From Chloroflexota bacterium (GTDB taxonomy: Bacteria > Chloroflexota > Dehalococcoidia > Lucifugimonadales > UBA3495), in NCBI GenBank assembly GCA_002710215.1, contig PAJQ01000069.1:1-41025 (forward strand): 41,025 nt of DNA. Reading direction: 5' to 3'. Made by a program: the position numbers and the translations under genes. This document shows positions 1 through 41,025 of the stretch, piece after piece. Position 1 is the stretch's first letter. Each line of letters begins with the position of its first letter. The notes under the pieces are model-generated. The model did no database searches. It had not been told where the DNA came from and saw nothing but the letters and a program-made list of their open reading frames with translations.

Positions 1-42
1 CACTACTTCACAACTTCCCATCGGGAAAAACCTGCAAAGTCG

Positions 43-143
43 TCAACTTTCTCGATAGAAACTCGAGCACTACTAACGCCAAAGATGAGAAAAGTCGAGA
101 CGAAGTTGAGAACCAAGTCATGAAAAGTCGCAAGGAAGTTGAG
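43..143. repeat. degenerate direct and inverted repeats at the left edge
   Basis: Two 22-base copies (89-110 and 122-143) match at 19 of 22 positions and are spaced 33 bases apart. Each reads GAAAAGTCG, a variable block, then GAAGTTGAG. A shorter copy in the opposite orientation lies at 43-55 (TCAACTTTCTCGA) and could pair with the first copy as a stem-loop. No convincing gene covers this stretch. The repeats sit within mobile-element debris, so they may be the end of an insertion element or a protein-binding site; the role is unknown. Confidence 0.5.
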
Positions 144-276
144 GATCGGGCCTGAGCACCGGCCGGCATCCAGCTCCTGGCCAACCAGCGCGGCTACGCC
201 GGGGGGCCGACAATCCCCCTCCGGTCCGCTGGTCCACCCGCCGGTACTGCTACGGACACCCTGGTTCAAGGGTGTT

Positions 277-639
277 CTACGCCGAGACCCAGCCGTCCAA
301 CAGCTCGCCGATTTGTTTGCCTATCGACCGGGTCGTTGCCGCGTCGCCCGAGTCAAGCGCCGCACGGTGACCCCGGCGCAGGTCCCTCAACTTCGCGTCA
401 CGGTTGAAGATGGCCTCTACGAAAGGCCTGTGACTCGGTCCGTACCTGGTGGCCTGGCGCGTGAAGGTCGGCCTATTCCCGCTCGCTATCTCTTTGGACT
501 GGACCTCGAACTCCAACTCGCCTTGGTATGCAGCAACGGCGGCGGCGAACTCCGCCGGGAGTCCAGCAACGATGCCACATCCCCCTGATCTCTCCTCAAC
601 AAAAGTGTCCCACTTTTGCTGGTTGCCAACATACGCCGA
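277..639 (-). pseudogene. 5'-truncated ORF, unknown function
   Basis: The minus strand is open from a stop at 640-642 down to the stop at 277, about 120 codons, but has no ATG or GTG near its beginning. The only start-like codon is a TTG at 516. The frame looks coding: it has a run rich in acidic residues and Ala (EFAAAVAAYQGELEFEVQ), then a charged C-terminal half containing RDAKLRDLRRGHRAALD. It ends in GELLDGWVSA. Its 5' end runs into an istA remnant and an 8-base inverted repeat, so I infer that the front of the gene was lost in a rearrangement. I do not recognise the family. Confidence 0.4.
600..618. repeat. perfect short palindrome at a rearrangement point
   Basis: CAAAAGTG (600-607) and CACTTTTG (611-618) are perfect 8-base arms around TCC. 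The palindrome lies where the truncated minus-strand frame meets the istA remnant, so it may be part of an insertion-sequence end. No flanking target duplication was identified. Confidence 0.5.
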
Positions 640-816
640 CTATTTGGAGGTCTACTACAAAGGCCAGAAGGTGGAGCGCCTCGAGCGGGTGCGTGGAGAG
701 CAAAAGCCCGGATCGACTACCGGCACATCATCTGATTCCTGGTGCGCAAGCCCGGGGCCTTCGCCCGGTACCGGTGCCAACCGCTAGGAACGGCACCGGA
801 CCAGTCCCGGTTCCGA
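623..816 (+). pseudogene. decayed IS21-family istA transposase, C-terminal fragment
   Basis: Frame 623 onward reads LPTYADYLEVYYKGQKVE followed by RLERVRG, which resembles the segment after the DDE core of IS21 IstA transposases (typically VEVYYxG...L.R..G). The reading frame then shifts between about 690 and 708. Frame 709 continues RIDYRHII, a TGA stop, then FLVRKPGAFARYR, the familiar IstA string that normally has Trp where the stop lies. The fragment thus carries a frameshift and a probable TGG-to-TGA change. The N-terminal DNA-binding and catalytic parts and istB were not found. It is a dead relic. Assignment is from remembered family motifs, not from a search. Confidence 0.6.
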
Positions 817-1037
817 GACCATTAGACCAAACCGTTAGGCAGAAGTCTCGATCCGAATCCATCGATCTCCTGTGTCCGAGCCCCAGATCGTGAACTGACA
901 AACCAATCCCTCGTTTTTCATTTCTCGAGGTCATCTCAGAAATCCTGACACCGGTTTCTCGATGTTCGAATAGCCCAACTGTATAATTCTCTTAGTGCAT
1001 TGTTCTGTGTTGGTATCAAGGATAGTCGGAGGCCACA
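640..1037. other. gene-poor stretch before the recombinase
   Basis: After the istA relic fades near 816 I see no convincing coding frame, tRNA or terminator up to 1037. A TATAAT at 982-987 could be a -10 element for the recombinase, but no good -35 hexamer lies at the right distance upstream. A GGAGG sequence just before 1038 serves as the ribosome binding site. Confidence 0.4.
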
Positions 1038-2609
1038 ATGACTAAGCTTCGCTTGGTAGCGGTCATGCGCCTGTCTAGTAAGGCCCAAATCAGAGGGCAT
1101 GGCAAGGAACGTCAAGAAGAAGATGAAATAAAGGACTATGTAGATGAGCTGGATGCTTGCATTACTGACACCTGGTTTGTAGCAGAGCGGGCAACTATAT
1201 TTGACAGGCCCCATTTCGAAGCGCTTTTGACGCAAGGAATCTCTATGCGCCGCCAAGGTACCATTGACGGACTAATATTGGGATCGGTTGACCGGTTGTC
1301 CCGAGACCCGTTCGATGGCGGAGCAGTATGCCGAGACGCGCTTAGGGCCGGACTCAGGCTATTCTTCGCCGAGGATAGGCTTGATGCTTTCCGAGAAGAG
1401 GATCAAGTCAATATAATCAGTCACCTAGTAGCGTCTCGGAAATACGCTCAAAGACTAAAAGCCCAGACAATGCCAGCTAGAAAGGCCAGAGCTCGCGTTG
1501 GGAAGATACCGAATGGGCAAGTCCGTTGGCCATTTGATTACGATTCGTCCCGCGGTAAGGCTTCGCCGAACCCAGAGCGGGCTCGTTGGGTCCAGAAATG
1601 GTATCAAGAGTTGAGAAACGGTGGATCGTTGGGGTCCATCAAGAAGACGATGGAGCAGGCAAAAATCCCCGCGCCGAAAGGCGGTACTACTTGGAGCCGT
1701 TCGACCATTAGGCGTATCTTATCTGACCCGGCAATAAAGGGAGACTTTACGTATGGATTCGAAAGAATGGAAGCCCGAGAGTATTGGGAACCTTCCCGGA
1801 GGGTTCCTTCAGAGCCGGTGTTGATATATTCCGATAAGACGGACGCAATCTTAGAAGTCGAAGAATGGGACTATGTCCAGATGGTCCTTGGAAGAAATAA
1901 AGAGTACTCTCGCCGAAACACACAGTATGACTATTCACCATTGAAGGGGCTAGTAATATGCCCGTGTGGGCGCAAGGTGGGCGCGTACACACACCGCAAG
2001 AGTGGGATCGGTTATTTTCGCTGCGGTACCTGCCGCAACGGGGATGTGAGCACCCAGAAACTTTGGGACTCTGTTCGTGATTGGTTAGAATCTTGCATCT
2101 CCTCATACAATGTATTTGCCGCTTTGGTTTCAAACGGAATGGAGGCACCGGACTCAATTGGGCAGATCGAAAAACAGGTAGCCGAGGATGTAGCGGAGAT
2201 CGAGGTGATCAACGAGTCGATTACCCGGGCGATTCGAATGGGTGTACGTCTGAGTAGTTACGAGGACCGTTTTGAAAGCATCATCCAGGAGTTGGAAGTC
2301 CGTCTGGCTCAGGTACAAGCGAGTCTGGCAGTGCGGCAGAATGTGCTTAATGATCGGAAAGAAAGGGAGGCAGCGGTTCTCACCCTCGAATCGACGATTA
2401 ACGCATTTCGGGCTCGGCTACCGTCCGTTACAGATTCCGAGTGGCGTCAGCTATTGCTTGATTTGGGGTTGACCGCAGTGATCAAACCCAGGAGTAAAGC
2501 GGATATTATGGTCAGCGTTAGACTCTCGACACTAATAAATCAGCGGATCGAGCAACCTGTGGCCCAGACCGGGCAAATTCTTGGTGGGGTTATGTACCTT
2601 CATTCTTAA
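1038..2609 (+). CDS. large serine recombinase (site-specific integrase)
   Basis: This 523-residue protein should cut and rejoin DNA at attachment sites through a phosphoserine link. The resolvase-type catalytic domain covers about residues 1-150. The nucleophile lies in MRLSSKAQ (S13 or S14), and the arginine motif reads GSVDRLSRDP. A recombinase domain follows (about 150-270), including the helix-like STIRRILSDPAIKGDF. Next come a zinc ribbon (C308, C310, C329, C332) and a charged coiled-coil-like segment at about 375-460. Length and order match large serine integrases. The ATG follows a GGAGG at good spacing. The stop codon (2607-2609) abuts interrupted comM sequence, as expected for an integrase beside its own attachment site. 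Base composition looks more A+T-rich than neighbouring genes, consistent with acquisition. No excisionase candidate is visible. Confidence 0.93.
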   Translation: MTKLRLVAVMRLSSKAQIRGHGKERQEEDEIKDYVDELDACITDTWFVAERATIFDRPHFEALLTQGISMRRQGTIDGLILGSVDRLSRDPFDGGAVCRDALRAGLRLFFAEDRLDAFREEDQVNIISHLVASRKYAQRLKAQTMPARKARARVGKIPNGQVRWPFDYDSSRGKASPNPERARWVQKWYQELRNGGSLGSIKKTMEQAKIPAPKGGTTWSRSTIRRILSDPAIKGDFTYGFERMEAREYWEPSRRVPSEPVLIYSDKTDAILEVEEWDYVQMVLGRNKEYSRRNTQYDYSPLKGLVICPCGRKVGAYTHRKSGIGYFRCGTCRNGDVSTQKLWDSVRDWLESCISSYNVFAALVSNGMEAPDSIGQIEKQVAEDVAEIEVINESITRAIRMGVRLSSYEDRFESIIQELEVRLAQVQASLAVRQNVLNDRKEREAAVLTLESTINAFRARLPSVTDSEWRQLLLDLGLTAVIKPRSKADIMVSVRLSTLINQRIEQPVAQTGQILGGVMYLHS

Positions 2610-2700
2610 AGGCCGGCAATCCCGGCGATATGTCTACTTCAGCCTGAACGATGTAGCCATCGAGGCCCAGCACCGCGCAGGTTTGGGCTGTTGCAAGCAT
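2590..2700 (-). pseudogene. comM: 5' end of comM/yifB (Mg-chelatase-like AAA ATPase), interrupted
   Basis: Reading from the ATG at 2698-2700, the minus strand encodes MLATAQTCAVLGLDG followed by YIVQAEVDISPGLPAF, which closely resembles the N-terminus of the ComM/YifB family (MLARV.S..L.GIDG..V.VEVDISPGLPAF). After Phe31 (codon 2608-2610) the similarity stops; five unrelated residues and a TAA at 2590 follow. That break coincides with the last bases of the recombinase gene. A GGAG at 2709-2712 is a good ribosome binding site. ComM is a branch-migration helicase that aids natural transformation; the rest of it is not in the window. I infer integration of the serine-recombinase element into codon ~31 of comM. 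The start lies 36 bases after the aldolase stop, so the two genes may have been co-transcribed. Confidence 0.8.
2600..2630. other. probable attachment-site junction (attL/attR half)
   Basis: Recombinase sequence (left) and comM sequence (right) meet at about 2605-2612. Serine-integrase att cores are short, so the exact crossover dinucleotide cannot be read from one end. The comM side contains GGCCGGCAATCCCGGCGAT, which has partial dyad symmetry. The partner junction must lie left of position 1. Confidence 0.6.
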
Positions 2701-2736
2701 GGGAGCAACTCCGGGTGATTCTTTGGTTGCGCCTTC

Positions 2737-3510
2737 TTAAAGGTCCTTGCTTACTCGGTCAACATAATGAAGCCAGACGCCGTTGTTAACCGGCGCCGGA
2801 GACCCGCCGAACAACTCGGCGAGATGGGGCAGTTCATGTATCGGAGGCCGGTTGTCGCTCTCGGCGATCAGATTCTCGGGTATTTGGGCATGGTTCGGAC
2901 CCGCCGCGCAGTAGGCGTACCAGTTCATCCTCGCCTGCTCTTCCAACTGGAACATGTTCATCACAGACTGGATAAGGTCCTTGCCCACGGTGGCGGCCCC
3001 ATGACCCAGCAGGAGCACGGCAGGTGCGTCTCCCAAAGATTCGGCTACTTCCGTGCCGTCCTCGTCGGTCAGGATGAGTTTGTTGTGGGGATACACCGGC
3101 AGAGGGTGGCGGACCAAGTCGATCCCCTCCGGGCACATGGGCACCAGGGTCTTCTGGAGAACGCTCATAACCACGGTGTAGCGAGGGTGAACGTGGACTA
3201 TGGACTGCACTTCGGGCCTGGCCCGGTAGATGCAGGAGTGCATCTTAATCTCGTAGCAGGGCGTCAGCCCGGCTGGACCTTCGACCTGGCTTCCGTTTAA
3301 GTCGCAGACGACCATTTCGTGGGGCAGCACCCGGGACAAGACGTCGATGGCGTAGCCCCGGCCTTTGACCGCGAACCTGCCCGAGTCGGAAGGGAGTCTC
3401 ATGCTGGCGTGGCCCAAGGATGCGGTGGCTCCGGTCGTCAAGCCCATCTCGGAAAGTATCCTGTTGGCCACGGCTACCTGGTATTTGACGTCTTCCAACT
3501 CCGTCGGCAT
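2737..3510 (-). CDS. class II aldolase/adducin family protein
   Basis: This 257-residue protein belongs to the family that includes L-fuculose- and L-ribulose-phosphate aldolases or epimerases: zinc-dependent enzymes that cleave or rearrange sugar phosphates in the cytosol. The catalytic glutamate fits E87 (in CYEIKMH). The zinc-binding histidines fit H106 and H108 (in VHVHPRY) and H170 (in LLGHGAATVG). Length is normal for a stand-alone family member (about 210-270). GAGGAG just upstream on the minus strand supports the ATG at 3510. The substrate cannot be told from sequence; many genomes carry several such genes for degrading sugars or aromatic-derived acids. It lies last before the interrupted comM in a minus-strand run. 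Confidence 0.88.
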   Translation of the reverse strand: MPTELEDVKYQVAVANRILSEMGLTTGATASLGHASMRLPSDSGRFAVKGRGYAIDVLSRVLPHEMVVCDLNGSQVEGPAGLTPCYEIKMHSCIYRARPEVQSIVHVHPRYTVVMSVLQKTLVPMCPEGIDLVRHPLPVYPHNKLILTDEDGTEVAESLGDAPAVLLLGHGAATVGKDLIQSVMNMFQLEEQARMNWYAYCAAGPNHAQIPENLIAESDNRPPIHELPHLAELFGGSPAPVNNGVWLHYVDRVSKDL

Positions 3511-3590
3511 GGCATGCGCTCCTCACGGCTACATCTGGAAAAGGGGTGCCTTGATGCGAGGCTTACTATACGGGAAGTTGGGCGGTTAAT

Positions 3591-4415
3591 CTATGGTGTG
3601 GCGACAGTAACCACGGTAAGGTCGTTGGCGGCGGAGATTGGGCCTGGGTAATGAAGCCTGGCATCGTCGATCAATGGCTGGGTATCGGCGCTGAAGGGGG
3701 AATCTATGTGGGTTATCACCAATTCGGCAACCCCGGCTTGGGCGGCTACCCTCGCGGCCTCTCCGGCGCTGGAGTGGCCCCGGCTGTTAGCCAGTTTTTG
3801 GTCTTTGTCTGTGCAGAAGGCTTCATGAATCAATAACCGGGCCCCCTGGGACGCTTCGGCAACGCTGGGGCTAAAACGGGTGTCGCCCGAGAACACCACG
3901 GACACTCCGTTGGACTCTATCTTCCAACCGACGGCGCCAGGTATGTGGTCCGCGGGGAAAGTGCTGGCGAGGGTGTTGGGGCCCAGGGTGATCCATTTCC
4001 CGTTGTCCACGGCGGTCCAGCCCAGGAATTGGCTGCCATCCGCGAAATAAGCCCCTTCCTCGTCCACCGAAGGGACGTTCAGTTGAGTCGCCAAGCAGAC
4101 CTTCCCCAGCCGGTCCAGGGCTTCGCTGGTACTGAAGACTCGGAGTGGCGCAGCATTCGCATCGATTCGGCGGCGCTGATCCGAAATGAAGGGGATGCCG
4201 CCCATGTGGTCGCCATGGTGGTGGGTGAGCAGCACCTGATTGAATTGGCTTGCCAGCATGCCCACAGCGGCGCCTTGACGCATGACCGAGTTACCGGAGC
4301 TGGAATCCAGCAGCAGCCTGGTGCCGTCGGCGCAGTCGACGACGATGGCGGTGTGGGCTCGATAAATGCAGTTCCCGGCTCCCGTGCCGAGAAACGTGAT
4401 AGTTATATCTGGCAA
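3591..4415 (-). CDS. metallo-beta-lactamase-fold hydrolase, RNase Z/AtsA-like
   Basis: The 274-residue protein begins ITFLGTGAGN, as RNase Z and AtsA-type hydrolases do, and has the di-metal motif THHHGDHMGG (H65, H67, D69, H70). Further ligand candidates are the His in FPADHIPG, the Asp in FSGDTRFS and the His in VITHID. The strings LLIHEAF and GHSSAGEAARVAAQAG also resemble RNase Z. The flexible tRNA-binding arm of true RNase Z is not obvious, so it could act on RNA, on a sulfate or phosphate ester, or on another small ester. It starts 22 bases after the stop of the TRAX-like gene, which suggests co-transcription. Family confidence is high and substrate confidence low. Confidence 0.85.
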   Translation of the reverse strand: MPDITITFLGTGAGNCIYRAHTAIVVDCADGTRLLLDSSSGNSVMRQGAAVGMLASQFNQVLLTHHHGDHMGGIPFISDQRRRIDANAAPLRVFSTSEALDRLGKVCLATQLNVPSVDEEGAYFADGSQFLGWTAVDNGKWITLGPNTLASTFPADHIPGAVGWKIESNGVSVVFSGDTRFSPSVAEASQGARLLIHEAFCTDKDQKLANSRGHSSAGEAARVAAQAGVAELVITHIDSPFSADTQPLIDDARLHYPGPISAANDLTVVTVATP

Positions 4416-4437
4416 TGCTGATCTCCCAAGGTAATAC

Positions 4438-5082
4438 TTATGGCTGGGACTCCTGCCATTCGGCCATCCTGAGCTCTAGTTTGTGTTGGCGTAGAGCCAT
4501 GGTCAGGTCGCCACGGGTGCGCTCCAATACTCCCCGCATCATGTCGGTGCTGTGGCGGAGGCCTGCGGTCACGCCCTCGGGGAAGTCCACGGTGACTAAC
4601 AGGCTGTAAATCTCGTCCATAACGTCCATCAATTCTTGGCAACGGTCGAAGGAGTCTCGCCGCAGGGAGTCCAGGATATAACGCCGTAACTCTCCGATGA
4701 CTTCAGCTAGACCGTTAAGGTACGCTGGGGGGTCGATGCCCAGGTCTTCCGGTTGGGGGATGGTCCCGCCGGATATCACGGCGTAGGTGACGTTGGCCTC
4801 GGCGAACTCCTTGCGGGCGTCGGACATGAAGGGCGCGAAGTAAATCTCCGGGGTGTCTTGACGGAACGTCTCGGCGTCTTCAAGCCGCGCCCTGCCCTGG
4901 GCGATGAGCCTGTCAGCCTCTTCCAAGTCCCCCCGGTGCACAGCCCGGATAGCGTTGGCCGAGAACCGTATCACCTCCCGGGATATGGGTAGGGCCTGTT
5001 CCCGGGAACGGTTCCGAACAGTTAGGCGCTCAATGGCCTTGGAGACGACATCCCCCAAGGCCGGCTCATAAGACGAAGGCAT
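4438..5082 (-). CDS. translin/TRAX family protein (putative RNase)
   Basis: The 214-residue, almost wholly helical protein resembles archaeal and bacterial translin-family members. Recognisable segments are SREVIRFSANAIRAVHRGDL (35-54), YLNGLAEVIGELRRYI (121-136) and VDFPEGVTAGLRHSTD followed by MMRGVLERTRGDLTMA. In eukaryotes translin and TRAX form C3PO, an octameric RNase whose active residues lie in TRAX. By eye, E92 and E95 (KEFAEA) and D156 (VMDEIY) line up with TRAX acidic residues, so this may be a TRAX-like nuclease rather than only an RNA binder. The start overlaps the thiE stop by one base (TAATG), implying translational coupling. Translin homologues are uncommon in bacteria. The family call is from memory of the motifs. 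Confidence 0.8.
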   Translation of the reverse strand: MPSSYEPALGDVVSKAIERLTVRNRSREQALPISREVIRFSANAIRAVHRGDLEEADRLIAQGRARLEDAETFRQDTPEIYFAPFMSDARKEFAEANVTYAVISGGTIPQPEDLGIDPPAYLNGLAEVIGELRRYILDSLRRDSFDRCQELMDVMDEIYSLLVTVDFPEGVTAGLRHSTDMMRGVLERTRGDLTMALRQHKLELRMAEWQESQP

Positions 5083-6068
5083 TAAACTCTTCCTCCGGCC
5101 AGCCTGATAGCTTCCACCATGGCGCTGGCGGCCGCTTCAGGATCGGCGGCCGACGCCACGGCAGCGGTCACACAAATCGCGTCGGCTCCGGCTTCCACCA
5201 CGGGGGCCACGTTGTCGATGTTGATCCCTCCGATGGCAACCAACGGAACTTTGGCCAGCTCCCGGGCCCGGCGCAACGGCTCAACACCCTGCGGGGGCCG
5301 GCCCACTCCTTTGGTGGTAGTTCGATAGATGGCGCCGAAGGCCACGTGATCGGCGCCCATCTCCTGAGACTCAACCAGCTGGTCAAACTCCCGATTCGAC
5401 CGCCCCAACACTTGGTGCGGAGCCAGTACTTTGCGTACCTGGTCCACCGGCATATCGGTCTGGCCCACGTGAACTCCCGCCGAACCGACGGTGGCGCCCA
5501 GGTCCACGTGGTCGTTAACGATCAACATCACGTCGTTTTTCTGGCACAACTGCTGCAACGGCGTGGCTAGGGTCAAAATCTCCCCCTTGTCCCGGAGCTT
5601 GTCCCGGAGTTGAAGCATCGCCGCACCGCCCCGGACCGCCGCTATGGCTATGTCCACGGGATCTCTACCGCCGGTCACCTGGGGGTCGATGATCACGTAC
5701 AGTCCCCGGATCTTGTCCGCCTGGACCAGGCGAAGGGCGGCGCCCAGACCGGCGATTAGGGCCGCTAGAGTTTCGGACAGGGCCTGGTCCATCTCGGAGT
5801 TGACCGGTCCTCCGGTCCCCTGTCCCGTTACCACCGTTAGCAACTCCCGTGATGTCGTGACCAGCGTCAGCGCTTCGGGGAGGCTCAATTCGGACGTTTC
5901 TACCGATGGAGCGGCGGACATTCGGGACAGCAGCACCAGCACCAAGTTGCGTAAGCGGTGCAGAGCCTCGGAGGCGGCGGGAGTGCTCGGACACTGTTCG
6001 GCGACGGTGTACAAGCAATGCACCATGGAGTTGTAACAGTTTTCCGGCAGGGTGTTTGAGGTTGTCAT
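5082..6068 (-). CDS. thiE: thiamine-phosphate synthase with unusual N-terminal extension
   Basis: Residues ~120-328 form a ThiE TIM barrel, which joins HMP-pyrophosphate and thiazole-phosphate into thiamine phosphate. Motifs present are GLYVIIDP, MLQLRDK, LIVNDHVDLGA, GVHVGQTDMP, GADHVAFGAIYRTTTK and VAIGGINIDN. The usual GxSTH is replaced by GRSNR, a possible change in the phosphate-binding region. The first ~115 residues are an extra helical, Ser/Thr/Leu-rich domain. It lacks the DANLNRAREGLRV-type motif of the ThiD2 domain sometimes fused to ThiE, so I do not recognise it. The gene overlaps its neighbours on both sides: ATGA with the FmdB gene upstream and TAATG with the TRAX-like gene downstream. 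Confidence 0.88.
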   Translation of the reverse strand: MTTSNTLPENCYNSMVHCLYTVAEQCPSTPAASEALHRLRNLVLVLLSRMSAAPSVETSELSLPEALTLVTTSRELLTVVTGQGTGGPVNSEMDQALSETLAALIAGLGAALRLVQADKIRGLYVIIDPQVTGGRDPVDIAIAAVRGGAAMLQLRDKLRDKGEILTLATPLQQLCQKNDVMLIVNDHVDLGATVGSAGVHVGQTDMPVDQVRKVLAPHQVLGRSNREFDQLVESQEMGADHVAFGAIYRTTTKGVGRPPQGVEPLRRARELAKVPLVAIGGINIDNVAPVVEAGADAICVTAAVASAADPEAAASAMVEAIRLAGGRV

Positions 6069-6406
6069 ATATCTATCCCCTTGGGAACTTGACCATCCCG
6101 GGCAGCGTCAATGGTTTCCCGGACCGATTGAGGTAACTCCACACCGTGACGGGAGAAGCTCTCCTCCACGTTGCGTCCGATGTTGCGGGGGTCGCGGTAG
6201 TAGTCCGTCCCGGCTGCAGACTGTCCTGACGGAGAGTTTTGATGCACGGAAGCCGCTGTCTTCCCTAAAGCAAAAGAGGACATTCGGCGTTGCATCTCAT
6301 TGCTTTGACAATGCTGGCAGGCGGGCTCCAGGTCAACGCCGATGGACCTGACAAAAAATGAGGATACTCCGCCGCAAGACTGACATCGGTATTCGTAGAT
6401 CGGCAT
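6065..6406 (-). CDS. FmdB-family zinc-ribbon protein 1
   Basis: The 113-residue protein begins MPIYEYRCQSCGG and has a second pair in CQHCQSNEMQRRMSSF, the hallmark CxxC...CxxC ribbon of the FmdB/CxxC_CXXC_SSSS family. The remaining ~70 residues are polar and probably flexible or helical. FmdB proteins were named as putative regulators of formamidase operons, but most have no known role. The stop overlaps the thiE start (ATGA), so it is translated with thiE. It resembles the protein at 6546-6863, pointing to an ancient duplication. Confidence 0.85.
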   Translation of the reverse strand: MPIYEYRCQSCGGVSSFFVRSIGVDLEPACQHCQSNEMQRRMSSFALGKTAASVHQNSPSGQSAAGTDYYRDPRNIGRNVEESFSRHGVELPQSVRETIDAARDGQVPKGIDI

Positions 6407-6545
6407 CGTCTGGTTTGGTTCTCCCCGCCTTGGATTTAATGAGAACCGGCTGATTGGATCTTGCAGGTATTAGCCGTCAGAGGGGCGAATCAACGAACCG
6501 TGGATTCCCCAAGTCATTAACAATCTAGGTCATGAGAGAACGCGA

Positions 6546-6863
6546 CTAGGAATCAGTGGTCCATTCCTTACGCATCTGATTGAAATCCGAGGTGACTTGG
6601 CCGCCCATCTCGTGTTTGATCCGGCCCATATAGTTGTCAATGCTTTGATGGCTGTCTTCGTCCACGTCTCGCGAGGTCTCTCCGCTGGGAACCCAGTTCA
6701 AGCTATCGCCCCATGAGGCTCGAAACGAAAATCCCGAAATCAGTTTGCCCAGATTTCCGCTGCCGCAACCGGAGCATACCGGGTCGGCCTTCTTGGACCA
6801 GGAATATGACAGAACCGAGGTTACGCCCTGGCAATCTTGGCATCGGTAGTCGTGGATCGGCAT
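6546..6863 (-). CDS. FmdB-family zinc-ribbon protein 2
   Basis: The 105-residue paralogue of its neighbour starts MPIHDYRCQDCQGV and has a second ribbon pair in CSGCGSGNLGKLISGF. The C-terminal part is hydrophilic (NYMGRIKHEMGG) and may be helical. It is the first gene of the minus-strand run and starts 150 bases from the divergent polA start, so its promoter should lie in that gap. A gap of 139 bases separates it from the second FmdB gene, in which I see no terminator. Function is unknown. Confidence 0.82.
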   Translation of the reverse strand: MPIHDYRCQDCQGVTSVLSYSWSKKADPVCSGCGSGNLGKLISGFSFRASWGDSLNWVPSGETSRDVDEDSHQSIDNYMGRIKHEMGGQVTSDFNQMRKEWTTDS

Positions 6864-7013
6864 GAGGTTTGTCCTACGCTGAATCTCAAGAGCATTGTAG
6901 CATGGGCGGAGCTTAGCTTGAAGAGTGTCGCCTGGCCGAAGGCCCTACCCGGCCGGGTGTATAATGCAGCCGACCGGGCCCACACCATCCCACATGACGA
7001 CCGAGGTGCTGCC
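6864..7013. promoter_or_regulatory. divergent intergenic region with polA -10 candidate
   Basis: TATAAT at 6960-6965 sits 49 bases before the polA ATG in the correct orientation. No close match to TTGACA lies 16-18 bases upstream, so the promoter is tentative. The same gap must also drive the divergent FmdB gene at 6863. Confidence 0.4.
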
Positions 7014-9785
7014 ATGTCCACCGCCGAGGGTCAAACCCTGCCCATGTTCACCAACCAAGGCACCCCTCTTTTGATGCTGATGGACGGCCATGCCATGGTC
7101 CATCGTTCGTTTCATGCCATCTCGGTACAGGGGCATCTCACTGTCTCGGCCACCGGCGAAGACACCACCGCCATAGTTGGATTCGCCAACACATTTCTCC
7201 GGGCCCTGCAAGACTGGAAGCCGACATATTGCGCCATTGCTTTCGATACCTCGGCTCCCACGTTCAGGCATATACAATTTGAACAGTACAAGGCGCAACG
7301 CGCATCCATGCCGCCGGAGCTGAGACCCCAATTCGATAGAGTCAAGCAGTTGATGGCTGGTTTTGGCGTTCCCATCTTCGAATGCGAAGGCTACGAGGCC
7401 GATGACATCATCGGCACCCTTTCCCGGCAAGCTGAAGAGCAAGGTATCGATACCATCATACTGACGGGAGATCGCGACACCTTCCAATTAATCTCAGCGG
7501 GAGTCCGGGTGGACTTGTCCTACAGCATCCAAAACCGCAAGGTGTACGACGAAGTGGAACTGGCGGCCCGCTACTCTGGACTAACCGCCGCCCAGCAGCC
7601 GGATTTCAAAGCGCTGTTGGGAGATACTTCAGACAATATTCCCGGCGTGCCCAAAGTTGGCGAGAAGCGGGCCATCGGTCTGCTTACCGAGTTCGGCGAC
7701 CTTGAAGGGGTGTTCGCCAACCTGGAACAGGTAAAGCCGCCCAGCGTGAAGCTTGCCTTGGAGGAGAATCGCGAACGGGCTTTCGAAAATCGTGTACTGA
7801 TGACCATCGACCGGAACACACCGGTGGAACTGGACCCGGAAGCCTCCAGATTTGGCGTTTATGACCGAACCTCTGTAGTGGACCTGCTGACCGAGTTGGA
7901 GATGTTCAACGTCATCCAACGACTGCCTCCTTCGGTGGCCGGTGGCTCTACGACACCCGACGCACCCACCGCCGCTCCACCGAGAGAGCCCAGCGGCGAT
8001 TATCAAGCCGTCCAAACCGAAGAGCAACTGGAAGCCTTGATCGCCGTTCTTGAAGAGTCTGGGAGCTTTGCCTTCGACACCGAAACCACCGCCTTGGACC
8101 CCATGAGGGCGGACTTGGTCGGCCTCAGCTTTTCCGTGTCCCCCGGCCGCGCCTGGTATGTCCCCGTCGGGCACAAAGAGGGCAATCAACTGCCCTTGGA
8201 AACGGTGCTTGCCCGCTTAAGGCCGTTGATGGAGTCAACCGAACTGGCCAAATGCGCTCACAACGCTAACTACGATGTGATGGTGCTGGCCAACCATGGC
8301 ATCAATTGCCAGAACGTAGATTTCGATACGATGATCGCCGCTCACCTGTTGAGCAAGGGCGCCTTGGGGCTCAAGAACCTGTCGTTAAACGTACTGGGCC
8401 ACGAAATGACCCCCATATCCTACCTGATCGGCACCGGCCGCAAACAGATAACCTTTGATCAGGTGGACATAACAGATGCCGTGCACTACGCCGCCGCCGA
8501 TGCCGACATGACCGGCCGGCTTAGGGAAAATATGGAAGGCCAGGTAGCCGCACAAGGCTTGACCGGCTTGATGGACGATATGGAGATGCCCTTGGTGCCG
8601 GTCCTGGTTACCATGCAGCGGCACGGCATCAAATTGGACGCCGGCGCGCTTCACGAGATGTCCAGGGACTTGACCGAAAATATGTCGAAAGTGGAGGTGG
8701 ATCTGTACGAATCCATCGGCCATACGGTGAACATCAACTCGCCCCAGCAACTCAGCGATCTGCTGTTCAACGAGTTGGGCTTGCCGCGCACCAAACGCAC
8801 CAAAACCGGCTACTCCACCGATGCCAACTCCTTGGAAGGCCTCAAGGGCCTGCATCCGGTGGTTGACAACATCCTGGAATACCGCCAGATCTCCAAGCTC
8901 AAGTCCACCTACGTTGATGCCCTGCCCGACATGGTCAATCCAACAACCGGGCGGATTCACACGAGCTATAACCAAACGGGATCGGCCACCGGACGCATGT
9001 CCAGCAGCGACCCCAACCTGCAAAATATACCCATCCGAACCGACCTTGGGCGCCAAGTGCGCAAGTCCTTCGTGGCGGACAACGCGCCTGATTGGTTGCT
9101 TTTCTCCGCCGACTACTCCCAGATTGAACTTCGAGTCCTGGCGCATCTGTCCCAGGATCCGGGCCTGTTGGACGCGTTCCGCCGCGGCGAGGACATTCAC
9201 TCGGCCACGGCTTCGCTGATGTTCGAGGTGGCCATCAACGATGTCGACTCGGATATGCGCCGAATCGCCAAGGTCCTCAACTTCGGCGTCATTTACGGAC
9301 TTTCCCCTCACGGCATCGCCCAGCAGACCGGGTTCAGCCGGGAGGAAGGAACCAAATTCATCGAGTCGTATTTCAACAAGTACCCCGGAATCAGCGAGTA
9401 CATCGAAAACGTCAAGATCAAGACTAGGGAGTCCCAGTACGTCGAGACCGTGATGGGCCGCCGCCGGTACTTGCCCGACATAAACTCATCAAACTTCAAC
9501 GTGCGGGGGGGCGCGGAACGCATGGCGGTGAATATGCCGATCCAGGGCACCGCCGCCGACATCATGAAACTGGCTATGATTCGGGTCCACCACCGTCTGG
9601 AAGAGGATGACCTGCGTTCCAAGATGCTGCTGCAGGTTCACGACGAGTTGGTCTTCGAGGTCCCCCAAGAGGAACTGGAGGCTATCAAAGAGGTGGTCTT
9701 CGACGAGATGCCTGCGGCGTTGGAGTTGGACGTGAGCCTGAAAGTTGACGTTAAGTGGGGCTCTACCTGGGGAGATATGGAGTAG
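7014..9785 (+). CDS. polA: DNA polymerase I
   Basis: The 923-residue protein has all three PolA parts. The 5' nuclease covers about 1-320, with LMDGHAMVHRSFHA, YEADDIIGTLSRQAE, LTGDRDTFQLI and GDTSDNIPGVPKVGEKRA. The 3'-5' proofreading domain keeps its metal ligands: D355 and E357 in FDTETTALD, the Asp in HNANYDVMVL, and YAAADAD. The polymerase domain has motif A (SADYSQIELRVLAHLSQD, D700), motif B (RIAKVLNFGVIYGL) and motif C (LQVHDELVFEVP, D877). It should therefore fill gaps, remove primers and proofread. The frame is open upstream to 6837, but the ATG at 7014 is preferred: it follows GAGG and a TATAAT, and the upstream residues do not resemble PolA. Confidence 0.97.
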   Translation: MSTAEGQTLPMFTNQGTPLLMLMDGHAMVHRSFHAISVQGHLTVSATGEDTTAIVGFANTFLRALQDWKPTYCAIAFDTSAPTFRHIQFEQYKAQRASMPPELRPQFDRVKQLMAGFGVPIFECEGYEADDIIGTLSRQAEEQGIDTIILTGDRDTFQLISAGVRVDLSYSIQNRKVYDEVELAARYSGLTAAQQPDFKALLGDTSDNIPGVPKVGEKRAIGLLTEFGDLEGVFANLEQVKPPSVKLALEENRERAFENRVLMTIDRNTPVELDPEASRFGVYDRTSVVDLLTELEMFNVIQRLPPSVAGGSTTPDAPTAAPPREPSGDYQAVQTEEQLEALIAVLEESGSFAFDTETTALDPMRADLVGLSFSVSPGRAWYVPVGHKEGNQLPLETVLARLRPLMESTELAKCAHNANYDVMVLANHGINCQNVDFDTMIAAHLLSKGALGLKNLSLNVLGHEMTPISYLIGTGRKQITFDQVDITDAVHYAAADADMTGRLRENMEGQVAAQGLTGLMDDMEMPLVPVLVTMQRHGIKLDAGALHEMSRDLTENMSKVEVDLYESIGHTVNINSPQQLSDLLFNELGLPRTKRTKTGYSTDANSLEGLKGLHPVVDNILEYRQISKLKSTYVDALPDMVNPTTGRIHTSYNQTGSATGRMSSSDPNLQNIPIRTDLGRQVRKSFVADNAPDWLLFSADYSQIELRVLAHLSQDPGLLDAFRRGEDIHSATASLMFEVAINDVDSDMRRIAKVLNFGVIYGLSPHGIAQQTGFSREEGTKFIESYFNKYPGISEYIENVKIKTRESQYVETVMGRRRYLPDINSSNFNVRGGAERMAVNMPIQGTAADIMKLAMIRVHHRLEEDDLRSKMLLQVHDELVFEVPQEELEAIKEVVFDEMPAALELDVSLKVDVKWGSTWGDME

Positions 9786-9841
9786 GACATCATGGCCAGG
9801 GGACCGTTCGTCTTCCCTCGGTCCAGTTAGAGGGATATTCC

Positions 9842-10201
9842 GTGGGCAGAACAGAAGTACAAGCCAAGGTTATTGGGGACAAAGAGACCAGGGAATACAC
9901 TTTCTTGGTTGATACCGGAGCTACCTACCTCGCTCTTCCGATGGAGGAAATCGAGGCCCTAGGGTTACGCCAGTCCCGAGGGAATATAAGGCTCATGAGC
10001 GCCACCGGGGTAGTAGATGTGGATACCTATTTTGCGGACGGAGAACTGTTGGGCCAGGAGTTTGGCGCTATTTTGGTCCCAGCCTCCATACCCCTTATCG
10101 GGTATGAACTACTGGAGAACTTAAGGTATCGGGTCAACCCCGTAACGGAAGAACTAGAAAAAGTGCCCGAGGATGAGGTACATCCTCGATATCTGCTGTA
10201 A
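9842..10201 (+). CDS. single-domain retropepsin-like aspartic protease 1
   Basis: The 119-residue protein carries one retropepsin motif, FLVDTGATYLALP (D24 as catalytic Asp), followed by LMSATGVVDVDTYFADGE and SIPLIGYELLENL. One such domain is half of an aspartic protease site, so it must dimerise to work, as in HIV protease. It resembles the clan AA AF_0612-type family. I chose GTG at 9842 because GAGGGA precedes it by seven bases; the frame is open back to 9755, inside polA, where no good signal is seen. It follows polA by 56 bases. No signal peptide is visible, so it is probably cytosolic. Its target is unknown. Confidence 0.75.
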   Translation: MGRTEVQAKVIGDKETREYTFLVDTGATYLALPMEEIEALGLRQSRGNIRLMSATGVVDVDTYFADGELLGQEFGAILVPASIPLIGYELLENLRYRVNPVTEELEKVPEDEVHPRYLL

Positions 10202-10225
10202 AGATGAGATGGTGGCGGACCAGGA

Positions 10226-10894
10226 TTGTCCAACGAAACAACAATCTACGAACAGCGGCATGTCACTCTGCGTACCGGTGGGTTGGCGGCGTACGTTGCT
10301 TATACTAAGGAACAGGTTTGGCCTGAGCTGAACCGGCAGGGCGCCAAGGTCGTTTGCCTGCTTAACGGATTCATCGGACAACCTCAAGAAGAGGTAATGC
10401 AGATAACCCGATTTCCCGATTGGGATACTTGGAACTGTTACCAACAATGCCAAATTACAGGCGAAAGTGGGCTGGTCGAAAAAGAAGAAGCCCGATTGTT
10501 GAAGGCCGTGGCGAGCCGGCCCAAGGACCGGATTCCGGCCGAGGACAGAAGGGCGGTTTACGGCTACCGAAGGTATTTCATCCGGCCCGGCGACATAGCC
10601 GACTTCGCCCACTTTGGAGAGAACGGCGTGTGGCCTCGCATCGAGTCCCAAGGCGCGTGCATCCTCGGATTGTGGACCACGCTGGCGGTCACCGACCCCT
10701 TGGAAGTGATTCTGGTGACTGGATATCACGGGCCTGGCCATTGGGAGGAGACCAGAGTCACCATACCCAAGCCTGAAGACGTTGACTTCGGTCTATGGCA
10801 AGGAGATTTGGATTTGAGGGCTCGCCGCGAGGCGATGACGTTGAAGACATGGGTGTGCCTGATGCAAGCGATTGAAGTCGCGCCATATGGGTGA
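10226..10894 (+). CDS. NIPSNAP-like dimeric alpha/beta-barrel protein
   Basis: The 222-residue protein consists of two similar halves. Each starts with a beta strand carrying Y and R (TIYEQRHVTLRTGG and AVYGYRRYFIRPGD), then a helix ending in VWPELNRQGAKVV or VWPRIESQGACIL, then a strand leading into TRFPDWDTW or TGYHGPGHW. This pattern fits the NIPSNAP ferredoxin-like fold, whose bacterial members are mostly uncharacterised. Translation would begin at a TTG (10226), since no in-frame ATG lies before the first conserved strand and the ribosome binding site is weak. It follows the retropepsin gene by 24 bases. Fold confidence is moderate; function is unknown. Confidence 0.65.
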   Translation: MSNETTIYEQRHVTLRTGGLAAYVAYTKEQVWPELNRQGAKVVCLLNGFIGQPQEEVMQITRFPDWDTWNCYQQCQITGESGLVEKEEARLLKAVASRPKDRIPAEDRRAVYGYRRYFIRPGDIADFAHFGENGVWPRIESQGACILGLWTTLAVTDPLEVILVTGYHGPGHWEETRVTIPKPEDVDFGLWQGDLDLRARREAMTLKTWVCLMQAIEVAPYG

Positions 10895-10960
10895 ATCCAT
10901 TCTTTAGCAGATGCAATCCGTATTTGCAGAACCGTACGGGCATGGTCCTTCCACCAAAGG

Positions 10961-11917
10961 ATGCCCCCTACACGGGAAACTGAATTCCACGTTTTAGTGC
11001 CGTCCTATGGGGACGGCGATGGAGAGAGATTGGAGCTTCTGCGCAGCTTAGTATTCGTGCCCGGCAACCGGGCTAACATGTTGGAACGGGCCACCGGTTT
11101 CCCGGCCGACGTGATTATGGTGGACCTGGAGGACTCAGTCCCACCCGATGAAAAGGCCAACGCCAGGGATCTGGCCGCCGAGTGGGTCCCCAAACTTCGC
11201 GCCATGGGCCATCGGGTCATGGTCCGGGTCAACGCTCTGGACACGGGGCTGATCCGGGACGAGCTGGCGGCGGTTGTTGGACCTGACTTGGACGGCGTTA
11301 GCATTGGTAAGGCCGAGACTCCCCAGGACATGCTGGACGCCGATAGATTGATAAGCTCTCTGGAAGCCGCGGTTGGGATGGAACATGGCCACGTAAAGAT
11401 CGTTCCGTGGATCGAGAATGCCCGCGCCATCGTCAACGCCTATCGGATCGCCACGGCGTCGGACCGCATAATCGCGGTAGCTTTTGGCGCCGAAGACTAC
11501 ACCGACGACATGGGTTTAGAGCGCAGCGACACCGGCGAGGAGGTCTACTACCCCAGAGCGGCGGTAGCCGTCGCGGCCAGGGCTGCCCGGGTGGAGGCGT
11601 TGGACTCTCCTTGCGTCCGCTTCCGGGACCCCGACGGTCTTCGGCAGGATGCGGGGCAAGCGCGAAAACTGGGATTCACCGGTAAATTCGCCATTCATCC
11701 CGCCCAGATCGACATAATCAATGACCTCTTCAGCCCTTCAGAGGCAGAGCTGGCCTACGCGCGTAAAGTAGTGGACGCTTGGAATCAGGCCGGGGCTCAA
11801 GGCCGGGGCTCGGCCGATCTAGACGGACGAATGATTGATGTTCCGGTAATCAAGCGGGCGCAAAATCTGCTGATCCTCGCGGAGTCCATCGCCGATAAGC
11901 TGACGGCTAAACGCTGA
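10961..11917 (+). CDS. HpcH/HpaI aldolase / CitE-like lyase
   Basis: The 318-residue TIM-barrel protein resembles the citrate lyase beta-subunit and malyl- or citramalyl-CoA lyase family, Mg-dependent C-C bond-cleaving enzymes. Seen motifs are LRSLVFVPGNRANM, VDLEDSVPPDEKANAR, MVRVNALDTG, VPWIENARAI, AFGAEDYTDDMG and GFTGKFAIHPAQIDIIN. The second metal site usually reads IETA; here it is IENA. No alpha or gamma citrate-lyase subunit is nearby, so a CoA-ester lyase role is more likely than citrate lyase. The ATG at 10961 lacks a well-spaced ribosome binding site. A TTG at 11030, preceded by GGAGAGA and lying directly before the conserved LRSLVFVPG, is a credible alternative start. The stop overlaps the folB start by one base. 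Confidence 0.85.
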   Translation: MPPTRETEFHVLVPSYGDGDGERLELLRSLVFVPGNRANMLERATGFPADVIMVDLEDSVPPDEKANARDLAAEWVPKLRAMGHRVMVRVNALDTGLIRDELAAVVGPDLDGVSIGKAETPQDMLDADRLISSLEAAVGMEHGHVKIVPWIENARAIVNAYRIATASDRIIAVAFGAEDYTDDMGLERSDTGEEVYYPRAAVAVAARAARVEALDSPCVRFRDPDGLRQDAGQARKLGFTGKFAIHPAQIDIINDLFSPSEAELAYARKVVDAWNQAGAQGRGSADLDGRMIDVPVIKRAQNLLILAESIADKLTAKR

Positions 11918-12312
11918 TGTCTGAAAGTTCTCGCCCTCCTGACAGAATCATCATGGAAGGAATGCAGTTCTACGGCTTCCATGGGGTAAACGTGGAAGAA
12001 CGGTCCCTGGGCCAGTCCTACGTGGTTGACCTGGCCGTGGAGATAGACTTAGGAGTGCCTGGCAGATCGGATCGCTTGGAAGACACGGTGAGTTACACCC
12101 ACCTATACAGATCAGTGCAGAAGGTGTTGGAAGGGGAGTCGAAAAACCTGTTGGAAGCCACCGCCGAGGCTGTTGCCGGGAGAATCCTGGAGGAGTTTCC
12201 AGTGGATGCCGTGCAGGTGCGGGTGAAGAAGCCAAGACCTCCGATAAAAGGGTCGTTTGTAGAGAACGCCGTGGTGGAGATTTACCGGGTCCGCGATCAA
12301 AACCATTCCTGA
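11917..12312 (+). CDS. folB: dihydroneopterin aldolase
   Basis: The 131-residue protein matches FolB, which cleaves 7,8-dihydroneopterin to 6-hydroxymethyl-dihydropterin and glycolaldehyde in folate synthesis. The pterin-binding start (MEGMQFYGFHGVNVEER, with E27/E28), DTVSYTHLYRSVQKV, the helix NLLEATAEAVAGRI and the catalytic lysine region VRVKKPRPP (K105) are all present. Length is normal, about 120. The ATG shares one base with the stop of the CitE-like gene, so the two are translationally coupled despite unrelated pathways. folK and folP lie about 24 kb away on the other strand. Confidence 0.93.
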   Translation: MSESSRPPDRIIMEGMQFYGFHGVNVEERSLGQSYVVDLAVEIDLGVPGRSDRLEDTVSYTHLYRSVQKVLEGESKNLLEATAEAVAGRILEEFPVDAVQVRVKKPRPPIKGSFVENAVVEIYRVRDQNHS

Positions 12313-12348
12313 CCCTGGCAATAAATCGAATCGTTACGGAGACTAGCC

Positions 12349-12948
12349 ATGAACGAAAAGGTGCACGATTATCACGACGGCAATCGGCAATTTCAAGATA
12401 GATTCGACACCCGGCGGCTGGCCGACCATTTGACCGGAAGGGTCACGGAGACCATCGGAGAATCGCAGAAGGAGTTCATCGAAAAGGCGGATATGTTCTT
12501 CCTGGCGACGTGCGACCACCGGGGGTTGCCTACCTGCTCATACAAGGGTGGAGACCCGGGGTTCGTGCGAGTACTGGACGAGAGGTGGCTCGCTTTCCCG
12601 AATTACGATGGCAATGGGAAATTTCAATCCATGGGTAACCTGCTGAAAAATCCAAATGTCGGCATGCTATTCGTGGATTTTGAAGGCCAACAGCGGCTGC
12701 GATTGCAAGGGATCGCCACCATTCTCGACGACGATGAACTACTGTCCGAATACCCTGAGGCTCAGTTCGTAATTCGGGTCCAGGCGACCGAGGTGTACAC
12801 CAATTGTCCCCGGTATGTTCACAAGTACCAGTTGGTTGAGCGGTCAGTGTTTGTTCCCAGACAGGGCCTGGAAACCCCGGTGCCGGAGTACAAAAAGCGT
12901 GAAGACCTACAGGAGTTTCTGCCAACTAGGGACAGGCGTCCGGCCTAG
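12349..12948 (+). CDS. PNPOx-like flavin-binding protein
   Basis: The 199-residue protein looks like a split-barrel FMN-binding protein of the pyridoxamine 5'-phosphate oxidase-like superfamily. Core segments are ADMFFLATCDHRGLPTCSYKG, WLAFPNYDGNGKFQSMGN, NPNVGMLFVDFEGQQRLRLQ and TNCPRYVHKY. The last two resemble the MSMEG_1061/Acg-type subgroup rather than true PdxH, so a role in vitamin B6 synthesis is unlikely; oxidoreductase activity with FMN or F420 is possible. A GGAG eight bases before the ATG supports the start. It lies 36 bases after folB. Confidence 0.8.
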   Translation: MNEKVHDYHDGNRQFQDRFDTRRLADHLTGRVTETIGESQKEFIEKADMFFLATCDHRGLPTCSYKGGDPGFVRVLDERWLAFPNYDGNGKFQSMGNLLKNPNVGMLFVDFEGQQRLRLQGIATILDDDELLSEYPEAQFVIRVQATEVYTNCPRYVHKYQLVERSVFVPRQGLETPVPEYKKREDLQEFLPTRDRRPA

Positions 12949-13114
12949 GGATTTTTTGTTTGCGTGATTTAGGGCGTAGCCGGCGGCGGAGTCATCGCCC
13001 AGAGTAAGCAAATGAGTGGCTACGGTTTCCGCCGCGTGATATACTTGAAGTCGCCATCTGTGCATGGATGGGAGGCTCGGAGCCGGTTAATATTCGAGGA
13101 TCGAATCAAGCATT

Positions 13115-13324
13115 ATGAGATGTGACATCTGTTTAAAGGCTGGGATGACCGGCAACAACGTCAGCCACTCCAACCGCCACACCAAAACCCGATTCATGGC
13201 CAACGTTCACAAGCAGACCCTGGTGCAGGACGGCAAGTCGATCAAGGTTAAGATCTGCACTCGATGCTTGCGGTCCCTCAGTAAGTCCGCCAAGGTCCGT
13301 AAGGCCGTCGCCGCGCTGGCTTAA
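13115..13324 (+). CDS. rpmB: 50S ribosomal protein L28, zinc-binding form
   Basis: The 69-residue protein matches bL28: it begins MRCDICLKAGMTGNNVSHSN, followed by RHTKTRFMANVHKQ and RCLRSLSKSAKVRKAV. Two CxxC pairs (C3/C6 and C48/C51) form a zinc knuckle, so this is the zinc-dependent paralogue type. The ribosome binding site is weak; a GAGG lies some 13 bases upstream. The 166-base gap before it holds a TATACT at 13040-13045 but no convincing -35. Confidence 0.95.
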   Translation: MRCDICLKAGMTGNNVSHSNRHTKTRFMANVHKQTLVQDGKSIKVKICTRCLRSLSKSAKVRKAVAALA

Positions 13325-13329
13325 ATTCC

Positions 13330-13361
13330 AAGGCAAACAGACCGCGTGGCCCGTCTTTCTT
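13330..13361 (+). terminator. weak terminator candidate after rpmB
   Basis: An imperfect hairpin around AGACCGCGTGGCCCGTCT is followed by TTCTTTATT, between the convergent rpmB and rpe genes. The stem is only four to six pairs with a mismatch, so this is tentative. Confidence 0.3.
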
Positions 13362-14050
13362 TATTCCGGCTTCAACCCGTGGACGCAGCTATGCATCCGC
13401 GCCATTGATTGAGTCACCGGTTCGGCTTCGTTAAATATCGCCGTCCCGGCGACCAAGATGGTTGCCCCGGCTTTCACAGAGTCTTGGGCCGTCCAGTCCG
13501 CTTTCACCCCGCCGTCAACCTCGATCTGTGCCGCATAACCCTGAGATTGAATCGTCCGGTATAACCGTTTGACTTTGTCCAGGGCCTCTGGGATGAAAGA
13601 TTGGCCGCCGAGACCGGGGTTCACCGTCATCACCAGCACTATATCCAAAAAGGGCAGCACTTCTTCCAACGCGGATACGGGTGTGCCCGGGTTTATCGCC
13701 ACTCCCACCTCATGCCCCGCCTCTTTTATCTTGGTCACGGTCCGGTGAAGGTGAGGACAGGCCTCGGCGTGAACCAATATCTGGTCCGACTTCGCTTTCA
13801 TGAAGCAGGGCAGTAAATCGTCCGGGTTGTGGATCATCAAGTGGATGTTCAAAGGCAGATCGGTGGAGCGGCGTATGGCGTCGACGACTACCTCGCCGAA
13901 GGATATGTTGGGCACGAACCGGCCATCCATTACGTCCACGTGGATCAAGTCGGCGCCGGCATCGGTAACGTCTCTTACCTGCTGTCCCAGGCTGGCGAAG
14001 TCCGCAGCCAGGACCGAAGGAGCGATGAGGATTCGTGCTTCAGAGGTCAT
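13361..14050 (-). CDS. rpe: ribulose-phosphate 3-epimerase
   Basis: The 229-residue TIM barrel interconverts ribulose 5-phosphate and xylulose 5-phosphate in the pentose phosphate pathway. It shows IAPSVLAADFASLGQ, DLIHVDVMDGRFVPNISFG, LPLNIHLMIHNPD, MTVNPGLGGQSF and IEVDGGVK. The metal ligands fit H37, D39, H70 and D179. The frame is open upstream to 14179, but the conserved N-terminus begins right after the ATG at 14050. That start overlaps the end of argH by 11 bases, so rpe is probably translated by coupling to argH. Confidence 0.96.
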   Translation of the reverse strand: MTSEARILIAPSVLAADFASLGQQVRDVTDAGADLIHVDVMDGRFVPNISFGEVVVDAIRRSTDLPLNIHLMIHNPDDLLPCFMKAKSDQILVHAEACPHLHRTVTKIKEAGHEVGVAINPGTPVSALEEVLPFLDIVLVMTVNPGLGGQSFIPEALDKVKRLYRTIQSQGYAAQIEVDGGVKADWTAQDSVKAGATILVAGTAIFNEAEPVTQSMARMHSCVHGLKPE

Positions 14051-15389
14051 TGGCGATTGACTCCAGCAATTCTTTCGCGCGGCCCAATTCATCGGCGACC
14101 CGGTTTGGCGCGGTGCCCCCCGGATTGTCCCGGGCCGCCGCAGAGGACTCGGCGGTGATGCTATACACATCTTGGTCAAAACTGTCCGAGAAGCGGTGGT
14201 ACTCTTCCAGGGTAAGGTCCTGGAGGTCCTTTCCCCGGGTTTCGCAGTGTCTACACAGCTCCTTCACCACGCCATAGGCTTCCCGGAAAGCCATTCCTTT
14301 GTTCACCAGGTAATCGGCCACGTCGGTGGCCAGCATGAAGCTCTCGCCGGCCAGGCTGGCTACTCGCCCTTCGTCCAGAGTTAGACCTTGAAGCATGTCC
14401 GGGTAGACCTGGAACGTTGTCAGCAGCGTATCGACGGCGTCGAAAAACCCCTCTTTATCTTCCTGCAAGTCGCGGTTGTAGGTCAGGGGAAGCCCTTTCA
14501 TCACAGTCAGCAACCCCATCAGATCGCCGTAGACGCGTCCGGTCTTGCCCCTGGCCAACTCGGCAAAGTCGGGGTTCCGTTTTTGCGGCATGATGCTGCT
14601 GCCGGTGGTGAATTCGTCGGAAAGCCGGATGAACCCGAACTCACGGCTCGACCAGATAACGATCTCTTCGGAGAGACGGGAAAGATGCATCATGCAGATG
14701 GCCGCCGCCGCTAGATAATCCAGGAGGAAGTCGCGGTCTGAGACTGCGTCCATGCTATTGACGCTGATCTCCCGAAAACCCAACTCTTGGGCCAAAAAAT
14801 CCCGGTCGGAAGGGTAGGCCACTCCAGCTAACGCGCCGCTACCCAGAGGAAGAACGTCGGTGCGGCGGTAGCAGTCGCGGAACCGGTCGATGTCCCGTTG
14901 GAACATCTGAAAGTAAGACAGTAAGTGGTGGGCGAACAGCACCGGCTGAGCCCGCTGCAGATGAGTGTATCCCGGCATGATCACCGTCTGGTGCCGGGTG
15001 GCCAGGGCTAACAAAGATCCCTGTGTCGCGCGCAATCCTTGCACGGTTTCCTTGAGAACATCCTTGGTGTAGAGACGCATATCCAGGGCGACCTGATCAT
15101 TACGGGAACGCCCAGTGTGCAGACGTCCAGCGGCCGGGCCGATCAGCGCGTGCAGCCGGCTTTCGATGTTCATGTGCAGGTCTTCCAGAGTCTCGTCCCA
15201 GGGAAACTTATCCTCTTGAATCTCCTCACGCACCTTTCCCAGACCATCAACGATCAACCCGGCGTCCTCTTCGCTAATGATTCCCTGCTTGCCCAGCATT
15301 CGGGCGTGAGCGATGGACCCGGCGATGTCGTGGCGGTAAAGCCTCCGGTCGTAGTGGATGGAAACCGTGTAGTTATTGTAGTTGGTCAT
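14040..15389 (-). CDS. argH: argininosuccinate lyase, short N-terminus
   Basis: The protein (449 residues from the ATG at 15389) releases arginine and fumarate from argininosuccinate. It has SIHYDRRLYRHDIAGSIAHA, GRLHTGRSRNDQVALDMRLY, MPGYTHLQRAQPV and the fumarase/lyase signature GSSIMPQKRNPD, where family members usually have KKNPD. The normal beginning, LWGGRF and about ten further residues, is missing. The frame is open upstream to a GTG at 15476, but those residues do not supply LWGGRF in any frame. Neither start has a good ribosome binding site. The GTG would overlap the retropepsin stop by 14 bases, favouring coupling; the ATG gives the more family-like protein. Confidence 0.92.
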   Translation of the reverse strand: MTNYNNYTVSIHYDRRLYRHDIAGSIAHARMLGKQGIISEEDAGLIVDGLGKVREEIQEDKFPWDETLEDLHMNIESRLHALIGPAAGRLHTGRSRNDQVALDMRLYTKDVLKETVQGLRATQGSLLALATRHQTVIMPGYTHLQRAQPVLFAHHLLSYFQMFQRDIDRFRDCYRRTDVLPLGSGALAGVAYPSDRDFLAQELGFREISVNSMDAVSDRDFLLDYLAAAAICMMHLSRLSEEIVIWSSREFGFIRLSDEFTTGSSIMPQKRNPDFAELARGKTGRVYGDLMGLLTVMKGLPLTYNRDLQEDKEGFFDAVDTLLTTFQVYPDMLQGLTLDEGRVASLAGESFMLATDVADYLVNKGMAFREAYGVVKELCRHCETRGKDLQDLTLEEYHRFSDSFDQDVYSITAESSAAARDNPGGTAPNRVADELGRAKELLESIANDL

Positions 15390-15462
15390 GGTTGGTCTTG
15401 GAATCTGGAAGAAGTAGTGCCCTAGATATTGTCCACTCGCATACGGTTTTGTAAGACGAGAG

Positions 15463-15831
15463 TCACCGTTGAGCACCGATGATCATGGGCAATTCCCGAA
15501 GCTCCCGGCGAAATGGATCTAAGGCCAGCCCGAGCGCTTCAAGGGTGAAGGCTCCCAGGAGCAGGCTGTCTTCTTCTTCTCCGAAGATGACGTCCGCCCC
15601 GCCGATCCGGGTTCCATATTTGAATATTGCCACACCCTTTTTGCGCACAATCTTTGAGCCGTCGGCCAACCGAAATTCTTGCTCGGTTAGCGGCTTGATT
15701 CCCAGCCTGTCCAAAATGGCAGCCGGAGCCACCGAGTAAATCGCCCCAGAGTCTACCAAGAAGTCGAGAGGCTCGGTTACTTCGGGATTGGCCGGGTTGC
15801 CTACTTCGATCTCCAGGTGCGTCAATCCCAT
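15463..15831 (-). CDS. single-domain retropepsin-like aspartic protease 2
   Basis: The 122-residue protein has one retropepsin motif, FLVDSGAIYSVAP, in DSGA form, followed by FRLADGSKIVRKKGVAIF and LLLGAFTLEALGLALDP. It should act as a homodimer. A GAGG about 12 bases before the ATG supports the start. It is upstream of argH on the same strand and nearly overlaps it. It is only distantly like the copy at 9842-10201 (DTGA versus DSGA, different flap region), so the two are probably separate acquisitions or an old duplication. Target unknown. Confidence 0.78.
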   Translation of the reverse strand: MGLTHLEIEVGNPANPEVTEPLDFLVDSGAIYSVAPAAILDRLGIKPLTEQEFRLADGSKIVRKKGVAIFKYGTRIGGADVIFGEEEDSLLLGAFTLEALGLALDPFRRELRELPMIIGAQR

Positions 15832-15916
15832 AATGTTCTATCGCCTCAGACCCGTCATTCTGATCAAGCCGTTCAGTCGAGGGAACTTGATTGTACGGGA
15901 TTTCACCGCCTATTGA

Positions 15917-16732
15917 CTAGCTCCGTAGATAAGCGAAGCTGGCCGACAAGTTTTCGAGCACTTGTTCGTGAGGTGGGATCTCCATGATTGCCGGCCCTTG
16001 GTAGTTCTTAGCCTCCAATAATTGCAACATCATCAAACAATCCAGGTCGCCGGTGTCCACGGTGGGATGGGCTCGTCCGTCCCGGGCCTGTTTGAAGTGA
16101 ACTATCTTGAGCATGTCCAGCGGCACCGCGTCTAGCTCCGCCAGTGGGTCGCTCTCAGGAAAGCGCCGCAATTGGTTGGTGGCGTCGGGACAGAGTCCAA
16201 GGTAAGTGCCTTCCTCATCCGAGAGCTGCTTCCGGGCTTCGCTGACCAGAAGCGCCATGCTGCGAATGGGCTGCCCCGAGTTCTCCATGGAGAGGATGAC
16301 GCCCTGACTGGCCGCCTCCCGGGCTAACTCCGTCACGCCCAGGGCTTCCGTTGGTATGTCCTCTACCTTCTCCCATGCCTGATCGAAGGGACTGGGGTCG
16401 ACGATTCTCAGATGAGGCGTATGCCGGCCCACCAGCTTGGCTGCTTCCAATGCGGCTTGGAACTGTTCACCGCTGGGGTCAGACTTCTTTGTCAAGCACG
16501 GCCAAGCCATCGCCAGGTCGAAGTCTAAGTCCGGGAATGAGTCTACCAAGGCCTGCAAGCGGGGTAAGACCGGGCGCCAGTTATCGCCTTCGCCAGATTC
16601 GCAGTCTCCCAAACAAGTCTGCCTGAGCTCGATGTGTTTTGCGCCTCTGGTTTTGGCGTCGGACACCAAGTCTCTCAGCTCCGTGTCGTTCAATTGAAGT
16701 TTCCAGGAGTTCGTGATTGCTCCGAAATTCAT
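15917..16732 (-). CDS. xylose isomerase-like TIM-barrel protein
   Basis: The 271-residue protein resembles sugar phosphate isomerase/epimerase (AP endonuclease 2 family) proteins. Metal-ligand-like positions occur in HIELRQTCLGDCE, VILSMENSGQ, LGLCPDATNQ, IVHFKQARDG and PAIMEIPPHEQ. The family's substrates range from xylose and hydroxypyruvate to inosose and 2-keto acids, so no substrate is given. It lies 86 bases upstream of retropepsin 2 on the same strand. Confidence 0.78.
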   Translation of the reverse strand: MNFGAITNSWKLQLNDTELRDLVSDAKTRGAKHIELRQTCLGDCESGEGDNWRPVLPRLQALVDSFPDLDFDLAMAWPCLTKKSDPSGEQFQAALEAAKLVGRHTPHLRIVDPSPFDQAWEKVEDIPTEALGVTELAREAASQGVILSMENSGQPIRSMALLVSEARKQLSDEEGTYLGLCPDATNQLRRFPESDPLAELDAVPLDMLKIVHFKQARDGRAHPTVDTGDLDCLMMLQLLEAKNYQGPAIMEIPPHEQVLENLSASFAYLRS

Positions 16733-17057
16733 CTTCGCCGCCTCTATTGAGTTTGTATTTTCGGTTTATTCTCCCCACCGGTTGGCTGCGCGAGCCCGAC
16801 GCCGGATCCGGGGCGGAGAAAATATGCTTTGCCAACTCAATCGCTATGGCCAATATATTATGCGGCAGGCCCCTTTGTCACTAGGTTGGCCGCCGGGCCG
16901 AGGTTGCGCCGAAGACGGGGAAGCCATTGTCTGTGCTAAGATTCAGTATCGATTTTGGTGAATCTCACCACCAGGCTGACCCGGAATTAGCCGGCCGTAT
17001 CGAACCTATGATTAGTTGGTGAATCACAATGTCTATCTTGTTGTCAGGGGGCTAGGG
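16733..17057. promoter_or_regulatory. divergent intergenic region with a palindrome
   Basis: This 325-base gap separates the isomerase-like gene (minus) from the pterin dehydratase (plus). A perfect palindrome, TGGTGA-ATC-TCACCA, at 16956-16970 is a possible operator about 90 bases before the dehydratase start. I found no strong -35/-10 pair, tRNA or small gene. Confidence 0.4.
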
Positions 17058-17417
17058 ATGACTCAACTCAATCAGGAAAAATGCGTGGCCTGCCGCCGGG
17101 ACTCGCCGCCCGTGGAGCAGGAAGAGGTGGCTGAATTGCATGCCCAAGTGTCTGATTGGGACCTGATTTCGGAAGATGGAATCAGCAAGCTGGACCGGGT
17201 GTTCAAGTTCAACAACTTTCAGCACGCCCTGGATTTCACCAACGAAGTTGGTAGTCTGGCCGAATCCGAGGGGCACCATCCCCGGTTGACTACCGAGTGG
17301 GGCCGGGTTGCCGTCACCTGGTGGACGCACAAGATCCGCAACCTTCATCGCAACGATTTCGTTATGGCTGCCAAGTCCGATCGAATTTACCGAGATTTGG
17401 TGGCTGACGATACTTAA
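17058..17417 (+). CDS. 4a-hydroxytetrahydrobiopterin dehydratase (PCD/DCoH)
   Basis: The 119-residue protein should dehydrate the 4a-hydroxypterin formed by pterin-dependent hydroxylases or by oxidation. It has the family start KCVACRRDSPPV, WDLISEDGISKLDRVFKF and the active-site stretch EGHHPRLTTEWGRVAVTWW (H73, H74, P75), with H91 in THK. The frame is open upstream to 17016, but the family N-terminus fits the ATG at 17058, which follows an AGGGGGC sequence. No phenylalanine hydroxylase is in the window, so it may recycle pterins or assist molybdopterin or folate metabolism. Confidence 0.93.
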   Translation: MTQLNQEKCVACRRDSPPVEQEEVAELHAQVSDWDLISEDGISKLDRVFKFNNFQHALDFTNEVGSLAESEGHHPRLTTEWGRVAVTWWTHKIRNLHRNDFVMAAKSDRIYRDLVADDT

Positions 17418-17550
17418 CCGCTTTTCTTGGGGCGGGCCTCCAAAACAAGGTTGGCACGTGAGATAAAATCATGCTGATGTGCGCCATCGTTTGGACGTTG
17501 TCTCGTAAATACCAGCATGTATTCATATCTAGCGCCGGTTTGGGAATTTG

Positions 17551-19551
17551 ATGGGTTATATTGAGGCCACCGCCGATTTCGACACGGCCGTCATTGAGGC
17601 TGGTGACCGGTTTGTGTCACAGGTCCAGCCGGTGCTTCACCCCCGAAGCCTGGCGGTTGTCTTATTGAACTCTGGGGGTCATCCAGGCCAGATTGCATTC
17701 ACTTGGGGGCCTCCGCACCGATTCGGAACCTCCCATTGCGCGTCATTGGCCCTTACGCCCAGCCCTGCTGACATCCCGGAACATTCGCTACGAATAAACC
17801 TCCAAGGACGGGAAGGGAGTTTAGGCGCGGTTCTGTTTCGTGGTGATTTCCCCCCTGGGTGCGACTATGAGCAGGCGGAACCGCTTCAAGCCATCACCCG
17901 GCAATTGGCGTTGACGCTGGAGAATATCCAGTTGAAGGAACGCCTGCGTCGTAAGTCGATTGAAGACCAGGCTTTGGAGAACATTGCGTCTTTGGTTGCC
18001 GCCAACCTGCCACCCGGTCCCCTGTACTGGCGTTTCGCGGACGAAGTTAAGCAGTTGACGCGCTACGACAGGATCACTTTCTATCTCGCCGATGAGACGG
18101 GCGGCAACTTGAGCCGGGTCTGTCAGCTTGGTCTAGGGGTCTGCCGCAGCGAACCTGGGCCAAAGCGAGATCTTGGCAGTGCTGCCTGCGAGTCGCTTGT
18201 TTCAAGCGGGACGGGTTTGATAATTCAGGACAAACCTCAACTCGGTGCCTCCCTTTGGCCGGACCTGGACGACGACGCCGATCTGAGATCGGCATTGATA
18301 GCTCCCGTCCGCCACTCAGATGAAGTTGCCGCTGTTGTTGCGTTGGAAAGCCGGTGGCCAAATGCCTATGGGCCGGCCGAGCTGGGCCTTTTGTCCAAGG
18401 CCGCAGAACTCCTGAGGCCTTGGGTAGCTAATCTCCGCTTGGATAGGCAGCTGCAAGGAAATGCTAAAGAGTTGGCCGTCATCGACGAGATGGGGAAGGC
18501 ACTCGGCTCTTTGGACGGACTGGAACAGGTGTTTGGGCATATGGCTAAGGCGGTCAGCGAGTTGATTCCATTTGATCATGCCACCGTGACCTGGATCGAC
18601 CCGGCTGGCAGCGAACTCAGCGCTCTGCATTGGCCCGGCGGCGCTAGCAGGGCAGTGTACTTCAACAACGTCGATTGCCCCAGATTACAAACCTGTCTGG
18701 TGTTTGGTAATCAAGAAATAGGCGCTTTGTCTTTGACCCGTGAGGGCGGATCAAGGTTTACCGCCGAAGACTCTAGAGTTCTGGAGCGGCTCGCCCTTCA
18801 GGTCGCTCCGGTGATCCAGAACGCGCGGTTTGCGATCCAAGGAGCGAGAGCGGGAGATGGGCAGGCCCTACAAGTACAACGATCAAAGAGGGCTGGCGCC
18901 GTCCATGAGCTGCGGGCGCCGCTAACCGCTATTAAAGGCTACAGCAGCGCCTTGCTCCAGTCGGATGTTAGCTGGCCGCCGGAGATTTACCGGGAGTTCC
19001 TGGAAACTATCGATCGGGAAACCGACCGCTTGGACCACGTGGTTGGTGATTTGTTGCTAGCCGTCGATAGTCAGCCTAACCTGCTGAGTCTCAATCTTCA
19101 ACACGCCAGTATCGACGTCCTGTTTGACCTGGCGCAAGCGGATTTGGAGTTAGTCGATTGGTCTAAGGCAGTAACGTTTCAATGCGAGCCTGGCTTACCC
19201 GTGGCGCTGGTGGATCCTACCCACCTGGTTCGGGCGCTGGGACACCTGATTCGCTGTGCAGCCGAGTGCACCCTGCCCGGAGAGGCGATCCAGGTTAAGG
19301 CTTGCCGGAGGCAAGGCGGGCCGGCCATCGTGATAGGGACTGTTAACCCAGTCCGGCCCGGAAAGGCCAGATCCAGGAGGCAACAGGCCCCTTCTTTGTA
19401 CAAGGATGACCGCCCGGCCCGAATCTCTTTGGCTAAGAATCTTCGCGTGGTTGTTTCTAGAAATCTGCTTGATGCCCACGGCGCGAAGCTCCTGATCTTG
19501 CCTAAGAGACGGCCAACAGAGATATTCAGTTTCCCCCTTCCGATCTCCTAA
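17551..19551 (+). CDS. GAF-domain sensor protein with degenerate histidine kinase core
   Basis: The 666-residue soluble protein appears to have two or three GAF-like domains (about 1-130, 140-290 and 300-430), including a helix-linked segment NIQLKERLRRKSIEDQALE. A HisKA dimerisation helix follows with an intact H-box, HELRAPLTAIKGYSS (H452). The ATP-binding domain is eroded. The N-box position reads LGHLIRCAAECT where kinases have an Asn, and no DxGxG glycine loop is visible, only IVIGTVNPVRPG. It may therefore accept phosphate or act as a scaffold but is unlikely to bind ATP normally. No response regulator is adjacent. A TTG precedes the ATG at 17551; I prefer the ATG. Confidence 0.8.
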   Translation: MGYIEATADFDTAVIEAGDRFVSQVQPVLHPRSLAVVLLNSGGHPGQIAFTWGPPHRFGTSHCASLALTPSPADIPEHSLRINLQGREGSLGAVLFRGDFPPGCDYEQAEPLQAITRQLALTLENIQLKERLRRKSIEDQALENIASLVAANLPPGPLYWRFADEVKQLTRYDRITFYLADETGGNLSRVCQLGLGVCRSEPGPKRDLGSAACESLVSSGTGLIIQDKPQLGASLWPDLDDDADLRSALIAPVRHSDEVAAVVALESRWPNAYGPAELGLLSKAAELLRPWVANLRLDRQLQGNAKELAVIDEMGKALGSLDGLEQVFGHMAKAVSELIPFDHATVTWIDPAGSELSALHWPGGASRAVYFNNVDCPRLQTCLVFGNQEIGALSLTREGGSRFTAEDSRVLERLALQVAPVIQNARFAIQGARAGDGQALQVQRSKRAGAVHELRAPLTAIKGYSSALLQSDVSWPPEIYREFLETIDRETDRLDHVVGDLLLAVDSQPNLLSLNLQHASIDVLFDLAQADLELVDWSKAVTFQCEPGLPVALVDPTHLVRALGHLIRCAAECTLPGEAIQVKACRRQGGPAIVIGTVNPVRPGKARSRRQQAPSLYKDDRPARISLAKNLRVVVSRNLLDAHGAKLLILPKRRPTEIFSFPLPIS

Positions 19552-19553
19552 CC

Positions 19554-19584
19554 CGGCAGGGTCGAACTTGATTCGTCCCTGCCG
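19554..19584 (+). terminator. hairpin after the sensor gene
   Basis: CGGCAGGG (19554-19561) pairs perfectly with CCCTGCCG (19577-19584), and inside a T-T mismatch CGAA pairs with TTCG, giving 12 pairs around a CTTGA loop. It lies three bases after the stop. There is no long T-run (AAACGTTTCC follows), so it could stop transcription inefficiently or protect the mRNA end. Confidence 0.55.
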
Positions 19585-19658
19585 AAACGTTTCCTCGGGA
19601 TATCCTGAGATGTCGTTGTGTTAACATCTGTCGAGTTATTTCCATCTTGGGGGCCTTC

Positions 19659-20681
19659 ATGCGCGTCAACTACCGGTTGAGTTCCAAGGAATTAAGCGGT
19701 GTTTCCGGTGAGGCCGCCTGGGCCGAATCTATGGGATATGACGGCGTATCCAGCAGCGAAACCGCCCACGACCCTTTCCTGCCCCTGGCGCTGGCCGCCA
19801 CCGCCACTTCGCGGGTGACTTTATCCACCAGCGTGGCTATAGCCTTCCCGCGCTCACCGATGGTGACCGCTCACACCAGCAGAGACATGCAGGACCTTTC
19901 TCAAGGCCGTTTCCGACTGGGCTTGGGGACTCAAGTCAAGGGCCACATCGAGCGCCGGTTTTCGACAACGTGGGAGGCGCCTGGGCCAAAACTGCGGGAG
20001 TACGTTCAGTCGCTGCGGCATATCTGGGACTGCTGGGCAAATGGGGGCAAACTGGACTTTCAAGGGAAGTATTATCAGTTCTCCCTGATGACGCCCTTCT
20101 TCAACCCGGGCCCCAGCCTTTATAAAGCCCCGGAGGTCTTCACTGGGGCCGTGAATGCTTACAACTGCCAAGTGGCCGGCGAAGTTTGCGACGGTCTGAT
20201 GCTGCACAGCCTTACTTCGGCTGAGTACGTGCGCAACGTCGTTCGCCCCGGTCTGGAAAAAGGAGCCGGGAAGGCCGGCCGTGCCGGGCCGCCAGCCCGG
20301 CTAACCGGTAGCGGGTTCATCATCACTGGGCCGAACCAAAGTAGCATCCGGGCCGCCACTGCCGAAGTGCGCCGCCGTATCGCTTTCTACGCCTCCACCA
20401 GGACCTACTTCCCGGTATTGGAAGCCCACGGGTTCGAGGAGATCGGGGTCCAACTGCACCAGATGTCCCTTAAGGGTGAATGGGCGGAGATGGGCGAACT
20501 GGTAAGCGACGAAATGGTGGACGCTTTCGCCGTGATCGGCGAGTACGACGAGATAGCCGGAAGGTTCCTGGAAAGGTACGGAGACTTATTGGACGACGTT
20601 AACTTCTCACCCTCGACCGATGGACCCATAGAAGAAGTCCAATTACGCCGAATCATCCAGCAACTCCAGGACGGCGCCTAA
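19659..20681 (+). CDS. LLM-class flavin/F420 oxidoreductase 1
   Basis: The 340-residue luciferase-like monooxygenase-fold protein has AAWAESMGYDGVSSSETAHD, VTLSTSVAIAFPRSPMVTAH, LSQGRFRLGLGTQVKGHIER and the C-terminal FAVIGEYDEIAGRFLERYGD. These resemble the TIGR03617-type F420-dependent subgroup. It would reduce or oxygenate an organic substrate using F420 or reduced FMN; which cofactor cannot be decided here. The ATG at 19659 has GGGGG six bases upstream; an in-frame TTG at 19647 is less likely. The gene is far from LLM 2 in sequence, but both sit beside similar intergenic repeats. Confidence 0.87.
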   Translation: MRVNYRLSSKELSGVSGEAAWAESMGYDGVSSSETAHDPFLPLALAATATSRVTLSTSVAIAFPRSPMVTAHTSRDMQDLSQGRFRLGLGTQVKGHIERRFSTTWEAPGPKLREYVQSLRHIWDCWANGGKLDFQGKYYQFSLMTPFFNPGPSLYKAPEVFTGAVNAYNCQVAGEVCDGLMLHSLTSAEYVRNVVRPGLEKGAGKAGRAGPPARLTGSGFIITGPNQSSIRAATAEVRRRIAFYASTRTYFPVLEAHGFEEIGVQLHQMSLKGEWAEMGELVSDEMVDAFAVIGEYDEIAGRFLERYGDLLDDVNFSPSTDGPIEEVQLRRIIQQLQDGA

Positions 20682-20688
20682 CGGCCTT

Positions 20689-20722
20689 CTCCTGACGGCT
20701 GAAAGCTGATAGCCGACAGCTA
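20689..20722. repeat. intergenic CTGA-rich repeat, copy 1
   Basis: CTCCTGACGGCTGAAAGCTG followed by ATAGCCGACAGCT lies between LLM 1 and the PIG-L gene. It shares CTCCTGA and TGAAAGCTGAT(A/T)GC with the reverse complement of 39931-39980. It probably belongs to a dispersed intergenic family; function unknown. Confidence 0.5.
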
Positions 20723-20724
20723 AG

Positions 20725-21468
20725 TTAACAACTCAGATACTGCCAATCCCTGGACCCTATTTCAAACCGGATGCGGCGGAACCCTTCGGCGTATGGAATG
20801 CCGGCCCTCTCCCCACTGCGGCTCGCTCCATTGGTCACCCGCTCAAGCCGGCCTTCCACGGGGCCGCGCATCTGGCTGGCGTGTTTGGTCAGAGAGTCGG
20901 CCTTCATCTGCAGGTACTCCGAGACATCCACGAAAACGTTAGGGTCTTCGCTGCCCCATAAATAAACTTCGGTGACGCGATGTGGCTCCAACCCTTCTTT
21001 GGTAATCTGTTCCGGAAAGTGCCGTTCGTTCCAAGCGTAAGTGAACGCCGAATCCACGGCCACCTGGCCGCTCATCCGATGGTCACGGTGGGTGTGGCTG
21101 ATGCTACGGTAGGGGTCGATCGCCATGATGATGTCCGGCTTGTACATCCGGATGGCCCGTACCACCTGGCTGCGAAACAGGATGGTGTCTTCCAGGCCGC
21201 CGTCGGGATAAGAGAGGAAAACTACGTTCGCGGCCCCCATAACATCGGAGGCTTCCTGCTGCTCCCGCTCCCGGGTCGCCGCCAACAACTCCGGTGTCAT
21301 GTCCCGGTCAGAGGTGCCTTTGTCGCCGTTGGTGCAGAGGACTACCACTGCCTCCGTCCCGGATTCATGGATCCACTTTGATAGGGTGCCACCGCAGCCC
21401 CCCTCACAATCGTCAGGATGTGGGGTGACTGCCAGGGCCCGTCTAGGCCCTTCGTTTATGATTTCCAT
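20725..21468 (-). CDS. PIG-L/LmbE-family deacetylase
   Basis: The 247-residue protein has the zinc motif TPHPDDCEGGCGG (H17, D19, D20) and the second motif SHTHRDHRMSG (H127, D129, H130) of N-acetylglucosaminyl-type deacetylases. The strand-loop VVLCTNGDKGTSD is also typical. Family members remove acetyl groups from GlcNAc-PI, mycothiol or bacillithiol precursors and other amino sugars. No glycosyltransferase partner is adjacent, so the substrate is open. The stop faces LLM 1 tail-to-tail. Confidence 0.88.
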   Translation of the reverse strand: MEIINEGPRRALAVTPHPDDCEGGCGGTLSKWIHESGTEAVVVLCTNGDKGTSDRDMTPELLAATREREQQEASDVMGAANVVFLSYPDGGLEDTILFRSQVVRAIRMYKPDIIMAIDPYRSISHTHRDHRMSGQVAVDSAFTYAWNERHFPEQITKEGLEPHRVTEVYLWGSEDPNVFVDVSEYLQMKADSLTKHASQMRGPVEGRLERVTNGASRSGERAGIPYAEGFRRIRFEIGSRDWQYLSC

Positions 21469-21550
21469 GTAGCTATTGATCCTTCCTTACCTAGAAAATT
21501 AGCCGCTTTGACGGCATTTATTGTTTATAGGCGCGAACCCTTGATAGCCC

Positions 21551-22963
21551 CTAAAGGTGGAACACCACCATCTTCAACTCGGTCATCTCGTGTACGGCGT
21601 AGGATGGGCCTTCTTTGCCCATGCCGCTGTCCTTCAGACCTCCGTAGGGCATCAGGTCGGCCCGCCACTGGGGCGAGGAGTTGATGTGCAGGTTGCCAGA
21701 TTGGACTTCCCGGGCGAACCGCATCGCCCAATCGATGTTTTGGGTAAAGATGCCGGCGGACAGGCCGAAGCGGGAGTCGTTGGCCATGGAGAGGGCATCA
21801 TCGATGTCGTCGAAGGAGCTTACGGCCACGGCCGGGCCGAACAGCTCTTCCCGTGAAACCTTCATGTCGGGCTTGGTGTCCACCACCACGGTCGGCGCGT
21901 GCATGGTGCCCTCGTGGTCGCCGCCCACCAGGACCCGGGCTCCCTGGCCCACAGCCTCGCTGATCCACTGGCCCACCCGGTCGGCGTCGGAGGCCCGGAT
22001 CATGGGCCCCATTCGCACCGAATCGTCCAGGGGGTTACCGGTGTTGAAAGCTTCGGTGGCCGGGGCCAAGGCGTCCAAGAAGTCAGCGTAGATGCGCCGG
22101 TCGGCCAGCACCCGTTGGGTGGATATGCATACCTGTCCCGCATTGGCGAAGCCGCTGGCTACGGTGGCGGCGGCAACTTTCTCGATATCGGCGTCGGACA
22201 TGATTATCAGCGGGCTGTTGGAACCCAGCTCCATGGTCACCCGTTTTATGCCGGCGTTACGGCAGATGCGGTCGCCCACTTCCATGCTGCCGGTAAAGGT
22301 GATTTTACGGATTCGAGGATCGCCGGTAAGGGTGTCTCCAATCTCCCCTCCGGGCCCGGTGACGCACTGGATGGCTTCCTCGGGAAGTCCCGCTTCCAGG
22401 AGGATCTCCGTTAGCTTTAGAGCCGACAGGGGTGTATCCCCGGCGGGTTTCAGCACCACGGCGTTGCCGGCGGCGATGGCCGGTCCAACCTTGTGGCACA
22501 CCAGATTCAACGGGAAGTTAAAGGGGGCGATGGCGGCCACCACTCCCACCGGGACCCTGATAGTGAAACCGAACTGATTGACGTTGCCCGGCGCGGCGTC
22601 CAAGGGGACCGTCTCGCCATGAAGGCGCTTGGCTTCTTCGGCGGAACCGGTGATGGTTTGAATGGCCCGCTGCACCTCACCACGGCCTTCCGCGATCACT
22701 TTTCCTTCTTCCTTGGTGATGGTCTGCCCCAGGTCTTCCGCTCGCTCCGCCATGATATCGGCGGTGCGGCGCAGGATGCTGTAGCGTTCGAAGGACGTCA
22801 GCTTTCCCATGGCTACGGCCCCGCGCACGGCGCTTGTGACGGCCAGTTCCACGTCGGCGGCGGTCCCCCGGGGCACCGTGTCCAGCAACGATTGGTCGAA
22901 GGGATTGAAGACCGGGATGGTTTCCGCTTTATCGATCCATTGCCCGTTGATGTACATTTTCAT
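21551..22963 (-). CDS. NAD(P)-dependent aldehyde dehydrogenase
   Basis: The 470-residue protein oxidises an aldehyde to its acid with NAD or NADP. Catalytic residues are N149 (APFNFPLN), E245 (MELGSNSP) and C279 (NAGQVCIS). The cofactor loop FTGSMEVGDRI and the C-terminal EELFGPAVAV and MPYGGLKDSGMG are also present. The sequence looks closest to the lactaldehyde, phosphonoacetaldehyde and non-phosphorylating glyceraldehyde-3-phosphate dehydrogenase branch. It precedes PIG-L on the same strand with an 82-base gap. Confidence 0.92.
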   Translation of the reverse strand: MKMYINGQWIDKAETIPVFNPFDQSLLDTVPRGTAADVELAVTSAVRGAVAMGKLTSFERYSILRRTADIMAERAEDLGQTITKEEGKVIAEGRGEVQRAIQTITGSAEEAKRLHGETVPLDAAPGNVNQFGFTIRVPVGVVAAIAPFNFPLNLVCHKVGPAIAAGNAVVLKPAGDTPLSALKLTEILLEAGLPEEAIQCVTGPGGEIGDTLTGDPRIRKITFTGSMEVGDRICRNAGIKRVTMELGSNSPLIIMSDADIEKVAAATVASGFANAGQVCISTQRVLADRRIYADFLDALAPATEAFNTGNPLDDSVRMGPMIRASDADRVGQWISEAVGQGARVLVGGDHEGTMHAPTVVVDTKPDMKVSREELFGPAVAVSSFDDIDDALSMANDSRFGLSAGIFTQNIDWAMRFAREVQSGNLHINSSPQWRADLMPYGGLKDSGMGKEGPSYAVHEMTELKMVVFHL

Positions 22964-23185
22964 GGTTCTCGCCTCTCATAGATTAATTTCCAGAGGATGG
23001 ACATTGTGGAAAAATTCCATCGACGCGCGGTGAAACATCCGGCGATCTGCCGGTGAGTTTTCGGGCGCTTCGGCGTTCCGAGATGTGGGAAGGCAATCCA
23101 TGGCCGAAGCTAGAACTACGTTGTAAGCATAGTACCAGCGTCGGTGGGTCGCAACCCGCAGTACGAACGAGGGAGGCCCTGGCAG

Positions 23186-23872
23186 CTACTCGCCCAGGAT
23201 AGTTGTGCGGCCTAGAATGGTAACCATGTAGTGCCCGGAGCGGCCGGGTGCCCGCTCCAACCACCGGAACTTGCTTCGGGCGGCGTTGCGCAAGGTTTGG
23301 GTGAAACTGTGGGGTATCAGCCAGCCCACCCGGTCGAACAGGCTTGCCAGATCGTCGGCATCCACACTATCCATCTGAAGGAACTGGGCCGCGCCTTCCG
23401 CGGCGACCACCACTTTCCGCATGTCGCCCAGGGGATTGATCGACTGACAGAACTGTACGAAAGCGTTTACCGCCGCTGCGGAGCGGGCCTCTTGCTGGGC
23501 CTTTGCGCGGCCGACCGTGCCGGACTCTGGAGGATGTCCGGGAGGAGGTTGAATGACCTCTTCGGCGACGGGTGTTTGGCCGGACTGATTCACGACATCA
23601 TCGCCGTCCACCGGTGCTGGAGCAGTTTCCTGAGGAGCCGGGGTTTCAACATTTCCGTTGCGGCTTGAGGAATCGTCTACACTACTACTCTTTTCCGTGT
23701 CCAACGCTTGCGAGGTGGCGCCGTTGGCCGCCGTGCCGGTTTCGGTGGAAGAATGCATTAAGTCCCTGGACAGACCGCGCAGCATCCCTACTATTTCCTG
23801 AAGTTCGGCTTGGTCCTGAGACTCAACGGTTATCTGCGCGTTGCTTGGGAGAGAAATGGAAACCTTTACCAT
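23186..23872 (-). CDS. unknown protein with disordered linker and C-terminal helical domain
   Basis: I do not recognise this 228-residue protein. It has three parts. Residues 1-40 are a beta-like start (VKVSISLPSNAQITVES) and a short helix. Residues about 41-125 are a low-complexity linker rich in Ser, Thr, Ala, Pro, Glu and Gln. Residues about 130-228 form a helical domain with FVQFCQSINPLGDMRKVVVA, DDLASLFDRVGWL and RSKFRWLERAPGRSGHY. The last section resembles a winged-helix DNA-binding fold, but that is inference. It lies alone behind its own putative promoter and operator (23878-23939), suggesting tight control. Confidence 0.75.
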   Translation of the reverse strand: MVKVSISLPSNAQITVESQDQAELQEIVGMLRGLSRDLMHSSTETGTAANGATSQALDTEKSSSVDDSSSRNGNVETPAPQETAPAPVDGDDVVNQSGQTPVAEEVIQPPPGHPPESGTVGRAKAQQEARSAAAVNAFVQFCQSINPLGDMRKVVVAAEGAAQFLQMDSVDADDLASLFDRVGWLIPHSFTQTLRNAARSKFRWLERAPGRSGHYMVTILGRTTILGE

Positions 23873-23877
23873 AATGC

Positions 23878-23912
23878 ATTACCTGGCTGTGAATACCACT
23901 CCACCAGGTAAT
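23878..23912. promoter_or_regulatory. candidate operator: 9-base inverted repeat at the start of the unknown gene
   Basis: ATTACCTGG (23878-23886) and CCAGGTAAT (23904-23912) are perfect inverted arms with 17 bases between. A third, partial half-site, TCTGGTAAT, is at 23929-23937. One arm overlaps the predicted -10, and the other contains the AGG that would be the ribosome binding site. A repressor bound here, or the folded RNA, would block expression. A TAATGCATTA palindrome abuts it at 23872-23881. Confidence 0.6.
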
Positions 23913-23939
23913 ACTAACCGACCGCAGTCTGGTAATCAA
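23911..23939 (-). promoter_or_regulatory. sigma70-like promoter for the unknown gene
   Basis: On the minus strand TTGATT (23934-23939) and TAGTAT (23911-23916) are separated by exactly 17 bases. Transcription would begin near 23904, about 30 bases before the ATG. Confidence 0.5.
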
Positions 23940-24099
23940 CCGGATGGCGGTAGAAGTGTATAACCGCATTGGAATAGAACCATGTGTGATAAGTTACCGT
24001 TGCGTCTTGAGGTGTAACGGTTTGGGTTAGAGTAATCGATCTTGAGACTCCAACCGGGACTGGGACATTTCCCATTCGGCTGGGGCCTAGCGCAACGGC

Positions 24100-25968
24100 T
24101 TACAGGCTTTGTTTTAGGAGGATTGCCAGCGAGCGGGTGAGGCCGGGGACCGCCGCTATTTCATCCAACGATGCTTGCTTGATACCGCTGACCGAGCCGA
24201 ACCGGCGCAGCAACATTCGCTTCCGCTTTGGGCCGATGCCGGTTACCAAGTCGATGGGAGATTTCAGGCTGCTCTTGCTGCGCAGGTTCCGGTGATAGGT
24301 TATAGCGAAGCGGTGTGCTTCGTCGCGGATGCGCTGCACCAGATACAACGCTTGAGAATTCCGGGCCAAGACGATGGGCTCGGGGGTATGAGGTACGTAC
24401 AGCCACTCATTTTCTTTGGCCAAAGACGCCAGTGGAACGTTGTCCAGTCCCATCTCAAGGAACACTTCCAGGGCGGCCGAAAGCTGCCCTTTGCCGCCGT
24501 CGATCAACACCAGGTCGGGGAAGATGCCCCAACTGGCGTCCTTACTATTGGTACCGTTGTCCTCCGGCCGATTCCCTTTGGCCCGCGCGTCGGCCATCCT
24601 TTTGAACCGGCGTCTTAGCACCTCCCGCATGCTCTCGAAATCGTCCACGCCTTCCACGGTCTTTATCTTGAAACGGCGATACTCGGAAGACTTGGGCTTG
24701 CCATCCTCGAAAACGGCCATGCTGGCCACGGTGTTGGTGCCCTGAATATGGGATATGTCGTAGCATTCCATGCGGCGCAAGTCGGTGGGCAAGCTCAACT
24801 CTTCTTGGAGCTCGGCCATGGCGCCGTGTATAACGTCCGTGTTGTCCAGCCACCTTACCCGGTGGTGCTCCAATCCCTGGCGGGCATTCTCCGCAACCAT
24901 GTCAATCAGCTTTTTGTGCTGACCTCGTTGGGGTAGGACCAAACGGACGGCACCGCCTCTCAAGTCTCGCAGCCAATCGCCGATCAATTCTTCCTCTTCC
25001 AACGGGTGTTGTAGCAGGATGCGGGGTGGAATGGCCGAGGCCGATTGATAGAACTGCTTGATAAACTGGCCCATCACCAGCCCGGGAAGCTCGTCCTGGG
25101 CGCCGTCCATAAAGAAGTGGTCCCGGCCGACGAGCTTGTTGTGCCGAATAAAGAACACCTCGACCCATGTATCTGAGTCGCTCTGGGTGAATGCGATGAC
25201 GTCCATGTCGCTGATGGGGTTGGCGTCAACCTTAATCTGCTGCTCATCGGCGACCTTCTGGACGCTGCGCATCCGGTCCCGGAGAACGGCGGCTCTCTCG
25301 AACTCCAGTTCCTCCGACGCTTTCTCCATGTTGGTTCGCAAGTCGGTGGTTACCGCTTCTGTATCGCCTTCCATGAACAGCGTGACCTGATTGATCACTT
25401 TGGCGTAATCTTCCTTGCTGGCCAGCCCGGTACAAGGAGCGACACACCGGTTGATGTAGTATTCCAAGCAAGGGCGCACATCTTTCCCAGTGATGGCCTT
25501 GGTGCAAGACCGGTAGGGGAACAGCCTTTTTATCAGGTCCATGGTCTGGCGAACGGTACCGGCGGTGGCGAAGGGGCCGAAGTACCGGCCGCCATCTTTG
25601 GCGACCTTACGGGTGATGTAGACTTTGGGGAAATCCTCGGCAAGGTCAATCTTCAGGTAAGGGTAAGTCTTATCGTCTTTAAGCCGGGCGTTGTAACGGG
25701 GTTTGTGGCGCTTGATCAGGGTGTTTTCAAGGATCAGCGCCTCGGCCTCGGTGTCGGTAACGATGCACTCGAAGTCGTCCAACTGGCCGAGCATCCGGCG
25801 AATCTTGTTGGGCAGATTGGCGGGCGAGCCGAAGTAGTTGCGGAGGCGGTTGCTGAGGACGCTGGCCTTCCCCACATATAGAACGTTGCCCCGGACGTCT
25901 TTCATGATGTAAACACCAGGACGGTTCGGGGCGTTACGCAAGCGCCGTTCGAACAATGAAAGAGCCAT
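24100..25968 (-). CDS. uvrC: excinuclease ABC subunit C
   Basis: The 622-residue protein makes the two incisions in nucleotide excision repair. The GIY-YIG nuclease is at the N-terminus (GVYIMKDVRGNVLYVGKA, about residues 18-35). A Cys-containing segment (CLEYYINRCVAPCTG) and a UVR motif that binds UvrB (LEFERAAVLRDRM) follow. The RNase H-like 5' nuclease shows MECYDISHIQGTNTVASM, LVLIDGGKGQL and RDEAHRFAITYHR, and helix-hairpin-helix repeats close the protein (GIGPKRKRMLLRRFGS). All catalytic elements look intact. uvrA and uvrB are not in the window. It begins just after a small membrane-protein gene on the same strand. Confidence 0.97.
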   Translation of the reverse strand: MALSLFERRLRNAPNRPGVYIMKDVRGNVLYVGKASVLSNRLRNYFGSPANLPNKIRRMLGQLDDFECIVTDTEAEALILENTLIKRHKPRYNARLKDDKTYPYLKIDLAEDFPKVYITRKVAKDGGRYFGPFATAGTVRQTMDLIKRLFPYRSCTKAITGKDVRPCLEYYINRCVAPCTGLASKEDYAKVINQVTLFMEGDTEAVTTDLRTNMEKASEELEFERAAVLRDRMRSVQKVADEQQIKVDANPISDMDVIAFTQSDSDTWVEVFFIRHNKLVGRDHFFMDGAQDELPGLVMGQFIKQFYQSASAIPPRILLQHPLEEEELIGDWLRDLRGGAVRLVLPQRGQHKKLIDMVAENARQGLEHHRVRWLDNTDVIHGAMAELQEELSLPTDLRRMECYDISHIQGTNTVASMAVFEDGKPKSSEYRRFKIKTVEGVDDFESMREVLRRRFKRMADARAKGNRPEDNGTNSKDASWGIFPDLVLIDGGKGQLSAALEVFLEMGLDNVPLASLAKENEWLYVPHTPEPIVLARNSQALYLVQRIRDEAHRFAITYHRNLRSKSSLKSPIDLVTGIGPKRKRMLLRRFGSVSGIKQASLDEIAAVPGLTRSLAILLKQSL

Positions 25969-25973
25969 TACTT

Positions 25974-26333
25974 CTACACGGTGATTCCTAAGACGATGAT
26001 AATCACCAATACCACACTAGCCATTATTAGAATACGGCGCAACTCGGCACCAACGTAGCTGGCCGAGGCGACATGTTCCCGTCGAAGGCGGCCTGGGCCT
26101 GCGGGGCGAGGCGCGCGGGCGGCCGAGGTTGCCGTGCCGGAAGGCGCAGCCGCAGTGGTCTCGGAGGGATTCACGACACCATTGGCCTGACTGGTAGTTT
26201 CTTCGGCGGAATGGTGATCTTCGGTGGCCGCCGTCGCTTCAACGGCAGGGATCCCGCTGGGACCACGTTGCTGCCTTTTTCTTCGGTTGAGTTGTGCCTG
26301 GCGAGACGCCACTCGGCGAGCTTTACCCGGCAT
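25974..26333 (-). CDS. small single-pass membrane protein with basic N-terminus
   Basis: The 119-residue protein starts with a very basic segment (MPGKARRVASRQAQLNRRKR). A low-complexity Ala/Thr/Ser/Pro linker follows, then RRILIMASVVLVIIIVLGI, one hydrophobic helix at the extreme C-terminus. It would be a tail-anchored or N-in protein with a cytosolic basic tail that could bind RNA, DNA or ribosomes. It ends five bases before the uvrC start, so the two genes are probably co-transcribed. I do not recognise the family; function is unknown. Confidence 0.65.
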   Translation of the reverse strand: MPGKARRVASRQAQLNRRKRQQRGPSGIPAVEATAATEDHHSAEETTSQANGVVNPSETTAAAPSGTATSAARAPRPAGPGRLRREHVASASYVGAELRRILIMASVVLVIIIVLGITV

Positions 26334-26518
26334 GGGAATCTACCTCCTGATGTCCGTCACGCCCATGTCAGGAGCGGGAGTGTCTGAGCGAATCTCGACC
26401 AACCCGGTTCCTGGGCAGACAATTTTACTATAACAGCAATTGGCCGCATTGGGCAGTGGGCCTCGCAGTTTGGAGAGAACCTGCGGTTGCTCAAGGCGAC
26501 CCATATCGCCCAACCTGG

Positions 26519-26545
26519 TAGGGGCAGGTTTCAAACCTGCCCCTA
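26519..26545. repeat. 27-base near-perfect palindrome
   Basis: TAGGGGCAGGTTT, a central C, then AAACCTGCCCCTA form perfect 13-base arms between the xer gene and the small membrane-protein gene. The form is that of a dispersed intergenic palindrome or a bidirectional stem-loop. It lacks the T-run of a classical terminator. Confidence 0.7.
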
Positions 26546-26570
26546 ATTGCAACGACATTCCGTGTTCGAC

Positions 26571-27485
26571 TTAGGCCCTGGGATGGCTCTTTTCGTATTC
26601 CCGATGCAGATAGCCATCGGTGAGATGGGTATACACCTGGGTGGTGGAGATACTTGAATGCCCCAATAACTCCTGAACGTGGCGCAACGAGGCCCCGTTC
26701 TGCAATAGATGGGTGGCGAAGCTGTGCCGCAGGGTATGCGGAGTGATCCGCTGGGAGAGATGCGCTTTTTCCCCGTAGGATTTCATTATGTTCCACACCC
26801 ATTGCCGGGTGAGCCGCTGACCGCGGTGATTGATGAACAAGGCCGTCTGGCTTTTCTGGGTCCCCAGCAATCCCGGACGTGACTTGTGCAGGTAGCTTTT
26901 GATCTCGGCCAGGGCCTTTGGGTACATGTATACGATGCGCTCCTTGGAGCCCTTGCCCCAGCAGCGGATGTAGGAATCGTTGAGGTCCACATTCTGCAGA
27001 TTCAGCGACACCAACTCGCCAACGCGGAGTCCCGTGGCATAGAGCAGTTCCAGGATGGCGGCGTCGCGGCGTCCCTCGTTGCTTCCAGAGCGGGACGCCA
27101 TGTCCAGAAGTCTGACAACCTCGTCTTGGGAGAGTGCTTTGGGCAAAGACCTTCCCACCCGTGGGGAGCTCAGCGACTGGGTCGGGTCTTCGGTTACCGT
27201 GCCGCTTTCGGTCAAAAACCCGAAGAAGGACTTAAGAGCGGCAACCTTTCGGGCGGTAGTGGTGTCGCGGTATCCTTTGTTGCCTCGCAGGTCGCTGATG
27301 TACTTGTTCAGCATTTCCAGGTCCACCAACCGCCAGGGACTGCTCCCGTTTATTTCGGTTTTGTTGTGGTCCTGGAAGAATTGATAGAACTGGCCCAGGT
27401 CGTTGCGGTAGGCTTCGGAGGTGTTGCGGGAAAAACCTTTTTCGACAATGAGGTGCTGAAGAAACGAGTTTATAGACTGTTCCAT
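26571..27485 (-). CDS. XerC/XerD-type tyrosine recombinase
   Basis: The 304-residue protein has a SAM-like core-binding N-terminal domain (LQHLIVEKGFSRNTSEAYRN) and a complete tyrosine-recombinase catalytic set: R154 (ATGLRVGELV), K181 (GKGSKER), H250 and R253 (TPHTLRHSFATH), H276 (LLGHSS) and Y285 (TQVYTHL). Length and lack of extra domains match chromosome-dimer-resolving XerC/D; I cannot tell C from D. Two 18-base tandem repeats lie just before the ATG. It appears unrelated to the comM-integrated element, which uses a serine enzyme. Confidence 0.92.
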   Translation of the reverse strand: MEQSINSFLQHLIVEKGFSRNTSEAYRNDLGQFYQFFQDHNKTEINGSSPWRLVDLEMLNKYISDLRGNKGYRDTTTARKVAALKSFFGFLTESGTVTEDPTQSLSSPRVGRSLPKALSQDEVVRLLDMASRSGSNEGRRDAAILELLYATGLRVGELVSLNLQNVDLNDSYIRCWGKGSKERIVYMYPKALAEIKSYLHKSRPGLLGTQKSQTALFINHRGQRLTRQWVWNIMKSYGEKAHLSQRITPHTLRHSFATHLLQNGASLRHVQELLGHSSISTTQVYTHLTDGYLHREYEKSHPRA

Positions 27486-27488
27486 ATG

Positions 27489-27524
27489 ATCGAATCCTTT
27501 CGCTATAACGAATTCCTTCGCTAT
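27489..27524. repeat. two 18-base tandem repeats before xer
   Basis: On the minus strand ATAGCGAAGGAATTCGTT and ATAGCGAAAGGATTCGAT are exactly adjacent (15 of 18 identical), the second ending four bases before the xer ATG. They include the AAGG that would act as ribosome binding site. They could be an operator, or a duplication that supplied a second ribosome site. Confidence 0.65.
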
Positions 27525-27652
27525 TAGCAGATAAAGATGGGATGGCGGTTGAACGCCATGCCAATATCGTTGAATGTTACCAGAGCAGCCGGGGATGTTA
27601 TGTGTGCTAATTCAACCGGTTATGTCGATTATTTGAAGTTTTCCCAAATAAA

Positions 27653-27690
27653 ATCCCCCTCGTCGTAATGTCAAAATCGACGAGGGGGAT
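27653..27690 (-). terminator. intrinsic terminator of the thiolase-like gene
   Basis: ATCCCCCTCGTCG (27653-27665) and CGACGAGGGGGAT (27678-27690) are perfect 13-base arms around a 12-base loop. On the minus strand the stem is followed by TTTATTT, giving a clear rho-independent terminator 30 bases after the thiolase stop. Confidence 0.88.
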
Positions 27691-27719
27691 GCGGGAGTCT
27701 GAGGCTACCCGAGTATTGA

Positions 27720-28895
27720 TCAGCCGGTGCCAAGCACCACTGTGCCGGTGGAGGACAGAGAGCCTCCGGTACCGTTGACCAAGGATATCTGAGGATTTTG
27801 GTCGGCAGACCCTTTCCGGTATACTTGCCGTTCGCCGGCCTCGCCGCGAAGTTGGCGTACCGCCTCGACCAAGAGGAAGCTGCCGTACATTCCCGGATGA
27901 GAATAGGACAATCCGCCGCCGTTGGTGTTCAGGGGGAAGTCCCCGCCGGGCGCGGTGCGTTGGCCGGCAACGAAGTCCGCTACCTCTCCCCGGCCGCAAA
28001 AACCCAGGGATTCCAGCGTCAGCATGACCGTATAGGTGAATGAATCGTAAATCATCGTCAGGTCGATGTCGTAGTGGCTGATGCCCGCTTGGGCCATTGC
28101 TTTGGGGCCGGTCTCCCGCGCGATCAGGGACGTGAGGGATGGCATCATGCTGATCAGGTTGTGGTCATGACCCTCTCCGGCGCCCAAAACCCAAACTGGT
28201 TCCTTGCGGCAAGCCCGGGCTCGCTCCGCAGTGGTCACGATGATGGACGCTCCGGAGTCGGTGACCAGGCAGCAGTCGAACAAGTGGAAAGGCCACGCCA
28301 CGTATCGGGAGTCGTGGTAGTCTTCGAATGTCATCGGGGTGTCGTGCATCGCCGCCTTGGGATTTAGGTTCGCCCACTTTCTAGTGGAAACAGCGATCTC
28401 CGCCATGGCCTGTCTGGCGCGGTCTTCGCCGTATTCGTGCATGTACCTTGAGCAAGCCAGTGCGTAATTGATGGGCTGCCCAACCATGCCGTAAGGCGCT
28501 TCGTATTGAGCGACCGGAAGGTTCGGGTCGCCGGGGACCCGGCCCCGGGTGGACCGCCCCGCTTGTCCGTGGGTGATGAGCGCTACTTCGCAATAACCGG
28601 CTTTGATGGCGGCTATGGCGTGGGCGACGTGAATCACAAAGGACGAACCACCAACGGAAGTGTTGTCGGTAAATCTGGGTTGGATCCCCAGGTACTCGGA
28701 GGTGGCCATCGTGGAAAATCCGGCGGTGAAAACGCCGTCCACGTCATTCTTGGAGAGTCCGGCGTCCGCCAGGGCATTGTGGGCCGCTTCCGCATGGTGC
28801 TGCAGCGACGATTTATTAGGGACCGTACCCATCTCGTCGGACTCGGCCACTCCAACGATGGCGATATCGCGCTCTCTGGAACCGCTTGATGTCAT
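27720..28895 (-). CDS. SCP-x-like thiolase-fold protein without the usual cysteines
   Basis: The 391-residue protein has the thiolase fold: RDIAIVGVAESDEMG at the start, ALADAGLSKNDVDGVFTAG, MIYDSFTYTVMLTLESLGFC and NTNGGGLSYSHPGMYGSF with the catalytic-type His. At the nucleophile position it reads VGGSSFVIHVAHA, with Ser instead of Cys. Near the end SLVNGTGGSLSSTG also lacks the second Cys. It therefore probably does not perform the usual Claisen or thiolytic chemistry, although many SCP-x-like bacterial proteins share this trait. No DUF35/OB-fold partner is adjacent. GAGG and AAGGA before the ATG make a good ribosome site. Confidence 0.85.
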   Translation of the reverse strand: MTSSGSRERDIAIVGVAESDEMGTVPNKSSLQHHAEAAHNALADAGLSKNDVDGVFTAGFSTMATSEYLGIQPRFTDNTSVGGSSFVIHVAHAIAAIKAGYCEVALITHGQAGRSTRGRVPGDPNLPVAQYEAPYGMVGQPINYALACSRYMHEYGEDRARQAMAEIAVSTRKWANLNPKAAMHDTPMTFEDYHDSRYVAWPFHLFDCCLVTDSGASIIVTTAERARACRKEPVWVLGAGEGHDHNLISMMPSLTSLIARETGPKAMAQAGISHYDIDLTMIYDSFTYTVMLTLESLGFCGRGEVADFVAGQRTAPGGDFPLNTNGGGLSYSHPGMYGSFLLVEAVRQLRGEAGERQVYRKGSADQNPQISLVNGTGGSLSSTGTVVLGTG

Positions 28896-29206
28896 TCCTT
28901 TTTCCTCTCTTACCGGGATTCCCGGTGCCGGTTTGCCGTCGGGCTCACGAATAGCCCGGCGTCTGCGGCAAGCTGAAATTCTGACTCAGGTCGCTATAGC
29001 ACCCAGCTTCAACTTGGCCTCATTCAGCAGCCTGAATGATGTTACACCAACCAACCTGACAGGACAACCGGTTGCTTTAAGAGGTGGCGACAATCGTCCT
29101 TGAGGCGACGGACTCCACGGAGATTGACAGCGCTTCGGCATGGTAAAATATAAACAGAATCCGGCCTGGCCATTCCGTAAAAGCCGGTGGGCTGCTCGGA
29201 GGGATT
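28896..29206. promoter_or_regulatory. divergent intergenic region with EVE-gene promoter
   Basis: This 311-base gap separates divergent genes. For the plus-strand EVE gene TTGACA (29124-29129) and TATAAA (29149-29154) are 19 bases apart, slightly long. An AATATA overlapping at 17-base spacing is an alternative -10. GGAGG precedes the ATG. I see no promoter for the thiolase and no small gene. Confidence 0.5.
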
Positions 29207-29926
29207 ATGCCTCTTAATTTCTGGATGGTGGTTTGCAATGCCGAGAACTTCCGGATAACGCAGGAGCGTGGGTTCAACCTTTTGGGTTTGAAGCCACAGC
29301 ACCGGCGCAAGGTTCAACGTATCGGAAACGGCGACCGCATACTCTATTACGTCACTCATAAGCGGAAATTCACCGCCACGGTGACGGCCACCACCTCTTT
29401 CTTCGAGGACGACACGCCCATCTGGGAAAACGAGGGCGGCGCGAATTGGCCATTCCGGATCGAGATTAAACCTGAAATCGTTCTGGACGACTCCCAATAC
29501 ATCGACGCCAACCTGCTGGCGCCCCGATTGGACTACGTGAAGCGGTGGACGCCGGAAAATTGGTATATGGCCTTCCAGGGGAATCTTCACCTGTTGCCCA
29601 AGGGCGATTTTCTTTTGATCGAAGAAGAGATGAAGAAGCTGAAGTTCGGGAAGGACTACAAGCCGACGGCGGCTCTCCAACCTCCTTCGGGCAACCGCAA
29701 GAGAAAATCGGGTTCAAGGAGACACGGAGGCAGGGGTGGGGGGCAAAGGCCGATGCCGGAGGCCCAAGGCGCCTCAGCCCAGGCGCCCACGGGACGTGGA
29801 GCAACGGCGGCCCCAAGCGCCCCGGTCCAGCCGCCTGCTGGGGCTCAGTCGGCCCAAGGTGGCGCAGCACAGGCGCCTACTGGTCCCAGTGCGCCCGCAT
29901 CCCCTGGGACTGCTCCCGATGGGTAG
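29207..29926 (+). CDS. EVE-domain protein with Ala/Pro/Gly-rich tail
   Basis: Residues 1-150 form an EVE domain of the PUA-like superfamily: FWMVVCNAENFRITQERGF, IGNGDRILYYVTHKRKFTAT, FFEDDTPIW and LLPKGDFLLIEEEM. EVE domains bind modified bases in DNA or RNA through an aromatic cage and occur in RNA-modification contexts and in restriction enzymes. Residues ~160-239 are a flexible tail, first Arg/Gly-rich (RKRKSGSRRHGGRGGG), then rich in Ala, Pro, Gly and Gln with a repeated AQAPTG. The Arg/Gly part would favour nucleic-acid binding. No restriction enzyme is adjacent. Confidence 0.85.
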   Translation: MPLNFWMVVCNAENFRITQERGFNLLGLKPQHRRKVQRIGNGDRILYYVTHKRKFTATVTATTSFFEDDTPIWENEGGANWPFRIEIKPEIVLDDSQYIDANLLAPRLDYVKRWTPENWYMAFQGNLHLLPKGDFLLIEEEMKKLKFGKDYKPTAALQPPSGNRKRKSGSRRHGGRGGGQRPMPEAQGASAQAPTGRGATAAPSAPVQPPAGAQSAQGGAAQAPTGPSAPASPGTAPDG

Positions 29927-29987
29927 ACACTTTAACGCCGGGATCATCCGAACGGGAATGTAAACTCGCCCCTGTTGTGCCTTAAGC

Positions 29988-31172
29988 TTAGATGTCTTCG
30001 ATGGCCGAGACACAATCCCGGCCGGCCGCATCGGACAGGGTAGCCTGGATCTCCTCCAAGACCATCGGGTCCACCTCTTTAAACCGGATGGCGTTCAACG
30101 CTTCTCGTGCGTCAACGGTTCCGATCTGCCCCAAAGCCCAGGCGGCGTGGCCCCTAACCAACGGCGAAATGTGAGATAAGGCGTCATTCAAGGCCGGGAC
30201 CGCTGAGGGGTCTCCCAGGTTTCCCAAGGCGACACAGGCGTTCCTTTGCAGGCCCTCTCGCTTGGCGCGTAGTATCGGGCTCTCCTTGAATCTTTGCCGA
30301 AATTCCTCCTCGGTTATCTGGAGCAGATTAACCAGATCTAGGGTGTCCAATTTTGTTTCATGCGAGTCTCCCCTGGTCCCCTGCTTCCACATGGCTGAGT
30401 CTCCGGTGAGGGCATTCCGGTTCACTGGGCAGACATCTTGGCAAATGTCGCAGCCGAAGACCCAATCCAGCATCTTGGGCCGCAGTTCCCGAGGTATGGG
30501 GCCCCGATGTTCAATGGTCAGGTAGGATATGCACCGGGTGTTGTCGATGACGTAAGGAGCCACGATGGCTCCAGTGGGACAAGCGTCGATGCACCGGACG
30601 CAGGAACCGCAGGTCTTTTTAAGAGGCGGATCCGGTTCTAACGCCAGATCGGTTATGACCTGGCCCAGGAATATCCATGAGCCGTGGCTTGGAGTGAGGA
30701 TGTTAGTGTTTTTGCCGAACCAACCCAGGCCCGAGCGGGCGGCCGCCGCCCGGTCCAGCATGGGGCCGTCGTCCACATACCATCGAGCGGATATCGGGGT
30801 GTCCAGGCGGGAAGTTAAGCCACGAACGTAGTCACGCATCCGGGTCTTCATAACCTTATGGTAGTCCTGGAGCCGGGCGTACTGTGCCACCTTCCCCGCC
30901 AATCGGGGAGCGGGATCATCGGAAAGAACCGGGCGATAATAGCTGAGGCCCAAACATATGATGGAGCGAGCGCCCGGTAAAAGCTCTTGCGGGCTGGTCC
31001 CCCGCATGACGCGAGCCTGGTGATACCAGGGCAGACCGTCCATCAAGCCGTCACGCAGGCGCTCCAGAGCTATTTCCCGGTCTTGGACGAAATCGTCAGT
31101 CGAGGTGACACGCACCAGGTCGAACCCCAGTTCCAGGGCGTAGCCGGTGACGGTTTGTTTTGATGTGTTCAC
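29988..31172 (-). CDS. queG: epoxyqueuosine reductase
   Basis: The protein reduces epoxyqueuosine to queuosine in tRNA using cobalamin and two iron-sulfur clusters. From the GTG at 31172 it has 394 residues. The catalytic Asp is D134 in WYVDDGPMLDRA. The 4Fe-4S motifs are CGSCVRCIDACPTGAIV and CDICQDVCPVNR. A C-terminal HEAT-like repeat (ALGNLGDPSAVPALNDAL, then AAWALGQIG) marks the full-length form. The frame stays open to a TTG at 31274, inside the upstream gene; that extra piece does not look like QueG. No strong ribosome site is seen at either start. It ends 61 bases from the convergent EVE gene. Confidence 0.94.
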   Translation of the reverse strand: MNTSKQTVTGYALELGFDLVRVTSTDDFVQDREIALERLRDGLMDGLPWYHQARVMRGTSPQELLPGARSIICLGLSYYRPVLSDDPAPRLAGKVAQYARLQDYHKVMKTRMRDYVRGLTSRLDTPISARWYVDDGPMLDRAAAARSGLGWFGKNTNILTPSHGSWIFLGQVITDLALEPDPPLKKTCGSCVRCIDACPTGAIVAPYVIDNTRCISYLTIEHRGPIPRELRPKMLDWVFGCDICQDVCPVNRNALTGDSAMWKQGTRGDSHETKLDTLDLVNLLQITEEEFRQRFKESPILRAKREGLQRNACVALGNLGDPSAVPALNDALSHISPLVRGHAAWALGQIGTVDAREALNAIRFKEVDPMVLEEIQATLSDAAGRDCVSAIEDI

Positions 31173-31240
31173 GGATGCACTGGATACATTATGGCACTGG
31201 CGGTTATCCGGCGAACCTACATTCGTCAGGCTAGTCGCGG

Positions 31241-33007
31241 TTAATTTGGGACACGAATCGCGTAGACATCCCAACCGGATTCTGGATCGGCGTCATCAAG
31301 CCGCTGGTAGGCCAATTCCTTGCCGTCTGGTGACCAGGATGGCCGGTCTTCGTCAACACTTTCGGTAGCTGTTACTTGTCGCAGATCTGTCCTATCTGTC
31401 TTCACCATGTGTAGGTCTGCCTTTGTCCCGATACCTTTCCTGACCGAGAAGGCGACCCATTTGCCGCTGGGAGACACGTCCGGATAGTGGTTCAGTGCGC
31501 CATTGTTCTCGCCGGTCGTCGTTAGACGGCGGATCGTCTGTCCAGATGAGGTGTCCTTGAGGAAGAGGTCATACCCCTCACCTATCTTGAGGCTGATGAC
31601 GAAAGACCGGCTGTCCGGAGATAGACTGAATCCCCGATTAAGGTCGGGACCGTCGGCAGCCGCCTTATGGGTGCGGACCACTGTGCCGAAGGCGTCCGCA
31701 GGTTGACCTTTGAGGTCCGAGACTAGAGCGACACGGACCGTATTGACATAACTTGCGGGGTTGTGGGAATTGCGAACCATCCACATAACGGTTTTACCGT
31801 CCCTAGAGACCGCCAGCCCGTCGCCGCCCTGTCCGCCGGGAATCACCAGGCTTCGAGTGAACGCCGCGTCGTTGCTGTCGGTATCGACTCGTTGGAAGGG
31901 AGCTTTGCTCGTGTCGAACGTCGTGTAGGAGTGGATGTATATCCGCTCGTTGGACATCAGCAGACCGGATTTGCCCACCCAAGATAGTTCACCGCCGATG
32001 CCGATATCCCGGTTGGGACCGGCGGCCAAAACTCGCTGATTGTTCCCGTCGGAATCCACGGCGCCGATGTCCCAAGGGCGCTGCGTCGCTCCCGGCTTGG
32101 TGGTCATATAGGCGACGGACCCGCCTCTGGGGTCCCAGGATGGGCCTAACTGTTCGCCGGATCCAACGGCCAACGCTCGGGGTTCCCGGATGGCGGTGGG
32201 TGCCGGCGTAAATATCCGAATGGCGAAGATGTCCCAATTGGGGGCCGGGACGGTGTGGAGCTTCCCATGGTAGGCGATTTCCGTGCCATCTGGTGACCAT
32301 GAGGGGCGGCCCTCGCTGGTATCGGGAGTATCCGTTATCTGTCTCAGTCCGATCCCATTGACACCCGTGATGTACAAATCACCCCTGCCGTTGGCGTCCG
32401 GCTGCGCCGCGAATGCTACCCATTGACCATCCGGTGAAGAATCCGGGTGGAGGTTGTGTATGCCGGTGGTCTCGCCGGTCGTTGTGAGACGGCTAATCGT
32501 TTCTCCGGTGCCAATGTCCCTAAGGAAGAGATCGTATCCTTCGCCGCTCTTCAGGCTGATGACGAAAAAATTGGAATCCGGCGACATACTGAATCCCCGG
32601 TTAAAGTCCCGGCCTTCGGTTAGTAGCACATTGCCGAAGCCGTTGGCAGACTGGCCGCTGAGGGCCGCTACCGCAGCGGAGCGTACTGTTAATAGCCAAC
32701 TCGATGGATTATGGGAGGTGCGAATCATCCACATGGCGGTGCTGCCGTCCCTGGAAACTGCTAGCCCGTCGCCGCCCATGCCGCCGGGAATCGCCAGGCT
32801 TCGCGTGAACGCAGCATCGTTTCCGTCGGAGACGGTGCGATTAAAGGGAGCTTTGGCGGTATCAAACGTCATATACGAGTGACCCGAGATCCGCTCGTTG
32901 GTCATCATCAAACCGGTTTTACCCACCCAGGAGAGTTCTCCAGCGAGGCCGATGTCCCGGTTGGGGCCGGTGGCGAGTACTCGCTGGTTGGTCCCATCGG
33001 GATTCAC
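31241..33007 (-). CDS. PD40/TolB-like beta-propeller, downstream part of a frameshifted gene
   Basis: The 588-residue frame contains TolB/PD40-type strands, for example RPSWSPDGTEIAYHGKL, GGSVAYMTTKPGATQRPWD and RPSWSPDGKELAYQ, so it should fold into beta-propeller blades. Two halves of about 316 residues are clearly duplicated: NQRVLATGPNRDIG...GELSWVGKTGL matches NQRVLAAGPNRDIG...GELSWVGKSGL, and each half ends in a WSPDG motif. The frame starts at a GTG that overlaps the preceding frame's stop (GTGA). However, the codons just upstream in this frame read RPYDIAA, which continues the same protein, so a single-base frameshift near 33028 separates it from its lipoprotein front. Whole gene 31241-33597. 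It is likely surface-anchored; its ligand is unknown. Confidence 0.75.
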   Translation of the reverse strand: MNPDGTNQRVLATGPNRDIGLAGELSWVGKTGLMMTNERISGHSYMTFDTAKAPFNRTVSDGNDAAFTRSLAIPGGMGGDGLAVSRDGSTAMWMIRTSHNPSSWLLTVRSAAVAALSGQSANGFGNVLLTEGRDFNRGFSMSPDSNFFVISLKSGEGYDLFLRDIGTGETISRLTTTGETTGIHNLHPDSSPDGQWVAFAAQPDANGRGDLYITGVNGIGLRQITDTPDTSEGRPSWSPDGTEIAYHGKLHTVPAPNWDIFAIRIFTPAPTAIREPRALAVGSGEQLGPSWDPRGGSVAYMTTKPGATQRPWDIGAVDSDGNNQRVLAAGPNRDIGIGGELSWVGKSGLLMSNERIYIHSYTTFDTSKAPFQRVDTDSNDAAFTRSLVIPGGQGGDGLAVSRDGKTVMWMVRNSHNPASYVNTVRVALVSDLKGQPADAFGTVVRTHKAAADGPDLNRGFSLSPDSRSFVISLKIGEGYDLFLKDTSSGQTIRRLTTTGENNGALNHYPDVSPSGKWVAFSVRKGIGTKADLHMVKTDRTDLRQVTATESVDEDRPSWSPDGKELAYQRLDDADPESGWDVYAIRVPN

Positions 33008-33597
33008 GGCGGCGATGTCATAAGGACGGGTGTGGCCCCAGGTTTAGTTGTCATATAGGCAATGGTCCCGCCCCTGGGGTCCCAGGCCGGGTCGAGTTCG
33101 TCGCCCGGGCTGGTGGTGAGTTGGCGGGGCATAGCCGGTGCTTCGGGCTCCGGTTCAACCACCGGAATGGGCGTAGTTTCTACTACGGTGGTATCCGGCG
33201 TGGAGGGATCTGCCGGGGCAACGGTCGGCGAAGGAGTGTCCGAGCCGGTGGGAGCGGGAATTACCGTCGGCTGATCCAACGGCGATACCGTAGTGTCCGG
33301 AACTGTCGTGGATTGCTGTGTCGGCGGCGCAGTAGAGTCTGGGGTTTCTGTTGGTTGTTGCGCCGCCGGCGCATTGGAGTTAGGGACTGCTGTGGGCTGT
33401 TGATTCCGCGGCGGGGAAGCATCTGGATCTGTTTGGGATTGCGGGGTCGCGGCGGGAGAGACAACCGTCTCACTAGCGGGAGAGGTTGTAGCTGGCCGCG
33501 TCGGGATAGGTATCTCCTCTATCGCAGACTCCAACAATGAACATCCGAGGGCCGCCAGTAAAATCGCAGAAATAAAAACAATCTCAAAATATTTCAT
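33004..33597 (-). CDS. lipoprotein signal plus linker, front part of the frameshifted propeller gene
   Basis: The 197-residue frame begins MKYFEIVFISAILLAALGC, a lipoprotein signal with the modified Cys at 19. About 120 residues of Pro/Thr/Ser/Gln-rich linker follow, with imperfect repeats (QQPTAVP, QQPTETP, QQSTTVP). Then comes a propeller strand, DPAWDPRGGTIAYMTTKPGA, matching DPRGGSVAYMTTKPGATQRP of the downstream frame. After GAT the frame reads PVLMTSPP and stops. Inserting one base near 33028-33033 restores RPYDIAAVNPDGTNQR, in line with the second copy. It is therefore one lipoprotein with a one-base loss, either a real mutation, a sequencing error or programmed slippage. Confidence 0.8.
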   Translation of the reverse strand: MKYFEIVFISAILLAALGCSLLESAIEEIPIPTRPATTSPASETVVSPAATPQSQTDPDASPPRNQQPTAVPNSNAPAAQQPTETPDSTAPPTQQSTTVPDTTVSPLDQPTVIPAPTGSDTPSPTVAPADPSTPDTTVVETTPIPVVEPEPEAPAMPRQLTTSPGDELDPAWDPRGGTIAYMTTKPGATPVLMTSPP

Positions 33598-33621
33598 TCA
33601 GTCATCGTAGCACGGTATCGG

Positions 33622-33651
33622 GTATAAGTAAGTGCCAGATGTACTTGACAA
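33622..33651 (-). promoter_or_regulatory. promoter candidate for the propeller lipoprotein
   Basis: On the minus strand TTGTCA (33646-33651) and TTATAC (33622-33627) are 18 bases apart, about 25 bases upstream of the lipoprotein ATG. Both hexamers are imperfect. Confidence 0.4.
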
Positions 33652-33718
33652 GACCGGTCCTGGGGCACTATCCACGACAGCGTAGGCGTGGGGACGGCGC
33701 CTAATCGAGAAATCCCGC

Positions 33719-34237
33719 CTATAAGTTTTCGCCGTGGAAGCGCCCTTGGTACCCCTGGCTCACCGGCTGGGTTAGGTGGAAGAATACCAATTGCATCAGG
33801 CGTGCATCTCGTTGCATTGCGTAGCCTTGATCGTTGTGCACCACCAGTAACGCTTGAGAGCGGCCTCGATAACCCGCGTCCCAAACCGCGGTGTGGATGC
33901 TCACCCCGCTGCGCAACAGGCTGGACCTGGGACGGCCCAAGGCCATCAGGTCCAGCGGGAGGTTAACGATCTCGTTGAAGCTGATCAGGTAGGGTCCGGG
34001 AGATAATCGCAGCCAGCCTTCCCGGTCGAAATCCAGGATTTCGGTGTCTGACAGTGCTCTTTGGTCCGGCCCGGATCCCATGCTGCCTCCGGAGGTCAGG
34101 CGAGAGACTTCTTTCAGGCTCAGGTCGAATCCGTTAGACTGAAGCTGCTCGTCCAGAGATAGGTACGACTCGATGAGGCGCGACGAACCTAGGATCAACT
34201 CCGCGATGGCATTCCGGTCCAGAGCATTAGATGTCAT
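33719..34237 (-). CDS. dUTPase of the archaeal / dCTP-deaminase-like type
   Basis: The 172-residue protein resembles archaeal dUTP diphosphatases, which remove dUTP so that uracil is not built into DNA. The core motif reads GRPRSSLLRSGVSIHTAVWD, continued by AGYRGRSQALLVV, then MQRDARLMQLVFF and the Gly-rich end QGYQGRFHG. Those residues bind phosphates and the uracil. I prefer dUTPase to dCTP deaminase because of the TAVWDAGYRG form, but the two are relatives and this is by eye. The ATG at 34237 is chosen over a TTG at 34249. Confidence 0.78.
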   Translation of the reverse strand: MTSNALDRNAIAELILGSSRLIESYLSLDEQLQSNGFDLSLKEVSRLTSGGSMGSGPDQRALSDTEILDFDREGWLRLSPGPYLISFNEIVNLPLDLMALGRPRSSLLRSGVSIHTAVWDAGYRGRSQALLVVHNDQGYAMQRDARLMQLVFFHLTQPVSQGYQGRFHGENL

Positions 34238-34343
34238 GTCACTTGCCAAAATTCTGGCCCGGACATTACCGCCGGGGTGGCGATGACATTCCGGGCCATT
34301 AGTTTCTTCTCCCTAGAATGCGGAGCTAAGAACCGCGATGGAC

Positions 34344-35969
34344 CTAGTCGTGCATGAAGTCTTGGACGTCTTGGGGCAACGGCACTACAATGGGAATCTC
34401 GGTGATTACGGCCTGGGTGGTTAGCATCATTCCCGCGATGCTGCCGGCGTTCTCCAAGGCGGAACGGGTTACCTTCAATGGGTCGACGATGCCGCGTTCA
34501 ATCAGGTGGCAATACTCACCCTCCTCGGCGTCGAATCCCCAGTCGCCCTCGCCGTTGCGAACATCGTTAAGAATTACCTCGCCGCGGTGGCCGGCGTTGT
34601 CGCATATCAGAATCAGTGGCGCGCTCAGTGCTCGCCTTACCAACCGGGCGCCCAAAGCCTCTTCGCCACTCAGGGTTGACTCCAACTTTTCCACGGCGCT
34701 CTCTGCTCGAATCATGGCCACGCCGCCGCCGGGCACGATGCCTTCCTCGACCGCCGCTTTGGTTGCGGATAGGGCATCTTCGGCCCGGGATTTCCGCTCA
34801 TTGACCTCTGGCTCGGTGGCCCCGCCGATCTTGATGACGGCCACGCCTCCGACCAGAGATGCCAGGCGCTCCTCAAGCTTTTCCCTATCGTAGTCGGAAG
34901 TAGTCTCTTCGATCTGGACTTTGAGTTGTTCGGCCCTGTCCTTGACTGCGTCCTCCGATCCTCGGCCATCGATGATGGTGGAGTCGTCTTTCATGGCAAC
35001 CAGCCGTCGAGCCGATCCGAGGTGCGACATCTCCACGCTGTCCAAACGCAAGCCCACGTCGCTGCTGATCACCGTGCTGCCGGTGAGGATGGCCATATCC
35101 TCCAGCAAGGCCTTTCGGCGTTCGCCAAACCCGGGGGCTTTGATGGCTACGCAGACCAGGGTGCCCCGCATCTTGTTGACCACAAGGGTTGCCAATGCCT
35201 CACCGTCAACATCTTCCGCAATGACTACCAGGGGCCGCCGGCCCTCTGCAATGACCATTTCCATAGTGGCGACGATGTCATTGGGTGAGCTGAGTTTTTG
35301 ATCGGTAATCAAGAACAAAGGATCGTCCAACGCGGATTCCATACGGTCGGTGTCGGTGACGAAGTGGGGCGAAAGATAGCCCCGGTCTATTCGGACGCCC
35401 TCTACGACTTCCAACTCGTCTTCCAGAGCTTTGGACTCTTCGATGGTGATGACGCCTTCCCGGCCAACCTTATCCATGGCGTCGGCCAGTAGTTGGGCGA
35501 TGGCTTCTTCATGGGCGGAAAGAGCCGCTACCCGGGCGACCTGGTCCCGGTTTTCCACGGGGATCGCCATTTTTTTCAACTCTGCCACGACGGTTTCAAC
35601 CGCCTTCTCGATGCCGGATTTCAAGGCCATACCGCTGGTGCCGGCGGCAACGTTGAGGAATCCCTGGCGCACGATCGCCCGGGTCAACACCACTGATGTG
35701 GTGGTACCGTCTCCGACCACGTCATTGGTCTTGGATGCCGCCTCTTTAACCAGTTGCGCGCCCATGTTTTCGTAGGCGTCGGGCAGTTCAATCTCTTTGG
35801 CGATGGTAACGCCGTCACTGCAAACCACCGGCAAGCCGAACATGCGGCTGAAAAGTACGTTTCTGCCGCTGGGCCCCAGGGTTAAACCAACGACACGGCT
35901 CAGTTCGTCTACGCCGCGCATCAAACTGGTTCGCGCTTCTTCACTATAAGTTAGCTGTTTATCCGGCAT
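34344..35969 (-). CDS. groEL: 60 kDa chaperonin (GroEL)
   Basis: The 541-residue protein assembles into ATP-driven folding rings. It has the equatorial ATP residues GLTLGPSGRNVLFSRMFG and VVGDGTTTSVV, and IKIGGATEPEVNERKSRAED with EEGIVPGGGVAMIRAE. Length is normal for the family. The usual GGM-rich C-terminal tail is absent; it ends VQDFMHD. No groES lies beside it, and no CIRCE element (TTAGCACTC-N9-GAGTGCTAA) is seen upstream. It may be a second, divergent GroEL. GAGGAG before the ATG is a good ribosome site, and a TTGACA/CATATT promoter lies 110 bases upstream. Confidence 0.95.
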   Translation of the reverse strand: MPDKQLTYSEEARTSLMRGVDELSRVVGLTLGPSGRNVLFSRMFGLPVVCSDGVTIAKEIELPDAYENMGAQLVKEAASKTNDVVGDGTTTSVVLTRAIVRQGFLNVAAGTSGMALKSGIEKAVETVVAELKKMAIPVENRDQVARVAALSAHEEAIAQLLADAMDKVGREGVITIEESKALEDELEVVEGVRIDRGYLSPHFVTDTDRMESALDDPLFLITDQKLSSPNDIVATMEMVIAEGRRPLVVIAEDVDGEALATLVVNKMRGTLVCVAIKAPGFGERRKALLEDMAILTGSTVISSDVGLRLDSVEMSHLGSARRLVAMKDDSTIIDGRGSEDAVKDRAEQLKVQIEETTSDYDREKLEERLASLVGGVAVIKIGGATEPEVNERKSRAEDALSATKAAVEEGIVPGGGVAMIRAESAVEKLESTLSGEEALGARLVRRALSAPLILICDNAGHRGEVILNDVRNGEGDWGFDAEEGEYCHLIERGIVDPLKVTRSALENAGSIAGMMLTTQAVITEIPIVVPLPQDVQDFMHD

Positions 35970-36078
35970 TCCTGTCTCCTCGGTAAGTTATCATCCAATC
36001 TCTATGGCAGGCTCCCTGGAATCGAGCCGAAAATGATGGCGGAAAACAGGGAGATTAGTTGGAAAATCAGTCGATACC

Positions 36079-36107
36079 AATATGCGATAGTCAGGTTAGA
36101 TTGTCAA
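36079..36107 (-). promoter_or_regulatory. sigma70-like promoter for groEL
   Basis: On the minus strand a perfect TTGACA (36102-36107) is followed after exactly 17 bases by CATATT (36079-36084). It points at groEL and lies in the gap between folK and groEL. Confidence 0.65.
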
Positions 36108-36122
36108 CCGGTTTTCTAGCTT

Positions 36123-36698
36123 TCATGCCTGGGGAGCGGGCTCGTCTTGACGCGGGAGATGCATAGGCGGCCCCCATAACTTGACGCCGCCCTTGCCGTC
36201 CACCTTGTCCGTCAATTCCTGGGCCGTCAGACCGAGCACCGGATGGGTCAGTTCGGGAGCCAATTCCGCCAGCGGCGCCAGCACGAACGCCCTTTGGTGC
36301 AACCGGGGATGGGGTATCTGGAGATTTGCTTGCTCGATGATAATGGCGCCGTAGAACAATATATCCAAGTCGATGACCCTCGGTCCGTACCTAAGGCTCC
36401 ATTCCCGTCCCATCTCCCGTTCCACTCCTTGGGTGATATCTAGGAGCCGGTCTGGTGTTAGGCCGGTCTCCACCTCTAGGACGCAGTTGAGGAAGTCAGG
36501 CTGGTTGGCATATCCCCATGGAGCAGTCTCGTAGACGGACGAAGAGCGCAGAAGTCGAAGATGTCCGTGCGACTTCAATCGGCCATGGTCTAGCGGCTCT
36601 GATGGAGACCTGAACAATAACTCGGCTGCTCTTTCCAGGTTTTTCCGGCGTTCTCCCAGATTGGAGCCCAAACCCAGGTATGCCGTTACAATTTCCAA
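36123..36698 (-). CDS. folK: HPPK: hydroxymethyldihydropterin pyrophosphokinase
   Basis: The protein transfers pyrophosphate from ATP to 6-hydroxymethyl-dihydropterin, one step before FolP. It has AYLGLGSNLGERRKNL, SSVYETAPWGYANQPDFLN, EWSLRYGPRVIDLDILFYG and PHPRLHQRAFVLAPLAELAP. I use a TTG start at 36698 because GGAGG precedes it by eight bases and the family N-terminus begins there, giving 191 residues. The frame also has an ATG at 36743 with no ribosome site. The chosen start overlaps the folP end by 13 bases, so folK is coupled to folP. Confidence 0.93.
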   Translation of the reverse strand: MEIVTAYLGLGSNLGERRKNLERAAELLFRSPSEPLDHGRLKSHGHLRLLRSSSVYETAPWGYANQPDFLNCVLEVETGLTPDRLLDITQGVEREMGREWSLRYGPRVIDLDILFYGAIIIEQANLQIPHPRLHQRAFVLAPLAELAPELTHPVLGLTAQELTDKVDGKGGVKLWGPPMHLPRQDEPAPQA

Positions 36699-37537
36699 CC
36701 CGAAGGCCTCCAGCCCCGGACAACAGCGTCGCTCATCCGGCAAACCCGCACCATCTCTTGAACGTCGTGAACCCGGACGATGTCCACTCCTCCGGCGATG
36801 GCCAGGGCCACCGTTGCGGCGGTTCCTTCTAGTCTGTCCTCAACGGGCAAGTCCAGTACCCAGCCGATGGTCGACTTGCGTGACGTGCCCAGAAGCAAGG
36901 GATAACCCAGGGATGTGAACTCCCGCAATCGGTTCAGGACCTCCAGGTTGTGGTCCGGCGTCTTGCCGAACCCACTGCCCGGGTCCAAGATGATGTTCCC
37001 TTTCGGGACGCCGGCGTCGAGAGCAGCCTGGGCGCTGGCGGACAGGCTGGCGGCAACATCAAATATCAGGTCGTCGTAATGCCGTCCCTTCTGGTTGTGC
37101 ATCAGAATGAGACCCGCGCCGGTCTGGGCGGCGGCTACCGCGATTTCCGGTTCGGATTTCAGGCCCCATTGGTCATTGATGATCGTTGCTCCGGCGGCTA
37201 CGGCATTTCTGGCAACTACCGCCTTGCTGGTGTCCACGCTGACCGGCAGGTTGACGCGGGAAACTATGGCCTCCAAAGCAGGCATTAGCCGCTCCAGTTC
37301 CTCTTCGGCGGTGATGGATTCGTGGCCGGGACGGGTGGACTCGGCTCCCACATCGATAAAGTCGGCGCCTTCGGCCTCGAACCTTATCGCTTGCTCAACG
37401 GCCGCGGAAACGTCCGATCTCAAGCCGTCGCCGGAAAAGGAATCTGGGGTTAGGTTGATGATCCCCATAACATACGTGCGCCGTCCCCACACAAGGGGCT
37501 CGCCATTGGTTACGGTTATATGAATGTAGGCACTCAT
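36686..37537 (-). CDS. folP: dihydropteroate synthase
   Basis: The 283-residue TIM barrel joins p-aminobenzoate to hydroxymethyl-dihydropterin pyrophosphate. Motifs are MGIINLTPDSFSGDG, FIDVGAESTRPG, VSVDTSKAVV, IINDQWGL, ILDPGSGFGKTPDHN, LLLGTSRKSTIG and RLEGTAATVALAI. All substrate-binding positions look present. The ribosome site is weak. It precedes folK in a two-gene folate unit, while folB lies far away on the other strand. Confidence 0.95.
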   Translation of the reverse strand: MSAYIHITVTNGEPLVWGRRTYVMGIINLTPDSFSGDGLRSDVSAAVEQAIRFEAEGADFIDVGAESTRPGHESITAEEELERLMPALEAIVSRVNLPVSVDTSKAVVARNAVAAGATIINDQWGLKSEPEIAVAAAQTGAGLILMHNQKGRHYDDLIFDVAASLSASAQAALDAGVPKGNIILDPGSGFGKTPDHNLEVLNRLREFTSLGYPLLLGTSRKSTIGWVLDLPVEDRLEGTAATVALAIAGGVDIVRVHDVQEMVRVCRMSDAVVRGWRPSGWKL

Positions 37538-37590
37538 GATCTACCCGCCGTTGCCTATCGGCAAACTACGGATACGGCCCTGGGATCTGA

Positions 37591-37617
37591 CGATGCTAGC
37601 AATGCTAGCAATGCTGG
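37591..37617. repeat. triple 9-base tandem repeat
   Basis: Three near-identical copies of GATGCTAGC / AATGCTAGC / AATGCTGGC stand in a row between the RidA gene and folP. They are short and probably a slippage product; no function is evident. Confidence 0.5.
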
Positions 37618-37661
37618 CTTGAACGGCGACTTGGACCGCCCTGGTTCCGGTCAATGGGACT

Positions 37662-38060
37662 CTATTGGGCCACGGTGGCCTCTATCTCCACCAGCAGCTC
37701 AGGAAGGAACAGCGCGGCAATCCCCAGTAACGTGGTGGCAGGCCGGCACCCTGCTTGGCTCAGGCGGGGCATGGTGTCGGATTCGTATGCTTCCAAAAAG
37801 GCGTTCACGTCGGCTACGTAGTAATTTAGACGCACTACGTCCGATAGGCCAAGCCCCGCCTGGCCTAGTACCGTCTCCAGATTGTCCAGTGCCTTGTTGA
37901 TCTGGCCTGCCATATCTCCCACGTGAACCGGATTACATTCGTCATCCACTGAGGTCTGGCCGGAGCATAGCAGCACCCTGTTAACACCGCTTAGGTCACT
38001 GGCCTGCACGAATCCGAATTGATCCTGCCAAGCCCAGGGGTTGATAGCACTTCGTTCCAT
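37662..38060 (-). CDS. RidA/YjgF-family protein
   Basis: The 132-residue protein resembles RidA enamine/imine deaminases: QASDLSGVNRVLLCSGQTSV, DMAGQINKALDNLETVLGQAG, VVRLNYYVADVNAF, CRPATTLLGIAALFLPELLVE and IEATVAQ. RidA's active Arg usually falls in a RSAV-type string that here reads RPATTL, so it may be a related subgroup. The frame is open upstream to 38156, but the ATG at 38060 follows a strong GGAGGA and begins where the family does. Confidence 0.88.
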   Translation of the reverse strand: MERSAINPWAWQDQFGFVQASDLSGVNRVLLCSGQTSVDDECNPVHVGDMAGQINKALDNLETVLGQAGLGLSDVVRLNYYVADVNAFLEAYESDTMPRLSQAGCRPATTLLGIAALFLPELLVEIEATVAQ

Positions 38061-38365
38061 GAAGTCCTCCTTCTCAAAAGGGGTTTGGAAAATAATACTA
38101 CCATAGCTCTCATGGATGAGGCGCGGAGACCCGCCTGGCGGCGCTTGGTAACACATCCGTGGTTGCCAACGTTAAATCTCGGAGCACCAGACGGATGGCG
38201 GCTATGGCCTTAAGCAAAGAGGAGCCGGCCAAACGCGTTGCCGGTCTTCCACACTGAATAAAGGACACTGTATCCCACCACCCGCTTCACCCTCGCCTTG
38301 CACCGCCTATACCCGTCTGCTAGGATGGGGCCAACCTGCCCGGCGGCAATGGTAACGAGGCGCTA
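38061..38365. promoter_or_regulatory. divergent intergenic region
   Basis: This 305-base gap separates the RidA-family gene and the carboxyltransferase gene. For the minus strand a TATTAT (38092-38097) could serve as -10, with no good -35. For the plus strand nothing convincing is seen before the GTG start. No tRNA or small gene is evident. Confidence 0.35.
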
Positions 38366-39931
38366 GTGACAGCGGAAAACCGGTCCATTCAATTGAAATT
38401 GGTCACTCTGGAGCAGATGCGCCAGCAAGCCCAAAAGGGCGGCGGCCAAGAGCGCATAGACCAACAGCATAGCCGGGGCAAACTGACAGCCCGGGAACGG
38501 CTGGCGCTGCTCATGGACGATGATACTTTTGTTGAGATGGACACCTTCGTCACTCACCGGGCGACGGATTTCGGCTTGGCCGACCGCAAGTTTTTGGGAG
38601 ACGCGGTGGTCACCGGATATGGCCGGGTCGACGGCCGGCAAGTCTTCGCCTTCGCCCAAGACTTCACAGTGTTCGGCGGCTCCTTGTCCGAAGCGGTGAG
38701 CCAGAAGATCTGTAAAGTTATGGACCTGGCGGCAAAGACCGGTTGCCCGCTGGTGGGTCTGAACGACTCCGGGGGCGCGCGGATTCAGGAAGGGGTCACC
38801 AGCCTGGCCGCCTACGGGGATATCTTCCTGCGTAACACCCTGTTCTCAGGGGTGATACCCCAAATCTCGGTGATCGTGGGACCGGCAGCGGGAGGGGCGG
38901 TGTACTCTCCGGCCATAACCGATTTTGTGTTTATGGTCAGCGGCACCGGTCAGATGTACATCACGGGACCGGACGTCATCAAGGCGGTAACCGGGGAGAA
39001 TGTTACCCACGAGGAGCTGGGCGGAGCGGCTGCCCATGCCACCCGCAGCGGCGTGGCCCAATTCGTTTATGAAACCGAGGAAGAGTGTCTAGCCGAAGTG
39101 CGGCGGTTGTTAGGTTTCCTCCCCGGCAATAATCTGGACGATTCACCCATTGTAGTCACCGGCGATGGGGCAGGCCGGACTGACCCGGACCTTGCTCCAT
39201 TGGTTCCGTATGACGCCAACCGGCCCTACGACATGCGTGACATTATCTACCGGATCGTCGACGATGAAGAGTTCATGGAAGTCCATCAAAGCTTCGCTCC
39301 CAACGTGGTGGTGGGCTTGGGCCGCCTGGACGGCCGCACGGTGGGCATCATCGGCAATCAGCCCCAACATCTGGCCGGGGTCTTGGATATCGACGCTTCC
39401 AACAAAGCGGCCCGGTTTGTTCGGTTTTGCGATTGCTTCAACATCCCCCTGGTGACATTGGTTGATGTTCCCGGATTCATGCCGGGTGTAGATCAGGAGT
39501 ATGGCGGCATCATCCGCCACGGCGCAAAACTGATCTACGCTTATGCCGAGGCCACAGTCCCCAAGGTTAGCGTCATCATACGAAAAGCCTACGGCGGGGC
39601 TTACATCGTAATGAGTAGCAAGCACCTGAGGTCTGATGTTAACTTCGTTTGGCCCTCGGCGGAGATTGCCGTGATGGGCGCCGAGGGCGCAGTTAACATC
39701 ATTTACCGGGGAGAGATATCCAGCGCCGAAGACCCTGACCAGACCAGGAAGGAGTTGGTGGCCGACTACCAGGAAAAGTTCACCAACCCATACGTCGCCG
39801 CTAACCGGGGTTACATCGACGACATCATCGATCCGTCAGAAACGAGGCCCCGTTTGATTAGAGCCTTGGAGATGCTGCAAAACAAGCGGGATACACTGCC
39901 GGCCAAGAAACACGGCAATATTCCGTTGTAG
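38366..39931 (+). CDS. acyl-CoA carboxylase, carboxyltransferase (beta) subunit
   Basis: The 521-residue protein moves the carboxyl group from biotin to acyl-CoA, as PccB/MmdA do. Crotonase-fold motifs include [79 protein letters not shown] and [16 protein letters not shown]. Length fits propionyl-CoA carboxylase beta. Its biotin carboxylase and biotin-carrier partners are not in the window. The start is a GTG at 38366 with no strong ribosome site, chosen because the conserved N-terminal region follows directly. Substrate (propionyl-, acetyl- or methylmalonyl-CoA) is uncertain. Confidence 0.93.
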
Positions 39932-39980
39932 CAATCAGCTTTCAACTGTCAGCGTTCAGGAGAGCCGATAGCTGATAACC
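39931..39980. repeat. intergenic CTGA-rich repeat, copy 2
   Basis: GCAATCAGCTTTCAACTGTC followed by AGCGTTCAGGAGAGCCGATA lies between the carboxyltransferase and LLM 2 genes. Its reverse complement shares CTCCTGA and TGAAAGCTGATTGC with 20689-20722. Confidence 0.5.
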
Positions 39981-40002
39981 TTCGACTCAAAGGAGTGTAT
40001 CC

Positions 40003-41010
40003 TTGGAATTTGGCGTCTTCTATCAGTTACCTTGCTCGGAGGATCAGTCACCGTCACAGCGGTACTCCGACACTATCGCCCAGTCCCAACTGGCCGACGA
40101 ATTGGGTTTCGACTCCGTGTGGCTGGCCGAACTGCACTTCAATCCGGAATTTTCCATCATGTCGGCGCCACTCTTGGTGGCCTCGGCTATTGCCCAAACA
40201 ACCAAGCGGATAAAGGTGGGCACCGCCGTCAATCTGATGCCTTTACATAATCCGGTCCGATTGGCGGAAGAAGCCGCTACTCTGGATGTGATTTCCGGCG
40301 GACGGGCCATCTTCGGCATCGGCAGGGGCTCCAATCCCCGCCAGTTCGCGGGCTACGGCGTCGACGTAGCCGAGGGACGGGAAAGGTTCCTGGAAGCCTT
40401 GGACTTTGTTCTGAAAGCCTGGAGTTGCGACGAGCTTTCCTACGAAGGCGAGTATTTTCAAGCCCAGGAACTCAGGATCGTGCCCAAACCGCTACAAGAT
40501 CCCCATCCTCCGGTGTACATCGCTTCCAATAGCCCGGACACTTTCGGCATCGTTGGTTCTTTGGGACACAACATCCTGGTAGCGCCGTTAGTTGTTTCCG
40601 TTCAGGGGGCGCTGGACGGGCTGGCGGTGTACCGGGAAGCATTGGCCGAACACGGTCACGACCCGGCCAAGGTAAAGGTCAACGTGAACGTTCCGGTGTA
40701 CGTTACCAAGGACAAGAGCAAGGCCAAAGGCATGCCCCAAGCCAGCTTTGACAACTATCTGGGCCTTATCCGGGCCAACCGGACCCGGTCGCTAAGAGGT
40801 ATCTCCGAACTGACGTACGACCGGGTGTACGATGACTTTGCCGCCATCGGAGACCCGGACCAGGTCGTGGAGAAGCTGAGATCGTTGGGAGAGAGGTATC
40901 AAAACCAAGAGTTCATGTGCTGGTTCAACGCCGGTGGCATGATCCCCCACAAAGAAGTGGAAAAATCCATGCGCCTCTTCTCTGAAAAGGTGATGCCGCA
41001 TTTTGGGTAG
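40003..41010 (+). CDS. LLM-class flavin-dependent oxidoreductase 2
   Basis: The 335-residue luciferase-like protein has QLADELGFDSVWLAELHFNP, IKVGTAVNLMPLHNPVRLAE, VISGGRAIFGIGRGSNPRQF and PHPPVYIASNSPDTFG, matching the bacterial luciferase family that uses FMN (some members F420). A TTG start at 40003 is supported by AGGAG eight bases before it. Its last base is 15 bases from the window end. It carries no adjacent flavin reductase. Role is probably oxidation or desulfonation of an organic compound; substrate unknown. Confidence 0.9.
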   Translation: MEFGVFYQLPCSEDQSPSQRYSDTIAQSQLADELGFDSVWLAELHFNPEFSIMSAPLLVASAIAQTTKRIKVGTAVNLMPLHNPVRLAEEAATLDVISGGRAIFGIGRGSNPRQFAGYGVDVAEGRERFLEALDFVLKAWSCDELSYEGEYFQAQELRIVPKPLQDPHPPVYIASNSPDTFGIVGSLGHNILVAPLVVSVQGALDGLAVYREALAEHGHDPAKVKVNVNVPVYVTKDKSKAKGMPQASFDNYLGLIRANRTRSLRGISELTYDRVYDDFAAIGDPDQVVEKLRSLGERYQNQEFMCWFNAGGMIPHKEVEKSMRLFSEKVMPHFG

Positions 41011-41025
41011 CGGTCAGCGGTCAGC
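41009..41025. repeat. start of a GGTCAGC tandem repeat at the right edge
   Basis: AGCGGTCAGCGGTCAGC directly after LLM 2 contains two copies of GGTCAGC and continues past the window. It resembles the other intergenic CTGA-rich repeats next to LLM genes. Confidence 0.4.

Follow-up and report, generated by a model that had tools for sequence, protein, structure and literature searches.

Introduction

A lipoprotein gene that is divided between two overlapping reading frames raises the question of whether translation joins or couples these frames, whether the division is an error of assembly, or whether the gene is being lost. Such a gene is present in the window, the whole stretch of 41,025 nucleotides analysed here, which is the whole contig C70 of the MAG of an uncultured bacterium of the Dehalococcoidia type (85.81% complete, 4.36% contamination). 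We addressed the question by means of the internal repeat of the gene, a second copy in the same MAG, and the relatives of the gene in other genomes.

Results

Reading frames and the missing base

The lipoprotein gene in the window consists of two ORFs in different frames, both on the minus strand, which overlap in GTGA. The upstream ORF (33004..33597, minus strand, 197 codons) contains a putative lipoprotein signal, a linker and the start of propeller unit 1, followed by eight out-of-frame residues, PVLMTSPP and the stop, directly after the first propeller strand AYMTTKPGAT. The putative signal peptide (33541..33597, minus strand) was recognized by eye, with a lipobox-like LAALGC at residues 14-19 of the upstream ORF, and similar N-terminal signals ending in cysteine were seen by eye in the UBA1141 and G453 relatives. 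The Pro/Thr/Ser-rich linker, delimited from the sequence with approximate bounds, lies at 33133..33540 (minus strand). The downstream ORF (31241..33007, minus strand, 588 codons) is in the -1 frame and carries the remainder of propeller unit 1 and the whole of unit 2. Unit 1 (approximately 32213..33132, minus strand) is interrupted by the frame break at 33028..33031 (minus strand), where the window has at 33030 one base fewer than contig C4 of the same MAG, while unit 2 (approximately 31244..32212, minus strand) is uninterrupted. Upstream of the overlap the -1 frame stays open for 12 further codons, until a TAA at 33046. The coordinates, the frames and the GTGA overlap, which we re-derived from the sequence, agreed with those given in an earlier note on this DNA, as did its statement that the lipoprotein frame stops eight residues after a propeller strand and that the homology continues in the next frame.

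The two units share 61.5% identity over 265 codons. Within the downstream frame, the repeat offset is 316 codons for two landmarks that lie early in the unit and 321 codons for two that lie in its last part. The motif WDPRGG is located at 33084 and at 32137, and the spacing across the junction is 947 nt, compared with the 948 nt expected for 316 codons; owing to this internal spacing, the deficit of one base is visible without any relative. The division of the lipoprotein ORF by a single missing base is a real feature of the sequence. The earlier note had also described each half of the downstream frame as a 316-residue tandem duplicate. The 316-codon offset stands at two landmarks, but the 588-codon frame does not hold two full units, and the description is imprecise because the upstream ORF encodes the start of unit 1.

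The downstream ORF scored above the gathering score of Pfam PF07676 (73.7 bits against a cut-off of 20.9, E 9.5e-21, in four stretches), which places it among the PD40 (WD40-like) beta-propellers, and residues 157-188 of the upstream ORF matched the same family below the cut-off of 20.9 (18.7 bits, E 0.0017). A profile of the unit built from alignment A1, which has three rows and whose UBA1141 row takes in a few residues beyond the frame change of that gene, matched TolB chains in the PDB (E 1e-12 to 3e-7), mostly at profile positions 235-305. The structure prediction of unit 2 (mean pLDDT 40.4) was too poor for use. TolB of the Tol-Pal system carries an N-terminal domain before the propeller. 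This domain was not found among the Pfam matches of both ORFs (E up to 1), nor in unit 2 or the relatives (Pfam, E up to 0.01), and an identification as TolB itself was rejected, since the protein scored 83.8 bits with the NCBIfam model TIGR02800, whose cut-off is 343.15. The intact ancestor was likely a lipid-anchored binding protein of the cell surface.

A second copy with a break of its own

Contig C4 of the same MAG (100,540 bases) begins inside propeller unit 2, so that the gene is situated at its very end. Positions 1-9276 of C4 (L011) overlap window positions 31750-41025 with 99.45% identity, with 49 substitutions and 2 indels in 9277 columns. These stretches are redundant contig ends of one MAG. 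C4 is probably the rightward continuation of the window contig, and the two contigs probably represent strain copies of one locus.

At window position 33030, C4 has one extra base directly beside the GGG and is in frame there, which bears out the expectation of the earlier note that an extra base near the GGG at 33028-33030 restores the frame. C4 has a one-base loss of its own in the linker, placed by the C70/C4 alignment at window 33213..33219 (minus strand), and the window copy does not have this loss. Since C4 is one base short near 33215, its signal peptide, in an ORF of 137 codons, is separated from its propeller frame. Both indels of the overlap fall in the lipoprotein gene, one in each copy, and the other 7428 columns contain no indel. 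The gene takes up 1849 of the 9277 columns, and the chance that both indels would fall there is 0.04 if they were randomly placed. No intact copy was found among the 11 matches in the MAG, four of which are on C70 and C4. An intact paralogue was likewise rejected, as none of the other seven is comparably similar; they are weak propeller matches (E 1.2e-7 to 4.4e-4).

Relatives, distribution and genomic site

The closest relative is that of UBA1141 (Dehalococcoidia bacterium, DCAE01000012.1, L014), the sequence of which is by eye the same as that of contig C138 of G003 (L012). The UBA1141 protein shares the signal, the linker and the PRQLT start with the window protein and has 72% identity to it over 202 residues of unit 1, but it differs in having a single unit, an additional C-terminal part and other genomic neighbours. 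For the C-terminal part after the propeller, the family scans listed no family of its own. This gene is frameshifted as well, at a third place (L014 4762-4815), and its propeller and C-terminal part resume in the next frame. The G453 relative (L020) is more distant. It has a lipoprotein-like signal, a linker and a first propeller of the same family, and it differs from the window protein in that its second part contains NHL repeats. The G453 gene runs through 743 codons in a single open frame, with some bases undetermined.

Both relatives are in frame at the place where the window copy is broken. An arrangement as two separate genes, which the earlier note had allowed for, was not found in them, and a conserved two-gene arrangement was rejected with G453 in one frame and UBA1141 broken elsewhere. 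With these in-frame relatives, the lipobox-like signal recognized by eye, the PD40 matches and the repeat period, the view that the locus encodes a duplicated propeller lipoprotein, divided by a frameshift of one base, was sustained.

The gene is rare. Close homologues were found in 3 of 50 genomes of the family, its own included (E 1e-12), and the same three were the only matches among 250 genomes of the order (E 1e-30); in the set of relatives, 2 of 59 matched (E 1e-20). In the samples taken of the class (393 genomes) and of the phylum (400 genomes), its own genome alone matched (E 1e-25). A pattern search of genome contigs gave 11 matches with one relative among them, and none of 18 pattern matches in viral contigs encodes a relative of the lipoprotein. 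G001, a genome of the same genus (78% complete), had no match to the gene anywhere.

A dut/dcd-like gene precedes the lipoprotein gene in the window and was present in 7/7 relatives searched. In all four relatives whose site was fetched (G001, of the same genus, G006, G018 and G003) it adjoins queG and the lipoprotein gene is absent; the matched parts of the two genes are roughly 77 to 177 bases apart, too short a span to accommodate it. Because the dut/dcd-like gene and queG adjoin in these relatives, the lipoprotein gene is either an accessory insertion at this site or has been repeatedly lost. The segment absent from the four sites, window 31219-33717, contains the whole lipoprotein gene. 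The score of the dut/dcd-like gene itself (window 33719-34249) passed the cut-off of the dUTP nucleotidohydrolase model PRK02253 but not that of dCTP deaminase, while Pfam ranked dCTP deaminase-like first.

Recoding and translational coupling

The overlap of the two frames in GTGA, together with a -1 frame that is open from just after 33046, would allow the frames to be joined or coupled in translation, either by -1 slippage before the TGA, giving a fusion, or by reinitiation at the overlapping GTG, giving a separate propeller, as the earlier note had proposed. Our results made this extremely unlikely. The overlap itself is trivial: any TGA that follows an A, G or T forms a start/stop overlap with the -1 frame, and such overlaps were present at 427 of the 571 TGAs on the minus strand of the window (75%) and at 9 of the 24 stops of the reading frame of the upstream ORF. 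The sole in-frame heptamer of the form X XXY YYZ in the upstream ORF, at 33108, is unusable for slippage because the TAA at 33046 closes the -1 frame after it. RNA folding of the 96 nt around the stop was ordinary (z -0.80), no Shine-Dalgarno-like run was seen by eye before the GTG, and a product reinitiated there would be without the signal peptide. Moreover, the frame change at the 33030 site is absent from C4, from unit 2, from UBA1141 and from G453. Programmed -1 frameshifting was therefore rejected, with no usable heptamer, no unusual structure and no conservation in the relatives. Reinitiation was rejected as well.

Assembly error as the main rival

The missing base could also have arisen as an error in the assembly or consensus of a MAG that mixes strains, the true gene being one open frame. 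A published study reports that many of the presumed pseudogenes in public genomes stem from errors of assembly, and its authors state that MAGs were not assessed (PMC11017572). The additional base of C4 at 33030, the open frame of G453 and the richness in transversions of the differences between the copies within the gene are in favor of this main rival, which we regard as possible but unlikely. To account for the breaks by error would require three errors in a single gene, one in the window, one in the linker of C4 and one in UBA1141, which was assembled separately, while the rest of the C4 overlap is free of indels; in addition, both copies show residue changes at conserved positions. The earlier note had taken an extra base at the junction as a sign of error; the base was found in C4, but C4 is broken elsewhere, so that the frameshift is not simply an error. 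An error mended by C4 was rejected, as a simple one, on the same ground.

As a control for errors, 51,917 aligned columns of the MAG (the window, the rest of L011, and L034) were compared with G001. No clear mid-gene break was seen elsewhere by eye in these about 52 kb. The alignment contained 81 gaps that were not multiples of three, and those in ORFs of the MAG, by eye, were compensated by neighbours, fell at the ends of ORFs or outside probable genes, or were losses of G001. A single-base gap in G001 at window 18964, inside the ORF 17548-19551, is a possible frameshift of G001; other losses on the G001 side were at window 6945 and 6982. Two losses on the MAG side were doubtful. The first, of two bases at window 10979-10980, comes about 18 bases into the ORF that starts at 10961; the second, of one base at L034 15107, is 38 bases inside the edge of an open frame of 563 codons. 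Both could be at or before the true start of the gene. Both the comparison with G001 and the rest of the C4 overlap, free of indels, speak against frequent errors, without proving the loss of the base.

Substitutions and selection

Between C70 and C4, the lipoprotein gene showed 12 nonsynonymous and 2 synonymous changes (614 codons), compared with 10 nonsynonymous and 18 synonymous changes in the seven neighbouring genes pooled (2226 codons), an excess in the gene with Fisher p=0.003 from small numbers and one pair of copies. Nonsynonymous changes occur in the gene at a rate (0.0088) close to that of silent changes in its neighbours (0.0111). The gene thus combines a disrupted frame with a dN near the neutral rate, as expected of a pseudogene, again from small numbers and one pair of copies. 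A ratio of 12:2 could also be obtained by positive selection. Over the longer term the protein has been conserved: the dN/dS against UBA1141 was 0.11 for unit 1 and 0.16 for unit 2, with a dS of about 1.75 that is near saturation, and the dN/dS between units 1 and 2 was 0.27.

Inside the units, 11 codons differ between the copies, and the residue is altered in 10 of them. By comparison with UBA1141, the other unit and G453, nine of these ten changes were polarised, three as derived in the window (32908, 32695 and 31938) and six as derived in C4 (32854, 32785, 32782, 32779, 32548 and 31948), while 32251 was not assignable. Four copy-to-copy substitutions lie within 9 bases, at window 32777-32785, in a glycine-rich stretch kept in the relatives. 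Two glycines of this stretch, invariant in alignment A1, are altered in C4, which is the derived copy there.

The differences between the copies comprised 4 transitions and 10 transversions within the gene, as opposed to 25 transitions and 10 transversions outside it (p=0.01). Errors could cause the excess of transversions inside the gene; lost constraint also shifts the ratio. This excess, the position of the gene at the very end of C4 and the incompleteness and contamination of the MAG weigh against a reading as gene decay.

Discussion

The likeliest reading is that of an ordinary optional gene in decay, because the near-identical second copy is broken at a different place, and we consider it reasonably probable that the gene is an accessory one for a TolB-like (PD40) lipoprotein and that its copies have recently been decaying in parallel. 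The intact gene would have encoded a secreted lipoprotein in which two TolB-like (PD40) propeller units in tandem follow a Pro/Thr-rich linker; this protein presumably bound something at the cell surface. In the window copy, one base would have been lost within unit 1, and translation from the lipoprotein start would yield the anchor, the linker and a fragment of the first blade. As the rest of the frame is without an export signal, this copy is not expected to give a working lipoprotein. The low dN/dS against UBA1141 suggests that selection kept the gene over the long term; in the sampled population it may now be relaxed, with the copies breaking independently. On this reading, the base losses and substitutions would be real mutations rather than assembly errors, and the loss of the gene may carry no large cost.

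The three different breaks in three copies, and the 12 nonsynonymous against 2 synonymous changes, would also suit a diversifying or switching surface protein whose broken and intact copies are kept as a mixture in the population, recombination being able to restore an intact copy. This we find very doubtful: no intact copy was seen in the MAG, and by eye the breaks are without a long simple-sequence repeat, having just runs of 3 to 4 equal bases. Neutral decay is simpler than a maintained mixture because the nonsynonymous rate of the gene is so close to the silent rate of its neighbours. It is likewise improbable that the locus represents a patchy surface-propeller gene of uncultured Chloroflexota that is repeatedly broken at differing places under fluctuating selection, with intact and broken forms coexisting; recombination between differently broken copies could then restore the gene.

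Returning to decay as the preferred reading, an apparent recoding site became a case of ordinary gene decay (or assembly noise) once the second copy and the relatives were read, and a redundant contig end proved a useful internal control for frameshifts in MAGs. If the different breaks are real, the locus would be a small, clean case of the parallel loss of an accessory surface protein in one population.

Compared with TolB-like proteins (PF07676, TIGR02800; chains such as 4r40 and 1c5k), the window protein has PD40 repeats in both units as they do, and it differs from TolB in its two units and in its putative lipoprotein signal and Pro/Thr linker. With ordinary frameshifted bacterial pseudogenes, real or spurious, as treated in PMC11017572, it shares the single-base loss and the sign of relaxed selection. 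In contrast to these, two near-identical copies are present here in one assembly, and they are broken at different sites.
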